Positions 1 through 64,000 are shown, counted from the first letter of the stretch. The stretch is DNA of 64,000 bases from Methylophilus sp. (GCA_030696695.1 JAUYRP010000031.1:1-64000), one strand, 5' to 3'. Numbers and translations: made by a program. The notes: a model not told the origin generated them from the sequence alone.

Positions 1-135
1 GACGTTCAGAGCGCAACGTACGATGAGCCAGATGCCGTACCAGTGCGAATTCATATACAAGTTGCAGAGCGCATCAGCTGGATGGAGCATGCGCACGAAT
101 TACCGAAGTACGATCGCTATCCACCGATTGAGTAG
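1..135 (+). CDS. C-terminal end of an unidentified protein, truncated by window edge
   Basis: Open frame from base 1 (DVQSATYDEPDAVPVRIHIQVAERISWMEHAHELPKYDRYPPIE*) ending TAG at 133-135; family not recognised. Confidence 0.5.
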   Translation, partial: DVQSATYDEPDAVPVRIHIQVAERISWMEHAHELPKYDRYPPIE

Positions 136-443
136 ATGAGATGACGCCCAAATTGGCAGTCGAGCTGACCTGCAGGAAAGTCACACAGTCGGGTTACATC
201 AACGTTGAAAGACTGCTTTGTCCCCAAATATGAATAATCCTCAAAGCGGACTATTAATTTTTTCATGATTATCAGTTTTCATAACTTATGATTTACTCGT
301 ATTTTTTTCCAGTAATGTTGTATACGCATAAAAAATGCAATAAATAATAAGAATATATTTCAACTCTCCCTAATCAAAATTTATCACTTAGAATTTGCAT
401 AAATAAATATAATACATGTTGGATTGTTAATATATTAAGAACT

Positions 444-1340
444 ATGTCTAGGCTAAATTATCATCATTTACATTATTTCTGGTATGTAGCAAAAATCGGC
501 AACCTTACTAAAGCAGCACAATTACTGCACGTTTCTCAATCAGCTTTGTCCGCGCAGATAAAACAATTAGAAGATAGTATCGAAAATCAGTTATTTAAAA
601 GACAAAATAGAAAACTAATTCTAACTGATGTAGGCAGTGTTACATTTTCTTACGCAGAATCAATTTTTAATCAAGGTGAGGAACTAGAGGCACTCTTAAA
701 AAAAGGAATTCAAAACGATTTTCAAGTGATTAGAATTGGGATGTTATCTACAATGTCTAGAAACTTTGTTGAAGAATTTGTGAATCCTTTGATGAATAAT
801 CCAAAGGTGAAACTGGTGATTGCCGCAAGAGGGCAAACTAATTTATTAAATCAGCTTTCCAACCATGAGTTCGATGTGGTGCTCACCAATATTGAAGTAA
901 GAGGAACAAATAAACAAATGTGGCAATGTCAGCTACTCACGCAGCAACCAGTCAGTATTATTGGCGCGCCTGGCAGGCAACTTTCTAAAAAAATCAATAA
1001 TGACTATCATTCAGTTGACTGGGTACTACCAGCATCGGGAAGTCCAATAAGGTCTGCATTTGATGGATTATGTGCACAATATCAATTTCAACCAAATATT
1101 GTGGGCGAAGCTGATGATATGGCGATGCTAAGGTTGCTGGCTAGAGATAGTAATGCACTTGCAGTTATGCCAGAAGTTGTTGTGAAAGATGAAATTTCAG
1201 CTGGAACACTTACTTCTTACATGACGCTGCCAAACATCAATGAGCACTTTTATGCTGTAACGGTCAAAAAACACTTACCCGACCAATTAGTTTCTGAATT
1301 AATCAGAAATTTCAACGCTAAAGAGTACATCAGCCATTAG
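444..1340 (+). CDS. LysR-family transcriptional regulator, NhaR-like
   Basis: N-terminal [44 protein letters not shown], typical of LysR/NhaR; about 300 aa. Confidence 0.85.
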
Positions 1341-1816
1341 TTATTTGGTTTATTAATAAATTTTGGTATTAAGGCCAAAATGCCTAGGGTTAATAGCGTA
1401 CTCAGAACGGCGGTTGTTTCAAACCCAATACCAACAGTAATTCCAATGGCTGCCGTTATCCATACTGTCGCTGCAGTCGTCAAACCTGTTTCATTCTCTT
1501 TTTGCTGACCAATCATAATTGCACCTGCACCTAAAAATCCAACCCCCGCAATAAGCCCTTGCAAAATTCTAGAAACATCCTCAGGTGATGCGCCTGCTTG
1601 TTGAGGAACTAAAATAAATAAAGCTGCGCCAAGAGCTACTAGCATGTGGGTCCTAAGCCCTGCAGACTTTCCTCTCAGCTCCCTTTCGTAGCCTATGAGC
1701 CCTCCTAAAAGTGAGGCTACCAGCAATCTCAATACCACTTTTGTAGCTTGTGTGACGTTTGGTATGTCTGAAAATTCAGATTGGATAGTTACCCAGATTT
1801 CATGCAAAATTTCCAT
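1337..1816 (-). CDS. MgtC/SapB family membrane protein
   Basis: [32 protein letters not shown] and [14 protein letters not shown] motifs of MgtC/SapB. Confidence 0.9.
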
Positions 1817-1820
1817 ATTT

Positions 1821-2159
1821 TCAACTCTCGTAACGCTTATCTTGAATAGGGCTCTTTGAGCATTTATATATTTCTGTTGGTATGATGATTTTTGCAGGGG
1901 GCTGTGAACAAACGTGAACTGTTTTCATTATGTTTGTCCTCTGCATGCCTAATTGAAGATGCATAGTTACGTAAGAGTCGTATTCATGTGCGTTGCGATG
2001 TAAATAAAATTGAGCTTTTTGAAGCGTGGCTTTTGTAAATGTTTGATTTGAAAAAACTCCGTTCTGATTAGTTATATAAACTGTAGGAATGCAAATAGCT
2101 AGCCATAATATTGCTACAAACTTTATATTTTGATTATTAAGTTTTTCAAAAAATTTCAT
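1821..2159 (-). CDS. hypothetical protein with N-terminal TM/signal segment
   Basis: Tightly packed between MgtC-like and PII-like genes on the same strand; hydrophobic N-terminus [16 protein letters not shown]. Confidence 0.55.
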
Positions 2160-2183
2160 TTTTTAGTCCTAGGGCGTGATGAA

Positions 2184-2477
2184 TTAATGTATGACCCATT
2201 GTGCATCTGATACTAAACACATGCCGCCATAACTTTTTAGAATAGGTCTTAGTGACTCAATTACGTTGCTAAGTCTATTTTCTGGGCAGGCAATTACAAA
2301 AGTAACATTCTCAAATTTTTCGCCAAATGCTAGTTCATCCCTAGCGCCGCGCTCTCCAGATCCCCCAACGTGCTTATATATCGTATAACTAGTGATGTTT
2401 ATTTTTTTTAAAGTGGAAATCACGTTAGATTTTTCAACAGCTTCAATCACAAGTTCTATTCTTTTAACGCTAAACAT
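2184..2477 (-). CDS. PII-like signalling protein (SbtB-type partner of SbtA)
   Basis: 97 aa, ferredoxin-like PII length, T-loop-like GGSGERGARDELAFGEKFENVTFVI; immediately downstream of SbtA-like permease. Confidence 0.75.
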   Translation of the reverse strand: MFSVKRIELVIEAVEKSNVISTLKKINITSYTIYKHVGGSGERGARDELAFGEKFENVTFVIACPENRLSNVIESLRPILKSYGGMCLVSDAQWVIH

Positions 2478-2488
2478 ATTGAGAAACC

Positions 2489-3490
2489 TTAATTTAAAAA
2501 GCGTGCAAAACCATAATAAAGTGGTATGCCTATTACAACGTTAAACGGAAATGTTACCCCTAGAGCAAGCGTTAAATAAATAGAAGGGTTTGCTTCAGGG
2601 ATGGCCATGCGCATCGCGGGGGGGACTGCAATATATGATGCACTGGCAGCCAATACACCAACTAGGGTTGCACCCCCAATACTAAAGCCCAATACATGAA
2701 CACCAATCAATACACCAGTAAACCCAGAAAATATGGGCATTAGCATGCCAAAACAAATCAAAAATTTGCCTGCCATCTTAAAATCATTAATTTTCTTACC
2801 AGCTTCCATGCCCATCGCAAGAAGAAAGATACATAACACGCCCATAAAAAGCTGATCAAAAAATGGCAATATTGATTTCAAGCTTTTCTCTGTTGATATA
2901 TCCCCAATCAACAGCCCGCCGATTAACAATAAGATACTTCCATTTGTAAATGCTTCTTTAATCAATTCATATTTATTGGATTCGATCACATTTGAATTGA
3001 GTGCATATTTTTTTCTAATTGTGGTTGCAAGCAAAAGACCCACTAGAATCGCTGGCGACTCCATAATGGCCAGCATAATAATCGGATGTTTTTCATAATC
3101 CACATGCAATACTTCTAGAAAGGCAACAGCGGACAAAAACGTTCCCGCGCTTACAGATCCATAGTGAGTAGCAATAGCCACAGCGTTCAAGCGATCCAAA
3201 TTGCCCAATTTAATGATCATTAAATAGGCAATAATTGGCAATGATAAACCCAGTAAAATCGCGGTAATGATTGATGGGATAGCTTCACTAATATTGATAT
3301 GCGATAGTTCAATACCACCATGAATACCAACGCTTATTAATAAATAAATAGTGATAGATTTTGTGAGTTCAGCAGGGAGTTTTAAATCAGAGCGAATAAT
3401 TTGTGCAATAAACCCAAGACCAAAGAACAAGATGGAGGGTGTAAGCAAGTTACTGAGATTTAGCAATTGAAAATACCTGTTTGAGCACAA
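2489..3490 (-). CDS. sodium-dependent bicarbonate transport family permease (SbtA-like)
   Basis: 10-TM hydrophobic protein with SbtA/DUF897-like segments (FGLGFIAQIIRSDLKLPAELTKSITIYLLISVGIHGG; SASYIAVPPAMRMAIPEANPSIYLTLALGVTFPFNVVIGIPLYY). Confidence 0.88.
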   Translation of the reverse strand: MCSNRYFQLLNLSNLLTPSILFFGLGFIAQIIRSDLKLPAELTKSITIYLLISVGIHGGIELSHINISEAIPSIITAILLGLSLPIIAYLMIIKLGNLDRLNAVAIATHYGSVSAGTFLSAVAFLEVLHVDYEKHPIIMLAIMESPAILVGLLLATTIRKKYALNSNVIESNKYELIKEAFTNGSILLLIGGLLIGDISTEKSLKSILPFFDQLFMGVLCIFLLAMGMEAGKKINDFKMAGKFLICFGMLMPIFSGFTGVLIGVHVLGFSIGGATLVGVLAASASYIAVPPAMRMAIPEANPSIYLTLALGVTFPFNVVIGIPLYYGFARFLN

Positions 3491-3871
3491 TAAGCAGCAT
3501 TTTCTTTGATAATTAACAATCAGTAAAATATATATTTAATATAATAATGTTCATAAAAATAAAACGATATGCTTTTAAACTTACATTGAAGCCGATATCA
3601 AAAAAATTATAGATATGATCAATCCATATTTGGAAAATCCCGATAGCTACCAGACAAAGTTTGATATGAGTGGAGCAGCCGTCTCGCTTGAACGATGAAA
3701 TTGCCATCTTCAAAAACATAATTATTATTGGCTTAGTCATATGTAGTTCAGAAAATCGATAAGTTGATATAGTTTAAGTGGCATGAGGCCAAAACATCTG
3801 CAGAGCCCAACTCAATGATAGCTATTCAAGTAAATTAGTTTAATCGTTGAAAATAGACACGTAAGATTATT

Positions 3872-3973
3872 ATGACCATCAATGTATTTTTAGATTGTGA
3901 ATTCATTAACTTTGATCAGCCAAAATTGATATCGATTGCTCTGGTTGCCGAAGATGGAAAACAAAGCATCTAA
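3872..3973 (+). pseudogene. Truncated N-terminus of a 3'-5' exoribonuclease-like (DEDD) protein
   Basis: 33-codon frame MTINVFLDCEFINFDQPKLISIALVAEDGKQSI*, resembling the first beta-strands and DxE motif of a DEDD exonuclease, then a stop. Confidence 0.45.
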
Positions 3974-4302
3974 GACCTTTAATTTGATTTCTTTTCATGA
4001 TAGCTCCTAAAAAACTAATGTAAGAATGCATACATCGAAACCGTATTTAACGCGCATTCGTTCCAGCTCAACATAATGTGGATACTGAATGTTATGTAAG
4101 AAAACTCCTATACGGATTTAAGCAATATGAGAAAAGTTGTGGTTGAGATACATGCGTAAAAACGCAATATCCAAGCGGTTGAATCAATACAGAAGCGAAG
4201 ATGCGCTCTTGATTCGGCAATATGACAACCTGCCAAATGAGTCACTAAAGTCGTGCATAAAATGGGATAATCTCGTATTGTTTTTTAAATGCGCAATAAT
4301 CC

Positions 4303-4686
4303 ATGCCAAACACCGCAAACGTGTTGTTTTTATCTGTATTCTTATTATCCCTCCCTGGTTGTAGTAGTCGGTTTGCCGAGCCGGAAGATGTGTCCAGCTT
4401 TTGTGAAAACGTTGCTTTGGGCTCTGATTTTTCAGCTGTATTGGCATCACTCACTAGTCAAGCGCTAGAAGTGCGTGAGCACACCCCGGCGCTTGATCAA
4501 GCGATTCTTGCTGGTTTCAATCACCCGGAAAGCATTCAAAGTGCACTGATTACTGCTGAAGGCTTGGAGCGCTTAAATGTAGATCCAGCGTGCATAATTT
4601 ACTTTTCTTCTATCTTGCAAAAAGGCGATGGCAAAATTGTGTACAAGCAATTTATTGGTGAAACTAATCAAGGCACTCGTTCATGA
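4303..4686 (+). CDS. putative lipoprotein, unknown function
   Basis: Lipobox LLSLPGC near N-terminus; stop overlaps start of downstream CBS/CNNM gene. Confidence 0.6.
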   Translation: MPNTANVLFLSVFLLSLPGCSSRFAEPEDVSSFCENVALGSDFSAVLASLTSQALEVREHTPALDQAILAGFNHPESIQSALITAEGLERLNVDPACIIYFSSILQKGDGKIVYKQFIGETNQGTRS

Positions 4687-6002
4687 GCGGTAACTTTTTG
4701 CTAGTTTTCATGGCATTTTTTCTAGTGTTGTTGAATGGTTTTTTTGTGGCTGCCGAATTTGGATTGGTTAAATTACGCAGCACTCGTGTGCGTGCCATCG
4801 CAAAAAATTTGGGCTGGCGTGGCGGAATACTGGTGAAAGTACACAGTAATCTAGATGCTTATTTATCAGCATGTCAATTGGGCATAACCTTAGCTTCGCT
4901 CGGGTTAGGTTGGGTGGGTGAGCCAGCGTTTGCAGCATTAATAGAACCCACTTTGGTGAACATTGGCGTCACTAATCAAAAGTTAATACATGGTATTTCA
5001 TTCGTCATCGCCTTTTTTACCATTTCATATTTACATATTGTTGTCGGTGAATTAGTACCTAAAACACTGGCTATCCGCATGTCTGAGCGTGTTGGTTTAT
5101 GGACATCTCCTGGATTGTTCACGTTTTACTGGGTGATGTTTCCTGTTATTTGGATACTTAATCAGAGCTCTAACTTTGTCATCAATGCGTTGAAGTTACA
5201 GTCTAAAGACGGGCATGATGCGCATTATTCACCAGAAGAGCTAAAAATCATTTTGCGTAGCTCACGCCCTAATGCTGACTTTAGTGCAACGGAGTGGAAA
5301 GTATTAGCACAAGCAATTGATTTCAGAGAGTTGGTAGTGTCCGATTTAATGCATCCATTCCAAGAAGCAACGGTATTGCTTGAAGACGATACATTTAAAA
5401 ACAACATGCAACGCATTGCACAACATCGTTACAGCCGCTACCCATTGGTTTCTGATGCCGGCATTGTGGTTGGGATTGTGCACATTAAGGATCTCTTTAT
5501 TGCTATCAGTAAAGATGCAGAATTTAGTGATATTCGTAGCATTATTAGACCAGTCAATTTTGTCACGCCAGATACCCCAGCTACTGAGCTATTTCGTCAA
5601 CTACAGCAAGGGGCGCCGCATTTGACGCTAGTGGCTTATGAAGGTAATCCACCCATCGGTTTTATCACACTGGATAATTTGCTATCTGCTTTGGTTGGTG
5701 ACATACGAGATGAGTTTAGACAGTCGCAAAGTGAGTGGACTAAGCTGGATGATGGCTCGTTATTGGGTAAAGGTACGTTACCAATTAATACGCTGGAACG
5801 TACATTGGGCATTGATATCGTGTCTGAAGAAGCGGACACAGTGGCAGGCTTAATATTGTGGAAATTAACCGAACTGCCAAAAGAAGGGCAACGTATACAT
5901 TTTGACCAATTTGATGTGGTCGTGAAAAAAATGAGCGGACCGAAGATTCTTCTAGTCCGCGTTTACCCTAAAAATCAGCACCAACACGCCGCTGAGCATT
6001 AA
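4683..6002 (+). CDS. hemolysin-family CNNM/CBS domain membrane protein (CorC/HlyC-like)
   Basis: N-terminal CNNM (FLVLLNGFFVAAEFGLVKLRSTRVRAIA), tandem CBS domains, C-terminal transporter-associated domain. Confidence 0.92.
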   Translation: MSGNFLLVFMAFFLVLLNGFFVAAEFGLVKLRSTRVRAIAKNLGWRGGILVKVHSNLDAYLSACQLGITLASLGLGWVGEPAFAALIEPTLVNIGVTNQKLIHGISFVIAFFTISYLHIVVGELVPKTLAIRMSERVGLWTSPGLFTFYWVMFPVIWILNQSSNFVINALKLQSKDGHDAHYSPEELKIILRSSRPNADFSATEWKVLAQAIDFRELVVSDLMHPFQEATVLLEDDTFKNNMQRIAQHRYSRYPLVSDAGIVVGIVHIKDLFIAISKDAEFSDIRSIIRPVNFVTPDTPATELFRQLQQGAPHLTLVAYEGNPPIGFITLDNLLSALVGDIRDEFRQSQSEWTKLDDGSLLGKGTLPINTLERTLGIDIVSEEADTVAGLILWKLTELPKEGQRIHFDQFDVVVKKMSGPKILLVRVYPKNQHQHAAEH

Positions 6003-6006
6003 TCAC

Positions 6007-6183
6007 TTACTTTTTGCGCGGGTCATCCTTGGGGTTGGTGTATGTGATATCACAAGGCCCGGTAGCAATTAATTCGACAACAGTCTCTTCATCCCTTGTC
6101 CACACATAGTGTGTATGCCCAGTAGGCAGTACGATGATTCGATGGAGGCTAAAAAACTGTGAAAGTGCATGGTGGGAAACACT
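6007..6183 (-). pseudogene. C-terminal remnant of a cupin-domain protein
   Basis: Minus frame VSHHALSQFFSLHRIIVLPTGHTHYVWTRDEETVVELIATGPCDITYTNPKDDPRKK*; an in-frame stop directly upstream and no N-terminal half. Confidence 0.5.
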
Positions 6184-6191
6184 TTAATTCG

Positions 6192-6635
6192 TCATTGTTT
6201 TTCTCTCTCTGATAGTTTCTGTCCGACCGTGCCTGCGTAGAACACCACTAGTCTTACAGGCACCGCGCCAACATTTTTACCGTTATGTAGCACATTCACC
6301 ACTTCAGCAAGCGCATCCCCAGATTTCAGCCGCTTAGTGTCGCCATTTTTTAGCTGAACCTCCAGCTCACCTTCTATTATCATGCCAAAGGAGGGTACGG
6401 CATGTGAGTGCCATCCTGTCTCGGCTCCGGGTGCAATCTCCACCAACATGCCTGTCACCTCTGGCTTACCCGTTGGATACTCAATGGGCTTTCCATCCCA
6501 GCTGGTTTGTGTTTTTAATACGGTGACCACTTGCACTGCATTCGATTCATCTAACGCGAATGCGTATGGCATGCTGAATAACACCATCAATGAAGCTAAC
6601 GCGCTAACAAAATAGGGGCTGGGTAATAGATTCAT
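6192..6635 (-). CDS. secreted cupin-domain protein
   Basis: Signal peptide and cupin motif PGAETGWHSHAVPSFGMIIEGELEV. Confidence 0.85.
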   Translation of the reverse strand: MNLLPSPYFVSALASLMVLFSMPYAFALDESNAVQVVTVLKTQTSWDGKPIEYPTGKPEVTGMLVEIAPGAETGWHSHAVPSFGMIIEGELEVQLKNGDTKRLKSGDALAEVVNVLHNGKNVGAVPVRLVVFYAGTVGQKLSEREKQ

Positions 6636-6784
6636 GGCGTAAAGTCTCTCTGTATCAATGGTTGTATGGTTGCGTGATTGGATTGTAATGCAATCTAGAA
6701 ACGATAACGAAACTTAGCATCAGCAAGTGAGATGGGTGCCGTATTTGATGCGTTGGCGGGCATCCATCATCATTCAACAACACA

Positions 6785-6815
6785 AAAAAAAGACACACCG
6801 AGCGGTGTGTCTTTT
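6785..6815. terminator. Bidirectional rho-independent terminator
   Basis: AAAAAAAGACACACCGAGCGGTGTGTCTTTT: perfect stem flanked by A-run and T-run. Confidence 0.8.
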
Positions 6816-6909
6816 AAGTAGCTGCGCTAAGTTTTAGTTAGTGTATTGATGCGCAGCAAGAATGTAACAAGCCATCCATTGCGCAACAATCCCCCCTTTA
6901 GGAGTGCTT

Positions 6910-7809
6910 TTATTGCGATGTCGACCGCAGTGTGATTGCCCAATAAGAAGCTAGCCATCCAATTAACACGGAAATAGCAATCATATATAGATAGGTAGGC
7001 AATGCATGAAATTGCAACGTAAAGTCAGAGGCATACTCAAGTGCAATTTTCACCACAGACTCATTGAACATATACAGTACAAACCAAAGCAGGATGCAAG
7101 CGATGATGCCCCCACCTATGCCATACAAGGTGCCGAGATATAGAAATGGGCGGCGAATAAAACTTTTGGTTGCACCAAACAGTTCACTGACTTCAATTTC
7201 ATCTTTGTGTGTCAGAATTTGCATGCGTATGGTGTTGCTAATCACGGCAATCAACGCAAAGCCCAGTAAGCAACCAAAAATCCAAACGGCTTTTTTGCCG
7301 ATATTCAGCAAGCTGTTTAGTCGGTTTACCCAGCCGCTATCGACAACCACTTCTGCCACCCCCTCTAATTGTTCGAGATTCGATTTAAGTGACTTGAGTG
7401 CACTTTTATCAATGGATGCGGGTTTGATGAAAAACGCATGCGGTAACGGGTTACCTTCAAGTGAGGCAATGAGCTCTGGATTATCCGTGGTCTCAATCAG
7501 TTGTTTTAATGCCGTGTCTTTTGAGACAAAGGTAAACGCTTCAATATCAGATTGATTGCCTAGCTTGGTTTTGATTGCATCAATCGTCGTCTGACTAGCA
7601 TTTTGTTGCAAGAAGACGCTCATTTTGGCCTCTTTTTTGACATCTATGATTAAAGCGTTTGCGTTTTGCAACATCACATAGATGAGGCTGGGGATAGCAA
7701 GGGTGACGCCAATCACCGTCATGATGAGTATCGTACTGAGTAATTGCTGACGCAGGCGATGCAGCACAACTGATGCTGCTTGAATATGTTGATTAAGCCA
7801 TTTGTGCAT
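6910..7809 (-). CDS. ftsX: cell division protein FtsX
   Basis: FtsX-like permease topology; overlaps ftsE by 17 nt. Confidence 0.95.
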   Translation of the reverse strand: MHKWLNQHIQAASVVLHRLRQQLLSTILIMTVIGVTLAIPSLIYVMLQNANALIIDVKKEAKMSVFLQQNASQTTIDAIKTKLGNQSDIEAFTFVSKDTALKQLIETTDNPELIASLEGNPLPHAFFIKPASIDKSALKSLKSNLEQLEGVAEVVVDSGWVNRLNSLLNIGKKAVWIFGCLLGFALIAVISNTIRMQILTHKDEIEVSELFGATKSFIRRPFLYLGTLYGIGGGIIACILLWFVLYMFNESVVKIALEYASDFTLQFHALPTYLYMIAISVLIGWLASYWAITLRSTSQ

Positions 7810-8473
7810 GATGCATATGCGCGCTTAAGCGGCCCTTGTCTAAATGGAGCGTTTGATAACTTGTCTCTTGTAGCACGTTGGCGGTATCGTGCATGGCAAT
7901 AATTACGGTCACGCCCACCTGATTAAACGCTTGAAACAATTGCATGATATCTGCAGCATAAGTGGTATCGAGGTTACCAGTAGGCTCATCTGCTATTAGA
8001 ATCGCTGGACGGCTGACCACTGCGCGTGCAATGGCAAGGCGCTGTTGCTCACCACCAGACAGCGTAATTGGCATCGCCCTTTCTTTGTGTAACAAGCCTA
8101 CTTTATCTAGCGCCGCACGTATGCGTTTGGATGCTTCATCACCGGTAATGCCATTAATACTGAGAGGCAACGCGACATTGTGGAAACAGTTTCTGTCGTA
8201 AAGCAATTTGTGATCTTGGAAAATCAAACCAAACTTGCGACGCAAATAGGGCAGTGCAGCGTTGTTGATTTTACTCACGTTTTGATTATTGATGAGCACA
8301 GTACCTTGGGTTGGACGCTCAATCGCTGCAATCAGCTTAAGTAAGGTGCTTTTGCCCGCCCCAGAATGGCCAGTGACAAACACCATGTCACCTTCATTTA
8401 TCGTAAAGCTGACTTGTTGCAGAATATCTCCGCTACTGGGATAGCGTTTTGTGACTTGATCAAACACAATCAT
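7793..8473 (-). CDS. ftsE: cell division ATP-binding protein FtsE
   Basis: Walker [10 protein letters not shown], signature [14 protein letters not shown], Walker [13 protein letters not shown]. Confidence 0.97.
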
Positions 8474-8551
8474 ATCGGTGTGTGCTCATAAGTTAGCATG
8501 AACTGCATTATAACCAACAACACAGTGTGACGAAGCACATTGGTCAATGGA

Positions 8552-9580
8552 TCACTCCTCATCAAATAGGGCATCCACAAACGCTTGCGCAGTAAAAGGT
8601 CTTAAGTCATCAATGGCTTCACCTATCCCAATAAAGCGCACTGGGATTGGACGTGCTTCTGCGATGGCAGCAATGACGCCGCCTTTGGCCGTACCATCCA
8701 GCTTACTGAGGACTAAACCTGTTACACCAAGTGCATCATCAAACGCTTTCACTTGACTGACTGCGTTTTGACCAGTGTTCGCATCTAATACCAACAAAAT
8801 TTCATGTGGTGCACTAGGATAAGCCTTGGCAATGACGCGCTGTACCTTTTTAATTTCGTCCATTAAATGCATTTGTGTGGGCAAACGGCCCGCAGTGTCT
8901 GCAATCACGATATCAATATTTTTTGCTATGGCAGAATTCACTGCATCAAAAATAACCGCTGCAGGGTCGCCTCCTTCTGAAGCAATCACGTGCACGTTAT
9001 TGCGTTCACCCCACACTTGCAGCTGCTCGCGTGCTGCAGCACGAAAGGTATCACCCGCTGCAATCAGCACGCTTTTGCCTTCACTTTGAAAGCGTTTGGC
9101 CAGCTTGCCGATAGTGGTGGTTTTGCCTGCACCGTTAACGCCTGCAAGCATGATGACGAAGGGCTTGTTGCTGTTAGTGTTGAGCTGAATTTCTAATGGC
9201 TGCAGCACAGTGAGCAGTTCTGCTTTGAGTGCGCCTTTTAGTGCTTTCGTGTCGTCTAACTGCTCGCGTGCGACACGCTTCTTAAGCTGGTTGAGTAGTT
9301 TTTCTGTCGCTGCTACGCCAATATCAGAGGTGAGTAAAATAGTCTCAAGCTCTTCATAAGTCTCTTCATCTATTTTACCGCCACCAAATAAGCTGGAGAG
9401 TTGGCTGCTAAATTGTTGTCGCGTTTTTGCTAGGCCTTGCTTTAAACGCTGTGTAAAGCTGAGTGCGTTGGCTTCGGGTGTTGCGGGTGCAATCGGCGCC
9501 AGGCTTGCGCTGGTATCGACAGTATTCTCTTGCGTAGCTTCTTGACCTGCGTCTGGTTTTTTCTTGAAAATATTAAACAT
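8552..9580 (-). CDS. ftsY: signal recognition particle receptor FtsY
   Basis: SRP GTPase motifs [31 protein letters not shown]; start taken at MFNIFKKK rather than the longer ORF. Confidence 0.96.
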
Positions 9581-9775
9581 AACACGCTTAAAAATAAGTT
9601 TAATGTGTATTTTAGTCGTAAACTTGCACACATGCCATGTTGATTGTGATTTAAACATTGGCTATTTACCGCATCACACTTACCTATCTCCACTTAAGTA
9701 TGGCGAACTAAAGCAATTGTGCATTTGTCATTATTAGGTGTGAAATTTTTATTAAGATGAAGAAAGAGATTTGAC

Positions 9776-11146
9776 TTGAACATGCATCGTTGGTTATTCA
9801 TTTGTTTGGCTGTCATCCCGCTTATTTCTCAAGCAGAAATTCAAGAATTTAAATTAAGTAATGGCATGAAAGTGATCGTGCAAGAGGATCATCGTGCGCC
9901 AGTTGTGGTATCACAAGTGTGGTACAGAGCGGGTGCTTTGGATGAGGTCAATGGTAAAACGGGTGTAGCACATGTGCTGGAACATATGATGTTTAAAGGC
10001 ACCAAAAAAATACCTGCAGGACAGTTCTCACGCATGATTGCTGCAGCAGGTGGTCGTGAAAATGCATTTACTGGCATGGATTACACCTGTTACTACCAGC
10101 AACTGGAAAAATCAAACTTGCCTTTGTCCATGCGCTTGGAGGCAGATCGCATGCAAAATTTGCAGATTACTGATGAAGAATTTGCCAAAGAAATTAAAGT
10201 GGTGATGGAAGAGCGCAGATGGCGTACCGAAGACAAACCGCAATCCAAAGTGAATGAGCAGTTTCAAGCCATTGCATTTAGAGCACATCCCTATGGCCGT
10301 CCAGTGGTAGGCCACATGAATGATTTAGAAAACATGACGGCGGAGGATGCTCGCGAATGGTACCGCAACTGGTATGCGCCTAATAACGCTACCCTAGTAG
10401 TAGTTGGCGATGTAAAGGCAAAAGAAGTGCTTGCGCTAGCAAAACAGCATTTTGGACCAATCAAAGCGCGCGCCTTGCCACCACGTAAACCGCAAATAGA
10501 ACCTACCCAATTAGGTGAACGCCGTGCCGTGGTGAAAGCGCCAGGTAAGTTACCATACCTCGCCATGGGTTTTCATACCCCAACCTTAACATTCCAGACA
10601 GCGAATGCTGATTTAGCCTGGGAACCCTACGCACTTGAAGTGCTGGCTGGTGTGTTGAGTGGTAACGATTCTGCGCGTTTAAATCAAAAGCTAGTACGAG
10701 AAACTGCGCTGGCGTTAGATGTAGGAGCAGGTTACGACACCACATCGCGTGGACAACATTCCTTATTTGAGCTGGTGGGTACGCCTTCAGAAGGCAAAAC
10801 AGTTGCTGAGTTAGAAACGGCATTGCTTGCGCAAATTGAGTTAATCAAAACCAATGGCGTCACGCAAAAAGAGTTGAATCGCGTAAAAGCGGCAGTCATT
10901 GCGGCCGATGTGTATCAGCGTGATTCAGTGTTCTATCAAGCTATGCAATTAGGGCAATTAGAAACGATGGGTTATCCATGGGCGCTCATTAAAGAATACC
11001 CAGAAAAACTCAAAACAGTGACATCGGAACAAATTCAAGCAGTGGCCAAAAAATACTTGAATCAAGACAACATGACGGTGGTGACTTTAGATCCGCAACC
11101 GATCGATCCGAATGCCAAGCCCGTCGGCAAACCCCACGTGCACTAG
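9776..11146 (+). CDS. M16 family zinc metallopeptidase, catalytic subunit
   Basis: HXXEH motif HVLEHMMFKGT plus distal Glu region; signal peptide. Confidence 0.94.
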   Translation: MNMHRWLFICLAVIPLISQAEIQEFKLSNGMKVIVQEDHRAPVVVSQVWYRAGALDEVNGKTGVAHVLEHMMFKGTKKIPAGQFSRMIAAAGGRENAFTGMDYTCYYQQLEKSNLPLSMRLEADRMQNLQITDEEFAKEIKVVMEERRWRTEDKPQSKVNEQFQAIAFRAHPYGRPVVGHMNDLENMTAEDAREWYRNWYAPNNATLVVVGDVKAKEVLALAKQHFGPIKARALPPRKPQIEPTQLGERRAVVKAPGKLPYLAMGFHTPTLTFQTANADLAWEPYALEVLAGVLSGNDSARLNQKLVRETALALDVGAGYDTTSRGQHSLFELVGTPSEGKTVAELETALLAQIELIKTNGVTQKELNRVKAAVIAADVYQRDSVFYQAMQLGQLETMGYPWALIKEYPEKLKTVTSEQIQAVAKKYLNQDNMTVVTLDPQPIDPNAKPVGKPHVH

Positions 11147-11214
11147 TGGTTAATACAAATTAAATGAAATCCCTTGCAACGGGAATCTAGCTTGAATATT
11201 TTGAGGTAATTTGA

Positions 11215-12516
11215 ATGTTTGTTAAAAATGTATTGGTTATTTTTTCTTTAGTATTGGTGAGCCTTAGCGCGCATGCAGGGCTCAACATCCAGCATTGGCA
11301 AACCGCCAGTGGTACGCGCGTGTATTTTGTCGAGAATCATGATTTACCCATTATTGATGTCAGTATTAATTTTCCAGCAGGCAGCGCGCGCGATACGTCA
11401 GCCAGCTCCGGTGTTGCAGGCATTACACGTTACATGATGACACTGGGTGCAGCTGGCATGGATGAGGAAACGCTCACCAATGAATTTGCGGATATTGGCG
11501 CAGTGTTTGGCGGTGAGTTTGATTTGGATCGCGCAGGATTTAAATTACGCACACTGACTAGTGAGCAAGCCAAAGCCTTGGAAACATTCAATAAAGTACT
11601 ACATAAGCCAGATTTTCCAGAAGCCGTGCTTGCACGAGAAAAAGTAAGAATCGTTTCTGGTCTACAAGAATCGGCAACAAAACCCGAAAGCATTTCAAAT
11701 AAATTGTTTATGCGCGCGTTGTACGGAACGCATCCTTACAGTTTATCTGAGGATGGAGAAGAGCAAACAATTAGCGCACTGCAAGTCACTGATTTACTTA
11801 AGTTTTATCAAACACATTACACCGCTAAAAGCGCTGTGATTGCCATGATAGGTGACATGACGCCAGCCCAAGCCCGTACGATAGCAGACAATATGAGTGC
11901 AGGTTTGCCACAGGGACCAGCGATTGACAAGTTACCACCAGTGGCTGCGCTCAGCGCACCCAATGTGCAAAGTGTGAATCACCCAGCGAGCCAAGCGCAC
12001 ATCATGGTTGGGCAGCCTGGCATTAAGCGTGGTGACCCTGATTATTTTCCGTTATACGTAGGCAACTATATTCTGGGTGGTGGAGGCTTTGTGTCACGCT
12101 TAACTGAAGAGGTGCGGGAGAAACGAGGCTTGGTTTACAGTGTGTATAGTTATTTTATGCCGATGGCAGAAGCAGGTCCGTTTCAAATTGGCTTACAGAC
12201 CAAAAAGGAACAAGCCAATGACGCACTCAAGTTAGTCAATGCCACTGTGCAGCAGTTTGTAGAAAAAGGCGTGACTGAAAAAGAGCTGAAAGCAGCGAAA
12301 TCCAACCTGATTGGTGGCTTTCCTATGCGTATAGATAGCAATAGCAAGATTTTAGATTACATCAGCGTGATTGGTTTTTATCAATTACCGCTCACATACC
12401 TGGACGAGTTTAATTCGCAAATTGCAAAAGTGACGACGCAGCAAATCAAAGAGGCTTACCAACGCCGGATTAAGCAAGCCAATTTCGCAACTGTGATAGT
12501 TGGCGCGCAAGAGTAA
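11215..12516 (+). CDS. M16 family peptidase-like protein, non-catalytic subunit
   Basis: M16 fold with LTEEVREKRGLVYSVYSYF motif but no HXXEH; tandem with the active paralog. Confidence 0.92.
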   Translation: MFVKNVLVIFSLVLVSLSAHAGLNIQHWQTASGTRVYFVENHDLPIIDVSINFPAGSARDTSASSGVAGITRYMMTLGAAGMDEETLTNEFADIGAVFGGEFDLDRAGFKLRTLTSEQAKALETFNKVLHKPDFPEAVLAREKVRIVSGLQESATKPESISNKLFMRALYGTHPYSLSEDGEEQTISALQVTDLLKFYQTHYTAKSAVIAMIGDMTPAQARTIADNMSAGLPQGPAIDKLPPVAALSAPNVQSVNHPASQAHIMVGQPGIKRGDPDYFPLYVGNYILGGGGFVSRLTEEVREKRGLVYSVYSYFMPMAEAGPFQIGLQTKKEQANDALKLVNATVQQFVEKGVTEKELKAAKSNLIGGFPMRIDSNSKILDYISVIGFYQLPLTYLDEFNSQIAKVTTQQIKEAYQRRIKQANFATVIVGAQE

Positions 12517-12534
12517 TCGTATCTAAATTGTTTC

Positions 12535-12559
12535 GCCAGCATCAGTATACGATGCTGGC
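12535..12559. terminator. Stem-loop, possible terminator (no clear T-run)
   Basis: GCCAGCATC-AGTATAC-GATGCTGGC, perfect 9 bp stem downstream of the M16 pair. Confidence 0.4.
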
Positions 12560-12626
12560 ACTCAGCACATGACAATCTGGCTTGGATTCGTTAAGCTTAT
12601 GTCTTTCGTTGTTGTAACTCATTCCT

Positions 12627-13696
<1,070 letters not shown>

Positions 13697-13833
13697 AGAT
13701 CAATGGTTAATAGGCTAGAAATTGGCTTTTGCAATGTAGCGTGTTGTCAGTTGCATAACCCGCTACACAGACATGTATTGAATAGACTTGGAGTGAGTGA
13801 GCACGCAACACAGCGATTTGCTTGCAACAATGA

Positions 13834-14495
<662 letters not shown>

Positions 14496-14531
14496 TGTAT
14501 TACTGAGATTAAATCACCGAAAGTAATCGAG

Positions 14532-14783
14532 ATGGTTGGCAATAGAGCAGCGCTTCAACAATCAGTAGCACTTGCCATTGCAGGAGATTGGGATGGCGCA
14601 CACCTTATCGCGCAGGATTACTCTGACCCCATTGCCAATTGGATTCACGCTGTGTTGCATAAAATAGAAGGTGATATATGGAATAGCAAGTATTGGTATG
14701 CGAGGACTTCGGGTAAGCATTACGACGATTTTGAAAATGCGCAAGAAGAACTAAAAAGCATTCTCGGCCAGCTAGATACTTAA
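14532..14783 (+). CDS. conserved small hypothetical protein
   Basis: 83 aa helical ORF in good context after gloA; no recognised domain. Confidence 0.6.
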   Translation: MVGNRAALQQSVALAIAGDWDGAHLIAQDYSDPIANWIHAVLHKIEGDIWNSKYWYARTSGKHYDDFENAQEELKSILGQLDT

Positions 14784-14891
14784 ATGTAAATTGAGTCAAA
14801 TCACCCGTGCTTAATAGAAAGTTCAATCATCCTCGCTGGGGCTAGTCTGTTATTTTTTAAGCGCTTAGTGACCAAGGTGTGAAAGTTAAAC

Positions 14892-14918
14892 AGGCTAGTA
14901 GCATGATGCCACTAGCCT
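14892..14918 (-). terminator. Stem-loop at end of creD/M23 operon
   Basis: AGGCTAGT...ACTAGCCT inverted repeat just downstream of the minus-strand M23 gene. Confidence 0.45.
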
Positions 14919-14926
14919 CATCACAT

Positions 14927-15460
14927 TTAGTTAACACGATCTATAAATACAGTCGCTGGATTGATATAAAACATGCGTTTCCAACCTTGTTTTTCAGTCG
15001 TGACATTACCAACGTTGGGAATTAAGGTGATGACGCTGTAATGTAAATGTGCTGGTTTTCCTCTTGCATTACCTGTGGTGCCAACCTCTCCAATTTTTTC
15101 ACCTTTGCTACACCAATCAAACCAACTTGCATTGGTCTGGCTTAAATGCGCGTAATAGTGAATGCGCCATTTGGGCCCAAGAACGGCTATCACGTTACCG
15201 CCACGTGATAGGTAGCCTTTAAAGATGACCAGACCTTGCGTGCTGGAAAGCACCGGGGCACCTTGTCTGGAAAAAATATCAATGCCTTTATGTACGCCAG
15301 ATGCGCCCCAAGGATAGTGCCAGTAACTGTGTTTGTGCCAATCTTTGCTAGTGGCATTTGCAACTGGTATCACACCATGCTGAGGTACTGTAAAACCTAA
15401 GCCTAATAAAATAATAAGCAAGATTAGTAAATGATTTATTTTAAATGGCTTGTTTTTCAT
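14927..15460 (-). CDS. M23 family metallopeptidase
   Basis: HKGIDIF and HLHYSV zinc motifs with LytM fold; signal-anchor N-terminus. Confidence 0.9.
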   Translation of the reverse strand: MKNKPFKINHLLILLIILLGLGFTVPQHGVIPVANATSKDWHKHSYWHYPWGASGVHKGIDIFSRQGAPVLSSTQGLVIFKGYLSRGGNVIAVLGPKWRIHYYAHLSQTNASWFDWCSKGEKIGEVGTTGNARGKPAHLHYSVITLIPNVGNVTTEKQGWKRMFYINPATVFIDRVN

Positions 15461-16824
15461 ACAGTTACCTCATTGTGAGTACGCACAAGTGTAGGGTCTG
15501 ATTTTTGGCTAATGTGGTACCAGTCAATTTTTCTCGTCATGATCATGGCCAAGCTAAGCAAGCCAAATACTAAAACAGAGCCCATAAGAAGTGCATTATC
15601 TTCAGAAGCTAAAATGCCAAATAGTGCACCGTATAAAGCAGTAAGCAAGCTTGCAAAGATGAATCCATGGTGTGTGCTGTGCAATACATGGCTTAAATAG
15701 TAACCCAGTAACAGAACGCATGCGGTGCTGGCCAATATATATGCCCATGCAAACCCAATATGTTCTGCAAATGAAATAAGAAGCAGATAAAACAATGCCA
15801 TGGCTAAACCGACCAAGGTGTATTGTGCTGGGTGAATACGCAGTTGTTTGAGTACCTCAAACAAATAAAAACCAATAAAGGTGAGGCCAATAAAGAGTAG
15901 GCCATACTTAGTAGCGCGGTCTGCTTGACTATAAACATTTATGGGTTCCACAAAGCCAATAGTCAATGCTTCTAAGTTCTGTGTGCCACTGTGATCTAAA
16001 TTGTTATAAAACAATGCTTGGTTATTACTGGCCAGTGAAGATACAGACCATTGAGCATCAAAGCCATTGCTATTGGTTTTGTGGACAGGCAAAAAGCTAC
16101 CGCTAAAGTGGGGATGTTGCCAACTGGATTGCAAGTGAATAGCATTGTCTTCTGCAATTGGTATGTAGTTAAATTTCTCCATGCCCATCAGATTGAACGA
16201 TAACTCAAAAGGTATTTTCTGCGCAGCTCCTTGTTTAAGAACGCCAATCGGGGCATGGATACCATTACCCAAGGTTTTCACTTGGCTACCTTGTTCTAAA
16301 CGATAGTCTTGGTGTAGAAAGCGGAGATTTGGTTTTTGTGAAATTCCACGCGGATCGCTAATGCCTATGGCTATGTAGGCTGGCTGTATAGTCAAGACAC
16401 CTTTTGCGTCTAATGGCGTTAAACCCAAGTTAGCAGGTAAGTTAAAGTGGCCCTGAATATTGCCACCAAATTGATACATGAGCGCTTTATAAATGCCCAG
16501 TTTTTTATAGGCATTGCTAAACCCACCTTCCAACGCCGATCGTTCTGGCATAAAGTAAGCAACACGTTTATCGCGTTTTTGTTTGATTTTTTGTATATTA
16601 TTTTCGGTAATCGTTTCTGTATACTCCTCAACATAGGGTACGACTAAGATGGGCCCTATGATGGTCTGCTCCCCAGCCGAGCTTTTGGCGATATCAAATT
16701 TGACCTGATCGTTTCTGTGTTGCCTTTCTAAAATAATATCGTTGATATAGGCAATTGCCCAAGTCATTAAAAGGATGAGCGACAATATGCCGACTGCTTT
16801 GATGAAGAATGTTTTTTGCATCAC
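15457..16824 (-). CDS. creD: cell envelope integrity protein CreD
   Basis: CreD-like: N-term TM, ERQHRNDQVKFDIAKSSAGEQTIIGPILVVPY, C-terminal multi-TM; next to creBC-like genes. Confidence 0.9.
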   Translation of the reverse strand: MMQKTFFIKAVGILSLILLMTWAIAYINDIILERQHRNDQVKFDIAKSSAGEQTIIGPILVVPYVEEYTETITENNIQKIKQKRDKRVAYFMPERSALEGGFSNAYKKLGIYKALMYQFGGNIQGHFNLPANLGLTPLDAKGVLTIQPAYIAIGISDPRGISQKPNLRFLHQDYRLEQGSQVKTLGNGIHAPIGVLKQGAAQKIPFELSFNLMGMEKFNYIPIAEDNAIHLQSSWQHPHFSGSFLPVHKTNSNGFDAQWSVSSLASNNQALFYNNLDHSGTQNLEALTIGFVEPINVYSQADRATKYGLLFIGLTFIGFYLFEVLKQLRIHPAQYTLVGLAMALFYLLLISFAEHIGFAWAYILASTACVLLLGYYLSHVLHSTHHGFIFASLLTALYGALFGILASEDNALLMGSVLVFGLLSLAMIMTRKIDWYHISQKSDPTLVRTHNEVTV

Positions 16825-16905
16825 TAACTCCCTATGTGGATGGAGATAGCAGAATAAAACGTGCGCGTGAAGGCGGAATGCAGTTATGTGAAGCGAATGT
16901 GAAGT

Positions 16906-18354
16906 TTAAGATAGTGGGAGCGAAAAGGTAGCCGTTACACCCACATCAGGTCGATTCTGCAAACTGAATTCAGCGTGATGTAGCTTCATCACCTCCAGCA
17001 CAAAATTTAGGCCTAGCCCCGTGCTTTTTTGACCTGTATTGGGGCGTGGCAAAGAGTAAAATTTATTCAATATTTTACTAAGTGCGTAGTCGGGGATGCC
17101 AGTGCCTTGGTCCTCAATGCATATTTCAGCATGCTCAAGTGTTTGTCGAATATAAACATTGATGGTACTTCCACTTGGGCTAAAGTCTAGTGCATTCTCA
17201 AGCACATTATAAATAGCCTGACCCAACAAGAAAGCATCGGCTTTAATTGTAATCATGGTTGACGCTATGCATTTAAACTGCACACTGCGCTGAGTAGCCT
17301 TGTCTGATAAATGTGCAATTTGCGTGTCCACCAACGCTTTCAAATTGAGTTGGGTCAGATGATGGAGTTGTTGTTGGTGTTCTAGTGTTGCTAAGCCCAA
17401 CATGTTCTGAATAATGGTTTGTAAGCGATTAGACTGTGTTTTAATTTGTGTTAAAAAGTGTGTTTGGGCTTCTTCTGGCATATGGGGGGAGATGAGTTCA
17501 GCCGCACCTTGTATTGCTGTGATGGGGCTTTTTAGCTCGTGCGTCAGGTGTTGTACTGAATCTTGCACATATTGCTTGCCATCTAACTCATTGCGCATGG
17601 TCTGCATGGCTAATGCCAACTCTGCCAGCTCATCATTGCTTGAGGTAGGCGGCATTGCTTTTTCACCTTTTGAGACCCGTAATGCATAGTCTCGCAATTT
17701 GTGAATTTTTGTTGTAAAACGCCAAGTAAACAATCCGCCGATAAAAATGGATAACACAAAAAGCAAAGCACCCCACTGTATGATTTTGCGTTGCGCACGT
17801 TCAATAAACGGCAATAACGTCCGGTTGGGTTTGGCCACGGTTAAGCTACCAATAATGGCATTACCATCTTTAATAGGAGCCGCCACATACATCACCGTAT
17901 CTTGATTAGCGTCACCAGCAATGGCAGGGCTAGAGCGAACACCATATTTGCCACGCAAGGTCAGGTACACATCGTTCCAATTGGCATAATCTTGCCCAAG
18001 GGCCAGATTGGCGGAGTCATAAATCACAATGCCATACCGATTCGTAATGTAAATACGATAGTCAGTACTATGTTTTTGAATGCCCCAAATATTTGCGTTA
18101 CTAATGCGCGCTAGATAGTGCTGAATACTTTTTGCAAAGTGGCCGTGCTGAATTTGATTACGTTTCACATCTTCTGTAGCAAGTTCTGCCAACACATGTG
18201 CAGTATCCACTAAGCTATTTTCCATGGCTTGGCGAACGCCTGGCTTCACTTCATTGACGAAGATGGTGAGTACAAACCATGCGGCTAAGCCTACCAGTGC
18301 AAAATAGCCTAAAAATATTTTTAAGCTGATATTGAAGTTAAACGGGAGTTTCAT
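16906..18354 (-). CDS. creC: two-component sensor histidine kinase CreC
   Basis: HAMP region, H-box LTHELKSPITAIQGAAELI, HATPase; overlaps creB-like regulator. Confidence 0.88.
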   Translation of the reverse strand: MKLPFNFNISLKIFLGYFALVGLAAWFVLTIFVNEVKPGVRQAMENSLVDTAHVLAELATEDVKRNQIQHGHFAKSIQHYLARISNANIWGIQKHSTDYRIYITNRYGIVIYDSANLALGQDYANWNDVYLTLRGKYGVRSSPAIAGDANQDTVMYVAAPIKDGNAIIGSLTVAKPNRTLLPFIERAQRKIIQWGALLFVLSIFIGGLFTWRFTTKIHKLRDYALRVSKGEKAMPPTSSNDELAELALAMQTMRNELDGKQYVQDSVQHLTHELKSPITAIQGAAELISPHMPEEAQTHFLTQIKTQSNRLQTIIQNMLGLATLEHQQQLHHLTQLNLKALVDTQIAHLSDKATQRSVQFKCIASTMITIKADAFLLGQAIYNVLENALDFSPSGSTINVYIRQTLEHAEICIEDQGTGIPDYALSKILNKFYSLPRPNTGQKSTGLGLNFVLEVMKLHHAEFSLQNRPDVGVTATFSLPLS

Positions 18355-19022
18355 GCGTAAAGGCTATAACCCATGCCACGGTGTGTGATAATGGTATGGG
18401 TGTTAGGGTCTATGCTACGTAATTTTCTACGTAGTGTTTTAATGTGCGCATCCACTGTACGCTCTAGTGTTTCGTCAGCATCAATCCAAACCAAGTCCAT
18501 TAGTTGATCTCTGGAATAGACACGCTTTGGCGAGGTTACCAGTACTTTTAATAGCAAAAACTCATAACGGGTGAGGGTTAGGTAATGGCCCAAAAATTGA
18601 ATCCTGCGCTGCATTTCATCTATCTCAAACTCGGCTCTACTCGGATTGGTATGTGTATGATGACCTCTGCGTAGAATGGCACCAATACGCGCCACCACCT
18701 CTCTTGGACTAAAGGGTTTGGTAACATAATCATCCGCACCAATTTCCAAACCAACTATTCGGTCTATTTCGTGATTTCTCGCAGTCAAGAATAAAATAGG
18801 TACGGATGAAAATACGCGCAGTTGTTTACATACATCAAAACCAGACATGTCTGGTAGACCAACATCAAGTACAACAAAATCAATAGCTTGTGTTTTGAGG
18901 GTTTGAATGCCCACCTGACCTAATGTGCAATAGGTAGTCAACATGCCAACTTCATTGCATGCATATAGCAGTGTTTCAGCAATAGCAGGCTCATCTTCAA
19001 TAATGAGAATATGCGGTTTCAT
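18351..19022 (-). CDS. creB: two-component response regulator CreB
   Basis: Receiver domain plus OmpR-type winged helix; creBC-creD context. Confidence 0.88.
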   Translation of the reverse strand: MKPHILIIEDEPAIAETLLYACNEVGMLTTYCTLGQVGIQTLKTQAIDFVVLDVGLPDMSGFDVCKQLRVFSSVPILFLTARNHEIDRIVGLEIGADDYVTKPFSPREVVARIGAILRRGHHTHTNPSRAEFEIDEMQRRIQFLGHYLTLTRYEFLLLKVLVTSPKRVYSRDQLMDLVWIDADETLERTVDAHIKTLRRKLRSIDPNTHTIITHRGMGYSLYA

Positions 19023-19056
19023 GCTTATATTGTAGAGGATAACTTAAAGTTAGCAG

Positions 19057-19085
19057 GCAAAAAAATGCCCGCAGGCGCGGGCAAA
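19057..19085 (-). terminator. Rho-independent terminator
   Basis: Minus strand TGCCCGC-GCCT-GCGGGCA followed by TTTTTTT, downstream of the 19119-19478 gene. Confidence 0.8.
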
Positions 19086-19118
19086 AGGGGGTTTGGATAG
19101 CAAGTATTCAGTAGTGAG

Positions 19119-19478
19119 TTATGTCGCGTCTGACAATGTGACGTATTTCAACTCGCCGTTAATAAGTACAAAACGCGCATCCTGCATGCCGTGTTGTTTA
19201 AGCACTGCGTCGCGGTAAATCCACACTACGCCAGCCATTTCACCTTCTGGCGCTTTTAAGATTAACACTTCGTCAGGCGCACCGAAATTCTTAGCCACTT
19301 CGCTAGGTTTAGTGTGCTCAACTAAGTCATAGAACTTGATAGAGGAGTACACTTTTCCATCATTGATATTGTGGTTTTTGTTAAATCCAGCTGCATGGCT
19401 GTGCATGGCAGAAAAGCCCAAGCTGGCAACCATAAATGTGCCGAATACAAATTTGGTGATGGTTTTGATGTTGTTCAT
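19119..19478 (-). CDS. periplasmic hypothetical protein
   Basis: Signal peptide (MVASLGFSAMHSHAAG) and small secreted domain (SEVAKNFGAPDEVLILKAPEGEMAGVVWIYRDAVL). Confidence 0.7.
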   Translation of the reverse strand: MNNIKTITKFVFGTFMVASLGFSAMHSHAAGFNKNHNINDGKVYSSIKFYDLVEHTKPSEVAKNFGAPDEVLILKAPEGEMAGVVWIYRDAVLKQHGMQDARFVLINGELKYVTLSDAT

Positions 19479-19646
19479 TGTAGTGCTCCTTTATTAACGT
19501 ATGATGCACTTTAACAAGAACATATTGCAGTTTGATGACCTAGCTGTAACTCAAATGTAATGGCGGGGAAAAATTTGTAAATGATTTGTAAAGCATCGAT
19601 AAATCAATGGAATAGCTAGACTTGAACATGAATTGCTGTAAGAGTG

Positions 19647-19681
19647 AAGGCTATGTCACACCGCTAGAGTGACATAGCCTT
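19647..19681 (-). terminator. Stem-loop terminator downstream of dnaJ
   Basis: AAGGCTATGTCAC-N9-GTGACATAGCCTT, perfect 13 bp stem. Confidence 0.65.
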
Positions 19682-19691
19682 AGGAGAGTTG

Positions 19692-20825
19692 CTAGCTAAA
19701 AAAGTCTTTAGCTTTGTCTACCCAACTTTTGTTTTTTGGGCTGTGTTTTCCTGCATCGGCCTGGGTACTAGAATCAAACTCTTTCAATAGTTTTTTCTGG
19801 TGCTCTGTGAGTTTAACTGGTGTTTCAACCACCACATGCACCATTAAATCACCGTGTTCACTAGCCCTTAGCGGTTTAATGCCTTTGCTTCGCAATCTGA
19901 ACACTGCGCCTGTCTGTGTTTCAGCTGGGATTTTCATTTTGGCTGAACCACCCAATGTAGGTACTTCAATCTCTCCGCCTAGTGCTGCCGTGGTGAAACT
20001 GATGGGCATTTCGCAATGTAAATTACCCCCATCACGTTGGAACATTTCATGTGGCTTGATATGAATCACCACATATAGATCGCCTGTAGGTCCACCATTG
20101 ACGCCTGCTTCGCCTTCACCACTTAAGCGAATACGGTCGCCTTCATCCACCCCAGCTGGGATTTTGACGGATAATGTTTTGTTTTGCTTAATACGGCCTG
20201 CACCATGACATGTGCCGCATTTGTCTTCATCTTTAATGATTTTTCCCGTGCCATGACACTTAGGGCATGTCTGTTGTACCGAGAAAAATCCTTGCTGCAT
20301 GCGCACTTGGCCGTGCCCATTACATGTTGTGCATGTAATGGGCGATTTTCCTTTTTTAGCGCCAGTGCCTTCACAGGTTTCACATGCTGCTTGTACCGGG
20401 ATGCGGATTTTAGTCTCTGTGCCGCGCGCCGCATCTTCTAATGAAATTTCCATGTTGTAGCGCAAATCAGCACCACGATAGACATTGGAGCGCTGACCAC
20501 CACGGCCGCCACCGCCAAAAATATCACCAAAGATATCACCGAATGCATCGCTAAATCCACCAAAGCCAGCGCCTGCACCTGCGCCCATGCTTGGATCTAC
20601 GCCTGCATGGCCATACTGGTCATAAGCAGCGCGCTTTTGATCGTCCGAAAGCATTTCATAAGCTTCTTTTGCTTCTTTAAACTGCTCTTCTGCTTTTGGA
20701 TTGTCTGGATTACGGTCAGGGTGATACTTCATCGCCAGCTTGCGATAAGCTTTTTTAATCTCGTCCTCAGATGCGTCTTTGTTAACGCCTAGTACTTCGT
20801 AATAGTCTTTTTTTGCTGCAGCCAT
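19692..20825 (-). CDS. dnaJ: chaperone DnaJ
   Basis: J-domain with HPD, G/F region, four CXXCXGXG zinc repeats. Confidence 0.98.
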
Positions 20826-20901
20826 AATGTGTTCACCATAGAGTGACTTTAGTTGTTTTTAAAGTACTCATTCAATAATTAAATTCAGCCCTTTTAACCG
20901 C

Positions 20902-20943
20902 AAAAACACAGGGGCAGAAATCATACGTTTTCTGCGACCTGTG
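20902..20943 (-). terminator. Stem-loop between dnaK and dnaJ, possible (partial) terminator
   Basis: Minus strand CACAGG..GCAGAAA-loop-TTTCTGC..CCTGTG then TTTTTG. Confidence 0.6.
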
Positions 20944-20962
20944 CTTTTTAGGGCAATGTAAC

Positions 20963-22879
20963 TTAGTCTTTTTTTACTTCTTCAAACTCGGCATCTACCA
21001 CGTCACCGTCCACAGTTTTTTCACCTTGTGGTTGCGCGCTTTCAGTATTGGCTTGTGCTTGTTGCTCAGCGTATACTTTTTCGCCTAATTTTTGAGAAGC
21101 TTCCATCAACGCGTTGGTTTTGGCTTCAATCGTTTCTTTGTCGCCCTCTTTCATCACATCTTCTACATCTTTAATCGCAGCTTCGATCTTGGCTTTTTCA
21201 TCCGCATCTAATTTGTCGCCATGCTCAGCCAGCGATTTTTTCACGCTGTGCACCATACCATCCGCTGCATTACGTGCGTCTACCACTTCGCGCAATTTGC
21301 GGTCTTCATCTGCATATTTTGCTGCGTCTTCTTCCATCTTCTGAATTTCTTCTTCAGATAAGCCAGAGTTAGCTTTAATGGTGATTTTATTTTCTTTACC
21401 AGTCGCTTTATCTTTGGCAGACACATGCAAAATACCATTCGCGTCAATGTCAAAGGTTACTTCAATTTGCGGCATACCACGTGGTGCTGGTGGAATATCG
21501 CTCAGGTTAAATTGACCGAGTGATTTGTTACCAGCAGCCATTTCGCGTTCACCTTGCAACACTTGAATGGTCACAGCATTTTGGTTGTCTTCTGCAGTTG
21601 AAAATACTTGTGATGCCTTAGTTGGAATCGTTGTATTTTTCTTGATGAGTTTCGTCATCACGCCACCCAATGTCTCAATACCCAAAGACAATGGCGTTAC
21701 GTCCAACAACAACACGTCTTTCACATCACCTTGCAATACACCACCTTGAATCGCAGCACCAACGGCCACAGCTTCATCTGGATTCACGTCTTTACGTGGC
21801 TCTTTACCGAAAATCTCTTTTACTTTCTCTTGTACTTTTGGCATACGGCTTTGACCACCTACCAAAATCACATCGGTGATGTCATCAATCGATACGCCCG
21901 CATCTTTGATCGCAGTTTTGCAAGGTGCAATCGTACGTTCAATCAAGTCTTCTACTAAAGACTCTAATTTTGTACGAGTGATTTTCACCACTAAGTGTTT
22001 AGGACCTGTCGCATCCGCGGTAATGTAAGGCAAGTTCACTTCGGTTTGTTGTGCACCTGATAACTCGATTTTGGCTTTTTCAGCCGCTTCTTTTAAGCGT
22101 TGTTTCGCCAACAAATCGTTACGTAAATCTAAGCCATTTTCTTTTTTGAACTCGTCTGCCAAGAAATCAATGATACGGTTATCAAAGTCTTCACCACCTA
22201 AGAACGTATCACCGTTGGTAGAAAGCACTTCAAATTGGTGCTCGCCATCAATAGTTGAGATCTCGATGATCGATACGTCGAATGTACCACCACCCAAGTC
22301 GTATACCGCAATTTTGCGGTCACCTTCTTGTTTATCTAAACCAAAGGCTAGCGCAGCTGCCGTTGGTTCGTTAATGATACGTTTCACTTCTAAACCAGCG
22401 ATGCGACCAGCATCTTTTGTGGCTTGACGTTGACTATCGTTAAAATAAGCAGGCACTGTAATCACGGCCTCGGTCACTTCTTCGCCTAAGTAGTCTTCTG
22501 CCGTTTTTTTCATTTTGCGCAATACTTCTGCAGAGATTTGAGGCGGCGCCATTTTTTGACCACGCACTTCTACCCATGCATCGCCGTTGTCAGCTTTTGC
22601 GATGGTGTAAGGCATTAAGCCAATGTCTTTTTGCACTTCTTTTTCTTCAAAACGGCGGCCGATCAAACGTTTCACTGCAAAGAGTGTGTTTTTAGGGTTA
22701 GTCACCGCTTGGCGTTTAGCTGGAGCACCAGTTAAAATCTCGCCGTCTTCTTGATAAGCAATGATAGAGGGCGTTGTGCGTGCGCCTTCTGCGTTTTCAA
22801 TCACGCGTGGTTTGCCGCCTTCCATTACAGCCACACATGAGTTTGTTGTACCTAAGTCAATACCAATAATTTTTGCCAT
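20963..22879 (-). CDS. dnaK: chaperone DnaK
   Basis: [22 protein letters not shown]; full-length Hsp70. Confidence 0.99.
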
Positions 22880-22977
22880 ATTCTATGTCCTTCAATCCTT
22901 AAATTAATCTTTGCAATCCGATAGTCTAATAATTGGGCCGATCACTTTTATTTCAAGCCCTTAATTAAAAAAGGGTT

Positions 22978-23514
22978 TTATTTTGCTTTCGCTACCATCA
23001 CCAATGCGGGGCGTAACACACGCTCATTCAGCGTATAACCCTTTTGTAGAACGCTGACTACGGTGTTGGGCTCTAAGTCCGAATCCACAGCACTAATCGC
23101 TTGGTGCTTGTTTGGGTCGAATTTTTCATTCGCCGGGTTGATTTCAGCAATATTGAATTTCTCAAAGACGCTCAATAATTGTTTGGCGGTTAAATCCACA
23201 CCGTTTTTGTAACTTGTAACGTCGGTATTATCAATCGCTAGGGCCGCATCTAAGCTGTCTTTTACCGCAAGCAATTCGCTGCTGAATTTTTCGAGTGCAA
23301 ATTTACGGGCTTTATCAATGTCATCGCTTGCACGGCGTCGAATGTTCTCGCCCTCTGCTTTAACATAGAGCACTTGCGCTTTTGCTTCTTCTAGCGCTTT
23401 CTCAAGTGCGGCAATTTTTTCTTCTGGATTAGGCGCTTGTTCAGTAGTCGTTTGCACTTCAGTTTCGGCAATATTCTCTGGCGTTGTTTGATCTTCTTGC
23501 ATGTGGTTCCCCAA
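22978..23514 (-). CDS. grpE: nucleotide exchange factor GrpE
   Basis: [33 protein letters not shown]; upstream of dnaK. Confidence 0.97.
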
Positions 23515-23579
23515 ATATTAATAACACTTTTTTAAAGTGGGGTTATTCGGGCATGTTTCAAGCCTAGATGAGATTTTTT

Positions 23580-24557
23580 TTAAGGTGCGCGCTCAATGAG
23601 TTGTTGATAAGCATTGAATACCTCATCAGTCGTTGGTACTTCATGCTGATTGCCAAGATTGATTGCTGGAGCAAAAGCTCCTGCCAAGACGCCCGTGAGT
23701 GCAGGGTCGGTATCGGTGTAGATGGCAATCGTAGGTATGCTGAGCGCAACCGCCAAATGTGACAATCCGGTATCCACACCAATGGCTACACGTGCTTGAG
23801 CAATGATGGTTGCCAACTGACCAATATTGAGTTTGGGCAATACAATGGCATGGGATAATTGTGACTGAATCTGCTCTGCACGCTGCTTTTCCGCTTGGCT
23901 AGCCCAGGGTAATACTAATGCAGTCGCTTCCGCTTCTAGTTGTTTGCCAAGGGTAATCCAGCACTCCGTTGGCCACAATTTGCTGTCGCGGCTAGTGCCA
24001 TGCAAGCCAATCACAAACGATTTAGGCAGAGGCATGCTCACCGGGAATTGAGTCGTATGCGCTTGAATGCCATAGTCTGGGTGATGGGTAGGCACTGTAT
24101 AGCCTAATGCTTGTGCAACTAGGGTACGGTTGCGTGTCACGGCATGTTGTTGGTAGCTAATTGCGTAAGTGTGCTGATAGGCGCGACTTGCCAATGGCTC
24201 CCGAATGGAATGCTGATCATAACCATGCTTGGCTCCATGTGCCATACGTGAAATGAGGGCGCTTTTGATTAAGCCTTGGGTATCAATCACCGCATCGTAA
24301 TGGGTATCCAACGATTGTTTAAATGCTCTAATTTCTTGCCAAGTATTGCAACGCAATAGTTGTTTACGCCAGCGTCTCACCGCAACTTTTTTTACGTTGT
24401 GTATGCTTGGATGTAATGCAGGTATATCTGCAAAGCTTTCTTCGACTATCCAGTCAATCTTCGCATCGGGATAGTGTTGCAATAGGTCATTGACCACAGG
24501 TAAGTTGTGAATAACATCGCCGAGGGATGAGGTTTTCACCAGCAAAATACGTTTCAT
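23580..24557 (-). CDS. waaC: LPS heptosyltransferase I (WaaC)
   Basis: MKRILLVKTSSLGDVIHNLPVVNDLLQHYPDAKIDWIVEE; GT9 family; start set at MKRILL. Confidence 0.94.
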   Translation of the reverse strand: MKRILLVKTSSLGDVIHNLPVVNDLLQHYPDAKIDWIVEESFADIPALHPSIHNVKKVAVRRWRKQLLRCNTWQEIRAFKQSLDTHYDAVIDTQGLIKSALISRMAHGAKHGYDQHSIREPLASRAYQHTYAISYQQHAVTRNRTLVAQALGYTVPTHHPDYGIQAHTTQFPVSMPLPKSFVIGLHGTSRDSKLWPTECWITLGKQLEAEATALVLPWASQAEKQRAEQIQSQLSHAIVLPKLNIGQLATIIAQARVAIGVDTGLSHLAVALSIPTIAIYTDTDPALTGVLAGAFAPAINLGNQHEVPTTDEVFNAYQQLIERAP

Positions 24558-24749
24558 GGCGATATTTTCGCATACAATTCTCTCAGTACCATCAAAATCC
24601 ATTTTTTGTCTGCTTGCTACGTCACAGGCTAATAGATCGCTTGATGTAGCCCGTGTACGTTCCAGTTTCTACGAGCTGTTCGCCTTGCAGGGCATTGAAA
24701 AACGCTGTATTTTGCAAGGCATGCATCTAAGTTTTATGAGAGTTACGTA

Positions 24750-25892
24750 TTGAAATTTGCATTGATCATTTTTAAGTATTTCCCCTACGGTGGCATGCAG
24801 CGCGATATGTTACGCACTGCCAATGAGCTGTTAAAACGTGGGCATCAAGTAGATATATTCACACTGAGTTGGCAGGGTGAGTCGCCTACAGGTATGCAGG
24901 TGCACGTGTTGCCACAAACAGGTTGGTTTAATTTTCAGCGCTATCAAAAATTTATAGAAGCGACTTTTGCCATGATTAAAGCTGAGCAATTTGACTTTAT
25001 CTTTGGCTACAACCGCATGGCTGGCTTAGATGCACATTTTGCAGCGGACCCTTGTTTTATTGAGCGTGCGCATCAGCAACGCAATTGGTTGTACCGATTA
25101 ACACCACGCTACCGTTGGTTTGCCAAATGTGAGCATGATGTATTTGCTAAAGAACTTAACACTGCCATATTGGCAGTGTCATTGACTGAGAAACCGCACT
25201 TTCAAAAATGGTATGGCACGCAAAGTGAGCGCTTTCATTTTATTCCCCCATTTTTATCGCCAGAGCGTTTTGTGTTGGAAGATAAAGCAGCCACGCGTAG
25301 ACATTTGCGCGATGCTTTTGGCTTTGCACAAAATGATTTCGTCTATTTGCTCACAGGTTCTGGTTTTGCTATGAAAGGTTTGGACCGTGCTATTTTGGCG
25401 ATGGCGGCGTTGCCAAGTGAATTACTGCAACACACTAAGCTGGTAGCCGTGGGGCAAGATAATCCAAAGCAGTTCCAAGCCATGGTCAATCAACTCCGTT
25501 TGCAAAACCATGTGATTATTTCAAAAGGCCGTGCAGATATTCCTTTGTTGATGCAAGGTGCAGATGTGTGCGTGCATCCTGCCTATCGCGAAAATACAGG
25601 ATTGGTGATTTTGGAAGGCATGGCCTGCGGTGCGCCAATGCTGGTGACAGAGAGTTGTGGTTATGCACACCATGTGGCAGAGGCAGAAGCGGGATTGGTC
25701 AATCCGCTGCCATTTCAGCAAACAGCATTTAATCAACAATGGTTGCAGATGCGTAGTGCATCTGAAAGCCAACGCCAAGCGTGGGCAAGCAATGGTTTAA
25801 GCCACACCCGTCATATTATGCTGGCAAATGATGGCAGTGCAGAAGCCAGTATCCTGATTGACTTGGCTAGACGCAAGATGGAGAAAGCATGA
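24750..25892 (+). CDS. waaG: GT4 family glycosyltransferase, WaaG-like
   Basis: FKYFPYGGMQRDMLRTANELLKRGHQVDIFT; EGMACGAPMLVTESCGYAHHV; TTG start; upstream of waaP. Confidence 0.88.
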   Translation: MKFALIIFKYFPYGGMQRDMLRTANELLKRGHQVDIFTLSWQGESPTGMQVHVLPQTGWFNFQRYQKFIEATFAMIKAEQFDFIFGYNRMAGLDAHFAADPCFIERAHQQRNWLYRLTPRYRWFAKCEHDVFAKELNTAILAVSLTEKPHFQKWYGTQSERFHFIPPFLSPERFVLEDKAATRRHLRDAFGFAQNDFVYLLTGSGFAMKGLDRAILAMAALPSELLQHTKLVAVGQDNPKQFQAMVNQLRLQNHVIISKGRADIPLLMQGADVCVHPAYRENTGLVILEGMACGAPMLVTESCGYAHHVAEAEAGLVNPLPFQQTAFNQQWLQMRSASESQRQAWASNGLSHTRHIMLANDGSAEASILIDLARRKMEKA

Positions 25893-26707
25893 GCAAGCTA
25901 TTGCATATCCCAGATGCGATTAAGCAGCAGCTCGCAGGCAAGAATCACTTTCAATCTATCATGCAACTACATGGAAAACCATTCAGGGATGTGGCTGGTC
26001 GTAAAACGATACAAGTACAATTAGGAGGTCAGCCCTACTTTGTTAAACAGCATTTTGGTGTGGGTTGGGGCGAGATATTAAAAAATATATTGAGCTTAAA
26101 AAAGCCGATACTAGGCGCGCTGACAGAGGTGACTGCGATACAACAGCTGGTGTCATTAGGTATCCCAACCACACCATTGGTGGCTTACGGACAGCAAGGC
26201 TGGAATCCAGCCAGTTTGCAATCGTTTGTGATGACAGAAGACTTGGGTGATATTGTCTCGCTAGAGGATTTATGTGCAGATTGGAAAATTACGCCGCCCG
26301 ACGAGACGTTTAAGCAAACGTTGATTATCGCAGTCGCGCAATTGGCGGCAAAATTGCATCAAGCTGGCTTATGTCATCGTGACTTTTATCTTTGTCATTT
26401 CGTCATGAAACAGGCGGAACTCAAGCAAGGTGTGATTCAACTGTATCTCATCGATTTACACCGCATGCTGCAGAACCAAGCAAGCACAGGTCAAGCTGTC
26501 ATGAAAGATATTGCTGGGTTGTATTTTTCAGCGATGGACTGTGGGTTGAACGAGGTGGATATGGCATTGTTTAAAACGCATTACTTACCGCAAAACGAAA
26601 CCTTTTGGCAGCAGGTTTGCTTGCGAGCTCATCAATTGCATGCAAAATTCAATAGTGCAAAATTTCAAAAACGCTTAGCAGCCGAAAAGTCCGCAATACG
26701 TGAGTAA
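25889..26707 (+). CDS. waaP: LPS core heptose(I) kinase WaaP (RfaP)
   Basis: WaaP kinase motifs: CHRDFYLCHFVM catalytic loop, YLIDLHRM; overlaps waaG by 4 nt. Confidence 0.92.
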   Translation: MSKLLHIPDAIKQQLAGKNHFQSIMQLHGKPFRDVAGRKTIQVQLGGQPYFVKQHFGVGWGEILKNILSLKKPILGALTEVTAIQQLVSLGIPTTPLVAYGQQGWNPASLQSFVMTEDLGDIVSLEDLCADWKITPPDETFKQTLIIAVAQLAAKLHQAGLCHRDFYLCHFVMKQAELKQGVIQLYLIDLHRMLQNQASTGQAVMKDIAGLYFSAMDCGLNEVDMALFKTHYLPQNETFWQQVCLRAHQLHAKFNSAKFQKRLAAEKSAIRE

Positions 26708-26711
26708 TCTG

Positions 26712-27563
26712 TTAATCAGTCGGCGCATCCAACTTTTGCATGGCATGCCGTCTCATTTTGTAGCGGTTGTACTGCCATAAATATTGCTCAGGTTTTTGAG
26801 CAATTTGTTTTTCTATTGCTTGATTAAGTAAGGCCGCAGTGGCAATAGAATCCACTTTAGTGAGATGTAAGGCATAGCCTAATCCGTCCGCTAAACGCTC
26901 ACCAAATGCCATCATCACTGTAGCCCCTGTTTTCACTGCCAGTTTGCTCGCCAATGTCATGGTGTATGCTGGCTTGCCAAAAAATGGCGCCCATTCGCCT
27001 TCACCCTCTGCAGGGATCTGGTCAGGTAAAATGCCAATGGCTTCGCCACGTTTAAGTGCATGCATGAGTTTGCGTACCCCTGCAGTATTGGCTTCTGCCA
27101 GTGTAACGCCAGAGCGAGCACGACCAGTATCCATCATATTTTGTAGCCATTTTATTTTGGAAGGCCGATACATGACTGTAACTGGGTGTAGTGAGCCGTA
27201 ATAAATAGAAGTGATTTCAAAGCAACCCATGTGAGGTGTTAGGAAAATCACCCCTTTTTTTGCCTCAAGTGCCGCGTTCACCTGTTCCCACCCATACACT
27301 TGTTTCACTTGCTGTAACAGCACTTCGTGGTTTTGTTGCCAAATAGCTAGCGTTTCGATGAGTGACTTTCCGCTCTCTTCAGCGTTGGCGCGCAACATTG
27401 CTTCTAGATTAGTTTGGGCCAAGTTGCTTTGTAAAAGATTGCGACGCTGAATGGCGGCGCTACTGGATGAAATCCAAAATAAAATGCGTCCCAAACATGC
27501 GCCAAGCCAATGCAGTGTGGGGAGCGATAGACGTGCTAACAGTCGAGAGATTAAAGGCAACAT
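26712..27563 (-). CDS. lysophospholipid/lipid A acyltransferase (LpxL/HtrB family)
   Basis: GVIFLTPHMGCFE, MYRPSK, GILPDQIPAEGEGEWAPFFGKPAYTMTLASKLAVKTGA. Confidence 0.9.
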   Translation of the reverse strand: MLPLISRLLARLSLPTLHWLGACLGRILFWISSSSAAIQRRNLLQSNLAQTNLEAMLRANAEESGKSLIETLAIWQQNHEVLLQQVKQVYGWEQVNAALEAKKGVIFLTPHMGCFEITSIYYGSLHPVTVMYRPSKIKWLQNMMDTGRARSGVTLAEANTAGVRKLMHALKRGEAIGILPDQIPAEGEGEWAPFFGKPAYTMTLASKLAVKTGATVMMAFGERLADGLGYALHLTKVDSIATAALLNQAIEKQIAQKPEQYLWQYNRYKMRRHAMQKLDAPTD

Positions 27564-27661
27564 AGAATTTATATTTTTTATCTGTAAGTCGAATTGTTAG
27601 CGTGCAATTTGATTGTGTGTTTGCAAAGCCTGCTAAAATCAAACCTCAAATTTGTTTCAGG

Positions 27662-28426
27662 ATGATTTTTTTGAATAGCTATATATTACCAGACTACGCA
27701 GACCTGCTTAGGTTACACCAGTTGGACAACTTTAAGCAATTATGGGATCGTCCTGTGGACTGGTTTGAAGCGCCTAATTATCGTCGCGGTGGATGGAGCG
27801 GGGTAGCTAGAATAAACCTCACAATGAATGACAAGGATCATTGGCTTTTTATCAAAAAGCAAGAGAATCATGGCAGATGGGGTTTGACCTCATTTCCAAA
27901 AAAAGAGCCAACATTTAGACGAGAGTTTGATAACTTACAGTATCTAAAAAGCAAGCAGTTTTCCGCGCCTAAGGTAGTGTTTTATGGAGAACAGTTAGTA
28001 GATGGAAAGCTGTGTGCAATACTTATTACAGAAGAGCTAACCGGCTATAGCCCTTTAAATCAGATATCTGAGCAATTCACACAAATGGGTAAATCACAAA
28101 AAAATGAATTGCTAAAAAATGTTGCTTTAGCTTTACGAAACTTTCATCAACTCAATCGGATGCATCGCGCGCTATATCCTAAACATATATTTGTGGCGGA
28201 CTTACATACCACACCAAAAACTGCACTAATCGATTTTGAAAAAACAAGATTCAGTCCATTCTTTTGGTATAACGCGTACTTTGATTTAGCTGCATTCAAT
28301 CGTCATGTGGAGGGCTGGAGTAAGTCACAAAAGATGTTTTTGTTTAAGCAATATTTTAAATTAGGCCGGTTAACATGGCTGACTAAGGTGTTTTACAAAT
28401 GCATTATGTTGAGATCAACGCGATAA
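27662..28426 (+). CDS. InaA/Kdo-type LPS kinase-like protein
   Basis: InaA-like kinase fold: WFEAPNYRRGGWSGVARI, MHRALYPKHIFV loop, TALIDFEKTR. Confidence 0.82.
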   Translation: MIFLNSYILPDYADLLRLHQLDNFKQLWDRPVDWFEAPNYRRGGWSGVARINLTMNDKDHWLFIKKQENHGRWGLTSFPKKEPTFRREFDNLQYLKSKQFSAPKVVFYGEQLVDGKLCAILITEELTGYSPLNQISEQFTQMGKSQKNELLKNVALALRNFHQLNRMHRALYPKHIFVADLHTTPKTALIDFEKTRFSPFFWYNAYFDLAAFNRHVEGWSKSQKMFLFKQYFKLGRLTWLTKVFYKCIMLRSTR

Positions 28427-28483
28427 GTACTAAACAACAAGTTGTTAGATTTGCCTTTTGCGTTTAATGGGGGGGGTGATAAA

Positions 28484-29317
28484 TTGCAAGACAATACAGA
28501 AAAGCAATTGCCAGCATTTAGCATTGCGATTGTGAATTATAAAACCTTGGATTTAACGCAAATTTGCTTACAACTTTTAAAAAGGCATATTGATGCAGGT
28601 TTGAATGCACAGGTTTGGGTTGTTGATAATGACTCTCAAGATGAGAGTACACATTATTTACGTAGCTTGGATTGGATTCATTTAATTGAGCGTAGAGTGA
28701 CTGAAAAAGAGCCAGGGTTTATGGCACACGGCAAAGGGTTGGATTTAATTTTGGCTGAGATTAAAACCGACGCTGTATTCTTGATGCATACCGACACCTT
28801 TATTTATGATGCAACTGTGTTTAGCATGATGCTCAATGCAATGCAGGCAGGGGATAAAGTCGCAGCTATAGGTTGCTTGCATCAGTTAAATCGTGGCTAT
28901 GTGAGAACTGCTTGGCGTACCGTCAATGGATTTTTCAAGTATCATTTTCGACGTTTAAAGCAGTCACTGAGCCTGCCCAGCCGCCCACCAAAACCTTATA
29001 TAGAGCCTTATATTAAAAGCTTTTTTGCCTTGTGGGATGTGCGATTAATGAAAGAGTTAGGATTGCAGTTTTTAATGGAAGACCGCATTCCAAGCTATGC
29101 TATGCAAGATATTCTAAAATCTAAAGGCTACCAGATAAAAGCACTCTCACCGATGCGTTTGTTTCAGTTTCTAGATCATGTAGAAGCTGGAACTGTAGGG
29201 TTAGCAGCTGGCTATGCTGAGGGACATCGACGATTAGCAAGAAAAAAAACAATGCTTGAAAAACTGATGAAACAACTAACTGGAGAGAAGCAAGTTGGAA
29301 ATAGTATTGCCGATTAG
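28484..29317 (+). CDS. GT2-like family glycosyltransferase
   Basis: FSIAIVNYKTLDLTQICLQLL, VWVVDNDSQDES, FLMHTDTF; TTG start chosen because GGGGGTGAT lies at SD distance. Confidence 0.8.
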   Translation: MQDNTEKQLPAFSIAIVNYKTLDLTQICLQLLKRHIDAGLNAQVWVVDNDSQDESTHYLRSLDWIHLIERRVTEKEPGFMAHGKGLDLILAEIKTDAVFLMHTDTFIYDATVFSMMLNAMQAGDKVAAIGCLHQLNRGYVRTAWRTVNGFFKYHFRRLKQSLSLPSRPPKPYIEPYIKSFFALWDVRLMKELGLQFLMEDRIPSYAMQDILKSKGYQIKALSPMRLFQFLDHVEAGTVGLAAGYAEGHRRLARKKTMLEKLMKQLTGEKQVGNSIAD

Positions 29318-30158
29318 GTTGGAAGAAGGATTTATCCTAAATGAGGAAGAAGCGTATCGTTTAGGCCATGAGCGCATGGAAGGATATGCTTTTGCTGACC
29401 CATATCCGCATGCAGTTCTGGATAATTTTTTACCACTAGAAATGGCAGATACGTTGCTGGCGCATTTTCCAGCTGAACAAAAAGCAAATGATAAGGTGTA
29501 TGAAAAAGGATACGGCGGAACACACAAGCGACAAATATCTCCTTACGATTGTGATGCATACATGCGCGCTGCATTTGCCTTTTTTAACTCCGCGCAGTTT
29601 GTACGGTTTATTGAAGGCATTACCAATATTGAAGGCTTGATTCCAGACCCTTATTTTGCCGGGGGTGGTTTGCATGAGACGAGTAGTGGTGGCTTATTAG
29701 GTATCCATGCAGACTTTCAAGTGAATGAAGGGCTCCAACTGTTTAGACGTGTCAACGTGTTGATTTATTTAAATAAAGATTGGCAAGAGGCGTATGGCGG
29801 CAAGTTGGAACTTTGGGATAAGGCCATGACGCAAAAGGTGGTTGAAGTTGCGCCAGTCTTTAATCGATGTGTGATTTTTAATACGGATGCCGATAGTTTT
29901 CACGGTCACCCAGACCCACTGACGACGCCAGCGCACATTACACGTAAATCCATTGCATTGTATTACTACAAAGCGCAGCCCATTCAAAATCAAACAGGGG
30001 AGTCAAGGCACACGCTTTATGTGGCAAGACCGCATGACGATGACAAAACCAAAGCGGATGTGGAAAAACTACGCAAAAAACGCGATAAGCGCGCCAAAAA
30101 ACAGCAGGTAGGTGATTCGTTGTCTCTCTTTAGACGCATCAAAGCTTGGTTTAAGTAA
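29295..30158 (+). CDS. 2OG-Fe(II) oxygenase (prolyl hydroxylase-like)
   Basis: LLGIHADFQVN ... RRVNVLIYLNKDWQEAYGGKLELWD ... FHGHPDPLTTPAHITRKSIALYYY (HxD...H and R motif). Confidence 0.85.
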   Translation: MEIVLPIRLEEGFILNEEEAYRLGHERMEGYAFADPYPHAVLDNFLPLEMADTLLAHFPAEQKANDKVYEKGYGGTHKRQISPYDCDAYMRAAFAFFNSAQFVRFIEGITNIEGLIPDPYFAGGGLHETSSGGLLGIHADFQVNEGLQLFRRVNVLIYLNKDWQEAYGGKLELWDKAMTQKVVEVAPVFNRCVIFNTDADSFHGHPDPLTTPAHITRKSIALYYYKAQPIQNQTGESRHTLYVARPHDDDKTKADVEKLRKKRDKRAKKQQVGDSLSLFRRIKAWFK

Positions 30159-30191
30159 ACGCATGTTGATGTCTGGCATAGGGTTTAACTA

Positions 30192-31676
30192 ATGGCATTG
30201 TCTGCTTCTGCACTAGCTTTGCTGGCGCAGCATGGGTTACATGCTGAGGCCATCGCTTTAGCCAATGGTACGCAACTGCAATTGCTGACCGACGTCCGCG
30301 TGGTGCCTAGTAAACGATTGGTTGCTAAGGCTGTATGGCAAGGGCAGAATGTTTTTGCCAAGCTATTTGCGGGTACTCAGGCAAGCCGCTATGCCCAGCG
30401 CGACCAGCAAGGCATTTTGGCGTTACAGGCCGCACACATTGCTACCCCAACCATATTGGCGTTTGACCAAGTGCAGGATTCGGGTGTGCGTGTGATGTTG
30501 ATTGAAGCGATTGAAGATAGTCAGAATGCAGAAGTGTTTTACACGCATGCTTCATCCAAACCGCGTTTGCACTTGCTCAGCCAATTGGTGGGAATCGTAG
30601 CGCAACAGCATCAGGCAGGCATATTACAAACCGATATGTATTTGAAGAATTTTTTGGTGCAATCTTCCGACCAAAATGCGATGAATCATATTTACAGCAT
30701 TGATGGCGATGGCATCCGTAAGGTAGCGGCTTTAAACCAACATCAAGCATTGCAAAACTTGAGTGTGTTGTTGTCCAAAATCGATGTGATTGAATTAGAA
30801 CAGCATTTGCCTACTTGGCTAGCTTTATATACCAAGACACGCGGCTGGTCAGGGTCACCAGACGTCCAACATGTACAGCAAATGATTCATAAACAGCGTG
30901 CGGAGATGGCTAGTCGTTATGCCGATCGTAAGGTATTCCGCCAATGTACAGATGTACAGGTAACGCTAAACTCACAACAGTTTTTTGCACGCAGTACGTC
31001 TTTTTTACACTTACCTATACCCGCTACAGCCAAAGCGCTAGACGCCGTGATGCAGCAATCTGCTCTGCTCAAAGACGGCAATACATGTACGGTAGCTAGT
31101 ACGCCTGTTGCCGGGCAAACCATAGTGATTAAACGGTATAACATTAAAAACCTTGGACATCGTTTCAGCCGTATTTGGCGGCCATCACGCGCGGCCGTGT
31201 CTTGGGCAAATGCGTATCGATTGCAGTTGTTAGCTATACCAACTGCTAAGCCGATTGCATTGCTAGAAACACGCTACGCTGGCTTGCGTGGTAAGGCTTA
31301 TTTTTTAAGCGAGTATTTGGATGCGCCTGATCTTGTCGAGGCGTTTTCCGATTGTTCAGACAGTGTAAGCCGTGCAGCACTAGTCAAAGCGATAGTGCAA
31401 TTATGTTATCGACTATGGCGGCAACAAATCTCCCATGGCGATTTAAAGGCCAGCAATATCAAAGTGCTGGCAGGTGAGCCGGTATTGATTGATTTGGATA
31501 GCATGCAACAGCACCGCTATGCATTTCTCGCCAATCGCGCGCATATCAAAGACTTGCAAAGACTGATGCAAAATTGGAAAGACGACACATCCCTGTATAA
31601 TGCGTTTGTAAAGAGTTTTAAAGTGATCTATGCAGACCACGCACCTTTAAAACAGGCAGGTATTTTAAGCGATTAA
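30192..31676 (+). CDS. tandem two-domain LPS kinase-like protein
   Basis: Two kinase-like domains in 494 aa: LQTDMYLKNFLV/YSIDGDGI and ISHGDLKASNIKV/VLIDLDSM. Confidence 0.75.
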   Translation: MALSASALALLAQHGLHAEAIALANGTQLQLLTDVRVVPSKRLVAKAVWQGQNVFAKLFAGTQASRYAQRDQQGILALQAAHIATPTILAFDQVQDSGVRVMLIEAIEDSQNAEVFYTHASSKPRLHLLSQLVGIVAQQHQAGILQTDMYLKNFLVQSSDQNAMNHIYSIDGDGIRKVAALNQHQALQNLSVLLSKIDVIELEQHLPTWLALYTKTRGWSGSPDVQHVQQMIHKQRAEMASRYADRKVFRQCTDVQVTLNSQQFFARSTSFLHLPIPATAKALDAVMQQSALLKDGNTCTVASTPVAGQTIVIKRYNIKNLGHRFSRIWRPSRAAVSWANAYRLQLLAIPTAKPIALLETRYAGLRGKAYFLSEYLDAPDLVEAFSDCSDSVSRAALVKAIVQLCYRLWRQQISHGDLKASNIKVLAGEPVLIDLDSMQQHRYAFLANRAHIKDLQRLMQNWKDDTSLYNAFVKSFKVIYADHAPLKQAGILSD

Positions 31677-31700
31677 TTAACGTTGAATAGAGTTAACTAG

Positions 31701-33419
31701 ATGATTGTATTAGGTTTATCAGGTGCGCTGGGGCATGATGCGTCAGCAGCAATTTTGGTCGATGGCAAAATCATTGCAGCGGCAGAAGAAGAGCGCTTTA
31801 TCCGTGATAAACACGCAAAAAACAAATTTCCTTACGAAGCAGCAAAGTTTTGTTTAAAGCAAGCGGGTGTTAAGCCAGAAGACGTCGACATTGTGGCATT
31901 TCCATATGCGGAAATCCCACTGAGCACCAATGCGCGCTGGCATTATGCTAAACGCCATTGGTACGCGCCTGATCGTGCATTGGATGCATTGTTTAATGGC
32001 AATCGCCGCTATCGTCGCAATCGAGATAAATCATTACAGTTGATGGCCGACTTAGGTTTGAGCAAAGCTAAGTTTGTGCAGGTAGAACATCATTTAGCAC
32101 ACGCTTCTAGTGCCTATCATCTCAGTGGTTTTAAAGAAAAAACGGCAATAGTGGGAATTGATGGTAAGGGTGAGTATGCCACCACATTTTTTGGCTATGG
32201 CGAAAACGGAAAAATCCATAAAATCAAAGAGTTTTATGATCCAGATTCATTAGGCGGCGTGTATGGCGCGATGACCGAGTACCTAGGTTTTGACATGCTA
32301 GATGGTGAGTTCAAAGTCATGGGGATGGCGCCTTACGGTGACCCGAAAAAATATGATTTGTCAGGGTTAGCCAAGTTTGAAAACGGTGAGTTAATCGTCA
32401 ACACCAAACTGGTGAACGTAGTGGGGTTGCGTCGTTACAAAGAAAACGGCAAAGGCTATTACTTTACGCCAGAGCTCATCAAGATGTTGGGGCCAAAACG
32501 CCAAGGCGATGAGATTGATGACCCGTATATTCACTATGCCGCTTCTATTCAAACCTTGTTAGAAGACCTAGCGTTGGAAATGATTGAGTACTATCTAGGT
32601 GATATTATTCGTGAGACTGGCAAGATTGTCATGGCAGGTGGGGTTGCGCTCAATGTGAAGTTGAATCAACGCATTATCGCCATGCCACATGTCAAGGAGT
32701 TATTCGTACAACCAGCATCTGGTGATAACGGCACTTCATTGGGTGCTGCCAGTTACGCAGCGCACTTGGCTGGTGAAACAATCGAGCCTATGCAGCATGC
32801 TTATTTAGGGCCGTCATTTACTAGCGAAGAATGTATTGCGGCATGTGAAGCTCATCCGAACAAGCCGATTTTTACGAGAGTGGATAATTTCCCACAAAAA
32901 GCGGCTGAACTGTTGGCTGCAGGTAACCCTCTGGCTTGGTTGCAAGGCCGGATGGAGTTTGGCCCCCGTTCATTAGGTTGTCGCAGCATTTTGGGTGATC
33001 CGAGCTTTCCTGGTGTGGCGGATCGTATCAACGCACAAATTAAGTATCGCGAACGCTGGCGCCCGTTCTGTCCAAGTATGTTAGATAAGGTGGCTGTAGA
33101 TATTCTACAAACTGAGCACCCTGCGCCCTATATGACGTTTACCTTTGATGTGGCTGAGCACTGGAAAGCCCGCATCCCAGAGGTCGTGCATGAAGATGGT
33201 ACCGCACGTGCGCAAGTGGTAACGCGTGACACCAATCCTCGTTACTATGAGTTGATTGAACACTTGGAGCAGTTGCGAGGTAACGCCGTAGTGCTCAATA
33301 CATCGCTTAACCGCCGTGGCGAGCCCATGATTTGCAGCCCAACTGATGCGCTGAACATGTTTTATGGTTGCGATCTGGAATATTTGATGTTGGAAGACAT
33401 CTTAGTTACTAAAAAGTAG
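31701..33419 (+). CDS. NodU-family carbamoyltransferase
   Basis: LGLSGALGHDASAAILVDGKIIAAAEEERFIRDKHA; HHLAHASSAYHLSGF; GPRSLGCRSILGDP; RERWRPFCPSM. Confidence 0.95.
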   Translation: MIVLGLSGALGHDASAAILVDGKIIAAAEEERFIRDKHAKNKFPYEAAKFCLKQAGVKPEDVDIVAFPYAEIPLSTNARWHYAKRHWYAPDRALDALFNGNRRYRRNRDKSLQLMADLGLSKAKFVQVEHHLAHASSAYHLSGFKEKTAIVGIDGKGEYATTFFGYGENGKIHKIKEFYDPDSLGGVYGAMTEYLGFDMLDGEFKVMGMAPYGDPKKYDLSGLAKFENGELIVNTKLVNVVGLRRYKENGKGYYFTPELIKMLGPKRQGDEIDDPYIHYAASIQTLLEDLALEMIEYYLGDIIRETGKIVMAGGVALNVKLNQRIIAMPHVKELFVQPASGDNGTSLGAASYAAHLAGETIEPMQHAYLGPSFTSEECIAACEAHPNKPIFTRVDNFPQKAAELLAAGNPLAWLQGRMEFGPRSLGCRSILGDPSFPGVADRINAQIKYRERWRPFCPSMLDKVAVDILQTEHPAPYMTFTFDVAEHWKARIPEVVHEDGTARAQVVTRDTNPRYYELIEHLEQLRGNAVVLNTSLNRRGEPMICSPTDALNMFYGCDLEYLMLEDILVTKK

Positions 33420-33574
33420 CGAATTCAATAGTATAGATCATTCGTAAGGTGTTCATTTTTAAAAATTATTTATACTATTAGCTCTATTCTAGTTTGACGA
33501 TACGCACCAGTTTAGAGATAATCGAGGGGTAGCTAGCAAACTTCCTGCACTTTCGCAGGGCATAATGATTAGAG

Positions 33575-35401
33575 TTGAGTGTCAGCATGAAACAATCCCA
33601 TATTGAAGTAACCGAGCGCATTATCGAGGTCAGTAGACCTACTCGAACTGCATATTTGCAACGTGTGGACGAAATTGCCAACCGCCAGCGTGGTGCGGAT
33701 CGTCTTGGTTGCGCCAACGTAGCGCACGCATTTGCAGCAATGCCATCTAACGATAAACTACGTATTGTGGTGGAAAAAGCACCTAACATTGGCATTGTGA
33801 CTGCTTACAACGACATGTTGTCAGCGCATCAGCCTTATGCCACCTATCCAGATATTATCAAAGATGAAGCGCACAAATATGGTGCTACCGCCCAAGTGGC
33901 TGGTGGTGTTCCCGCCATGTGTGATGGTATTACACAAGGTGAACCCGGCATGGAACTGTCCTTGTTCAGTCGTGACACCATTGCCATGAGTACAGCGATT
34001 GCCCTGTCTCATGATGTATTTGATGCGGCATTGTTGCTGGGTGTGTGTGACAAAATTGTGCCAGGCCTGTTGATTGGTGCGTTGCATTTTGGGCATTTAC
34101 CATGCGTGTTTGTGCCAGCTGGCCCAATGAGTACGGGCGTAGACAATACGACAAAATCCAAAGTGCGTGAAAAATACGCACAAGGCTTGGTCGGCCGTGA
34201 AGAGTTATTGGCTTCAGAATCTGCTGCTTATCATGGTGCAGGTACTTGTACGTTTTACGGCACAGCCAATAGCAACCAAATGCTGTTGGAGGCCATGGGT
34301 TTACATGTGCCAGGGGCCGCTTTTATTCACCCGCACGATGGCATGCGTGAATTATTGACGCGTGAAGCTGTGAAAATGGTGCTGCAAAATACACGTAAAG
34401 ATCAATTCACGCCTATTGGTAAGTTGGTGGATGAACACGTGATTGTGAATGCAATGGTAGCTTTGTTAGCGACAGGCGGTTCAACCAATCACTTAATTCA
34501 TTGGGTAGCCATTGCGCGTGCCGCAGGCATCATCATTGATTGGACTGATTTCTATCATCTAGCTAAAACAACACCATTGCTCGCGAGTGTTTACCCGAAC
34601 GGCAAAGCAGATGTCAACGAATTCCAAAATGCAGGTGGTCCAGCTTTTGTGATTCGTGAGCTCATTGATGCTGGTTATATGTATCCAGATGTATTCACCG
34701 TGGCTTACGGTGGTTTGCGTGAGTATGGAAAAATACCTGCAAAAGAAGATAACAAATTGGTATGGAAAGACTTGCCTGCAGAAAGCAGTGACGAGACTAT
34801 CGTGCGAACAGCGGCACATCCATTTAATGAGTCTGGCGGTTTGCGTTTGCTTAAAGGCAATTTAGGCCGCAGTGTGATTAAAATTTCTGCGGTGCCTGAA
34901 GACCGCCATATTATCGAAGCGCCTGCCATTGTGTTCGATGCACAAGAAGAATTGCTTGAAGCTTTTGACCGTGGTGAGTTAGAGCGCGACTTTGTAGCGG
35001 TAGTGCGTTTTCAAGGGCCTAAAGCCAATGGTATGCCAGAATTACACAAACTAACGCCGCCGCTAGCTGTGTTGCAAAACAAAGGCTTTATGGTAGCCAT
35101 TGTCACCGATGGCCGCATGAGTGGTGCGTCTGGCAAGATTCCAGCAGCGATACATATGTGCCCAGAAGCTTCTGCTGGCGGCGCTATTGCCAAAGTGCGT
35201 ACGGGCGACATTGTGCGTATCAACGCTAAAGTGGGTATGGTGAATGTGCTGGTGGATGAGGATATATGGGCAGAGCGCGAAGTGGAAGAGCTTTCCGACA
35301 GCAAACGCCATCATAACGCACATGGTATTGGCCGCGAGTTGTTTGGTGGGATGAGGCGGAATGTATTGTCCGCCGAAGAAGGTGCAGTTACCTGGTTATA
35401 A
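33575..35401 (+). CDS. edd: phosphogluconate dehydratase
   Basis: IlvD/Edd family, 608 aa; GVPAMCDGITQGEPGMELSLFSRD; VTDGRMSGASGKIPAAIH. Confidence 0.96.
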   Translation: MSVSMKQSHIEVTERIIEVSRPTRTAYLQRVDEIANRQRGADRLGCANVAHAFAAMPSNDKLRIVVEKAPNIGIVTAYNDMLSAHQPYATYPDIIKDEAHKYGATAQVAGGVPAMCDGITQGEPGMELSLFSRDTIAMSTAIALSHDVFDAALLLGVCDKIVPGLLIGALHFGHLPCVFVPAGPMSTGVDNTTKSKVREKYAQGLVGREELLASESAAYHGAGTCTFYGTANSNQMLLEAMGLHVPGAAFIHPHDGMRELLTREAVKMVLQNTRKDQFTPIGKLVDEHVIVNAMVALLATGGSTNHLIHWVAIARAAGIIIDWTDFYHLAKTTPLLASVYPNGKADVNEFQNAGGPAFVIRELIDAGYMYPDVFTVAYGGLREYGKIPAKEDNKLVWKDLPAESSDETIVRTAAHPFNESGGLRLLKGNLGRSVIKISAVPEDRHIIEAPAIVFDAQEELLEAFDRGELERDFVAVVRFQGPKANGMPELHKLTPPLAVLQNKGFMVAIVTDGRMSGASGKIPAAIHMCPEASAGGAIAKVRTGDIVRINAKVGMVNVLVDEDIWAEREVEELSDSKRHHNAHGIGRELFGGMRRNVLSAEEGAVTWL

Positions 35402-35571
35402 AGCTTTGCAAATCAAGCGATAACGTTGTTGCGCTCGCTTGCCGTACTGGTGATGTACTGTCATCGCTCGCACGCCTAGTTCTCGCTTGATTATCAAAGT
35501 TTATTAAGCTATCCGCTAACTTGCCTAAGAAACCAACACAGAATTGATTAATTTAACCGAATGAGAGAATT

Positions 35572-36198
35572 ATGAGTACATTAGATTTAGCCAATCACGG
35601 TCCAGTGATTCCTGTGATTGTTATTAACAGAGTAGAAGATGCAGTACCAATGGCAGAAGCTTTGCTAGAAGGTGGTATCAAAGTGTTAGAAGTGACACTG
35701 CGTACTTCTTGCGCCCTAGCAGGTATGGAGCAGATCGCTAAACACGTGCCTGATGCGATTTTAGGTTCAGGTACCGTGCGTAATTTAAAGGATGCACAAG
35801 CTTCTAAAGATGCAGGTTGTCAATTTGCGGTGAGCCCAGGCTACACCAGTGAATTAGGCCAGTTTGCGCGAAAAATTGGTTTGCCATTATTGCCAGGGGT
35901 GTCTACTGGTTCAGAGATTATGATGGCGAATGCAGATGATTACTTCTTTTTAAAATTATTCCCAGCTGTGGCGGTGGGTGGTATTAATTTACTTAAAGGC
36001 TTTGCTGGCCCATTTGGCGATGTAAAGTTCTGCCCAACTGGTGGCGTAACTGTAGACTCTGCACCACAGTTTTTGGCATTGCCTAACGTAGTGGTATGTG
36101 GCGGCACTTGGTTAACCCCAGCCGATGCTGTATCCCGCGCTGATTGGGCACATATTACAAAACTTGCTAAAGAAGCCAGTGCAATCAAAGCTGCCTAA
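35572..36198 (+). CDS. eda: KDPG aldolase (bifunctional KHG/KDPG aldolase)
   Basis: GGIKVLEVTLRT, LGSGTVRN, FLKLFPA, CPTGGV, VVCGGTWLTP. Confidence 0.97.
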   Translation: MSTLDLANHGPVIPVIVINRVEDAVPMAEALLEGGIKVLEVTLRTSCALAGMEQIAKHVPDAILGSGTVRNLKDAQASKDAGCQFAVSPGYTSELGQFARKIGLPLLPGVSTGSEIMMANADDYFFLKLFPAVAVGGINLLKGFAGPFGDVKFCPTGGVTVDSAPQFLALPNVVVCGGTWLTPADAVSRADWAHITKLAKEASAIKAA

Positions 36199-36201
36199 CG
36201 C

Positions 36202-36229
36202 TTAAGCAAAAGAGTATAAAAGGTATAAT
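36202..36229 (+). promoter_or_regulatory. Putative sigma-70 promoter between eda and HAD gene
   Basis: TTAAGC-N16-TATAAT. Confidence 0.4.
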
Positions 36230-36231
36230 GT

Positions 36232-36265
36232 AGGCTTTGTGTTGTTTAGCACAAAGCCTTTTTTG
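36232..36265 (+). terminator. Rho-independent terminator after eda
   Basis: AGGCTTTGTG-TTGTTTAG-CACAAAGCCTTTTTT. Confidence 0.88.
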
Positions 36266-36277
36266 TTGGGATATGAT

Positions 36278-36967
36278 TTGTTAAATATTCAGGAATATAA
36301 GACCATCGTATTTGATTGTGATGGCGTGATTTTAGATTCAAACATCGTCAAAACAGAGGCATACTTTCGCACGGCAAAACAATTGGGTGTTACAGATGCA
36401 CAAGCACAAGCCTTGGTCGATTACCACGTGAAATTAGGCGGGGTTTCTAGGTACCATAAATTTGACTGGTTTTTACGTGAAGTGTTAAAACAACCTGTGA
36501 CCAAAGACGCTATCCAAACTTGGCTAGATGCCTTTGCCAAAGAGTTAGAGGTGGTATTAATGCAGTGTGACATTGCCGAAGGTTTGGAGGCGCTAAAGCT
36601 AAAAACCCTGAATGCTACATGGATGGTATTGTCTGGCGGGGATCAGCAGGAGATACGAGATTTGTTCCATAAAAGAACATTACCCTCAGGAAAATTGCTT
36701 GCGGATTTATTTGAGGGTGGCTTATTTGGTAGCCCTGATAATAAAGATGAGGTGCTAGTTCGAGAAAAAGAAAGTGGTCACTTACGATTCCCAGCATTAT
36801 TTTTGGGGGATAGCAAGTATGATTATGAAGCGGCCAGTAATGCTGGTTTAGATTTTGTATTTTTAAGTGCTTGGACAGAGGTGTCTGATTGGGAAGCGTT
36901 TACTAAGCAATACCGTATACTAGTTAAAAAAGACTTGCTTGAGATGGTAAATTATAAATATGCTTAA
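36278..36967 (+). CDS. HAD family hydrolase
   Basis: KTIVFDCDGVILDSNIVKTEAYF, LSGGDQQEI, ALFLGDSKYDYEAA; the GTG at 36239 lies inside the terminator hairpin, so a later TTG start is preferred. Confidence 0.85.
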   Translation: MLNIQEYKTIVFDCDGVILDSNIVKTEAYFRTAKQLGVTDAQAQALVDYHVKLGGVSRYHKFDWFLREVLKQPVTKDAIQTWLDAFAKELEVVLMQCDIAEGLEALKLKTLNATWMVLSGGDQQEIRDLFHKRTLPSGKLLADLFEGGLFGSPDNKDEVLVREKESGHLRFPALFLGDSKYDYEAASNAGLDFVFLSAWTEVSDWEAFTKQYRILVKKDLLEMVNYKYA

Positions 36968-37634
36968 ACATATTTTTGCTTCTAGCACCTTGTTAACAGA
37001 TTCACAGTATGAATTAATGTGTACAACTGGTCGTATAATTGAGCAGGATGCGCGTGGTCCCAAAGTGATTATTTTGGAAAATGGAAATTTTTTAAAAATA
37101 TTTAGGGTGCGCCATCGTTTCAGCGGAGCAAGAATATATTCACATGCTAGACGATTTAATAGAAATGCTTTTAGGCTAGAAGCACTCAATATACCTACCG
37201 TTAAAGTGATAAGTATTCATCATTTAGAGGCCTCAGGACATTCTTTAGTGATTTATCAGCCATTGGCAGGTAAGTCAATTCGAGAATTAATTCATACTGA
37301 CCTAGAAAACATAGCAAAAACCGATACCATTCTCGGACATTTTTTAGCTAAATTGCACGATAATGGCGTTCACTTTCACTCGCTACACACTGGTAATATT
37401 CTTTTTTTACCTAATGGTCAATTTGGTTTAATTGATATTTCTGATATGACGATTTACCCATGGCCACTCTTTTGTAATACTCGATTAAGAAGTATTAAAA
37501 GGCTATATAAATATGCCCAAGATTTTGAGCTGTTAGGAAGATATTTCTGGATGAATATGCTAGATGCTTATTTCAAAAAAAGTAATATAAATGCATCGTG
37601 TAAAGAGAAAATTTTATCGTTAAAGCAGACTTAA
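36960..37634 (+). CDS. kinase-like protein (toluene-tolerance/BUD32-like LPS family)
   Basis: LHDNGVHFHSLHTGNILFLPNGQFGLIDISDM; 8-nt overlap with the HAD gene. Confidence 0.7.
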   Translation: MLKHIFASSTLLTDSQYELMCTTGRIIEQDARGPKVIILENGNFLKIFRVRHRFSGARIYSHARRFNRNAFRLEALNIPTVKVISIHHLEASGHSLVIYQPLAGKSIRELIHTDLENIAKTDTILGHFLAKLHDNGVHFHSLHTGNILFLPNGQFGLIDISDMTIYPWPLFCNTRLRSIKRLYKYAQDFELLGRYFWMNMLDAYFKKSNINASCKEKILSLKQT

Positions 37635-37763
37635 CTATTCGTTAATACCCAATTTTAAAGACTTTAGATATTTACTTTTTTTAATTTAAATGCGTAATTT
37701 TCGCTCCGCAAAAATCCAATCTAAGTGTCTAGGTTTTGTTCCAAATGATTTTATAGAATAACC

Positions 37764-38456
37764 TTATGAGGTAAGGTAGTTTTTAACATAATCTCCTGTT
37801 CTAAAGTGCTCCCCATCTCCTCGGTCAGCACGAAAATCATGCGCAGAAACAATGATACGCTTTATGTTCGTGTAGTCTTTTATCATTGGCAACAAGTACT
37901 TTTCTGCTCCTTCAATGTTAATTTGTAATAAATCAATATGTTCTATTTTGTATTTCAGTAAAAAATCCATCCATCTAATCGAATCTACTTCGATGTTACC
38001 ACTTGTTTCTGAAGCAACGGCTGTATAGTTTGCCGGACTATTCAAATAATAAGTTTGTTGCGTATTATCGATTGCGCGACCAAATGCTGAGAGGTTATTG
38101 CTTTGCTTGAAAGTGTTGCATAAAAGCTCGTACACATAAGGCTGAATTTCCACTCCAATGTAACGAGCACCTTGCGATAAATTATGTAGCCAGATTGCTT
38201 CATGTCCAAGACCTGCGCCTATACAAACGACAGTATCTTGGGGATTCGGTAAATAAAATTTGTAATAGAAATTCTTACATAATTTATCCAAGCTACTTAC
38301 TGATAAGTACTCAGATATATTTCTTAGAAAAACTCTGTAGTTTCCAACCTGCTGGAAAAGGAAGCCAGTTTGATTACACGTAAACGTGTTAAAAAAGCTA
38401 ACCAATATTTTTCGATATTTCTTTGGCAAAAGCCAGTAAATTGGGTTGGTCATCAA
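37764..38456 (-). CDS. FkbM family methyltransferase
   Basis: DTVVCIGAGLGHEAIWLHNL, YIGVEIQPYVYELL, IEHIDLLQINIEGAEKYLL. Confidence 0.85.
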   Translation of the reverse strand: MMTNPIYWLLPKKYRKILVSFFNTFTCNQTGFLFQQVGNYRVFLRNISEYLSVSSLDKLCKNFYYKFYLPNPQDTVVCIGAGLGHEAIWLHNLSQGARYIGVEIQPYVYELLCNTFKQSNNLSAFGRAIDNTQQTYYLNSPANYTAVASETSGNIEVDSIRWMDFLLKYKIEHIDLLQINIEGAEKYLLPMIKDYTNIKRIIVSAHDFRADRGDGEHFRTGDYVKNYLTS

Positions 38457-38557
38457 TAGTGCTTTCTGTTGTCAGTTGTTATGGCAGACCGGATTGGCGT
38501 AAAGAATTTGCATGAATTGTCTATATGGGGGCATTTGGAGACTCTCTATAGACGTTT

Positions 38558-39490
38558 TTAGCGCTTCATTTGTGCAAATAATGTTTTTAAAAAGGAGGCC
38601 ATATATTTTTTTAAGTAAGACCATTTGAATAGAATATTTTTATCGATAACAAAAGCTTGTGAAAAAAAATCGACGCACTGTGAGTGTCGATTGGCTTCGT
38701 TGCAGACGCGTGATAATGAAAGTAATCGCTGTACTGTAAATTCTTTTTTTAGTGCTTGTAATTCTTCCGGAATACGATCTGTGCTAAACACTTCATCCAC
38801 AAGTCGTAAACCGACATTTTCAGCATAGCTTACGTTGTGTCTTAAGCTATCATCATGCTTATAAATATTTGCAAGCGGTAGGGGTAAAATGCTGCAAGGA
38901 AAATTGACCAATGTATAGGCAAACATTGATAAGTCTTCTGAGTTTTTAAAATGCTCTGGATAACAATAGCGAACAAAAATTGCTTTATGCATAACGCTTG
39001 CACCATTAGATATACTAATCGTTTTATCTATCAGATAAGATTTTAGTCTGACATAAGCGGAATTTGGTAAAGGATTAGGTAAATGAAGCTTGTTCTTACC
39101 ATTCATCGTAATAGAGCAGTGACCACCAATCACAAATTTACTTTCTGGATTATGCTTTAGATGTAACCGGATGTTAGCAATTGCGTCTGGAAAAAGTGCA
39201 TCATCAGCATCAAGAAAAATTAGATAATCGCCTTTAGCAATCCTTATGCCAGCGTTTCTAGTCGAGGCAAGACCGCCATTTGGTTTGGAAATAACGGTAA
39301 GTCTGTCGTATTTGGTGTTAAAACTATCCAATAAATCGGCGGTGTTATCTGTTGAGCCGTCGTTAATCACCAAGCACTCAGTGAATTCATCAAGTTGATT
39401 GTAAACTGATAGCACTGCGCGTTCAAGCGTATGAGCATAGTTGTAAGCAGGAATTACAATACTAATAATGGAGCTGTCAACGTAAGACAT
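38558..39490 (-). CDS. GT2 family glycosyltransferase
   Basis: ISIVIPAYNYAHTLERAVLSV, LVINDGSTDNTADLL, GGLASTRNAGIRIAKGDYLIFLDADD. Confidence 0.93.
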   Translation of the reverse strand: MSYVDSSIISIVIPAYNYAHTLERAVLSVYNQLDEFTECLVINDGSTDNTADLLDSFNTKYDRLTVISKPNGGLASTRNAGIRIAKGDYLIFLDADDALFPDAIANIRLHLKHNPESKFVIGGHCSITMNGKNKLHLPNPLPNSAYVRLKSYLIDKTISISNGASVMHKAIFVRYCYPEHFKNSEDLSMFAYTLVNFPCSILPLPLANIYKHDDSLRHNVSYAENVGLRLVDEVFSTDRIPEELQALKKEFTVQRLLSLSRVCNEANRHSQCVDFFSQAFVIDKNILFKWSYLKKYMASFLKTLFAQMKR

Positions 39491-39492
39491 GG

Positions 39493-41028
39493 TTATTTTT
39501 TCTGGTAAATGAGGACGCTTTTTTTGGCTTTTGCATCATTAAATTGATTTATTAGCGTGTATTCGGGTAAGGCGTTTTTAATCAAGTTTTTAGTTACATT
39601 ATTTTTGTTCGATGATTCAATTAAGAGGTAGTGGTAATTGAATATAGTTTTGTCAGCTATCGAAGTATTAAGGTGCTCTAGATGGCCACCAAATGTTCCT
39701 TTAAAGGGCTCGTCGGCATAGTAACGCATTCTTGCTTGATCATAAAACACCGGTTTATTATTATTATTATTAGTTACTTGTATCCAAGCCACGGCATCTT
39801 GCATGTAATTATATCCCTGCTGTTTAGGTAAAATGTTTTTAACACTGCAAGCGAGCATAAACAATATTAACAATCTAACAAGCCACTTTGTTTTTGTATT
39901 CACATGTTGTTTAAACAGTAAATGTGCAAAAAAGAAGCTTGCAAACACCATTAGTATGAATGACAGCGCAAGTACATAGCGACCTGATAACACAAACACT
40001 TTTGTAATGATGAGCGCCATACTTAATAATGCGATATACGTTGTTGCCATCAAAATTTGAGCACTTTTCTGTTCCAGTAGGATGTGTCGATGTTTAATTC
40101 CTAAAACGGCAAGACCCATCGTTATCAGGCCGGTTGTAAAGACGACTTTTATGATGATTACGTAGATAAACGTAAGCATTAATCCTGGTATTGCAAACTC
40201 CTCTAAATATTCGCCTAGGACGGATTGGGACATGATGGCGCTTTTTTCTCTGAATAGCGCGGTAAATTCACTTAAAAGATTTGATGTGAAAATCTCGTTA
40301 AGTCTGCCAAGCATCTTGGTTGAAAATTCTGGGTACGTAAATAACGCACAAACTATTAGTAAAGTAAGAGCTAGTTGAACACTATAGGCTTTAAAAACTA
40401 GTTTAAGCTTGCTTGATAAGCTTTGATGTGGGTTGAAAAGCAATACTAAGGGCAGCAGCGCCAAATACAGTATGGCTTCTATTCTAAAAAGCGAGGCAAA
40501 CATCATAGCTAATTGCCAAAGCAAGGCATCTTTAAGACGTTGTTGTTGATAGAAACGGATAAAAAAGACAATACTTAACAGGTAAAACGCCCAAAAACCT
40601 TCGTCTCGCATAAGCATTTCTAATACACCGCCAATCATGTATGGAGCACTTAACCATATAAGCGCAGCTGCGATGATTTGCTTTTGTTTGCCGCCAGCTA
40701 ACTGAATTATTGTTATAAATGCAAAAGTGGCCATGCCAAAAAAAATGACGTTTAAGATCTGTGCGGAAACGTGCACACCTAACTGCGTAATTTTGTTAAC
40801 TAATGTGATACACAGCGAGTAAAAAGGCCAATTAAACACTTCAAAACCGGCCTTCCAGTCGCCATTACTAAAGAGTTTGGCGGCTTCTAAATACAAGACA
40901 GAATCCGGGTTTATCCAGCCATGTTGGATGTACTGTACTTGCGAGGCAATCAGCATTCCAATCAAAACAATCCATAAATGCAATTGTTTAATTGAGGTAT
41001 TTTCTAAGGATTGCAGGATTTTTTGCAT
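39493..41028 (-). CDS. polytopic glycosyltransferase-like membrane protein (GT39/PMT-like)
   Basis: About 10 TM segments; N-terminal HGWINPDSVLYLEAAKLFSNGDW resembles GT-C transferases; in LPS locus. Confidence 0.65.
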   Translation of the reverse strand: MQKILQSLENTSIKQLHLWIVLIGMLIASQVQYIQHGWINPDSVLYLEAAKLFSNGDWKAGFEVFNWPFYSLCITLVNKITQLGVHVSAQILNVIFFGMATFAFITIIQLAGGKQKQIIAAALIWLSAPYMIGGVLEMLMRDEGFWAFYLLSIVFFIRFYQQQRLKDALLWQLAMMFASLFRIEAILYLALLPLVLLFNPHQSLSSKLKLVFKAYSVQLALTLLIVCALFTYPEFSTKMLGRLNEIFTSNLLSEFTALFREKSAIMSQSVLGEYLEEFAIPGLMLTFIYVIIIKVVFTTGLITMGLAVLGIKHRHILLEQKSAQILMATTYIALLSMALIITKVFVLSGRYVLALSFILMVFASFFFAHLLFKQHVNTKTKWLVRLLILFMLACSVKNILPKQQGYNYMQDAVAWIQVTNNNNNKPVFYDQARMRYYADEPFKGTFGGHLEHLNTSIADKTIFNYHYLLIESSNKNNVTKNLIKNALPEYTLINQFNDAKAKKSVLIYQKK

Positions 41029-41033
41029 ATCGG

Positions 41034-42038
41034 TTAGTTAAGATTTTGGATAATACTTCTAGGTAATATTTGTTTTAAACAGTTTAAGTGCCCTAACGGA
41101 CACTCCCGTTTGAAACATGGACTACATTCTAGCTTTAAATACTCTATCACCGCATTGGGGTGCATCGGCGGAGTATGGTAGGGGTCGGATGAGCCAAAAA
41201 TGGCAATCAACTTCTTATTAAGTGCTGCCGCCACGTGCATCAACCCAGAATCATTGCTAACCACAGTATGACAAAGCGCCATTAAATCGATGGCTTCTCC
41301 AAGTTTGGTTTTTCCGCCCAAGTTCACACATTGGTTTTGTGTAAGTTGATTAATCTGATTGGTCACCGGGATGTCTTTATCAGAACCAAACAGCCAAACT
41401 TGCCAGCCTTTTGCAATGGCTGCGTTAGCTACCTCTGCGTAATACTCAGCTGGCCATCGTTTGGCTTCGCCATATTCTGCACCAGGACATAAGCCTAAGA
41501 TAGGTGATTCCAATGCTGCAATGTTAAGTTTTGTAAGCACATTGAGCGCTTGCTGTTGATTGGTAACCAAGCTGGGAAGAGCCAATGGGTCTGGCAACGG
41601 GGTATTGTTTTCAAGCCCCAAACTGACAAATCGCTGCACTGTCATTTTGAGTTTAGATTTGTCTAGTGGGCGAATGTCATTAATTAAGCCATAACGCATT
41701 TCGCCTAAAAAGCTGGTACGTTTGGTAATGCCTGCTGCCCATGGTAGAAGCGCAGACTTAAATGAGTTGGTGAGAATAATGGCTTGGGTATAGCCTTTGT
41801 GTTTGAGTGATTTGCCAAAAGCGATACGTTTCCAAAATGCAAACTCGCCATGTTTGAAGGGCAACGGAATCGCAGCAGACACTTCAGGCATACGCTCCAG
41901 CAGTGGAAGCGTCCAAGCGGGTGCGGCTACGTCAATCGTGCAATCTGGTTGATTGATTTTAAGTGTTTTAAAAAGGCTTTGCGCAAGCACCATATCGCCT
42001 ACCCATGCTGGGCCAAGAATTAAAATCTTTTCTGGCAT
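41034..42038 (-). CDS. waaF: LPS heptosyltransferase II (WaaF)
   Basis: ILILGPAWVGDMVLAQSLFKTL; LCPGAEYGEAKRWPAEYYAEVA; VVSNDSGLMHVAAALNKKLIAIFGSSDPYHTPP. Confidence 0.96.
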   Translation of the reverse strand: MPEKILILGPAWVGDMVLAQSLFKTLKINQPDCTIDVAAPAWTLPLLERMPEVSAAIPLPFKHGEFAFWKRIAFGKSLKHKGYTQAIILTNSFKSALLPWAAGITKRTSFLGEMRYGLINDIRPLDKSKLKMTVQRFVSLGLENNTPLPDPLALPSLVTNQQQALNVLTKLNIAALESPILGLCPGAEYGEAKRWPAEYYAEVANAAIAKGWQVWLFGSDKDIPVTNQINQLTQNQCVNLGGKTKLGEAIDLMALCHTVVSNDSGLMHVAAALNKKLIAIFGSSDPYHTPPMHPNAVIEYLKLECSPCFKRECPLGHLNCLKQILPRSIIQNLN

Positions 42039-42053
42039 GGCGGATATACCAAA

Positions 42054-43511
42054 CTAACTGTTCATTTTTTTGATGAGGTTGCTGGTGCTACGGCCTTCAA
42101 CCAAATCAATCAGCGCAATTTCACCACCCCATGACAATACCTCTTTGCCTCCCACTACTTGGTCTGCAGTATAGTCACTACCCTTGGCAATCACGTGCGG
42201 TTGAATCGCATTAATCAGCTTGAGGGGCGTGTCTTCGTCAAACAAAATGACAGCATCCACAGAGGCGAGTGCAGCGAGTACGCGTGCGCGGTCATTCTCA
42301 TTGACAACAGGGCGAGTGGGACCTTTTAATGCGCTTACTGAGCGATCAGTGTTAAGTCCTAAAATGAGTTTGTCACCACGCTTTTTTGCGGCCTCTAAAT
42401 AGGTCACATGACCAGCATGCAACAAATCAAAACAACCATTGGTAAATACAATTGTTTGATTGGTTTGTTTCCAAACAGCCACTTTTTCTAGCAGCTCTGC
42501 TAAGTCACAGATTTTATGCGCTTGTTCATTAGAGCGTTGGTCTTCTAAGGCATGAATCAAATCCATTTTAGTAATGGGGACCGTGCCCACTTTGCCTACT
42601 ACAACACCCGCCGCAGTATTGGCCAACTCTAAGCTATCAAGAGCGGTTAATCCGTGCATGAGTCCAGCTGCTAGAGTAGCAATTACTGTATCGCCCGCAC
42701 CTGATACATCAAATACTTGTTGAGCCGCCGCTTGCAAATGATGGGTACTTTCATCGAGCAGTGTAATGCCTTCTTCGCTGCGCGTGACGGCTAAGAACTC
42801 AAGTTTGAGTCTAGTTTTAAGTTGTTGGGCTTTCTCAATCAGTGCAGCATCGTTCACATTGGTGTGACAGGCCTCGGCCGTTTCTTTTTTATTAGGCGTG
42901 AGTGCGGTAGCACCTTGATACTTGCTGTAGTCCACGCCTTTAGGATCTACTAAAACAGGTATTTTGGCTTGTTGGCAGGCTTGAATAATTGTTTGGCAAA
43001 TAGTTGGGCTGAGCAGGCCTTTGGCATAGTCAGATAACACGACAATCGCAGGAGCGTTTGCCAACGCTTGCTGAAAGACGTTGAGTATTTGGCTCGTTTC
43101 TTCTGGATTAAATGCACCGCTGTTTTCTTGGTCTAGACGCATCATTTGTTGATGACCGCCTAAAATACGCGTTTTGGCAATGGTTGGTCGATACGACGAT
43201 GTCACCATGCCTTGGGTATCGAGACCATTGGCTTGCATCAGTTGCATTAGCGACTTTCCTTCGGCATCCTCGCCCACACAGCCCAAAATATGCGTTTCAA
43301 TCCCCAGCAAAGCCAGGTTGGCCGCAACATTGGCAGCGCCGCCAGCACGCTCATTTTGTTGCTTAAGTAGCACTACGGGTACAGGTGCTTCTGGTGAAAT
43401 ACGGCTTACTTCACCGATTAAATAACGATCCAACATGACGTCACCAATGACTAAGGCATGTTGTTTGGTTTGGCCAAATTGTTTAACGCGACTCACTAAC
43501 GTATGTTGCAT
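42054..43511 (-). CDS. hldE: bifunctional D-glycero-beta-D-manno-heptose-7-phosphate kinase/heptose-1-phosphate adenylyltransferase
   Basis: Ribokinase-like domain (AGGAANVAANLALLG, DVSGAGDTV) fused to nucleotidyltransferase (FTNGCFDLLHAGHVTYLEAAK). Confidence 0.96.
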   Translation of the reverse strand: MQHTLVSRVKQFGQTKQHALVIGDVMLDRYLIGEVSRISPEAPVPVVLLKQQNERAGGAANVAANLALLGIETHILGCVGEDAEGKSLMQLMQANGLDTQGMVTSSYRPTIAKTRILGGHQQMMRLDQENSGAFNPEETSQILNVFQQALANAPAIVVLSDYAKGLLSPTICQTIIQACQQAKIPVLVDPKGVDYSKYQGATALTPNKKETAEACHTNVNDAALIEKAQQLKTRLKLEFLAVTRSEEGITLLDESTHHLQAAAQQVFDVSGAGDTVIATLAAGLMHGLTALDSLELANTAAGVVVGKVGTVPITKMDLIHALEDQRSNEQAHKICDLAELLEKVAVWKQTNQTIVFTNGCFDLLHAGHVTYLEAAKKRGDKLILGLNTDRSVSALKGPTRPVVNENDRARVLAALASVDAVILFDEDTPLKLINAIQPHVIAKGSDYTADQVVGGKEVLSWGGEIALIDLVEGRSTSNLIKKMNS

Positions 43512-44074
43512 TAGTCAGACTCTAAAATTTCACACAATGAGTGACCGATAAAAATATGCGCCTCTTGAATACGTGCGGTCACACTAGATGGCACCACAAT
43601 GTTGTAATCGCATAACGCTGTCAGCTTGCCACCAGTACCGCCAGTTAAACCAACTGTGACGGCGCCTGCGGCTTTGGCAGCTTCGATAGCATTCACAACA
43701 TTTGCGCTATTGCCAGAGGTGGTCAGGCCAATCACGATGTCTTCCGGTCTGCATAAGGCTTCAATTTGGCGTGAAAAAATATAGTCGTAACCGTAATCAT
43801 TACCCACTGAGGTTAATATAGAAGTATCGGTCGTCAGCGCAATCGCAGGTAAGCCTTTGCGCTCCTTTTTAAACCGGCCGACAATTTCAGCCGCAATATG
43901 CTGGCTATCGGCAGCACTGCCACCATTGCCCATCAGTAAGACTTTGCCACCGCGCTGAATGCATTGTTGTAACTGAATACCGACATCGCTAATTAATGGG
44001 AACAACGGCTCCAGAGCATTGAACATGGCCATGTGTGCAGCATGTTCGCCTTTTAAATAATCAACGTATTTCAT
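43511..44074 (-). CDS. gmhA: sedoheptulose-7-phosphate isomerase
   Basis: LLMGNGGSAADSQHIAAEIVGRF, LTTSGNSANVVNAI. Confidence 0.96.
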   Translation of the reverse strand: MKYVDYLKGEHAAHMAMFNALEPLFPLISDVGIQLQQCIQRGGKVLLMGNGGSAADSQHIAAEIVGRFKKERKGLPAIALTTDTSILTSVGNDYGYDYIFSRQIEALCRPEDIVIGLTTSGNSANVVNAIEAAKAAGAVTVGLTGGTGGKLTALCDYNIVVPSSVTARIQEAHIFIGHSLCEILESD

Positions 44075-45063
44075 CAGCAGTAGGGATCCTCTTGCATCAA
44101 GTAATTTTGCACATAATCTTTTACGCCGTCTTCAAGGCTGGTAAAAGGCGTTTTGTAGCCGGCTTTGCGCAATTTATCCATATTGGCTTGCGTAAAATAT
44201 TGGTATTTACCTTGCAGGTCTAGAGGCATATCAATATAGGTAATGTGCGGTTCACGCGCCATGCTGGTCATCACATTGGTGGCTAAATCTTTAAAGCTAC
44301 GTGCTTCGCCGGTGCCGATATTGTAAATACCATTAGGCGCTGTGCGTTTGCTTAAACCCGCGTTTAAAAAGTAAGCGACTACGTTAGCCGCATCTTTGAC
44401 ATACACAAAGTCGCGTAACTGCATGCCATCTTCTACATCCGCTTTGGTGCCTTTGAATAGTTTCATGGTGCCAGTTTCTTTGAACTGGTTATAGGTATGA
44501 AAAGCCACACTGGCCATACGCTCTTTATGGTATTCGTTAGGGCCGTATACATTAAAAAACTTAAAGCCAGCCCAAGCAGGTGGGGTAGGTTGTTTCTCAG
44601 CCATTTGCCTTAAGACCCACTGATCAAAAAAGTGTTTGGAGTAACCATAACCGTTGAGGGGTCGCAAATGATCAATGCTGGTATCGTTATAACCACGCTC
44701 ACCTGCACCGTAAGTGGCGGCAGAACTTGCATAGAAAAATGGGACATCATGCTCTGCGCACCAAGACCATAAGTCTTGGGAATAATGAATATTGTCAGAG
44801 ACTAGCTTATTGAAATCGCGCTCCGTGGTGGCGCTAATTGCGCCCATGTGGATAATGGCGGTGACATGGTCATTGTCGACCAACCAATCGAGCAATTGGT
44901 CTTTATCTAAGTACTCCACATAATGGCGGTGGACTAAATTTTGCCACTGGGATTCATGCGTAATACGGTCTGTGATGATTAAATCTTCACGACCGAGTTT
45001 AGTGTTGAGGTGCCAGGCAATTATAGAACCTATCATGCCCGCGCCGCCTGTGATAACAATCAT
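44074..45063 (-). CDS. hldD: ADP-L-glycero-D-manno-heptose 6-epimerase
   Basis: ITGGAGMIGSIIAWHLN, YASSAATYGAGERGY, KFFNVYGPNEYHKERMASV. Confidence 0.96.
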   Translation of the reverse strand: MIVITGGAGMIGSIIAWHLNTKLGREDLIITDRITHESQWQNLVHRHYVEYLDKDQLLDWLVDNDHVTAIIHMGAISATTERDFNKLVSDNIHYSQDLWSWCAEHDVPFFYASSAATYGAGERGYNDTSIDHLRPLNGYGYSKHFFDQWVLRQMAEKQPTPPAWAGFKFFNVYGPNEYHKERMASVAFHTYNQFKETGTMKLFKGTKADVEDGMQLRDFVYVKDAANVVAYFLNAGLSKRTAPNGIYNIGTGEARSFKDLATNVMTSMAREPHITYIDMPLDLQGKYQYFTQANMDKLRKAGYKTPFTSLEDGVKDYVQNYLMQEDPYC

Positions 45064-45099
45064 AGTTTCAATATTTCAGCCAAAACATAAGTATAACGC

Positions 45100-46209
45100 T
45101 TATTGTTTTGCGCCCAAACTTTGTGCACGTAATTTTGTCATGTCGGCCTCATTTTTGGCATTTACATTATCCCAAGATGTGCTGACCCAGCCTTGTAAGT
45201 TCTCAAGGGTAATTTGGGTCATCGCTTGTAGCCATAACTCACTCTCGTTAAGCGCAGGAATATAGTGATAATCACCCCCGCCATTGCTTTGAAAGATATG
45301 CTGACCTTCCATGGCGATTTCCTCTAATGTTTCTAAGCAGTCGCTACTAAAGCCAGGGCAAATCACATCGATGCGTTTTGTTTTGGCCTTGCCTAATTCT
45401 TCTAAGGTGCTAGCTAGGTAAGGTTTGAGCCACTCTTGTTTACCAAAGCGAGATTGAAAGGCCACCAAATATTCATCTTTGGTCAACTCAAGCGCTTCTG
45501 CTAACAAGCGTCCTGTTTTATGGCACTCGCAATGATAAGCATCTCCTTTTAATAAATGAAATTTAGGCACACCGTGAAAGCTCATTACTAATTTATTTGG
45601 TTTGCCGCCATTCAAGCGCCAATGCTCGCGCACACTCGCTGCCAAGGCTGCAATGTATGCTGGATGATCATGATAGTGTTTGATGGTACGAATGGCTGGC
45701 ACATTGCGCATTTTAAGTAGTACGCGCCAAACACTATCAAACGCTGCTGCCGTGCTACTCGCTGCGTATTGTGGATAAAGCGGAAACACCAGAATTTTGT
45801 TGCAGTGTTGTGCTTTTAAGGCTTCAATCGCCTGCTTCATACTTGGGTTGCCGTAGCTCATGCCTAAGGCAACCGCAAATGGTGATTGAATGTGCTGTGC
45901 TAAAAAGCCTTCCAGCAACTTGGCTTGTTTTTGCGCATGCACCAGCAAAGGCGAGCCTTCTTTGGTCCACACTTGCGCATATTTCTCAGCTGATTTTTTT
46001 GGGCGAATCACTAAAATAATGCAATGTAAAATCCAACACCAGATAAAGCGTGGAATCTCTACTACACGTCTATCCATCAAGAATTGCTGTAGGTAAGGCC
46101 GTAACGCCTTGGCTGTAGGTGCATCAGGCGTACCCAAATTGGCAAGCAATATGCCTACTTTAAGTTGGTCGCCATGTTGAAAAGGAGGTTCTGGATTGTA
46201 ATATGCCAT
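45100..46209 (-). CDS. hemH: ferrochelatase
   Basis: GILLANLGTPDAPTAKALRPYLQQFLMDRRVV; SFHGVPKFHLLKGDAYHCECHKTG. Confidence 0.96.
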   Translation of the reverse strand: MAYYNPEPPFQHGDQLKVGILLANLGTPDAPTAKALRPYLQQFLMDRRVVEIPRFIWCWILHCIILVIRPKKSAEKYAQVWTKEGSPLLVHAQKQAKLLEGFLAQHIQSPFAVALGMSYGNPSMKQAIEALKAQHCNKILVFPLYPQYAASSTAAAFDSVWRVLLKMRNVPAIRTIKHYHDHPAYIAALAASVREHWRLNGGKPNKLVMSFHGVPKFHLLKGDAYHCECHKTGRLLAEALELTKDEYLVAFQSRFGKQEWLKPYLASTLEELGKAKTKRIDVICPGFSSDCLETLEEIAMEGQHIFQSNGGGDYHYIPALNESELWLQAMTQITLENLQGWVSTSWDNVNAKNEADMTKLRAQSLGAKQ

Positions 46210-46228
46210 GCGTATACCAATAATGGGG

Positions 46229-47266
46229 TTAGTTTAGGTTGGAGGAAAGTGCGTTAGAAAGTAATTTGGCAGTGACATCGACAATTGGAATGACGCGCTC
46301 ATACGCCATGCGTGTTGGGCCGATGACACCTAAGGTACCAACTACCTGACCATCTGCTTCATAAGGGGAGGTCACCATGCTACATTCATCAAGGGGTAAG
46401 TATCCGCTTTCTCCACCAATAAAAATTTGAATGCCTTCAGCGCGCTGACTGTTATCTAACAGTTGCATCAGTGAAGTGCGTCGTTCAAATATTTCAAATA
46501 ACTTGCGTAGGCTGTTGACGTTGGTGGAAAGCTCATCGACTTGTAATAAATTACGTTCTCCAGCAATGACCACAGCATCCTTGTTATCGTCAGCGTTCAG
46601 TTGTGATGTTTCAAGTGCAGCGGACATCAGCTTATTCATATCGGCTTGCATTTGTTTAAGCTCAGACAACAGTTTTTTCTGCACTTCCTCTAAGGTAAAG
46701 CCTTGATAATGCATATTAAAGTAATTGCTGGCTTGCGTTAATTCACTGGCTGAATAAGGCTTCTCAGTCACTAAGATACGATTCTGTACATTGCCGTCTT
46801 CTGTCACGATGATGACCAATAGCTTTTTCTCAGAGAGTGCTAAAAACTCTAAATGCTTAAACGCCACTCTTTTACGCTTAGGCGTCAGTACCACGCCCGC
46901 AAATTGAGTGAGTTGGGAGAGCATGTCGGCAGCATTGTTGATTAATGCACTTTGGTTGTGTGAATTTAGTCCATCTTTAAGTTGTTGGAACGCATTGTTC
47001 TCTAAGGGTTTAACCGTCAATAAAGAATCTACAAATAAACGATAGCCCTTTTGCGTAGGGATGCGGCCAGCCGATGTATGGGGGCTGGTGATGAATCCTA
47101 GCTGTTCCAAATCACTCATCACATTGCGAATGGTGGCAGGGCTTACATCTAAACCTGAGTGCTGTAACAGCGTACGCGAGCCTATGGGTTGACCATCACT
47201 AATGTAATGTTCCACCAAGGTTTTGAGTAGGATTTGCGCGCGTTTGTCCAAGCTTACATTCAACAT
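46229..47266 (-). CDS. hrcA: heat-inducible transcription repressor HrcA
   Basis: LVEHYISDGQPIGSRTLLQHSGLDVSPATIRNVMSDLEQLGFITSPHTSAGRIPTQKGYRLFVD. Confidence 0.97.
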   Translation of the reverse strand: MLNVSLDKRAQILLKTLVEHYISDGQPIGSRTLLQHSGLDVSPATIRNVMSDLEQLGFITSPHTSAGRIPTQKGYRLFVDSLLTVKPLENNAFQQLKDGLNSHNQSALINNAADMLSQLTQFAGVVLTPKRKRVAFKHLEFLALSEKKLLVIIVTEDGNVQNRILVTEKPYSASELTQASNYFNMHYQGFTLEEVQKKLLSELKQMQADMNKLMSAALETSQLNADDNKDAVVIAGERNLLQVDELSTNVNSLRKLFEIFERRTSLMQLLDNSQRAEGIQIFIGGESGYLPLDECSMVTSPYEADGQVVGTLGVIGPTRMAYERVIPIVDVTAKLLSNALSSNLN

Positions 47267-47356
47267 TTTGATTAAGGTGTCATTTTGCCCGAATTAGTTC
47301 CTAGATAACAGCGGCATTTGCTTTTAAGCGAGCCGCATCTGTGATTTAATTCTGCC

Positions 47357-48238
47357 ATGAAAAAACAATTCGTATCCATTGCCATCATTGGCAAATATAT
47401 GGACCCAAACGCCTTACAGCAAATGCAACATGAGCTGGCACAACTGGTGCAACATTTGTCTCAAAAAGACATTCAGGTGTGGGTAGAAGAAAATACTGCG
47501 CATCATGCCTCACTGGTGGGCGTCAATACCACCACGCTTTCCGAGATTGGTACTCAGGTAGATTTGGTGGTGGTGATGGGGGGCGATGGCACTATGCTGA
47601 GCGTTGCTAGAAGCTTGTATGAAAATCAATTGCCCAAAACAGTGCCGTTAGTCGGCATCAACCGGGGCAGGTTAGGCTTTTTAACTGACTTGCGTACTGA
47701 AGATATGCTGGTGGAAATAGACAAGATTTTAGCGGGTGATTTTCAGGCGGAAAGCCGGATGTTGCTAGAAGCCAGTGTTTGTCGTGCTGGCGTGCAAGTC
47801 CTAAAAGGTGTCGCATTGAATGATGTGGTGATTAAAAGCGCGCTGCGTTTGATGGAGATGGAGGTCGAGATTAACGGTCAGTTTGTGTCTAAACAGCGCG
47901 CGGATGGTTTGATTTTAAGTTCCCCAACGGGCACCACAGCATATGCGCTGTCCGCGGGCGGTCCAATTCTGCACCCCGATTTGAATGCGATTTCATTGGT
48001 GCCGATAAGTCCGCATACGTTAAGTAATCGCCCCATCACAGTGACGAGTGAGAGTGTGTGCGAGGTGACGGTGATGCAAGCAGATGATGCACAATTGAGC
48101 CTGGATGGCCAATACCAACAAACCCTAAATATGGGTGATCATGTGCGTGTAGTGCGCGCCAAACAAGATATTTTGTTATTGCATCCAAAAGGCTACTGTT
48201 ATTTTGATATGTTGCGCAACAAGCTCAATTGGGGCTGA
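47357..48238 (+). CDS. nadK: NAD kinase
   Basis: VVMGGDGTMLSVAR, GINRGRLGFLTD, SSPTGTTAYALSAGGPILHP. Confidence 0.97.
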   Translation: MKKQFVSIAIIGKYMDPNALQQMQHELAQLVQHLSQKDIQVWVEENTAHHASLVGVNTTTLSEIGTQVDLVVVMGGDGTMLSVARSLYENQLPKTVPLVGINRGRLGFLTDLRTEDMLVEIDKILAGDFQAESRMLLEASVCRAGVQVLKGVALNDVVIKSALRLMEMEVEINGQFVSKQRADGLILSSPTGTTAYALSAGGPILHPDLNAISLVPISPHTLSNRPITVTSESVCEVTVMQADDAQLSLDGQYQQTLNMGDHVRVVRAKQDILLLHPKGYCYFDMLRNKLNWG

Positions 48239-48267
48239 TGTTGCGATGAATAAGATATATTGAGTCT

Positions 48268-49917
48268 ATGTTACAAGCGTTATCTATTCGTGATTTTATT
48301 ATCGTTGAGCAGCTCGACTTAGAGTTTGATGCTGGCTTCACTGCGCTCACGGGTGAAACCGGTGCAGGGAAATCGATATTGATCGATGCCTTGTCCTTAA
48401 GTTTAGGCGCGCGCAATGAGGGCGCAGTCACGCGCGTGGGGAGTGAAAAAGCAGATATCAGCACTACTTTTGATATTCAAAACAATGTGCAGGCCCAACA
48501 ATGGTTGGCCGAACATGAGATTGAAGACACGGATAGTCTGATATTACGCCGCGTCATTTATGCCGATGGCCGTAGCCGTGGATTTATTAATGGTACTTCA
48601 GCTACTGTGGCACAGCTGAAAGAGATTGGTGAATACCTCATTGATATCTACAGCCAAAATGCACACCACTCATTATTAAAAATGGCTACACAACGTGAGA
48701 TTTTAGATGCCTATGCGCAAACCACTGAGCTCGCAAAGTCGGTTGCTACTTATTATCAGCAGTGGCATCAACTGCATCAGCAGCGACAATTGGCTGAGGC
48801 AAATGCAGCAGAATACGCAGAAGAGTTGGCTGAGTTACGAGATAAAGTACGTGAAATCAAACAGGTGAGTTTTGATACCGAGGAATGGCTAAGCTTGCAA
48901 CAAGAACATAGCCGCTTAAGTCATGGTGCTAGCTTACTGCAAGGAGTAGAAGCTTGTTTAGCGATGCTGGATGATGCTGAGCCTAGTGCTGTAGCCATAC
49001 TCAGTCAAGTACAGCATCAGTTATCTAACATGATTGAGTTTGATGCAGGCTTACAAGAAGCACTCAGCACGGTCGATTCTGCGGTCATTCAATTAGAAGA
49101 AACCAGCCGTTTTTTAAATCGCTATTTGCAACGTACAGAGCTCGACCCTGCACGTTTGGCTGAAGTTGAAGCACGTATACAGGCAATCCATGGCTTAAGT
49201 CGGAAATATCGCATTCGACCAGAGGACTTGCCAGATGTGTTAGCGCAAGCACAGGCACGGATGCAAACACTAGAAAGTTTTGCGGACGATGGCTTGCTTA
49301 AGCAGCAAGAAATGCAGGCTTGGCAAGCCTACCAGCAGGATGCTCAACGCTTGACACAACAGCGAACGCAATCTGCGCAAGTGCTTAACCTCGAAATTAC
49401 TGCACAAATGCAACATTTATCACTCAAAGGTGGCCAATTTCTTGTGAAGTTAAATCCATCTCAGGCAACTGCACATGGGTTAGAACAAGTGGAGTATTTA
49501 GTAGCAGGCCATGCGGGTGTAGAACCTAGGCCGCTGAGTAAAGTGGCTTCTGGTGGTGAGTTGTCTAGAATTAGTTTAGCCTTACACGTCACAACTGCTT
49601 CGTCAGGCTCGGTGCCTTGTATGATCTTTGATGAGGTGGATGTCGGTATCGGCGGGGGTGTGGCTGAAGTGGTGGGTCAGTTGCTCAAGCAATTGGGCAA
49701 TGCACGTCAAGTGTTGGTGATTACACACTTGCCACAAGTGGCGGCACAAGCCAAACATCATTTGCAAGTGAGTAAAACACAGCAATCAGGCGTCACATTG
49801 AGCCATATTCGCCTGCTGGCGCAAGATGAGCGTATCGATGAGGTAGCGCGTATGTTAGGTGGGTTACAGATTACGGATATCACGCGCCAGCACGCAAAAG
49901 AGATGCTGGCGATTTAG
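48268..49917 (+). CDS. recN: DNA repair protein RecN
   Basis: LTGETGAGKSILIDALSLSLG; ASGGELSRISLALHV; FDEVDVGIGGGVAEVVGQLLK. Confidence 0.97.
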   Translation: MLQALSIRDFIIVEQLDLEFDAGFTALTGETGAGKSILIDALSLSLGARNEGAVTRVGSEKADISTTFDIQNNVQAQQWLAEHEIEDTDSLILRRVIYADGRSRGFINGTSATVAQLKEIGEYLIDIYSQNAHHSLLKMATQREILDAYAQTTELAKSVATYYQQWHQLHQQRQLAEANAAEYAEELAELRDKVREIKQVSFDTEEWLSLQQEHSRLSHGASLLQGVEACLAMLDDAEPSAVAILSQVQHQLSNMIEFDAGLQEALSTVDSAVIQLEETSRFLNRYLQRTELDPARLAEVEARIQAIHGLSRKYRIRPEDLPDVLAQAQARMQTLESFADDGLLKQQEMQAWQAYQQDAQRLTQQRTQSAQVLNLEITAQMQHLSLKGGQFLVKLNPSQATAHGLEQVEYLVAGHAGVEPRPLSKVASGGELSRISLALHVTTASSGSVPCMIFDEVDVGIGGGVAEVVGQLLKQLGNARQVLVITHLPQVAAQAKHHLQVSKTQQSGVTLSHIRLLAQDERIDEVARMLGGLQITDITRQHAKEMLAI

Positions 49918-49922
49918 GCAGC

Positions 49923-50354
49923 TTATTTATGCGGGCAAGGTTTTTTGGTGCAGTCTGCGTATATATATAAAGAGTGCTCGTGAATTTTAAAGCCACGTTC
50001 CTCTGCCGCTTTGTGTTGTAGCTTTTCAATTTGTTCGTCGCAAAACTCTTCAACGTGTCCACATTGTAAGCAGACGATATGATCGTGATGAGTGCCTTCG
50101 TTTAGCTCAAATACAGCCTTTCCACTCTCGAAATGATGGCGAACCAATAATCCCGCTTGCTCAAACTGTGTCAGCACGCGATAGACTGTGGCTAGGCCCA
50201 CATCTTCACCCGTGGTGATCATGATTTTGTAGACATCTTCAGCTGATAAATGTCGTTCAACACTGTTCTCAAACAACTCTAAGATTTTTAATCTAGGTAA
50301 AGTCGCTTTTAAGCCAGCATTTTTTAAATCTTTTTGGTCATGCATTGTATTCAT
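49923..50354 (-). CDS. fur: ferric uptake regulator Fur
   Basis: LKNAGLKATLPRLKILELFE, HHDHIVCLQCGHVEEFCDE; divergent from bamE. Confidence 0.96.
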   Translation of the reverse strand: MNTMHDQKDLKNAGLKATLPRLKILELFENSVERHLSAEDVYKIMITTGEDVGLATVYRVLTQFEQAGLLVRHHFESGKAVFELNEGTHHDHIVCLQCGHVEEFCDEQIEKLQHKAAEERGFKIHEHSLYIYADCTKKPCPHK

Positions 50355-50444
50355 CCGCCAATCGTAAAGCTAAGTTTTGATTACTTGATCAACATGGTAT
50401 ATTAATGAATATTCAACAACAAGTCTTTATTAAAAGTGACCGCA

Positions 50445-51782
50445 ATGCGTTATTTTTCAAAATTCCTCACTCCGATTTGCCTGATTCTTAGCGTTTTTTT
50501 CATTGGTTGTGGTTCAAAATTACCAGCAGTGAAATCATACAAAATGGACATTCAGCAAGGTAATGTCGTCACCTCCAAAATGCTGTTGCAACTGAGACCT
50601 GGTATGACTAAGTCACAAGTGCGCTTCATCATGGGAACGCCCTTAATTACCGATAGTTTTCATAACAATCGCTGGGATTATTTTTACCAGTTACGTCAAC
50701 AGGGTAAGGTGATAGAAAAACGCAGAGTCATTCTTGATTTTGATAAGGATTTGCTGACAAGCGTGCGTGGTGATGTCATAGCAGCATCGGATAAAACGGC
50801 TGACGCACCAGTAGATACGTCTGCAAGATCTGTTGCACCGACAAAAAAACCAGTAGAAAAACCTTGGTTTGCGATGTTTAAGTTTTGGGGTGATGACGAG
50901 CCCGCTGCTGACTCTGAAGCGTCTAGTGCTAAAGACAAAGGACAAGCGACAGAAGCTGCTGTGGCGGGTGCTGTAACGGCTTCAAGTGCAGTATCGCCAG
51001 CGCCGGTAGGTGCAGAAGCAGCAACTGCCGCAGCAGCAGCGGATATTGCAAGTGATGCGCCACTAAAAACGGAGGCTTCAGCAGAAACGAATGCCTCGAC
51101 TGAAAGCGAAGCGCCAGCAGAAACAGAGTCTATTCTGAGGCAAAAAGTAGTGCCAGCTGGCGTGGGCAATGTGATGCTGTTGCCTGAAGAAACTGCGCCT
51201 GTGCAAATGGCGGAACCAGCCATCACACAACCTGAAGCGGTCAATAAGATTGAATCTAGCGCGCAGCCATCAAATGCTATGCCAGACGCTGCACTAACAG
51301 AAGCGGCGGTACCTGCAGTTGCGGCTACTCAGGATGACGCTGAAATCACGGTAGCGATAGAACCTGCAATTGATGCTTGGATAGAGGCGTGGCGTGCAAA
51401 GAATATCAATGCCTACTTGAGTGCGTATGCAGATGACTTTAAGCCTGAAAATGGGCTGTCCAAAAAAGCTTGGTTAGCACAACGCAAGCAGCGTTTATCA
51501 GGCAAACGTGGCGACATCAGTGTGAGTCTTGAAGATGTCACGATTACATCGCGCAATGAAACGCAAGTAAGCGTGCAGTTTTTTCAAAAATACGCATCTA
51601 AAGTGTATAGCGATGAAGTCACCAAGCAGCTTGATTTGCGTTTTCATGCTGCTAAGCAACGCTGGCTCATTACGCGTGAGTTTGTCGTCGCTAACGGCAA
51701 GCGGCCCAGCGCTAACAAAGTCCTTGCGCCAGATGAAACAAGCGAACACTTAGATGGTGTGATTGAGAAGATTGGCTTTTAA
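50445..51782 (+). CDS. bamE: BamE with long Ala-rich linker and C-terminal NTF2-like domain
   Basis: SmpA/OmlA motif [34 protein letters not shown]; Ala/Glu/Thr-rich linker; C-term [43 protein letters not shown]. Confidence 0.9.
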
Positions 51783-51855
51783 GCTAAAGGGCTGTGAGAT
51801 GCGTAATGCCCAATTGGTATGCGTGTTGGCTTAAAAATAAGATAAGAAGAGAGAT

Positions 51856-52656
51856 ATGGTTAAAGTAGTGATTGCGGGTGCAACTGGTCGTATGGGTCAC
51901 GCGCTCATTGAGAGTGTGTTAAATGATGCGGACTGCGTGTTGCATGGTGCGTTGGATCGTGAAGGGAGTCCACAGCTAGGTCGGGATGCTGGGGAGCAGT
52001 TTGGTCAAGTCACTCAAGTGCAATTGAGTTGTGATGTGAATGTGGTACTCAAAGGTGCGGATGTGCTCATTGATTTTACGCGACCTGAAGCGAGTATGCA
52101 GTATCTTGAGGCTTGCCGTGCGCTGAGCGTTAAGCATGTGATTGGTACCACAGGGTTTTCTGACGAACAGCGTACATCGATCGAAGCGGCTGCAAAAGAG
52201 ATAGCAATAGTGTTTGCGCCCAACATGAGTGTAGGCGTGACACTGTTGATCAATTTGGTGGAGCAAGCGGCGCGCGTGTTGAATGAAGGCTATGACATTG
52301 AAGTGGTAGAAATGCACCATCGCCATAAAGTAGATGCGCCTTCAGGCACCGCTTTACGTCTGGGTGAGGCAGCAGCGTATGGCCTTGGTCAAGCGTTAAA
52401 AGATTGTGCAGTCTATACACGCGAGGGTGTCACGGGCGAACGTGAAGCGGGAAAAATTGGCTTTGCGACCATGCGTGGAGGGGATGTGGTTGGGGATCAT
52501 ACTGTGGTGTTGGCAGGGGTGGGAGAGCGAGTTGAGTTAACGCACAAAGCCAGTAGCCGCGCGACATTTGCACAAGGCGCTTTACGCGCAGCAAAGTTTT
52601 TAGCTAGCCATTCGAAAGGTTTGTTTGACATGCGGGATGTACTTGGTTTACGTTAG
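51856..52656 (+). CDS. dapB: 4-hydroxy-tetrahydrodipicolinate reductase
   Basis: [43 protein letters not shown]. Confidence 0.97.
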
Positions 52657-52673
52657 TTAAGCAATTCCAGCGC

Positions 52674-52702
52674 TTGAGGCGCAGTCGAATTTCGGCTATA
52701 AT
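52674..52702 (+). promoter_or_regulatory. Putative sigma-70 promoter for carAB
   Basis: TTGAGG-N17-TATAAT. Confidence 0.65.
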
Positions 52703-52714
52703 GCATTAATTCTG

Positions 52715-52749
52715 AGAACGGGAAGAGTTTATAAAGCTTTTCCCGTTTT
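52715..52749 (+). terminator. 5'-leader hairpin upstream of carA (attenuator or dapB terminator)
   Basis: AACGGGAAGAG-TTTATAAAG-CTTTTCCCGTT then TTG, starting about 12 nt after the -10 box. Confidence 0.55.
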
Positions 52750-52796
52750 GCACATCTAATAATTGATGTGAGTCGTGTCAAATTAAGGAGCCCAAG

Positions 52797-53933
52797 GTGT
52801 CAAAAACAATTCCAGCGATTTTAGTGTTAGCAGATGGAACTGTTTTTAAGGGCGTTGCCATTGGCGCAGTTGGTCATACTATTGGCGAGGTGGTATTCAA
52901 TACCTCGATGACAGGCTACCAAGAAATTCTGACAGATCCTTCCTATACTCAGCAAATAGTGACATTGACTTACCCGCACATTGGCAACTATGGTACGAAT
53001 GCCGAAGATGTGGAATCAAGTAAAGTCTATGCTTCTGGATTAATCATCCGTGATTTGCCTTTATTGCATAGCAACTTCCGCAGTAATCACACGCTTTCTG
53101 ACTATCTTTCTGCAAATAACGTTGTAGCCATCGCGGATATTGATACGCGTAAATTAACGCGCATATTGCGCGAAAAAGGTGCGCAGGCTGGCTGTATCAT
53201 GGCAGGTGAAATAGATGAGTCAAAAGCGCTTGCGTTGGCGCAATCTTTCCCTGGCTTATCTGGAATGGACTTGGCTAAAGTGGTGAGCTGCGAAAAGCCA
53301 TACACGTTTACTGAAGGTGAGTGGGCGTTGGGTGAGGGCTATACAGCGCCTGATCAATCACAGTTTCATGTCGTGGCGTTTGATTATGGTGTGAAGCGTA
53401 ATATTCTTCGCATGTTAACTTCGCGCGGTTGTAAAGTGACTGTACTGCCAGCACAAGCAACCGCAGAGCAAGCCTTAGCATACCAACCAGACGGTATCTT
53501 TTTATCTAATGGTCCTGGTGACCCAGAGCCGTGTGATTATGCAATTAGCACAATCAAAACGTTAGTAGATACTGGTGTGCCAACGTTTGGTATTTGTTTG
53601 GGCCATCAATTGCTTGCTTTAGCGAGTGGTGCCAAAACCATGAAAATGAAATTTGGGCACCATGGTGCTAATCATCCAGTACAAGATGTCGCCTCTAAAC
53701 GTGTTTATATCACCAGTCAAAACCATGGCTTTGCTGCAGATCCCAAGACACTACCTAATAACGTAAAAGTCACGCATGTGTCGTTATTTGATGGCAGTTT
53801 GCAAGGCATTGCGCGTACTGATAAGCCCGCGTTTAGTTTTCAGGGTCACCCCGAAGCTAGTCCAGGGCCCACTGAGATGAGTTATTTATTTGACCAATTT
53901 ATTGAAATGATGCAAGAAAGAAAAACCAGCTAA
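52797..53933 (+). CDS. carA: carbamoyl-phosphate synthase small subunit
   Basis: GQH class I amidotransferase: [29 protein letters not shown] start. Confidence 0.98.
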
Positions 53934-56900
53934 TGGCAAAAAGAACCGACATTAAAAGCATTCTGATTATTGGCGCTGGTCCAATTGTCATCGGTCAAGC
54001 TTGCGAGTTTGATTATTCTGGCGCGCAAGCATGTAAGGCTCTGCGTGAAGAAGGTTATCGTGTGATTTTGGTGAACTCTAATCCAGCGACCATCATGACC
54101 GATCCAGAAATGGCAGACGCTACTTATATTGAGCCTATTACTTGGCAAGTAGTAGAAAAAATCATCGCAAAAGAAAAACCAGATGCGTTGCTGCCGACTA
54201 TGGGCGGGCAAACCGCATTGAATTGCGCCTTAGATTTAGACAAACACGGTGTGTTGAAGAAGTACAATGTTGAGTTAATTGGTGCTTCCAAAGAAGCGAT
54301 TGATAAAGCGGAAGACCGCCAAAAATTTAAAGAAGCCATGACCAAAATTGGTTTGGGTTCTGCTAAATCAGCGATTGCACACAGTCTAGAAGAGGCGTTA
54401 CAAGTACAAGCAAACATTGGTTATCCGGCCATTATTCGCCCTTCCTTTACTATGGGTGGTAGCGGTGGTGGTATTGCTTATAACCGTGAAGAATTTATAA
54501 CCATCTGCGAGCGTGGCTTAGATGCCTCGCCCACCAAAGAGCTGCTGATTGAAGAATCCATGCTCGGGTGGAAAGAGTATGAGATGGAAGTGGTGCGCGA
54601 TAAAGCAGACAACTGCATCATCATTTGTTCGATTGAAAACTTAGACCCCATGGGTGTGCATACCGGTGACTCGATTACAGTAGCACCCGCACAAACATTG
54701 ACGGATAAAGAATATCAGATCATGCGTAATGCCTCATTGGCGGTATTGCGTGAAATCGGCGTAGATACTGGGGGCTCCAACGTACAGTTTGCGATTAATC
54801 CAGATGATGGGCGCATGATTGTGATTGAGATGAATCCTCGCGTTTCACGTTCATCTGCGTTGGCTTCCAAAGCCACAGGTTTCCCAATTGCTAAAATTGC
54901 AGCAAAATTGGCGGTAGGGTTCACCTTAGATGAGCTACGCAACGAAATCACGGGTGGTCAAACCCCAGCTTCGTTTGAGCCGTCCATTGATTATGTAGTG
55001 ACTAAGATTCCTCGCTTTGCATTTGAGAAATTTCCACAAGCAGATTGCCGTTTAACCACGCAGATGAAATCTGTTGGTGAGGTGATGGCGATTGGCCGTA
55101 GCTTCCAAGAGTCATTCCAAAAAGCATTGCGTGGTTTAGAAGTAGGCGTAGATGGTTTAGATCCTATCACCACAGATTTAGATAGAATCACCAAGGAATT
55201 GGGTGAGCCTGGCCCTGAGCGTATCTGGTATGTAGGGGATGCGTTTAGATTGGGCTTGTCGATTGAGCAAGTATTCGATATTTCAAAAATAGACCCTTGG
55301 TTCTTGGCCCAAATTCAAGACATCATCAAACATGAGGCGGCCTTAAGTGGTAAGCATATTGCTGACTTAAATAAAGAGGCGCTATTCAAATTAAAACGCA
55401 TCGGCTTCTCTGATAGGCGCTTAGCTAAATTACTAGGCACCGATCAACATGCAGTCCGTGCATATCGTCAGGCGTTGAATGTGCGCCCAGTGTACAAGCG
55501 TGTGGATACATGTGCAGCTGAATTTGCGACAAATACTGCCTACATGTATTCCAGCTACGAAGAAGAGTGCGAAGCACAGCCGACCGATAAGAAAAAAATT
55601 ATGGTGTTGGGTGGTGGTCCAAACCGCATTGGTCAAGGGATTGAGTTCGATTATTGCTGCGTCCACGCAGCGTTTGCAATGCGCGAAGATGGCTATGAAA
55701 CCATTATGGTGAACTGCAACCCTGAAACGGTTTCCACCGATTACGACACGTCTGATCGCTTATATTTTGAGCCAGTGACATTGGAAGATGTATTGGAAAT
55801 CGTCAATATCGAAAAGCCAGTGGGTGTGATTGTGCAATACGGCGGCCAAACGCCACTGAAGCTAGCACGTGATTTAGAAAAAGCGGGTGTGCCCATTATT
55901 GGCACTACCCCAGATGCGATTGACCGCGCGGAAGACCGTGAGCGTTTCCAAAAAATGCTGCATGATTTAGGTTTAAAACAACCGCCGAATCGCACAGCAC
56001 GTACGCCAGAAGCAGCTTTAATTGCCGCAGCCGAGATTGGTTATCCATTGGTAGTACGTCCAAGCTATGTATTGGGCGGTCGTGCCATGGAAATCGTGCA
56101 TGAACAAAGTCAGCTTGAGCGCTACATGCGTGAAGCAGTAAAAGTATCCAATGAGTCCCCAGTATTACTTGATCGTTTTTTAAATGATGCGATTGAAGTC
56201 GATGTGGATGCCATCAGTGATGGTGAAGAGGTGTTGATAGGCGGCATTATGCAGCACGTTGAGCAGGCAGGTGTGCACTCTGGCGACTCAGCTTGTTCGC
56301 TACCACCTTATAGCTTAAGCAATGCGTTGCAAGATGTATTGCGTCAGCAGACTGTGCAGATGGCAAAGGCTCTGGGTGTAAAAGGTTTGATGAATGTGCA
56401 GTTTGCGATTCAAGGTGAAACCGTCTATGTATTAGAAGTGAATCCTCGTGCTTCCCGCACCGTGCCCTTTGTATCAAAAGCGTGCGGACTGCAGTTGGCT
56501 AAGATAGCAGCGCGTTGTATGGCTGGTCAAAGCTTGCAATCGCAAGGTGCGACCAAAGAAGTGATTCCCCCTTATTTCTCTGTAAAAGAAGCGGTATTCC
56601 CATTCATTAAATTCCCTGGAGTCGATACGATTTTAGGACCAGAAATGAAATCAACTGGTGAGGTTATGGGGGTAGGCAATACCTTTGCTGAAGCATTTGT
56701 GAAGTCGCAGTTGGGTGCTTCTGCTAAATTACCTAAAGGCGGTAAAGCGTTTATCAGTGTACGGAACGAAGACCACCAGAAAGTGGTCGATATTGCTAAG
56801 GACTTGGCCAACTTAGGGTTTACTCTGGTGGCCACCAAAGGTACCGCAAGAGCTTTGGCAGAAAATGGCTTGACCGTGTTACCTGTTAACAAAGTGGCGG

Positions 56901-57136
56901 AAGGTCGCCCACATATTGTGGACATGATTAAAAACAACGAAATTAATTTTATTGTGAATGTCACTGAAGACAAAAAAGCAGTAGCAGACTCCTATGAAAT
57001 TCGTCGTAGTGCTTTGCAAAACAAAGTGACGTATTACACCACGTTGGCTGGCGCTAAAGCAGCATGTATCGGTATGACCTATATGCAAGAGCTCAATGTG
57101 GAATCGATACAAGACTTGCATAAAAGGCTTGCATAA
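53933..57136 (+). CDS. carB: carbamoyl-phosphate synthase large subunit
   Basis: 1067 aa, duplicated ATP-grasp domains. Confidence 0.99.
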
Positions 57137-57172
57137 AATACACTCGTTCTTATAGAAATTGCATTGTTTTAG

Positions 57173-57209
57173 AAAGCCACGCTCTTGCAGAGTGTGGTTT
57201 ATTTTTTTT
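57173..57209 (+). terminator. Rho-independent terminator after carB
   Basis: AAAGCCACGCTCT-TGC-AGAGTGTGGTTT followed by ATTTTTTTT. Confidence 0.85.
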
Positions 57210-57233
57210 GTAGCATATTGATAAGGTTTTAAT

Positions 57234-57716
57234 ATGGCAGTAAATCAAATTCCAGTCACAGTGATTGGTGCAGAACTTTTAAAAGAAGAGTTGCAGCGTT
57301 TACGTTCGGTAGATCGTCCAAATATAATTCAAGCGATTGCAGAAGCTCGTGCTCAAGGTGATTTGTCTGAGAATGCTGAGTATGAATCTGCCAAAGAGCG
57401 TCAGAGCTTTATTGAAGGTAGGATTGCTGAGTTAGAAAGTAAATTATCCAATTTACAAGTCATTGATCCCAAAACGCTCAATGCCGAAGGCCGTGTGGTA
57501 TTCGGTGCCACAGTACGTTTTGAAGATTTAGATTCGGGCGATACGAAAATCTACCAAATCGTTGGGGAAGATGAAGCGGACATTAAAGGCGGAAAAATCT
57601 CAGTCGGTTCCCCAATTGCGCGTGCTTTGATAGGTAAGTCCGAAGGTGAAATCGCAGAAGTGTTATCTCCTGGCGGCGTGAAAGAGTGCGAAATTATTGA
57701 AGTGCTTTATATTTAG
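57234..57716 (+). CDS. greA: transcription elongation factor GreA
   Basis: [34 protein letters not shown]. Confidence 0.97.
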
Positions 57717-57731
57717 TTACCAGAAGATACG

Positions 57732-58169
57732 ATGTCAAAAAAACTTACATTAATAGTGATTACCTTATGGGTAGGCGCGCTCTGGATGACTGGATTGAGT
57801 GCTTATTTGCTATTTGATACTTTGCAAGATAAACAAATGGCAGGTCGACTTGCGGGTAAATTGTTTTTAGTGGTGAGTTATATTGGTATTGCTAGTGCGT
57901 TTTATTTATTGATACAACGCTTAACAGAGTTTGGTACTGCTGCACTTAAACAAAGTTACTTTTGGGCAGCGTTTGTGATGTTATTACTGGTATTGGCTGG
58001 CCATTTTGGTATTCAGCCTTTATTAGCACAGCTAAAAACCGCCGCGATGCCAAATGACGTTATGCATAGTGTGTTTGCAAGCAGATTCAGTACTTGGCAC
58101 GGTGTGGCCAGTGTGGCTTATGTGGTGGAATGTTTGCTAGGATTTGTGCTGGTGCTCAGAGTACGTTAA
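57732..58169 (+). CDS. DUF4149-type integral membrane protein
   Basis: 4-TM protein in conserved greA-DUF4149-yhbY neighbourhood. Confidence 0.75.
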   Translation: MSKKLTLIVITLWVGALWMTGLSAYLLFDTLQDKQMAGRLAGKLFLVVSYIGIASAFYLLIQRLTEFGTAALKQSYFWAAFVMLLLVLAGHFGIQPLLAQLKTAAMPNDVMHSVFASRFSTWHGVASVAYVVECLLGFVLVLRVR

Positions 58170-58200
58170 CGCACTCTGGAGCGCTCAAAATCTGATGTAA

Positions 58201-58518
58201 CTAGCGTTTGGGAATCACTACTTTAGCGGATTCTTTGATGGTTGTGCTCGGGCGGTAGAACACAAGTTGTTTTCCAATATGGTGCACTGCAACTGCTTGT
58301 GTTTTGTTGCAAATTTCAGTGTAGATAGCTTTACGCGCTTCGCGGTCATCACCTGCAACTTGCACTTTAATCAGTTCATGTGCATTTAGGTTGAGTTCAA
58401 TCTCTTTGATTACATTCTCTGTGAGCCCTTGATTGCCTATCATGACAACAGGGCTTAAGCTGTGGGCAAGGCCACGTAAATGTGCGATTTGTTTGGTATT
58501 CAGTTGCATAATGGTCAT
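58201..58518 (-). CDS. yhbY: YhbY family RNA-binding protein
   Basis: LRGLAHSLSPVVMIGNQGLTENVIKEIELNLNAHELIKVQV (CRS1_YhbY). Confidence 0.94.
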   Translation of the reverse strand: MTIMQLNTKQIAHLRGLAHSLSPVVMIGNQGLTENVIKEIELNLNAHELIKVQVAGDDREARKAIYTEICNKTQAVAVHHIGKQLVFYRPSTTIKESAKVVIPKR

Positions 58519-58563
58519 TTCTATTCAATAGTTAATATTTTATCACGAAGCAGTCAATTCCCT

Positions 58564-59181
58564 ATGAAACCATCCAGAACAAGTAAAGCATGGATGCAAG
58601 AGCACCTCAACGACCCTTATGTGAAAATGGCGCAGAAGGATGGCTATCGCGCGCGCGCGGCATATAAACTGATTGAAATTGACGACAAAGATAAACTGAT
58701 TAAACCGGGTATGACTGTAGTGGACTTAGGCTCAACGCCTGGAAGCTGGTCTCAAGTAGTTGCGCAACGTTTAAAAGGCCAAGGCCGTATTATTGCGCTG
58801 GATATTTTAGACATGCACCCAATTGCACAAGTCGAATTTATTCAAGGCGATTTTCGTGAAGAAGCGGTGCTCAAACAGCTAGAAGCGACGTTAAATAATA
58901 AGTTGGTTGACCTTGTAATTGCTGACATGGCCCCCAATATAAGTGGAGTAAAAGATGTAGACCAAGCCGGTGCGGCTTATTTGACGGAGTTAGCTTTAGA
59001 TTTTAGTCAGACTTGGTTGAAACCAGGTGGTAACTTCTTGGTCAAAGTGTTTATCGGAAGTGGGTTTGATGATTTGGTGAAAGTCATGCGTGGGCAATTT
59101 GAAAAAGTGGTCACACGCAAACCAAAGGCATCGCGCGACCGAAGTAGTGAAGTGTACCTGCTGGGCTTGAAACGCAAATAA
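58564..59181 (+). CDS. rlmE: 23S rRNA (uridine2552-2'-O)-methyltransferase
   Basis: RARAAYKLIEIDDKDKLIKPGMTVVDLGSTPGSWSQV; start trimmed from 58480. Confidence 0.96.
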   Translation: MKPSRTSKAWMQEHLNDPYVKMAQKDGYRARAAYKLIEIDDKDKLIKPGMTVVDLGSTPGSWSQVVAQRLKGQGRIIALDILDMHPIAQVEFIQGDFREEAVLKQLEATLNNKLVDLVIADMAPNISGVKDVDQAGAAYLTELALDFSQTWLKPGGNFLVKVFIGSGFDDLVKVMRGQFEKVVTRKPKASRDRSSEVYLLGLKRK

Positions 59182-59298
59182 GGTTGTAAGTTGTTTGCTG
59201 TTAATAAACTGACATTCATTAACACTGTAGTTATGCAACATCATGCCGATAAAAAGGTATAAAATAATTTAATCCTGTACTTAGGTGAAGGAACACAA

Positions 59299-61191
59299 TT
59301 GAATAATATCGCAAAAAGTATTGCAATTTGGCTCGCTATTGCATTGGTCTTAATGACTGCCTTTAATCAATTTGGCGGCTCAACCAAGGCTGATAGCCAA
59401 GTGGTGTACTCTCAATTTATGCAAGAAGTCAAAGCAGGCAATATTGCGAAAGTACAAATTGATGGTCGTGTATTACGTGCGACTACACATCAAGGCAAAA
59501 ACTTCAACACCTATGCGCCTACCGACCCGTGGTTAGTCTCTGACTTGCTCAAAAATAATGTCATCGTGGAAGCCAAACCAGAAGAACAAGAATCACTCTT
59601 GATGAGTATTTTTGTGTCTTGGTTCCCAATGATTTTGCTTATTGGTGTGTGGATTTTCTTTATGCGCCAAATGCAAGGTGGTGGCAAAGGCGGTGGCCCA
59701 TTCTCATTTGGTAAAAGCAAAGCGCGCCAGTTAGATGAAAGCTCTAACCAAACTACATTTGCAGATGTGGCAGGTTGTGACGAAGCCAAAGAAGAAGTGA
59801 CTGAACTAGTCGATTTCTTGAAAGAACCAACTAAATTTCAAAAATTGGGTGGTCGTATCCCACGTGGTGTGTTGCTGGTGGGCCCTCCGGGTACTGGTAA
59901 AACTTTGTTAGCACGCGCCATTGCTGGTGAAGCTAAAGTGCCTTTCTTCTCAATTTCAGGTTCAGACTTTGTGGAAATGTTTGTGGGTGTAGGTGCTGCC
60001 CGCGTACGTGACATGTTTGAGACCGCCAAAAAGAATTCTCCTTGCATCATCTTTATTGACGAGATTGATGCGGTAGGTCGTAGCCGTGGTGCAGGTACTG
60101 GTGGTGGTAACGATGAGCGTGAGCAAACACTAAACCAATTATTGGTGGAGATGGACGGCTTTGAAGCGAGTTCTGGTGTGATTATTATTGCTGCGACTAA
60201 CCGTGCCGATGTACTCGATAAAGCGTTGTTGCGTCCGGGTCGTTTTGACCGTCAAGTGATGGTAGGTCTGCCCGACATTAAAGGCCGTGAACAAATCTTA
60301 TTGGTGCATATGCGTAAAGTGCCGATTGACCCAGATGTGAAAGCTGACATCATTGCGCGTGGTACACCAGGCTTTAGCGGTGCGGATTTGGCTAACTTGG
60401 TGAATGAGGCAGCGCTATTTGCCGCACGTCGCAATAAACGTACAGTCGATATGGCGGACTTTGAAGATGCGAAAGATAAAATCTTTATGGGTCCAGAACG
60501 TAAATCGATGGTGATGCGTGAAGAAGAGCGCCGTAACACGGCTTATCATGAGAGTGGTCACGCAGTGGTCGCTAAATTGTTACCTAAAGCAGATCCCGTG
60601 CACAAAGTGACTATTATGCCGCGCGGTTGGGCATTAGGTTTAACTTGGCAGCTGCCAGAGTTTGACCGCATTAGTAACTACAAAGATAAGATGCTAGAAG
60701 AAATTTCAATATTGTTCGGTGGCCGTATTGCAGAAGAGATTTTCATGCATCAAATGTCTACTGGCGCTTCTAATGACTTTGAGCGTGCGACTAAATTAGC
60801 ACGTGATATGGTGACTAAATACGGCATGTCTGATGCATTAGGCACCATGGTATATGCAGGCAATGAGCAGGATTCGTTCTTTGGCAGCATGAGCTCAAAA
60901 ACCGTTTCTGAAGCAACACAACAGAAAGTGGACGCAGAGATTCGCCGTATTTTAGATGAGCAATACGGCATTGCTCGTAAATTGTTGGAAGATAACCGCG
61001 ATAAAGTGGAAGCGATGACGGCTGCACTAATGGAGTTCGAAACCATTGATGCGGACCAGATTAATGACATCATGGCAGGAATACCAGTGCGTGCACCAAA
61101 ACCACGTCAAGCCAGCACTAAACCAACTTCTGGTGGTGGCTCTGGTGCCGTGGTGAATCCAGCACCACAACCAACAGCAAAAAATGACTAA
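59299..61191 (+). CDS. ftsH: ATP-dependent zinc metalloprotease FtsH
   Basis: [22 protein letters not shown] region, [10 protein letters not shown] zinc motif. Confidence 0.99.
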
Positions 61192-61209
61192 TTAACTTTT
61201 GTAGGATAC

Positions 61210-61248
61210 AAGGGTTGGCTAAATGTAAATTTAGGCCAACCCTTTTTT
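61210..61248 (+). terminator. Rho-independent terminator after ftsH
   Basis: AAGGGTTGGC...GCCAACCCTTTTTT. Confidence 0.9.
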
Positions 61249-61263
61249 ATTGATGGTAACTAA

Positions 61264-62106
61264 TTGATGATATTGCGCTCTGCACAATTTGACTTAACAC
61301 TGACCCGTCCACATGTGATGGGCATCGTGAATATTACGCCAGATTCATTTTCCGACGGGGGTAAATTCACCCATACCTCAGCCGCAGTTGAGCATGCGTT
61401 GAACTTGCTGAGGCAAGGGGCTGATATTCTCGATATCGGCGGAGAATCAACTAGGCCGAATGCAACACCAGTGAGCTTGCAAGAAGAGTTAGATCGGGTG
61501 ATTCCAGTCATTGAAGCATTGGCTGGTAAAATTTCTGTGCCTATTTCGATAGATACCTATAAACCAGAAGTGATGGCCGCTGCAATTCAAGCTGGGGCAA
61601 GTATGGTGAATGATGTGCGTGCTTTACAGGAAATTGGGGCATTAGAAGTGGTGGCAAAGTGTGATGTGGGTGTTTGCTTAATGCATATGCAGGGGACACC
61701 ACAAACGATGCAAGTAAACCCGATGTATGAAGATGTAGTGCAGGAGGTTAAAGTATTTCTGGCAGAACGCGTTGCAGCATGTATGGCAGCGGGTATGTCA
61801 AAAGATCGCATTGTATTAGATCCAGGGTTTGGCTTTGGCAAAACACGTGCTCATAACATTTTGTTGATACAAGAGTTAGCCGCCTTACAATCGCTAGGCT
61901 ATCCATTGTTGGTGGGTCTATCTCGAAAATCTGTACTTGGGCAAATGACAGGGCAAGATGTAGAGGCTCGATTGCATGCGAGTGTTGCTGCGGCGGTGAT
62001 TTCTGCCTTGAAAGGCGCTAAAATAGTGCGTGTGCATGATGTGAAAGCCACTGTAGAAGCGCTCAAAGTAGTGGCTGCAATAGATGAGCAACAGCAGGAC
62101 AACTAA
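61264..62106 (+). CDS. folP: dihydropteroate synthase
   Basis: VMGIVNITPDSFSDGGKF, DIGGESTRPNA, DPGFGFGKT. Confidence 0.97.
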   Translation: MMILRSAQFDLTLTRPHVMGIVNITPDSFSDGGKFTHTSAAVEHALNLLRQGADILDIGGESTRPNATPVSLQEELDRVIPVIEALAGKISVPISIDTYKPEVMAAAIQAGASMVNDVRALQEIGALEVVAKCDVGVCLMHMQGTPQTMQVNPMYEDVVQEVKVFLAERVAACMAAGMSKDRIVLDPGFGFGKTRAHNILLIQELAALQSLGYPLLVGLSRKSVLGQMTGQDVEARLHASVAAAVISALKGAKIVRVHDVKATVEALKVVAAIDEQQQDN

Positions 62107-62135
62107 AACGATAACGATAAATAAGATGGGTAGAG

Positions 62136-63491
62136 ATGACTAAGCAATATTTTGGTACAGACGGCATTCGTGGCAAGGTGGGGGAGTCCGTGATTACGCC
62201 AGAGTTTGTCATGCGTTTGGGTTACGCGGCAGGCCGTGTGTTGGCAAAACGAGAGATGCTGCCTAAAGGCGTACGCCCAGCAGTATTAATTGGTAAGGAT
62301 ACGCGTATATCAGGTTATATGTTAGAAGCTGCACTTGAAGCGGGCTTGTCTGCTGCAGGGGTGGATGTATTGTTGACTGGCCCTATGCCAACGCCGGCAG
62401 TTGCTTATTTGACACGCGCTTTGCGCGCACAGGCGGGGATTGTGATTTCCGCCTCCCATAATCCTTACTATGACAACGGCATCAAGTTTTTCTCTAGCCA
62501 AGGCGCTAAATTACCAGATGATGTTGAGCATGCGATTGAGGCTGAGCTGGCGCGACCTATGCAAGTGATGGAATCTGCGCACTTGGGTAAAGCCAAGCGT
62601 GTGGATGATGCAGCTGGTCGTTATGTCGAATTTTGTAAAAGTACCTTTCCCAATCATCTCGATTTGCGTGGATTAAAAATCGTACTTGATTGCGCACATG
62701 GCGCAACCTACCATGTAGCACCTGACGTGTTTCATGAGTTAGGAGCAGAAGTCATTGCCATTGGAAACCAGCCTGATGGCATTAACATTAATGAGCAAGT
62801 TGGCTCTACCCACCCACAAGCTTTGCAAAAGGCAGTAATTGCACACCAAGCAGATTTAGGCATTGCGTTTGATGGTGATGGAGACCGTGTCATGATGGTC
62901 GACCAACAAGGGCAATTGCTAGATGGTGACCAATTACTCTACGTGATTGCATTGGGTTTATATGCCAAAGGCAAACTCAAAGGTGGCGTTGCGGGCACTT
63001 TGATGACTAACTTGGCATTGGAGCATGCGCTGCAAAAACACCAAATTCCGTTTGCACGTGCAAAGGTGGGCGATCGTTATGTGCTTGAATTGCTCAACGA
63101 GAAAAACTGGAAATTAGGTGGTGAAAATTCTGGTCACATTTTGACGCTGGACAAGCATACCAGCGGCGATGCCATCATTGCTGCATTGCAAGTCTTGCAG
63201 TCATTACGTGAAAGTGGAAAAACCTTGGCTGAGTTAGGTGCAGGGTTAACTTTGTATCCACAAGTGCTGATTAATGTGACGACTCCACACAAGTTAGACT
63301 TGAGTCATCAAGGCATTCAGGATTCTGTTAAAGCCGCTGAAACCACGCTTAACGGCACAGGTCGTGTCTTATTGCGGGCATCAGGCACTGAGCCAAAAAT
63401 TCGGGTGATGGTAGAAGGACAAGATGCAACATTGGTGCAGCAATTGGCTGAAAATATTGCAGCAGAAGTACGTGTTGCAGCTGGGGTTTAA
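62136..63491 (+). CDS. glmM: phosphoglucosamine mutase
   Basis: [41 protein letters not shown]. Confidence 0.98.
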
Positions 63492-63592
63492 TACGAAACT
63501 GTATAGTTAGATTCAAAAAAAGTTCATCTCACTGTCACGCCTGCTTCACAGGCGACAAGCATGATGGCCTCATCAACAAGTGTCAGGAGTGG

Positions 63593-64000
63593 ATGATGGC
63601 CAACAAAATGCAAATGTACCTCAGTCGCATGCATGCAGTCGACAGTGATTTGTGTGTGCGTGTCAGTCATACCAATCAATACCGAGTAATCCGTGATGTA
63701 TTTAGAGCCGTAAGCCGATTAGGGGATGGCGTGTTTTGGTATGCACTTATGCTAGCCATTTTGGCGGTTAAACAAATGGATGGCTTGATGCCTGTGCTGC
63801 ACATGGCTTCCGCTGGCCTCACTGGTACGCTTATTTATAAATGGTTAAAGCATAAAACGCATCGCCCGCGTCCGTTTCAAGTGCGTCAAGATGTTTGGGT
63901 TGTTGGCAAGCCATTGGATCGTTTTAGTTTCCCCTCTGGCCATACTTTGCACGCAGTGGTGTTTGGCATGATCGCAATCGCATATTATCCAGTGCTTGCT
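63593..64000 (+). CDS. PAP2-family phosphatase (C-terminus beyond window)
   Basis: Read directly: MMANKMQMYLSRMHAVDSD...KHKTHRPRPF...FSFPSGHTLHAVVF; KX6RP and PSGH motifs. Confidence 0.85.
   Translation, partial: MMANKMQMYLSRMHAVDSDLCVRVSHTNQYRVIRDVFRAVSRLGDGVFWYALMLAILAVKQMDGLMPVLHMASAGLTGTLIYKWLKHKTHRPRPFQVRQDVWVVGKPLDRFSFPSGHTLHAVVFGMIAIAYYPVLA

Follow-up and report, generated by a model that had tools for sequence, protein, structure and literature searches.

The window, a stretch of 64,000 nucleotides, carries at positions 23580–33419 what appears to be an inner-core LPS locus related to Pseudomonas PA5005–PA5012, and a carbamoylated heptose core is its likely product. The 2.98-Mb host genome belongs to a methanol-using Methylophilaceae bacterium, and its closest relatives were Methylotenera species, among named organisms, and Methylophilaceae MAGs. 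Genes were called across the window and searched against Pfam and NCBIfam profiles (Table 1). The arrangement of the locus was far beyond chance, because it recurs in most of the Methylophilaceae loci examined. waaC, waaG, waaP, an InaA-type gene, a double-kinase gene, a carbamoyltransferase gene, and a 2OG oxygenase gene, which a sequence-only reading had grouped here, were each found where that reading had placed them, with support from profiles or PDB matches. RNA elements, promoters, and terminators were also searched for, and none was found above expectation.

Table 1. Genes of the predicted inner-core locus and its surroundings in the window
Gene or product	Position	Strand	Evidence or remark
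waaC, heptosyltransferase I	23580..24602	-	TIGR02193, 382 bits (cut-off 185); divergent from waaG
waaG/wapG-type core glycosyltransferase	24750..25892	+	PDB matches
waaP, heptose I kinase	25889..26707	+	NF011703, 292 bits (cut-off 170); PDB 6dfl
LpxL/HtrB-type acyltransferase	26712..27563	-	PF03279; NF006487, 323 bits (cut-off 281)
InaA/WapQ-type kinase-fold protein	27602..28426	+	PF06293, 121 bits
GT2-fold glycosyltransferase	28442..29317	+	PF00535; gene 1 of variable cassette
2OG-Fe(II) oxygenase, prolyl-4-hydroxylase-like	29295..30158	+	PF13640 (2OG-FeII_Oxy_3)
Double kinase, PA5006 type	30192..31676	+	Two PF06293 stretches on one ORF
wapO-type O-carbamoyltransferase, 572 aa	31701..33419	+	PF02543 and PF16861 (Carbam_trans_N, _C) on one ORF
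Small kinase-like protein	36960..37634	+	Homologues 3' of wapO in Pseudomonas loci
511-aa membrane-like protein adjoining waaF	39493..41028	-	Unannotated ORF
waaF, heptosyltransferase II	41034..42038	-	TIGR02195, 449 bits (cut-off 135)
hldE, gmhA, hldD (ADP-heptose supply)	42054..45063	-	HldE and HldD above cut-off; GmhA 204 bits (cut-off 209)

The true start of waaC is probably Met16, near 24557, and that of the InaA/WapQ-type gene is probably Met22, near 27665. waaP and the 2OG oxygenase gene overlap waaG and the GT2 gene by 4 and 23 nt, respectively, and the intergenic gaps of the plus-strand run formed by the InaA/WapQ-type, GT2, 2OG, double-kinase, and wapO genes range from -23 to 33 nt. 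The genes for an LpxL-type acyltransferase and for the GT2 protein, both missing from the sequence-only reading, are interleaved in the locus. edd and eda come after wapO, waaF lies 7.6 kb past wapO, and waaF together with the ADP-heptose genes is found about 8 kb downstream. The 511-aa protein gave no Pfam or NCBIfam match; its homologue adjoins waaF in WapO loci of the Methylophaga type.

The Pseudomonas genes run waaP, wapP (PA5008), wapQ (PA5007), PA5006, and wapO (nomenclature of PMC8005017). There, the same genes accompany a phosphorylated, carbamoylated heptose core (PMC8005017), and the role of WapO is called putative (PMC8005017, PMC10569645). The P. aeruginosa locus PA5005–PA5012 (waaF-waaC-wapG-waaP-wapP-wapQ-PA5006-wapO) has waaC, a WaaG-type gene, waaP, a WapQ-type gene, the double-kinase gene, and wapO in common with the present one, and the last two are likewise adjacent in the same order. 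The InaA/WapQ-type gene and the double-kinase gene occupy the wapQ and PA5006 positions, respectively, so that the WapQ, PA5006, WapO order is kept, with the GT2 and 2OG genes inserted between the first two. The Pseudomonas-type arrangement claimed by the sequence-only reading therefore held at the gene level, in that the carbamoyltransferase is orthologous to WapO, the double kinase is the counterpart of PA5006, and the P. aeruginosa WaaG and WaaP were matched by the respective proteins here. However, the waaFCGP order it implied was not found, as waaF lies outside the interval and waaC is divergent. WapP is also absent. The locus further differs in the interleaved acyltransferase and GT2 and 2OG genes and in having edd and eda, not wapH, downstream. 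It is predicted to serve core phosphorylation and carbamoylation as its Pseudomonas counterpart does, yet it is distinct from that locus in gene order, in WapP, and in the interleaved genes. Methylophaga-type WapO loci (for example, L065 and L064) resemble it in that waaF adjoins the 511-aa membrane protein, and L064 contains a GT2 homologue (50% identity). The WapQ-type gene is shared as well, directly upstream of wapO there, but the double-kinase gene, waaP, and waaG are downstream of wapO on the opposite strand, and no 2OG gene was seen.

The carbamoyltransferase was 71–73% identical to the WapO proteins from many species of Pseudomonas, other orthologues of the genus being used in place of PA5005, and 72–75% identical to the Methylophaga-type proteins. 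The best plasmid-borne relatives outside the WapO clade, including rhizobial and Streptomyces enzymes, reached about 37% identity (<38%). In a maximum-likelihood tree, it fell inside the WapO clade with a support of 99/99, away from three NodU proteins, TobZ, and a Streptomyces enzyme encoded among peptide-biosynthesis genes. The branching with antibiotic or Nod-factor enzymes that the sequence-only reading had named as its refutation was therefore not observed; since the WapO-type rows were chosen by similarity to this protein, the tree tests the exclusion of NodU and TobZ, not the completeness of the clade. By tree, identity, and context, the enzyme is assigned as a WapO orthologue. It has a Kae1-like plus YrdC-like architecture and aligned over its full length with TobZ (304 bits). 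Both domains are present, and the motifs of the metal site and the carbamoyl-phosphate site are intact. The TobZ-aligned HxxxH, Asp, and Lys/Arg motifs, which we take to be the metal and carbamoyl-phosphate sites of TobZ, were invariant in 81 sequences. TobZ, the tobramycin O-carbamoyltransferase, and NodU share the Carbam_trans_N/_C architecture with it, and the His/Asp motifs align with those of TobZ, but these enzymes fall in separate clades with about 37% identity at most, and their acceptors are an antibiotic or a Nod factor. Within Methylophilaceae, the median identity of WapO was 89%, versus 43–57% for the kinases and WaaG. Horizontal transfer of wapO only is not needed to explain its high identity, because it is also far slower than its neighbors within the family; the WapO, double-kinase, and WaaP trees each contained one Methylophilaceae clade.

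Co-occurrence was examined at three scales. Among 61 relatives, in which WapO was scored at an identity of at least 70%, WapO and the double kinase coincided exactly (31/31 genomes with WapO and 0/30 without it, all 31 being Methylophilaceae), WaaP was present in 30 of the 31 WapO genomes, and six Methylophilaceae genomes had none of the three. Across the order (150 genomes), only Methylophilaceae had WapO-type enzymes. Among 321 genomes of the class, WaaP was present in 20/20 WapO genomes versus 16/301 without WapO (Fisher 2e-22), and the double kinase in 18–19/20 versus 7/301 (Fisher below 1e-21), both values ignoring shared ancestry, which the co-occurrence partly reflects. The full double kinase was found in 18 of these 20 genomes, the 19th had a divergent one adjoining WapO, and in the 20th WapO lay 512 bases from the contig end. 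The profile is nested, in that WapO implies WaaP and nearly implies the double kinase, as would be expected if the core were phosphorylated first and carbamoylated late.

WaaG was identified most clearly by the PDB search, with matches to P. aeruginosa WaaG (8b5s, 344 bits) and E. coli WaaG (2iv7, 274 bits), and its median identity to the Pseudomonas loci was 43%. WaaP carries K53, H163-R164-D165 (HRD), H170, and D189-L-H-R, which are conserved in the family, and all residues needed in P. aeruginosa WaaP (K51, HRD, H168, D188, and R191; PMC6147952) have counterparts among them. The double kinase retains the catalytic residues in both lobes (K57/D148/N153/D171 and K314/D417/N422/D434, respectively), and the Lys, catalytic Asp, Asn, and DFG-type Asp were invariant in each lobe in 38 sequences. 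No relative of WapP was found in the locus, and a search of the genome did not find one either, the only match being WaaP itself with a weak score of 20.6 bits. The heavily phosphorylated core predicted by the sequence-only reading is consequently supported in part, through WaaP and the double kinase with their intact active sites, because WapP is absent and the InaA/WapQ-type protein is without the catalytic Asp. For the same reasons, the phosphate pattern may differ from that of Pseudomonas.

The model of the InaA/WapQ-type protein (pLDDT 93) has a kinase fold with WaaP (6dfl) as the best PDB match. Its HRD Asp is replaced by Ala, and Ala, Cys, or Ser occupied this position in all 50 sequences examined, Pseudomonas WapQ included; E. 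coli InaA has Cys. The small kinase-like protein, homologues of which (median 35% identity) were found in 17 Pseudomonas loci, also lacks this Asp, with Ser, Ala, or Gly in all 40 sequences, and three of the five kinase-like sites in the locus are canonical. These two proteins may thus be pseudokinases or scaffolds, in which case the core phosphates would be fewer than the gene count implies. In line with this, the equivalent change in P. aeruginosa WaaP, D163A, did not support growth (PMC6147952), and the InaA/WapQ-type gene is missing from several Methylophilaceae loci that retain the double-kinase gene and wapO. On the other hand, the InaA/WapQ-type proteins have three invariant positions, the ATP-site Lys, the DFG-type Asp, and a His in place of the Asn, which suggests nucleotide and metal binding, and there are kinases that work without the HRD Asp. 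We give the pseudokinase explanation slightly less than an even chance; it is compatible with a carbamoylated core.

The GT2 and 2OG genes co-occur in eight Methylophilaceae loci, including this one, and in each they are flanked by the WapQ-type gene and the double-kinase gene. In other members of the family, this slot holds a gene for a PMT_2 protein (L034, L041, and L061, checked with Pfam), an EptA/sulfatase-fold protein (L035, L054, and L056), a methyltransferase (L036), or a GT9 protein (L040 and L055), or no gene; for the remaining loci, the contents were judged only from gene size, position, and a reading of the sequence. This makes the slot a variable decoration site beside a conserved kinase-carbamoyltransferase pair. 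The interleaved oxygenase of the sequence-only reading is present, but it belongs to this variable cassette, outside the shared core. It conserves H138xD140, H203, and R217, retaining the iron ligands, and its PDB matches, to prolyl hydroxylase structures, were weak. KdoO and LpxO were considered as identities for it, and it matched neither of PF11004 and PF05118, which we take to be their respective Pfam families. No close characterized relative was found for either cassette protein, and the presence of the cassette in only eight loci would also fit a role on another surface molecule, with the genes merely parked in the operon. We regard this as rather unlikely, since both genes are flanked on either side by a gene of the LPS-kinase type, read in the same direction, and are closely spaced or overlapping, and since some of the other occupants of this slot are modifiers of envelope glycans or glycosyltransferases.

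The acceptor of the carbamoyltransferase is not readable from sequence, so it could be another glycan, such as an O-antigen or exopolysaccharide, as for the approximately 37%-identical enzymes of surface-polysaccharide loci, in which case the location of its gene next to those of the kinases would be incidental. Related carbamoyltransferases do adjoin glycosyltransferases elsewhere, for example in the Caballeronia locus L126. However, the WapO-type enzymes form one clade, every WapO genome in the class-wide set has WaaP, and the double-kinase gene lies directly upstream of wapO in nearly all Methylophilaceae loci, which makes this explanation improbable.

The AF2 model of the double kinase (pLDDT 94) consists of two kinase folds, and its best PDB matches were PRPK/Bud32, human PRPK being the Bud32 homologue. 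Together with the Kae1-like domain of WapO, the adjacency of the genes, and their near-strict co-occurrence, this would suit a KEOPS-like pair, in which a two-lobed Bud32-like kinase, more than just a heptose kinase, acts mainly as an ATPase or regulatory partner enabling heptose carbamoylation by the Kae1/YrdC-type WapO. Unlike KEOPS (Bud32 and Kae1), however, the present pair has two kinase lobes and no tRNA context; moreover, the double kinase occurs without WapO in 7/321 genomes, its gene adjoins waaP, not wapO, in Methylophaga, and WaaP-kind kinases generally resemble Bud32. Such a pair is highly improbable, although, if true, it would be a second use of the Bud32-Kae1 partnership, in the cell envelope. 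An antibiotic- or Nod-factor-type carbamoyltransferase without a tie to LPS is hardly credible. The only NCBIfam match of the enzyme, to the NodU model NF041651, would favor it, but at 153 bits was far under the cut-off of 1000; the tree rules it out, and no nod or biosynthetic-cluster genes were found nearby.

For the favored carbamoylated-core explanation, we propose a pathway in which functions are assigned by homology throughout, and in which substrates, positions, and step order are predictions, as is everything on the GT2 and 2OG pair. HldD, GmhA, and HldE would supply ADP-heptose, from which WaaC and WaaF would add HepI and HepII, respectively. The WaaG-type enzyme would then place the first outer-core sugar on HepII, WaaP would phosphorylate HepI, and the two-lobed PA5006-type kinase would add one or more further core phosphates, perhaps in the role of the missing WapP. 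WapO would convert carbamoyl phosphate and ATP to carbamoyl-adenylate, as TobZ does, and transfer the carbamoyl group to an oxygen of a core heptose, probably HepII. The GT2 and 2OG pair would add a lineage-specific substituent that is subsequently hydroxylated or otherwise oxidized; that the oxygenase hydroxylates the residue added by the GT2 protein is a guess. No LPS structure from Methylophilaceae turned up in the literature searched.

The locus is a new version of a known system, in which one kinase is absent, a second lacks the catalytic residue, and additional decorating enzymes can be exchanged at one slot. It would extend the type of heptose core known from Pseudomonas, phosphorylated and carbamoylated, to an ecologically abundant methylotroph family as well as to other, scattered Gammaproteobacteria. 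The comparisons show that WaaP, the PA5006-type kinase, and WapO are inherited together as one nested module. The role of the uncharacterized PA5006 becomes testable, and so does any kinase activity of the WapQ/InaA proteins, which is in question because all members examined lack the catalytic Asp. The alternatives found in the modular slot would provide naturally occurring core decorations for comparison.

The small kinase-like protein encoded downstream of wapO lacked the HRD Asp, the catalytic aspartate of the kinase fold, in 40 of 40 relatives; the Lys, Asn, and DFG-type Asp were retained. The neighboring gene for a HAD-family phosphatase was kept at the same place in Methylophilaceae. In the P. 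syringae-group loci L088, L098–L101, L105, and L107, the PA5006-type kinase gene and wapO were separated by about 6.5 kb, and in strain DC3000, effector-gene segments and an insertion sequence are annotated in this interval (PMC8005017).

Features in and around the LPS core locus
Feature	Position	Strand	Remark
LpxL-type acyltransferase	26712-27563		directly adjoins waaP
HAD-family phosphatase	36239-36967		flanked by eda and the gene for the small kinase-like protein
Small kinase-like protein	36960-37634		17 Pseudomonas loci encode a homologue downstream of wapO
Membrane-like protein, 511 aa	39493-41028		adjoins waaF
waaF, hldE, gmhA, hldD	41034-45063	minus	cluster for HepII and ADP-heptose

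Because acyl-ACP stabilizes WaaP of P. aeruginosa (PMC6147952), the proximity of the LpxL-type gene to waaP may be meaningful. The 511-aa membrane-like protein had no match in Pfam or NCBIfam. Its gene adjoined waaF in Methylophaga-type WapO loci as well as in the window, and it is a candidate for a core or O-chain gene not yet annotated.

L039, an LPS locus of Methylophilaceae that includes dnaK and edd, was found on a contig filed under the archaeon Candidatus Nitrosopumilus salaria BD31, and its presence in that assembly is probably due to contamination.

Based on identity to the WaaG of the window, the Methylophilaceae WaaG proteins formed two main groups, one with 42–44% identity (loci L032, L033, L036, L037, L038, L044, and L045) and the other with 69–78% (L031, L034, L035, L039, L040, L046, and L048), with a few intermediates. 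This sequence divergence perhaps reflects two different first outer-core sugars.
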